Positions 1 through 9,540 of a stretch of DNA of 9,540 nt are shown here, piece by piece (within the stretch, counting starts at the first letter, position 1; each line of letters opens with the position of its first letter). This stretch comes from Chloroflexota bacterium. GTDB taxonomy: Bacteria > Chloroflexota > Anaerolineae > Anaerolineales > UBA11858. The stretch covers positions 1 through 9,540 of the forward strand of contig DOTA01000189.1 of assembly GCA_003513015.1 (NCBI GenBank). Reading direction: 5' to 3'. The notes under the pieces were generated by a model. The model did not search any database. It had not been told where the DNA came from and saw nothing but the letters and a program-made list of their open reading frames with translations. The position numbers were made by a program, and so were the translations under genes.

Positions 1-1121
1 ACGATCTTCTCATCGGGCTGCACCCATTTTTCGCTCACAAGCTGTTCCAAACCTGCCAGGGTCGCCGCACCTTCGGGGGCGGCAAAAATCCCTTCTTCAA
101 AGGCTAACTTACGCTGCGCTTCCAAAATGGCCTCATCGCTGACGGCCACCGCCGTGCCCTGGCTTTCTCGCAAATCGTTCAAAATGATCTGATCCGCGAA
201 ACTTTTAGGCACGCGCAGCCCCGAAGCGATCGTCTGCGCGCCTATCCAAAAATCACAAAAAGGGGAACCTGCGTTGAAAGCCTGAATCACGGGTGCACAA
301 CCCTCGGCTTGCACTGCTACCATGCGGGGGCGTTTCTCGCTTTCTAACCAGCCCAAAGCGGCCATTTCGGCAAACGCTTTCCACATCCCGACCAATCCGG
401 TACCCCCGCCGGTGGGGTAAATAATCACATCGGGCAATTCCCAACCAAACTCCTCGGCCAGTTCGTACCCCATAATCTTTTTGCCCTCCGCCCGATAGGG
501 TTCCTTGAAGGTGGAAACATCAAACCAACCTTCGGCGCGCGCCTTTTCACCGGCCATCCCGGCGGCCTCGCTGATCAGGCCATCGATCAAAATCACGGTT
601 GCGCCAGCGATGCGGCTTTCTTTGATGTTGGCTTCGGGGGTATCCTTCGGCATAAAGATATAGGCTTCCAAACCACCGCGGGCCGCATAAGCCGCCATGG
701 CTCCCCCGGCATTCCCGGCGGTGGGGATGATGACTTTGGTGATGCCCAATTCCTTGGCTTTGGAAACAGCCGCGGCCAAGCCGCGCGCTTTAAAGGATCC
801 CGTCGGATTAATGCTTTCATCTTTGACAAAAAGCTGGGTGAGGCCTAATCTGGCCCCTGTATGTGGGAGGTGTAAAAGGGGTGTATCACCTTCCCCCAGA
901 TAAATCATGTTCTCTTTTTGGTGAACTGGCAAAAGCTCGTGCCAGCGCCACATCCCTGCGGGCCGGCTGCGAAATTCATCGCGGTCTAATTTTCGTTTGG
1001 CTGCCTCTAAATCATAGCGGACGATCAGAGGGGCCTGACAATCCAGGCAAAAAGTTTGGACTTGCGAGAAATCATAAATATGCCCGCAATCGTAGCAGTA
1101 GAGTTCTGAGAGATAAGACAT
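1..1121 (-). CDS. thrC: Threonine synthase-family PLP enzyme, C-terminus cut off by window edge
   Basis: Reading the minus strand from the ATG at 1121 gives 373 uninterrupted codons to the window edge, with no stop; the end is missing. The N-terminus is a zinc ribbon with CxxC pairs at C9/C12 and C26/C29, typical of zinc-ribbon threonine synthases. The fold-type II PLP core follows: NPTGSFKARG with predicted Schiff-base lysine K111, TAGNAGG near 134-140, and the PLP-phosphate glycine loop PTGGGTGLVG near 236-245. The family reaction is O-phosphohomoserine to threonine plus phosphate. The residue after the lysine is Ala, whereas many threonine synthases have Asp (SFKDR), so a related lyase or dehydratase is possible. 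Full-length relatives run about 390-420 residues, so little is missing. The start lies five bases after the upstream receiver gene's stop, with only a weak GAG ribosome site, so co-translation is likely. Family is secure; substrate and the thrC symbol less so. Confidence 0.85.
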   Translation of the reverse strand, partial: MSYLSELYCYDCGHIYDFSQVQTFCLDCQAPLIVRYDLEAAKRKLDRDEFRSRPAGMWRWHELLPVHQKENMIYLGEGDTPLLHLPHTGARLGLTQLFVKDESINPTGSFKARGLAAAVSKAKELGITKVIIPTAGNAGGAMAAYAARGGLEAYIFMPKDTPEANIKESRIAGATVILIDGLISEAAGMAGEKARAEGWFDVSTFKEPYRAEGKKIMGYELAEEFGWELPDVIIYPTGGGTGLVGMWKAFAEMAALGWLESEKRPRMVAVQAEGCAPVIQAFNAGSPFCDFWIGAQTIASGLRVPKSFADQIILNDLRESQGTAVAVSDEAILEAQRKLAFEEGIFAAPEGAATLAGLEQLVSEKWVQPDEKI

Positions 1122-1126
1122 TGAAG

Positions 1127-1507
1127 CTACTCGGCATCGGGAACGAAAGCTTCGACTCTGGCCCAAAGTTCGCGCACGTTGATCGGTTTCGCCATGTAAA
1201 CATCACAACCCGCGGCCAGAGCTTTCTCAGCATCTCCTTTCAGCGCATTTGCCGTGATTGCAATGATCGGCACATAATGCAGCGCAGTGTTGTTGCTCTG
1301 CCGCAAACGGCGGGCAACCTCATAACCATCGATATCTGGCAAGTTGATATCTAACAAAATTACATCCGGGGTAAGCTCATCAGCTTTTTTCAACCCTTCG
1401 AGGCCATTCGGCGCTTCATGGACGGTATATCCTTTGGCTCCCAGCGCTCGTTTGACCAGGCGCATATTATCGGGGTTATCCTCGACGTATAAAATATTGA
1501 ATGTCAT
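1127..1507 (-). CDS. Single-domain response regulator (stand-alone receiver, CheY/DivK type)
   Basis: This 126-residue protein is one receiver domain with no output domain. All phosphorylation residues are visible: acidic pair E9/D10 in LYVEDN, phospho-acceptor D53 in ILLDINLP, switch residue T85 in AITA, and K107 in the terminal AKPI motif. Such proteins usually shuttle phosphate in a relay or act by protein-protein contact; the sequence resembles DivK and the receivers found in hybrid kinases. Its ATG overlaps the stop of the upstream enzyme-receiver fusion as ATGA, and a strong GGGAG ribosome site lies seven bases upstream inside that gene, so the two are translationally coupled. The histidine kinase at 3294-5363 has no receiver of its own and is the obvious candidate donor, by inference. 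It is not a recent duplicate of the fused receiver, since the two differ in subfamily signature. Confidence 0.93.
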   Translation of the reverse strand: MTFNILYVEDNPDNMRLVKRALGAKGYTVHEAPNGLEGLKKADELTPDVILLDINLPDIDGYEVARRLRQSNNTALHYVPIIAITANALKGDAEKALAAGCDVYMAKPINVRELWARVEAFVPDAE

Positions 1508-3162
1508 TCGGCATCTCCCTTGCTAACTTTCTGTTCAATCACTTCGACTACCTGATCGACGAATTCCATGGGGGGCAGCGAACCTTTTTGGTAGAGGCCC
1601 TCAATCTGGCCATGCAAGCGCTGCCATTCCGCTTCGGTAATATCTTTGGCGCTAACCACAATCACGGGGATGTTTTGCGTGCGCGGATCGGCTTTCAACT
1701 CTTCCAACACACCAAACCCATCAATTTCTGGCATCATCAAATCCAGGATAATCATATCCGGAATCCGTGCTTTGGCTTGTTCCAGACCATCTCGGCCATC
1801 CACCGCCTCAAAAACGCGGTATTTTTTCTTCTTCTCAAGCAGCCTGCGAATGAGATGCGCGGCATCTCGATTATCATCCACAACTAAAACGGTGGTGGCT
1901 TTCTCATCCAACGTCTCCAGCGCAGCTTGCAAACCTTCTTGGCGGCTGGCGCTCTTATCGGCTTCACTGAGTTGCAGATCGACTGCCCACTGATCTTGCA
2001 AAACGTGTTTTTCAACCGGGAAGGTATGCCCGGTGCAGTTTACCACAACCAACTCACTGTTTTCAATCACGCCATCTTTAACCAGTTTTTCAAATCCGGC
2101 GAAGGCTACAGCCGTAGCAGGCTCAACAGCTAACCCGTCAGCTTTGGCCAGGGCCCGCATGGTGGCGAAGGCTTCAGTATCCGAGACGCACTCCATCACA
2201 CCACCGTGGCGTTGGATGATTTCCCACAAGTAGGTATAAGTATCCCCAGGATCGCCTGTAGATAAAATGGCGATGCGCGTTTCCGGTGTCACTGGGTCGG
2301 CAGTGCTTTTGCCAGCTTTGAACGCTTTAACCATGGGGGCGCAACCAGCCGATTGGATGACTGCCAGCTTGGGAATCTTGTCGATTAATCCCATATCATA
2401 GAGTTCCTGAAAACCGTGGTAAACACCTAGCGGGCCTAGCCCGCCACTGACAGCCTGAATATACCAATCGGGGGAGCGCCAATCAAGTTGTTCTACAATT
2501 TCATAAGCAATCGTCTTCATGGATTCGCGGGAAGGCAGGTGCCCTGCCCCGCGGTCGAGTTGCAGGCCGCGGCGGGTAGCAAATTCTGCGGCGATAAGTT
2601 TGGTCTGATCGTAAGTGCCGGTAACTTTGACGACTTCAGCGCCAAAGAGAGCAACTTCGCGCAATTTTTCAGGCGGAACCATACTGGTCATGAAAACCCA
2701 AAGTTTGATGCCTGCCTGGGCGCAGGCTGCGGCATAAGCCACAGCAGCATTGCCAGTGGAGGCGATCACCGCCTCGTTGATCCCGGCTTCGGCCATAGCT
2801 GCAACCGCTACAGCAGCCTGCCGATCTTTGAAGGAACTGGTAGGCCCGTAGCGTTCATCTTTCACGTACAGGTTTTCATGCCCTACCTGAGCGGCATAAC
2901 GGCGGGATTTGCGCATAGGTGTACCGCCGGCTTCCTCGAAGTTCATCTCGGGCGGGGCCTCAACGGGCAGCACATCGTAATAACGCCAGATGTTAAACGG
3001 TCGGTCTGGCAAGCCGCGCAGCAATTCGCGTTTGAAGCTATTGTAGTCGTAATGCGCCTCAACCCAAGCAGAGTTACACCGTTCACAAATTGTAGGAGCC
3101 AGCGGCTTGAACTCTTGCTTATTTCCGCATTGCATACATTCCATGAATTGAGGTTTAGACAT
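1504..3162 (-). CDS. thrC: Threonine synthase-family PLP enzyme fused to a C-terminal receiver domain
   Basis: One continuous 552-codon frame encodes two modules. Residues 1-395 are a threonine synthase-family enzyme: zinc ribbon C9/C12 and C26/C29, GGTP at 79-82, SSFKDR with predicted PLP lysine K112, ASTGNAA at 134-140, glycine-rich SGGLGPLG at 239-246, and the family's TGH motif at 377-379. After a charged linker (about 396-422), residues 423-545 form a full receiver: acidic pair D429/D430, phospho-acceptor D474 in IILDLMMP, S504, and K526 in QKGS. This receiver looks like those at the ends of hybrid kinases. Ordinary threonine synthases stop near 400 residues and carry no receiver. The expected activity is O-phosphohomoserine to threonine, possibly gated by phosphorylation; related enzymes such as cysteate synthase share the fold, so substrate is not certain. 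The start is set by GGAG five bases upstream of the ATG. It is the first gene after a 131-bp gap and overlaps the next gene by four bases. Confidence 0.92.
   Translation of the reverse strand: MSKPQFMECMQCGNKQEFKPLAPTICERCNSAWVEAHYDYNSFKRELLRGLPDRPFNIWRYYDVLPVEAPPEMNFEEAGGTPMRKSRRYAAQVGHENLYVKDERYGPTSSFKDRQAAVAVAAMAEAGINEAVIASTGNAAVAYAAACAQAGIKLWVFMTSMVPPEKLREVALFGAEVVKVTGTYDQTKLIAAEFATRRGLQLDRGAGHLPSRESMKTIAYEIVEQLDWRSPDWYIQAVSGGLGPLGVYHGFQELYDMGLIDKIPKLAVIQSAGCAPMVKAFKAGKSTADPVTPETRIAILSTGDPGDTYTYLWEIIQRHGGVMECVSDTEAFATMRALAKADGLAVEPATAVAFAGFEKLVKDGVIENSELVVVNCTGHTFPVEKHVLQDQWAVDLQLSEADKSASRQEGLQAALETLDEKATTVLVVDDNRDAAHLIRRLLEKKKKYRVFEAVDGRDGLEQAKARIPDMIILDLMMPEIDGFGVLEELKADPRTQNIPVIVVSAKDITEAEWQRLHGQIEGLYQKGSLPPMEFVDQVVEVIEQKVSKGDAE
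1515..1521 (-). promoter_or_regulatory. Ribosome binding site of the single-domain receiver, inside the upstream gene
   Basis: AAGGGAG on the minus strand, seven bases before the ATG at 1507, lying within the last codons of the enzyme-receiver fusion. Together with the ATGA stop/start overlap it indicates translational coupling and roughly matched production of the two receivers. Confidence 0.7.
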
Positions 3163-3167
3163 TTTTT

Positions 3168-3171
3168 CTCC
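3168..3171 (-). promoter_or_regulatory. Ribosome binding site of the enzyme-receiver fusion
   Basis: GGAG on the minus strand with a five-adenine spacer before the ATG at 3162. This is the clearest ribosome site in the window and fixes the start, which lies just before the zinc-ribbon cysteines. Confidence 0.75.
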
Positions 3172-3197
3172 GTAATTGTAAGAATTCTCGTTTCAGT

Positions 3198-3214
3198 AGA
3201 TCACAAGGTGATCT
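3198..3214. repeat. Perfect 7-bp inverted repeat, AGATCAC-AAG-GTGATCT
   Basis: Seven-base arms separated by three bases, without mismatch, ending 36 bases upstream of the fusion gene's ATG. No T-run follows on either strand, which argues against an intrinsic terminator. Size and position fit a dimeric repressor site or a leader-RNA hairpin; the binding factor is unknown. Confidence 0.5.
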
Positions 3215-3222
3215 TAATCCAG

Positions 3223-3238
3223 AATATCTTTGGATATT
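3223..3238. repeat. Perfect 6-bp inverted repeat, AATATC-TTTG-GATATT
   Basis: Six-base arms with a four-base spacer, nine bases away from the first palindrome. It overlaps the candidate -10 hexamer at 3236-3241, so a bound protein there could block transcription if that hexamer is used. It is AT-rich and could arise by chance. Confidence 0.35.
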
Positions 3239-3293
3239 TTATCTTTATTGGTAACCGAACGAGGCACGGTAAACCATTTGTGTTGAGCGTTAC

Positions 3294-5363
3294 CTAAATG
3301 GTTAACGATTCAAGATTTCCGATGGGTAGCTCCAGATAGAAAATGGAACCATCTCCCGAAATGCCTTTACTTTCGGCCCACAGCCAACCACCATGCATTT
3401 CTGCCAGCCGTCGACTGATGGGGAGGCCAAGGCCCGTACCACCTGCTTTGCGCGTGGTAGAAGTATCAACCTGGCTAAAGGCCTCAAAGACGCTCTCTAA
3501 TTTATCTGGCGGGATGCCGATGCCAGTATCGCGGATGCGGATTTGGACTTTGTTGTTGATTTGTTCCGCTTCGAGGCTGACTTTACCTCGCTCAGTGAAT
3601 TTGAGCGCATTACTGAGCATGTTGAGCAGCATCTGGCGCAAACGAATGGCATCTGCCATGATGTAGAAGTGGGGCGGTAGCTGGGTGTTGTTTTCAATCG
3701 CAACCCCTTCTTTTACGAGTGAACCACTGGTTCTGGCTACATCATTAAGCATATCATCCAGATTGATGGGCTCCAGGCTCAATGAAATTCGCCCGGATTC
3801 AATCTTGGCCATATCGAGCACTTCGTTGATCAGATTGAGCAAGTGCTGCCCATTCTTCTCGATCAACTCCAAATCCATAGTCATATCTTCGGTTAGCGGA
3901 CCGTCTAACCCTTCCAAAATAACTTGTGTGAAGCCCAAAATCGAGTTCAGAGGAGTGCGCAATTCGTGGCTCATATTGGCCAGGAAAGAAGATTTGAGGT
4001 GATCCAATTCTCGCAGGCGCTCTACTGTTCGCATCTGCTCCGCATAAAGCTGGGCGTTGCGCAAGGCCACCGCAGTTTGAGAAGCGAGCGTGGTAAATGT
4101 ACGAACATCTTCATCTGCGAAGCGTTCGACAATGTCGGCTTCCACATCGAATACGCCAATTAATTGTTCACCCACGATCAGTGGAATTGACATTTCGCTG
4201 CGGGCATTTGGTAAGAGATGGTGCTGGAGAAAATCGGGCTCATCGAGGGTATCGCGCACGATAATGGATTCGCGCGAACGTGCCGCTTTGGCAATGATGG
4301 ATTGACTCTGGTAGAGGTGGATCGCGTGTCCCTCTTCCATGATGGCATGACCAATTTTTCCGGAGGCAGCGGCCACTTCCAGAACGTCACCGGCTTCATT
4401 CAGCAAATAGATCGATGAGTGGTAGAGGTTAAAACTGTAGCGTGTAAGATCCACAACCGATTGCAGCAAAGGCTGTGGTTCCAAGATGGTGGCGGCCGCG
4501 GTACTCACCTGTGCCACCGTAGCCAATTCGGCAGCCCGTTTATCCAGTTGTTGACGGCTGCGTTCCGTTTCATCGAGCAAACGCAGATTTTCGATATGCA
4601 CGCTCAACCGCTCGGCAACCGTTGCCAGAAGCCCGGAAACGGTTTCTTGATCGACTTCAGCATCTGCCACGACAATTTGACCAATTGGCTCGTCGCGCAC
4701 TTTTAAATCTTCGGTTTGGATTGAGATGGCGCTGGCAAAATCCGTATAGCTTTGGGGATCATCAATATCCACGGGTGTGACCCGGTTTTGATCGTAGGAG
4801 TAACCCCGGGTGGGCGCTGATGTGGCCTGGAGGTATGCTTCCCAACCTTCATGGGTTAGTTGGCGGGTGGCTTGCTCTGCCTCCGTGCGATATTGCTCGG
4901 CCTGTTCGAGCAGGCGCAAGTTTTCAATGTGCTGGGTGATTTGCTGGGCGATCACCGATAAAACTTGTTGTTCTGCTTCTGTCCATTGGTCATCGCTTTC
5001 CAGTTGTAGCGCGCCTAAAATAGCATCGCCAACCTGGAGCGGAATTTCAAGCACAGCCCCAGCGCCTCCGGCTGGATCATTTTGGGTTTGAAGCGGCTTA
5101 ACTTCTTGTTGATCGAAGCTAAAGCCCAGCCGCTCGGTACGGTCGATGGCGTTGAGGTACTCATCCCAGCCAACTTTACTCACCTCAGAAGATTTGCTGC
5201 CGATTTTCACGGAAAGCAATTCGCTCAGGGTTGGGGGCAATTGAACCTCAGGGCTTGATTTAGTTTCAGATGGAACGGGAGCCCCCACGGGTTCCGGCTG
5301 TGGGGGTCGCTCATCCGAAAACAGATCATCAATCCGGTCTTGGAATTCTTCGTTTGTGGACAT
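3294..5363 (-). CDS. Soluble GAF-domain sensor histidine kinase
   Basis: This 689-residue kinase has no membrane segment, so it should be cytoplasmic. Order of parts: an acidic, proline-rich and probably disordered tail (1-60); two half-GAF modules with GW...DQ motifs (64-153 and 171-265); a full GAF domain (about 286-437); a HisKA domain with phospho-acceptor H466 in MSHELRTP; and an ATPase domain with N-box N581/N585, G1 box DTGIGIP at 612-618, F-box VFEAFSQVDT and G2 box GGTGLGL at 641-647. All catalytic boxes are intact. It has no receiver and ends soon after the ATPase domain, so it needs a partner; the two receivers downstream are the natural targets (inference). The start chosen is ATG 5363, nine bases after AAGAGA; a TTG at 5372 is in frame but directly abuts that site. 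The gene overlaps the end of the ParA gene by 35 bases in another frame. Confidence 0.93.
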   Translation of the reverse strand: MSTNEEFQDRIDDLFSDERPPQPEPVGAPVPSETKSSPEVQLPPTLSELLSVKIGSKSSEVSKVGWDEYLNAIDRTERLGFSFDQQEVKPLQTQNDPAGGAGAVLEIPLQVGDAILGALQLESDDQWTEAEQQVLSVIAQQITQHIENLRLLEQAEQYRTEAEQATRQLTHEGWEAYLQATSAPTRGYSYDQNRVTPVDIDDPQSYTDFASAISIQTEDLKVRDEPIGQIVVADAEVDQETVSGLLATVAERLSVHIENLRLLDETERSRQQLDKRAAELATVAQVSTAAATILEPQPLLQSVVDLTRYSFNLYHSSIYLLNEAGDVLEVAAASGKIGHAIMEEGHAIHLYQSQSIIAKAARSRESIIVRDTLDEPDFLQHHLLPNARSEMSIPLIVGEQLIGVFDVEADIVERFADEDVRTFTTLASQTAVALRNAQLYAEQMRTVERLRELDHLKSSFLANMSHELRTPLNSILGFTQVILEGLDGPLTEDMTMDLELIEKNGQHLLNLINEVLDMAKIESGRISLSLEPINLDDMLNDVARTSGSLVKEGVAIENNTQLPPHFYIMADAIRLRQMLLNMLSNALKFTERGKVSLEAEQINNKVQIRIRDTGIGIPPDKLESVFEAFSQVDTSTTRKAGGTGLGLPISRRLAEMHGGWLWAESKGISGDGSIFYLELPIGNLESLTI
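4569..4853 (-). repeat. Half-GAF module with GW...DQ motif, copy 2 (histidine kinase)
   Basis: Tandem with copy 1 in the same protein: GWEAY, then GYSYDQNRVTPV, ending in the helix LSVHIENLRLLDETE. The central IPI/IGQIVV portion is more diverged, but the flanking motifs align clearly. Confidence 0.65.
4905..5174 (-). repeat. Half-GAF module with GW...DQ motif, copy 1 (histidine kinase)
   Basis: Protein-level repeat: GWDEY, then about 13 residues later GFSFDQQEVKPL, followed by a segment like the second half of a GAF domain (IPL...ILGALQLES, then the helix QITQHIENLRLLEQ). Related copies lie at 4569-4853 and 8167-8439. Confidence 0.65.
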
Positions 5364-6114
5364 AGGCAACAATCTCTTGTGCTAAATTCCGATATTGTTC
5401 GGCGGCCCGGGTTTTGGATGCAAAAACAGAGATGGGCTGGCCGGCAATTTGGCTGGAACGTAATTTACTATCAAAGCCGATGATGGTATCAAACAAGGCT
5501 TCACCATAATATTCTTGCAGTTTTTCATACAATTGTATGTGTAGTTTACCGCGAAGATCGAACATGGTGACCAAAACCTTGTAACTGAGTTGGGGATTAT
5601 ACTCACTTCGGACCTGGCGGATATAGTTGAACGTGCTGCCGATGGCCTGGATGGCAAAATATTCGCACTGCGTTGGGATGATGGCAAGGTCAGCAGCCGC
5701 CAAACTGGCTGTGGTGATGGCTGCCATTGCTGGCGGGCAATCGATGATGACAAACTCGTGGGGCAACTCTTGTTGTTCAAGGCTGTTTCGCAAAACAGTT
5801 TCAGATTGCGGGCGAGTAGCCATCAACTGGTAAGCTGCGCTGATATCTGGCCCAGAGGGGATGATATCTAACCCTGGAATACCCGTTGGCTGGTGAAGGT
5901 TGGCAAGGGGTTCTTTGCCCAACAAACCATCCGCTGCCGATTTCTTTACCTGGCGAATTAACCCCAACCCGGCTGTCAGGTTTGCCGATGGATCGAGATC
6001 AATCAGGAGCGTGGGATGCTCGGAAGCTGCCAGGAATGCGCCCAAGGCCGAAACGGTGGTGGTCTTGGCAACGCCTCCTTTTTGATGGCAAACAACAATC
6101 ACATATGGTTTCAT
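5329..6114 (-). CDS. Orphan ParA/MinD-family ATPase
   Basis: The 261-residue protein has the deviant Walker A of this family, QKGGVAKTTT, with signature lysine K12 and catalytic lysine K17; the A' motif LLIDLDPSAN with D39 and D41; and Walker B FVIIDCPP with D125. Length matches short Soj-type ParA proteins that lack an N-terminal DNA-binding domain. ParA proteins dimerise on ATP, usually bind the nucleoid non-specifically, and move or space cargo when a partner stimulates hydrolysis. No ParB or centromere-like repeat is visible here. It sits between two signalling genes and overlaps the kinase gene, so the cargo may be a signalling complex rather than DNA, as for ParA-like proteins that space chemotaxis arrays; this is inference. 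A GGAAAA sequence six bases before the ATG is a weak ribosome site, and only 54 bases separate it from the upstream sensor gene. Confidence 0.9.
   Translation of the reverse strand: MKPYVIVVCHQKGGVAKTTTVSALGAFLAASEHPTLLIDLDPSANLTAGLGLIRQVKKSAADGLLGKEPLANLHQPTGIPGLDIIPSGPDISAAYQLMATRPQSETVLRNSLEQQELPHEFVIIDCPPAMAAITTASLAAADLAIIPTQCEYFAIQAIGSTFNYIRQVRSEYNPQLSYKVLVTMFDLRGKLHIQLYEKLQEYYGEALFDTIIGFDSKLRSSQIAGQPISVFASKTRAAEQYRNLAQEIVAYVHKRRIPRPD
5373..5378 (-). promoter_or_regulatory. Ribosome binding site deciding the histidine kinase start
   Basis: AAGAGA on the minus strand lies inside the ParA coding region. It is nine bases from ATG 5363, three from TTG 5369 and zero from TTG 5372, which favours the ATG. 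Confidence 0.55.
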
Positions 6115-6168
6115 TTTGGATTTTCCAATTTAGCTAGGGTACTCATTCCTGGGTTCAGGTTGCTTCCA
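6115..6168 (-). other. Short intergenic spacer between the sensor and ParA genes
   Basis: Fifty-four bases with no convincing terminator hairpin or promoter. The weak GGAAAA ribosome site of the ParA gene lies here. The spacing is compatible with one transcript running from the sensor gene into ParA. Confidence 0.5.
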
Positions 6169-9100
6169 TTACTGATTGGTTTTTTTCTGGCTGGGAAGTC
6201 CCAGTTGAATGTTGGTGCGCTTGGCTCCCAAAGCCCGGCCCAACTCACGGATGGCCACTTGCAAAGCATTTTCAACGCTGGTTGTGCTTTGAATGCGCTG
6301 GCTGATCAGGTTGATCATGGCTTCGTTTTCGGCTTGTTGCTGGGTTTGGGCGTAGGTGCGGGCATTTTGCAGGGCAACTGATACTTGTGAGGCCAAGGTT
6401 GTCATAATGCTCACATCTTCTTGAGTAAAATGGTTGATTTCATTGGACTGAACATCCAATATGCCGAAGAGATTGTTACCGGCAATCAAGGGGATGGCCA
6501 TTTCAGAGCGGGTATTGGGCAGCAATTCATTGGGCAGCCAATTGGGGTTATTGAGCACATCGTTCACGATGACCGGTTCTTGGGAACGGGCGGCTTGGGC
6601 TACCAGAGATTTCTCTTGATCGATGTGGATCAAAGTGTCGCCATGGGTACCGGTGTGCGAGCTACCCGCTTCCCAGCCACAGGCTTTGATATGCAGAGTT
6701 TGGTGGCTCTGATCTGCCAGGAAGATATGGCAATGGTAGAGATCAAAACGTTCTCGGGTTTGCAGTACCACGGTTTCGAGCAAGGGCTCCTCTTGCAGGA
6801 TGGTTGAGATTGTGGTGCCGATTTGAGCAACCGTAGCCAGTTCGGCAGCACGCTTGGCTGTGGCTTCTTGGGCTGCGATACGCTCACTGATGTCGGTGAT
6901 GGTGGTGAGAATGGAAGGTTCACCCTGATAGGTAAAAGTTCGGGCGGAAAGCAGAGACCAAAAAGTAGATTGATTACTGCGCTTTAGCAACACCTGCATA
7001 TTGTTGACAAAACCTTTGGTGCTCAATTCCCCGACAAACGCTGTTCTTTCTTCGGGATTGGCATAGAAATCAGGAGCGGGTGAATCCACTAACTCTTCCA
7101 ACGGCACGCCAGTAATTTCTGCCGCGGGTGGGTTCGCAAAGGTCAGCAGACCATCCGCTAGACGGGTGATCACCATTGGCAGGGTCACGGTTTCCAAAAT
7201 GGTTTGAGCACGTTCTTGGGCTTGACGGACAGCTTCTTCAGCTAACTTTCGTTCGGTGATATCCTGGTTTGCACCGTAATAACGGGTAATTCTTCCATTT
7301 TCATCGCGTTCAACATTCACGTTGACGGAAATATAACCCACACCGCCATCTGCATACTTAATGCGATGCTCCAAATTTGTGGTGTAGAAACGTTCTGTAG
7401 AACTGAGCGCTTTCCCGATCTCATCGCCCACCATTGGAAGATCGTCAGAGTAAACAAACTTTTGGGCATAATCCCCAGAAGACATTTTGTAACTGCCGAT
7501 CTCTTGTACCGTTGTGTGGAAAATGGAGTAGAAATGATCATTGAAAGTAAACAGATCATTTTCGACATCGTATTCGAAGTTTCCCAAGCGAGCGATTTCG
7601 AGCGCTTCAGATAACTGCGCTTCACTTTCTTGGATGGCGGCTAGCGCTGCCTGAGTTTGTTCAAACAATTGGGTTCGTTCTATGGCGATGGCCAATTGAT
7701 TACCGATGACCTGTAACATGCGTTCTTCACGCTCGCCAATATCCGTGCCGTTTTCCGGGCGGCTGGCTGCAATGACGCCGCGCAACTTCTCACCACTCTT
7801 GATGGGTATCGAGATGGCTTTCCCCATGGTGGCGCGCATCTCCATAGGTAGGTCTGCCAGGTAGGCGTCATTTTGGGGATCATTCACAATGATGGATTGG
7901 CGCAGTTTTGCGGCCAGGGTTGCAGGGGTGGCTTGTTCGATGGGTAGGCTGGCTTTGAGCCTATCTTCTGGAATATTAATTCCTGTCACTCCACGCAAAA
8001 CTTGGTTATCGGGTTCGTAAAGGGCGATCCATGACCCTGAAAAACCCATTTCATCGCAGATCATGCGAGCAACCGCTTGATAAATATCTTCCAGTTCCGT
8101 TTGGCCGCTGATGGCCTGATTGAAGCGGTAAAGCGATTGTGTTTCTGCCAGTGAAGATTGGGTTTGCTCGAAAAGACGAGCGCTTTCTAGGGCCAGGGCC
8201 ACCTGCTCGGAGATTTGTTGGATGAAGGCCTTATCTTCTGGTGAGAGTGGTTTTTCGGGATCTTCAGCGATTTCTAGTGACCCAATTGTTCCTCCGCCGG
8301 GGATTGTCATTGGCATATTGGCAAAGGTTTCTGTGAAAATTTGCCCACCTGAGAGTGGGTGTACCCCTGTCTGATCGTATTGGAATCCGCTGGGCAGGTC
8401 ACCCGATTGACGGAAGGATTCCCAGCCTTCGCGGCTCATGGCCCGATAGAGACGGTTAATTTCGTCGAGGCGTTCTTCCATCTCTTCGCGCAGGCGGGTT
8501 TGTTCCATGGCGACGGCGATTTGCCCGCACAAGCCTTCGAGCAGCAAGCGATCATCGTCACTGAGCGCGCCTGCCCGGTCGCTTTGCACATCGAGTACGC
8601 CGAGAATTTCATCTCCCAGCTTGATGGGTACTGCGATTTCACCTTTCGTATCCGGCAGGAGCGGGTTTGGCTGCCAATCGGGATCGTCTGCCAGCGTGGG
8701 CCGCATGATGGTTTCACCTGTGGCTGCTGCGGTTCCGATCAGGCCACTACCCATGGGCATGTGATGGCCCTGGGCCTGCATTTGATGGCCGATTTCACCG
8801 TAACCTGTTACCAATACAACTGCATCTTGTGTGGGTTGGTATTGCAAAAGCTGGGTATGATAGTAGCCCAAGCGTTCTTTGGTGAGGCTAACGATTTTTT
8901 CATAGAGTTCGCTAATTTCAGAAACCTCGACGATTTCTTGGGCAATTTCGGTGCTGATTTGTACCTGATAGCCGCGGCGCTCCATGATATTTTCGGTTTC
9001 TTGCTGCAAACGTTTACGCACACTGATATCGCGCCAGATGGTATGAATGACGGTTTTTTGACCTACCGGGATGGGAGTCAGCAGCACTTCCACGGGGAAA

Positions 9101-9540
9101 ACCTCACCATCTAAGCGTTGGTGCATCCATTCAAAACGGTTGCTGCCCTGGTCGAGTGCAATCTGCATCATCTCATCTGCTTTTTCACCAGAGGCACGCC
9201 CATCCGGTTGGAATTCAGGGGATAAATCAGATGGGTGAGTGGAGAGTACCTCATCTTTCGAATTAGCCCGCAGCATTTTTACCGTAGCCTGGTTGCAATC
9301 GACGAAGATGCCTTCATCAATAATCAAATATGCATCTGAAGATCGATCAAAGAGGGTGCGGAATTGTTCCTCGCTATCGCGTAAATCTTGCTCAATTTGT
9401 TTTTGCTGGGTAACATCTTGCACCAGGATCAAACTGTGTTTTTGGCCGGCTAATTCCAGCGGTTCAGCCCAAAGCATGGCTGTGCCAACTTCCCCAGATT
9501 TTTTACGAAACGAAAATTCATAAGCACTAACACGGCCTTG
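6169..9540 (-). CDS. Large cytoplasmic multi-PAS/GAF sensor protein, N-terminus beyond window edge
   Basis: The frame is open to the right edge, so an ATG at 9477 is internal and the true start lies outside. The 1,123 visible residues, numbered from the edge, read: end of a PAS domain (1-45), PAS (about 53-176, closing with the PAC-like IWRDISVRKR), GAF (181-351), a half-GAF module with GWESF and YDQ motifs (360-458), GAF (476-626), PAS (636-766, with YYGANQDITERK), PAS (771-889), GAF (896-1065), and a helical tail (1071-1123). No membrane helix, HisKA/ATPase, GGDEF, EAL, receiver or DNA-binding domain is visible, so the visible part only senses or scaffolds. PAS and GAF domains bind small ligands or cofactors; no ligand can be assigned, and no LOV cysteine motif is present. 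The last GAF closely resembles the GAF of the kinase at 3294-5363. It may act on that kinase in trans, or have an output domain in the unseen N-terminus. Confidence 0.9.
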   Translation of the reverse strand, partial: QGRVSAYEFSFRKKSGEVGTAMLWAEPLELAGQKHSLILVQDVTQQKQIEQDLRDSEEQFRTLFDRSSDAYLIIDEGIFVDCNQATVKMLRANSKDEVLSTHPSDLSPEFQPDGRASGEKADEMMQIALDQGSNRFEWMHQRLDGEVFPVEVLLTPIPVGQKTVIHTIWRDISVRKRLQQETENIMERRGYQVQISTEIAQEIVEVSEISELYEKIVSLTKERLGYYHTQLLQYQPTQDAVVLVTGYGEIGHQMQAQGHHMPMGSGLIGTAAATGETIMRPTLADDPDWQPNPLLPDTKGEIAVPIKLGDEILGVLDVQSDRAGALSDDDRLLLEGLCGQIAVAMEQTRLREEMEERLDEINRLYRAMSREGWESFRQSGDLPSGFQYDQTGVHPLSGGQIFTETFANMPMTIPGGGTIGSLEIAEDPEKPLSPEDKAFIQQISEQVALALESARLFEQTQSSLAETQSLYRFNQAISGQTELEDIYQAVARMICDEMGFSGSWIALYEPDNQVLRGVTGINIPEDRLKASLPIEQATPATLAAKLRQSIIVNDPQNDAYLADLPMEMRATMGKAISIPIKSGEKLRGVIAASRPENGTDIGEREERMLQVIGNQLAIAIERTQLFEQTQAALAAIQESEAQLSEALEIARLGNFEYDVENDLFTFNDHFYSIFHTTVQEIGSYKMSSGDYAQKFVYSDDLPMVGDEIGKALSSTERFYTTNLEHRIKYADGGVGYISVNVNVERDENGRITRYYGANQDITERKLAEEAVRQAQERAQTILETVTLPMVITRLADGLLTFANPPAAEITGVPLEELVDSPAPDFYANPEERTAFVGELSTKGFVNNMQVLLKRSNQSTFWSLLSARTFTYQGEPSILTTITDISERIAAQEATAKRAAELATVAQIGTTISTILQEEPLLETVVLQTRERFDLYHCHIFLADQSHQTLHIKACGWEAGSSHTGTHGDTLIHIDQEKSLVAQAARSQEPVIVNDVLNNPNWLPNELLPNTRSEMAIPLIAGNNLFGILDVQSNEINHFTQEDVSIMTTLASQVSVALQNARTYAQTQQQAENEAMINLISQRIQSTTSVENALQVAIRELGRALGAKRTNIQLGLPSQKKTNQ
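8167..8439 (-). repeat. Half-GAF module with GW...DQ motif, copy 3 (large sensor)
   Basis: The same module in the second sensor protein: REGWESF, then GFQYDQTGVHPL, TIPGGGTIGSLEIAE and the helix VALALESARLFEQ. It sits between two full GAF domains. Confidence 0.65.

Follow-up and report, generated by a model that had tools for sequence, protein, structure and literature searches.

Bacteria and archaea show a known trend of attaching receivers to metabolic enzymes (PMC5847659, in the part of that article drawn on here), and a receiver–enzyme fusion is thus in itself a recognised kind of protein. The enzymatic-output response regulators covered in that part (KaiC, BcsA-like, PPDK and thioredoxin reductase) resemble the protein analysed here in that receiver and enzyme are joined and in that they are lineage-restricted; they differ from it in that here the output is a PALP enzyme, the receiver is C-terminal and the protein is found across many families of one class. 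PALP is not among the enzymes named for receiver attachment in the same part of PMC5847659, and PMC1183210 states that it leaves other enzymatic output domains out of consideration. PLP autoinducer synthases (LqsA/CqsA), related to PLP-dependent aminotransferases, are encoded beside sensor kinases (PMC3376566, likewise in the part drawn on here). The Lqs/Cqs systems (with LqsR in Lqs) thus share with our locus a PLP enzyme gene next to a sensor kinase gene, but their synthases are aminotransferase-related and encoded by separate genes, whereas here a PALP enzyme is fused to a receiver; we use the likeness as a working analogy only. Among solved enzymes, cysteate synthase/CapA2 (9k3c; model TIGR03844) has a 435-residue chain, too short for a receiver, and threonine synthase ThrC (2c2b, 1uim, 2d1f, 6cgq) lacks the extra receiver of the fusion and differs from it in three further respects set out below: a replaced loop, SFKDRQ in place of SFKDRG, and scores under the model cut-offs. 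Full-text searches gave no description of a PALP–receiver fusion among the titles and abstract openings listed, four of the lists covering part of the matches (20 of 49, 15 of 19, 12 of 94 and 12 of 22), a result that does not imply absence from print.

The window, that is, the whole 9,540-nucleotide stretch of DNA analysed, reads on the minus strand in the gene order PAS/GAF sensor, ParA-like ATPase, GAF histidine kinase, fusion, free receiver and second PALP gene, with the following features:

6169..9540, minus strand: PAS/GAF sensor protein lacking a kinase core (its Pfam matches are GAF and PAS only), running to the window edge, where it is open
5329..6114, minus strand: ParA/BcsQ-like P-loop ATPase (Pfam AAA_31, 1e-39)
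3294..5372, minus strand: GAF-HisKA-HATPase histidine kinase, the likely partner kinase (Pfam HisKA 1.3e-19, HATPase_c 1.1e-29)
1504..3162, minus strand: PALP-REC fusion gene, 552 aa, a single frame from 3162 to 1504, ATG to stop
3076..3138, minus strand: predicted zinc-ribbon cysteines C9, C12, C26 and C29 of the fusion
2029..2931, minus strand: PALP domain of the fusion, a fold-type II PLP enzyme, residues 78-378, with Schiff-base lysine K112 (Pfam, 9.6e-67)
1528..1890, minus strand: receiver domain of the fusion, residues 425-545, with D430, D474, S504 and K526 (PF00072, 2e-20 over 425-510)
1127..1507, minus strand: stand-alone receiver, 126 aa, its start codon overlapping the fusion stop (Pfam, 3.4e-28)
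3..1166, minus strand: second PALP gene, a PRK08197-type threonine synthase (547 bits against a cut-off of 303), truncated at the contig end, with the ATG at 1121 as its likely start

The initial annotation had described, without naming a strand, one uninterrupted frame carrying a PLP enzyme and a receiver, and this description holds: both Pfam domains of the 552-aa product score above their gathering cut-offs (for PF00291, 225.8 bits against 35; Response_reg likewise), PALP being its sole Pfam enzyme match at E ≤ 0.001. The residues named in that annotation are likewise all in place, namely K112, STGN at 135-138, TGH at 377-379, D429/D430, D474, S504, K526 and the four-cysteine ribbon. The overlap between the start of the free receiver and the stop of the fusion suggests translational coupling of the two genes. 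ARAGORN detected no tRNA in the window.

Conservation was counted over 59 aligned fusions (the window, 26 database proteins and 32 loci). Throughout the enzyme part, K112, Q115, S135-N138, G205, K216, S239-G241, G243, C274, N375 and G378-T380 are invariant (59/59), so that the Schiff-base lysine in SFKD and the STGN glycine loop are present in every fusion; the ribbon cysteines are found in 58-59 of the 59, the exceptions being gaps, and in all 35 sequences of a separate alignment. All 59 receivers have the acid pair, the phospho-acceptor aspartate, the Thr/Ser and the lysine expected of the family: D430, D474, K526 and G527 are invariant, position 429 has D in 50 and E in 9, giving an acid pair DD or ED, and position 504 has S in 31 and T in 28. 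Most receivers have KP where the fusion receiver has KG.

The initial annotation had raised the prospect that the fusion might be missing in all relatives. It is instead carried by 100 of 298 class genomes and by Herpetosiphon. The class count comprises genomes whose best E is no higher than 1.1e-71, with an identity of at least 45%, which we took as fusion; in 98 of the 100 the match extends into the receiver, and G143 and G171 have an N-terminal fragment alone. Altogether 130 of the 298 genomes match the fusion at E ≤ 1e-58; the remaining 30 (best E 3.8e-68 or weaker) are taken as having canonical homologues, an assignment for which 12 of the 30 appear among the matches listed. Among 41 genomes (the window's own and 40 relatives), 37 match at E ≤ 1e-40 and the fusion is counted in 23, on matches of at least 213 bits and at least 47% identity, some of them fragments; the other matches reach at most 179 bits and 39%. 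In the wider phylum, 34 of 301 genomes match at E ≤ 1e-75, of which 27 belong to the same class and seven lie outside it, six of these seven in the single genus Herpetosiphon; a G432 contig equals plasmid CP000877.1 of Herpetosiphon aurantiacus DSM 785 (identical in length, first 20 kb 100%). An assembly or frameshift artefact at the domain joint is ruled out by these numerous independent copies.

Protein searches gave the same architecture: 119 of the best 120 matches have both Pfam domains, the exception (P0031) terminating within the receiver, and all of the best 120 matches to a divergent member have both. Organism names among the matches listed are Chloroflexota lineages as far as can be told, most entries being nameless; those named are Anaerolineae, Anaerolineales, Aggregatilineales and Thermofonsia. 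A contig scan yielded ten loci with the fusion (L043-L052) among the 80 listed, the others being mostly receiver matches. The fusion was absent from 49 named genomes (48 outside Chloroflexota and one Roseiflexus), an uneven sample drawn from loci resembling the receiver; 19 of the 49 match at E ≤ 1e-40, with a best score of 209 bits, and all of these matches stop by residue 418, short of the receiver.

The PALP domains of 60 fusions were placed in a tree with 11 canonical copies (the out-of-phylum L197-L199 are absent from it); those of the fusions form one clade with support 100/99, and a long branch, 2.37, sets it apart from the canonical ones. Forms with two receivers (PALP-REC-REC) lie near the base of the clade. 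Two clades are resolved inside it: one of the window type, with Herpetosiphon among its 14 rows (100/99), and one of 39 rows that are mostly linked to EamA (100/97). The window's own genome has one fusion copy in each, which points to an old duplication. L011 sits on a very long branch, and the tree program warned of long branches meeting.

Gene neighbourhoods were examined at 60 of 66 loci; L147-L151 were left out for containing too little PALP, and one duplicate was removed (L048 and L146 are the same). One of those left out, L149 (8897-10474, plus strand, genome G036), has a 525-aa frame that matches the fusion over just 225 residues of its N-terminal part, for which a frameshift, an assembly error or divergence may be the cause. 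A same-strand histidine kinase lies immediately upstream of the fusion at 51 of the 59 loci with an upstream gene. At L161 the kinase is the second gene upstream, the L156 contig has just two genes upstream, and L140, L141, L159, L162, L163 and L174 have no kinase label among the four upstream genes. As a control we picked 14 canonical loci from the matches in the 41-genome set and dropped L196, which lies beside the fusion itself; the remaining 13 gave no kinase, GAF or receiver match within their stretches.

The fusions of L141, L159, L162, L163 and L174 stand amid unrelated genes, and a distant kinase may serve them. At L162 the neighbours are an Na/H exchanger-Usp gene and a gene of the isocitrate/isopropylmalate dehydrogenase family, at L163 an IF-2B family gene, and near the L141 fusion are an Mrp/ParA-type iron-sulfur protein and an ARMT1-like gene.

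The adjacent kinases carry the motif SHELRT in 49 of 50 cases. Distances among these 50 kinase cores (50 of the 51 loci, one being lost on length) correlate with those among the receivers of the fusions at r 0.85, against at most 0.17 in 500 permutations, but kinase and PALP distances correlate almost equally (0.84), and the partial correlation of kinase with receiver given the PALP distances is 0.40. The co-divergence of kinase and receiver may thus merely reflect co-inheritance, which can explain most of it, and the correlation is weak backing for a kinase partnership.

A second receiver is present at 51 of the 60 loci by script and at 52 with L168. Its sites overlap: on the upstream kinase (32), as a free protein (17), on the fusion (6) or on a downstream kinase alone (1). 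Free receivers immediately downstream of the fusion were found at 17 of 59 loci (18 once L168 is included on visual reading). Two receivers on the fusion itself were confirmed by Pfam at L156, L157, L159 and L164 and counted by length at L043 and L161. The L156 fusion (8138-13225, minus strand) is a 1695-aa frame in which about 1000 residues without a Pfam match precede the PALP domain and its two receivers. At L123, a receiver-guanylate cyclase gene (7307-8353, minus strand) follows the fusion and its free receiver.

At 31 of 59 loci one of the next two genes downstream, on the same strand, encodes EamA, the label being confirmed by Pfam in all six such proteins checked. At many EamA-type loci (L131, L133, L134, L170, L171 and others) a second two-component pair faces these genes on the opposite strand, downstream of EamA; it consists of a REC-GAF-kinase and a REC-wHTH regulator, by Pfam for L131 and by gene order for the others. 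Across the 60 loci, the neighbours gave no prediction of a substrate: the genes that recur are those for signalling, ParA and EamA, with no pathway genes among them. Such surroundings, together with the frequent second receiver, which suggests phosphoryl competition, would suit a ligand-sensing pseudoenzyme, in which the PALP part would hold PLP with an amino acid and would gate the receiver, leaving the receiver as the real output through its competition for phosphate from the kinase. We regard this as quite unlikely: the PLP catalytic residues are invariant, which selection for mere binding need not ensure, and a putative exporter is nearby at the 31 loci with EamA.

The ParA/BcsQ-like ATPase of the window (5329-6114) recurs between sensor and kinase: a ParA-like gene is second upstream at 18 of 49 loci, the window included, and within four genes upstream at 19 of 60. 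Its recurrence is what favours a reading in which the receiver localises or scaffolds the enzyme and the ATPase positions the complex, catalysis itself being unswitched. That reading strikes us as very improbable, since the gene is missing from this place at the other 31 of the 49 loci and the residues of receiver phosphorylation never vary, a constraint that scaffolding by itself need not impose.

The initial annotation had assigned the enzyme part to the threonine synthases. Threonine synthases are indeed its closest solved relatives, and the 50 rows listed from a fold search are PALP-fold chains, covering model residues 1-430 at most. The more specific assignment is not sustained. The window fusion falls under the cut-offs of all six threonine synthase models found among its best 25 NCBIfam matches, as do two further fusions; it scores 248 against 303 for PRK08197, 160 against 167.1 for thrC, and 178.7/421, 145.7/358, 145.2/301 and 126.9/266 for the others. 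Nor does it reach the cut-off of the cysteate synthase model TIGR03844 (122 bits against 324.9). Other homologues are present in the window's genome, one of them scoring above the thrC cut-off, and a separate canonical homologue (E ≤ 1e-40) accompanies the fusion in 21 of the 23 fusion-bearing genomes of the 41-genome set, the exceptions being G021 and G033. At L165 the neighbouring PRK08197-type gene is full-length (10865-12052).

The loop NSxN..RxEGQKT, present in the five solved threonine synthases compared, is largely replaced: its N, S, N, G and Q are changed and its E and K kept, the arginine being uncertain by one residue. We aligned 35 fusions with the Thermus (Tth) enzyme, with a one-residue gap in the loop region. 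Tth N154 is R in 22 of 35 fusions and otherwise variable, S155 is G in all 35, and R160 is S, A, T or others; these are the three residues that we take to bind the substrate phosphate. Tth G163 is S or A in 32 of 35 and Q164 is M in 33, and G64 is Q in all 35 (Q115 of the fusion), turning SFKDRG into SFKDRQ. Tth K61, E162 and K165 are retained. In the larger alignment E213 is kept in 56 of 59 and K216 and H379 in all 59, and position 212, one off from Tth R160 and adjoining the alignment gap, is R in 33 of 59 fusions including the window, so that the threonine synthase arginine may persist in part of the family.

These observations bear on the proposal of the initial annotation that the fusion is a true threonine synthase, an isozyme with its activity adjusted through receiver phosphorylation. 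The retained residues, the possible arginine at 212, the kinship to solved threonine synthases, the thrC cut-off missed by just 7 bits and a threonine-synthase homologue within two genes downstream at six of 59 loci, the window among them, speak for it; the six missed cut-offs, the loss of most of the loop and the separate canonical copies speak against it. On balance we find the proposal unlikely and the label 'threonine synthase' doubtful. The strongest pointers to a chemistry near threonine metabolism are the adjoining true threonine synthase gene and the narrow thrC miss, and the presence of that gene, rather than EamA, downstream in the window is a hint that the reaction may not have moved far from threonine synthesis. 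The changed loop, the canonical copies and the EamA neighbour are the strongest pointers away from it.

Around the directly observed fusion, with its catalytic residues kept in both domains, its single PALP clade and its usual upstream kinase gene, we favour, with moderate confidence, a two-component system conserved in Chloroflexota that likely has as its output a threonine-synthase-related, neofunctionalised PLP enzyme with an altered loop on the substrate side, predicted to be switched by phosphorylation via its own receiver. Two complete, conserved domains encoded behind a histidine kinase gene are most naturally read as an enzyme controlled through phosphorylation of its receiver, and because the parts are conserved, a kinase-receiver-enzyme chain is likely. 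In such a chain the adjacent GAF kinase would phosphorylate D474 of the fusion receiver, and the second receiver, whether free, on the kinase or a second copy on the fusion, would compete for or drain the phosphoryl group. The state of the fusion receiver would then alter the activity, oligomerisation or partner binding of the PALP part, whose substrate may be a phosphorylated or similar amino acid, and not simply O-phosphohomoserine. In the EamA-linked clade the product might leave the cell via the adjoining DMT transporter. More tentatively, and with considerable doubt, the system could be an undescribed Chloroflexota signalling pathway, running from the kinase through the receiver-bearing enzyme to an amino-acid-type signal or defence metabolite exported by EamA, with the second receiver setting the threshold.

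The recurrence of two receivers per kinase offers a natural test of phosphoryl competition, and cultured Herpetosiphon aurantiacus DSM 785 provides a testable copy of the fusion (L177:9295-10932). Among the matches listed, one source (jgi) labels many of the fusion proteins 'threonine synthase', and metabolic reconstructions may thus count threonine genes in these bacteria where the genes have another function. If the favoured reading is true, roughly one in three of the class genomes sampled (100/298) has a PLP enzyme under the direct control of a two-component system; with the gene of a sensor kinase usually lying immediately ahead of the fusion, the target that an outside signal switches in these bacteria would likely be a metabolic enzyme itself, and not a gene.
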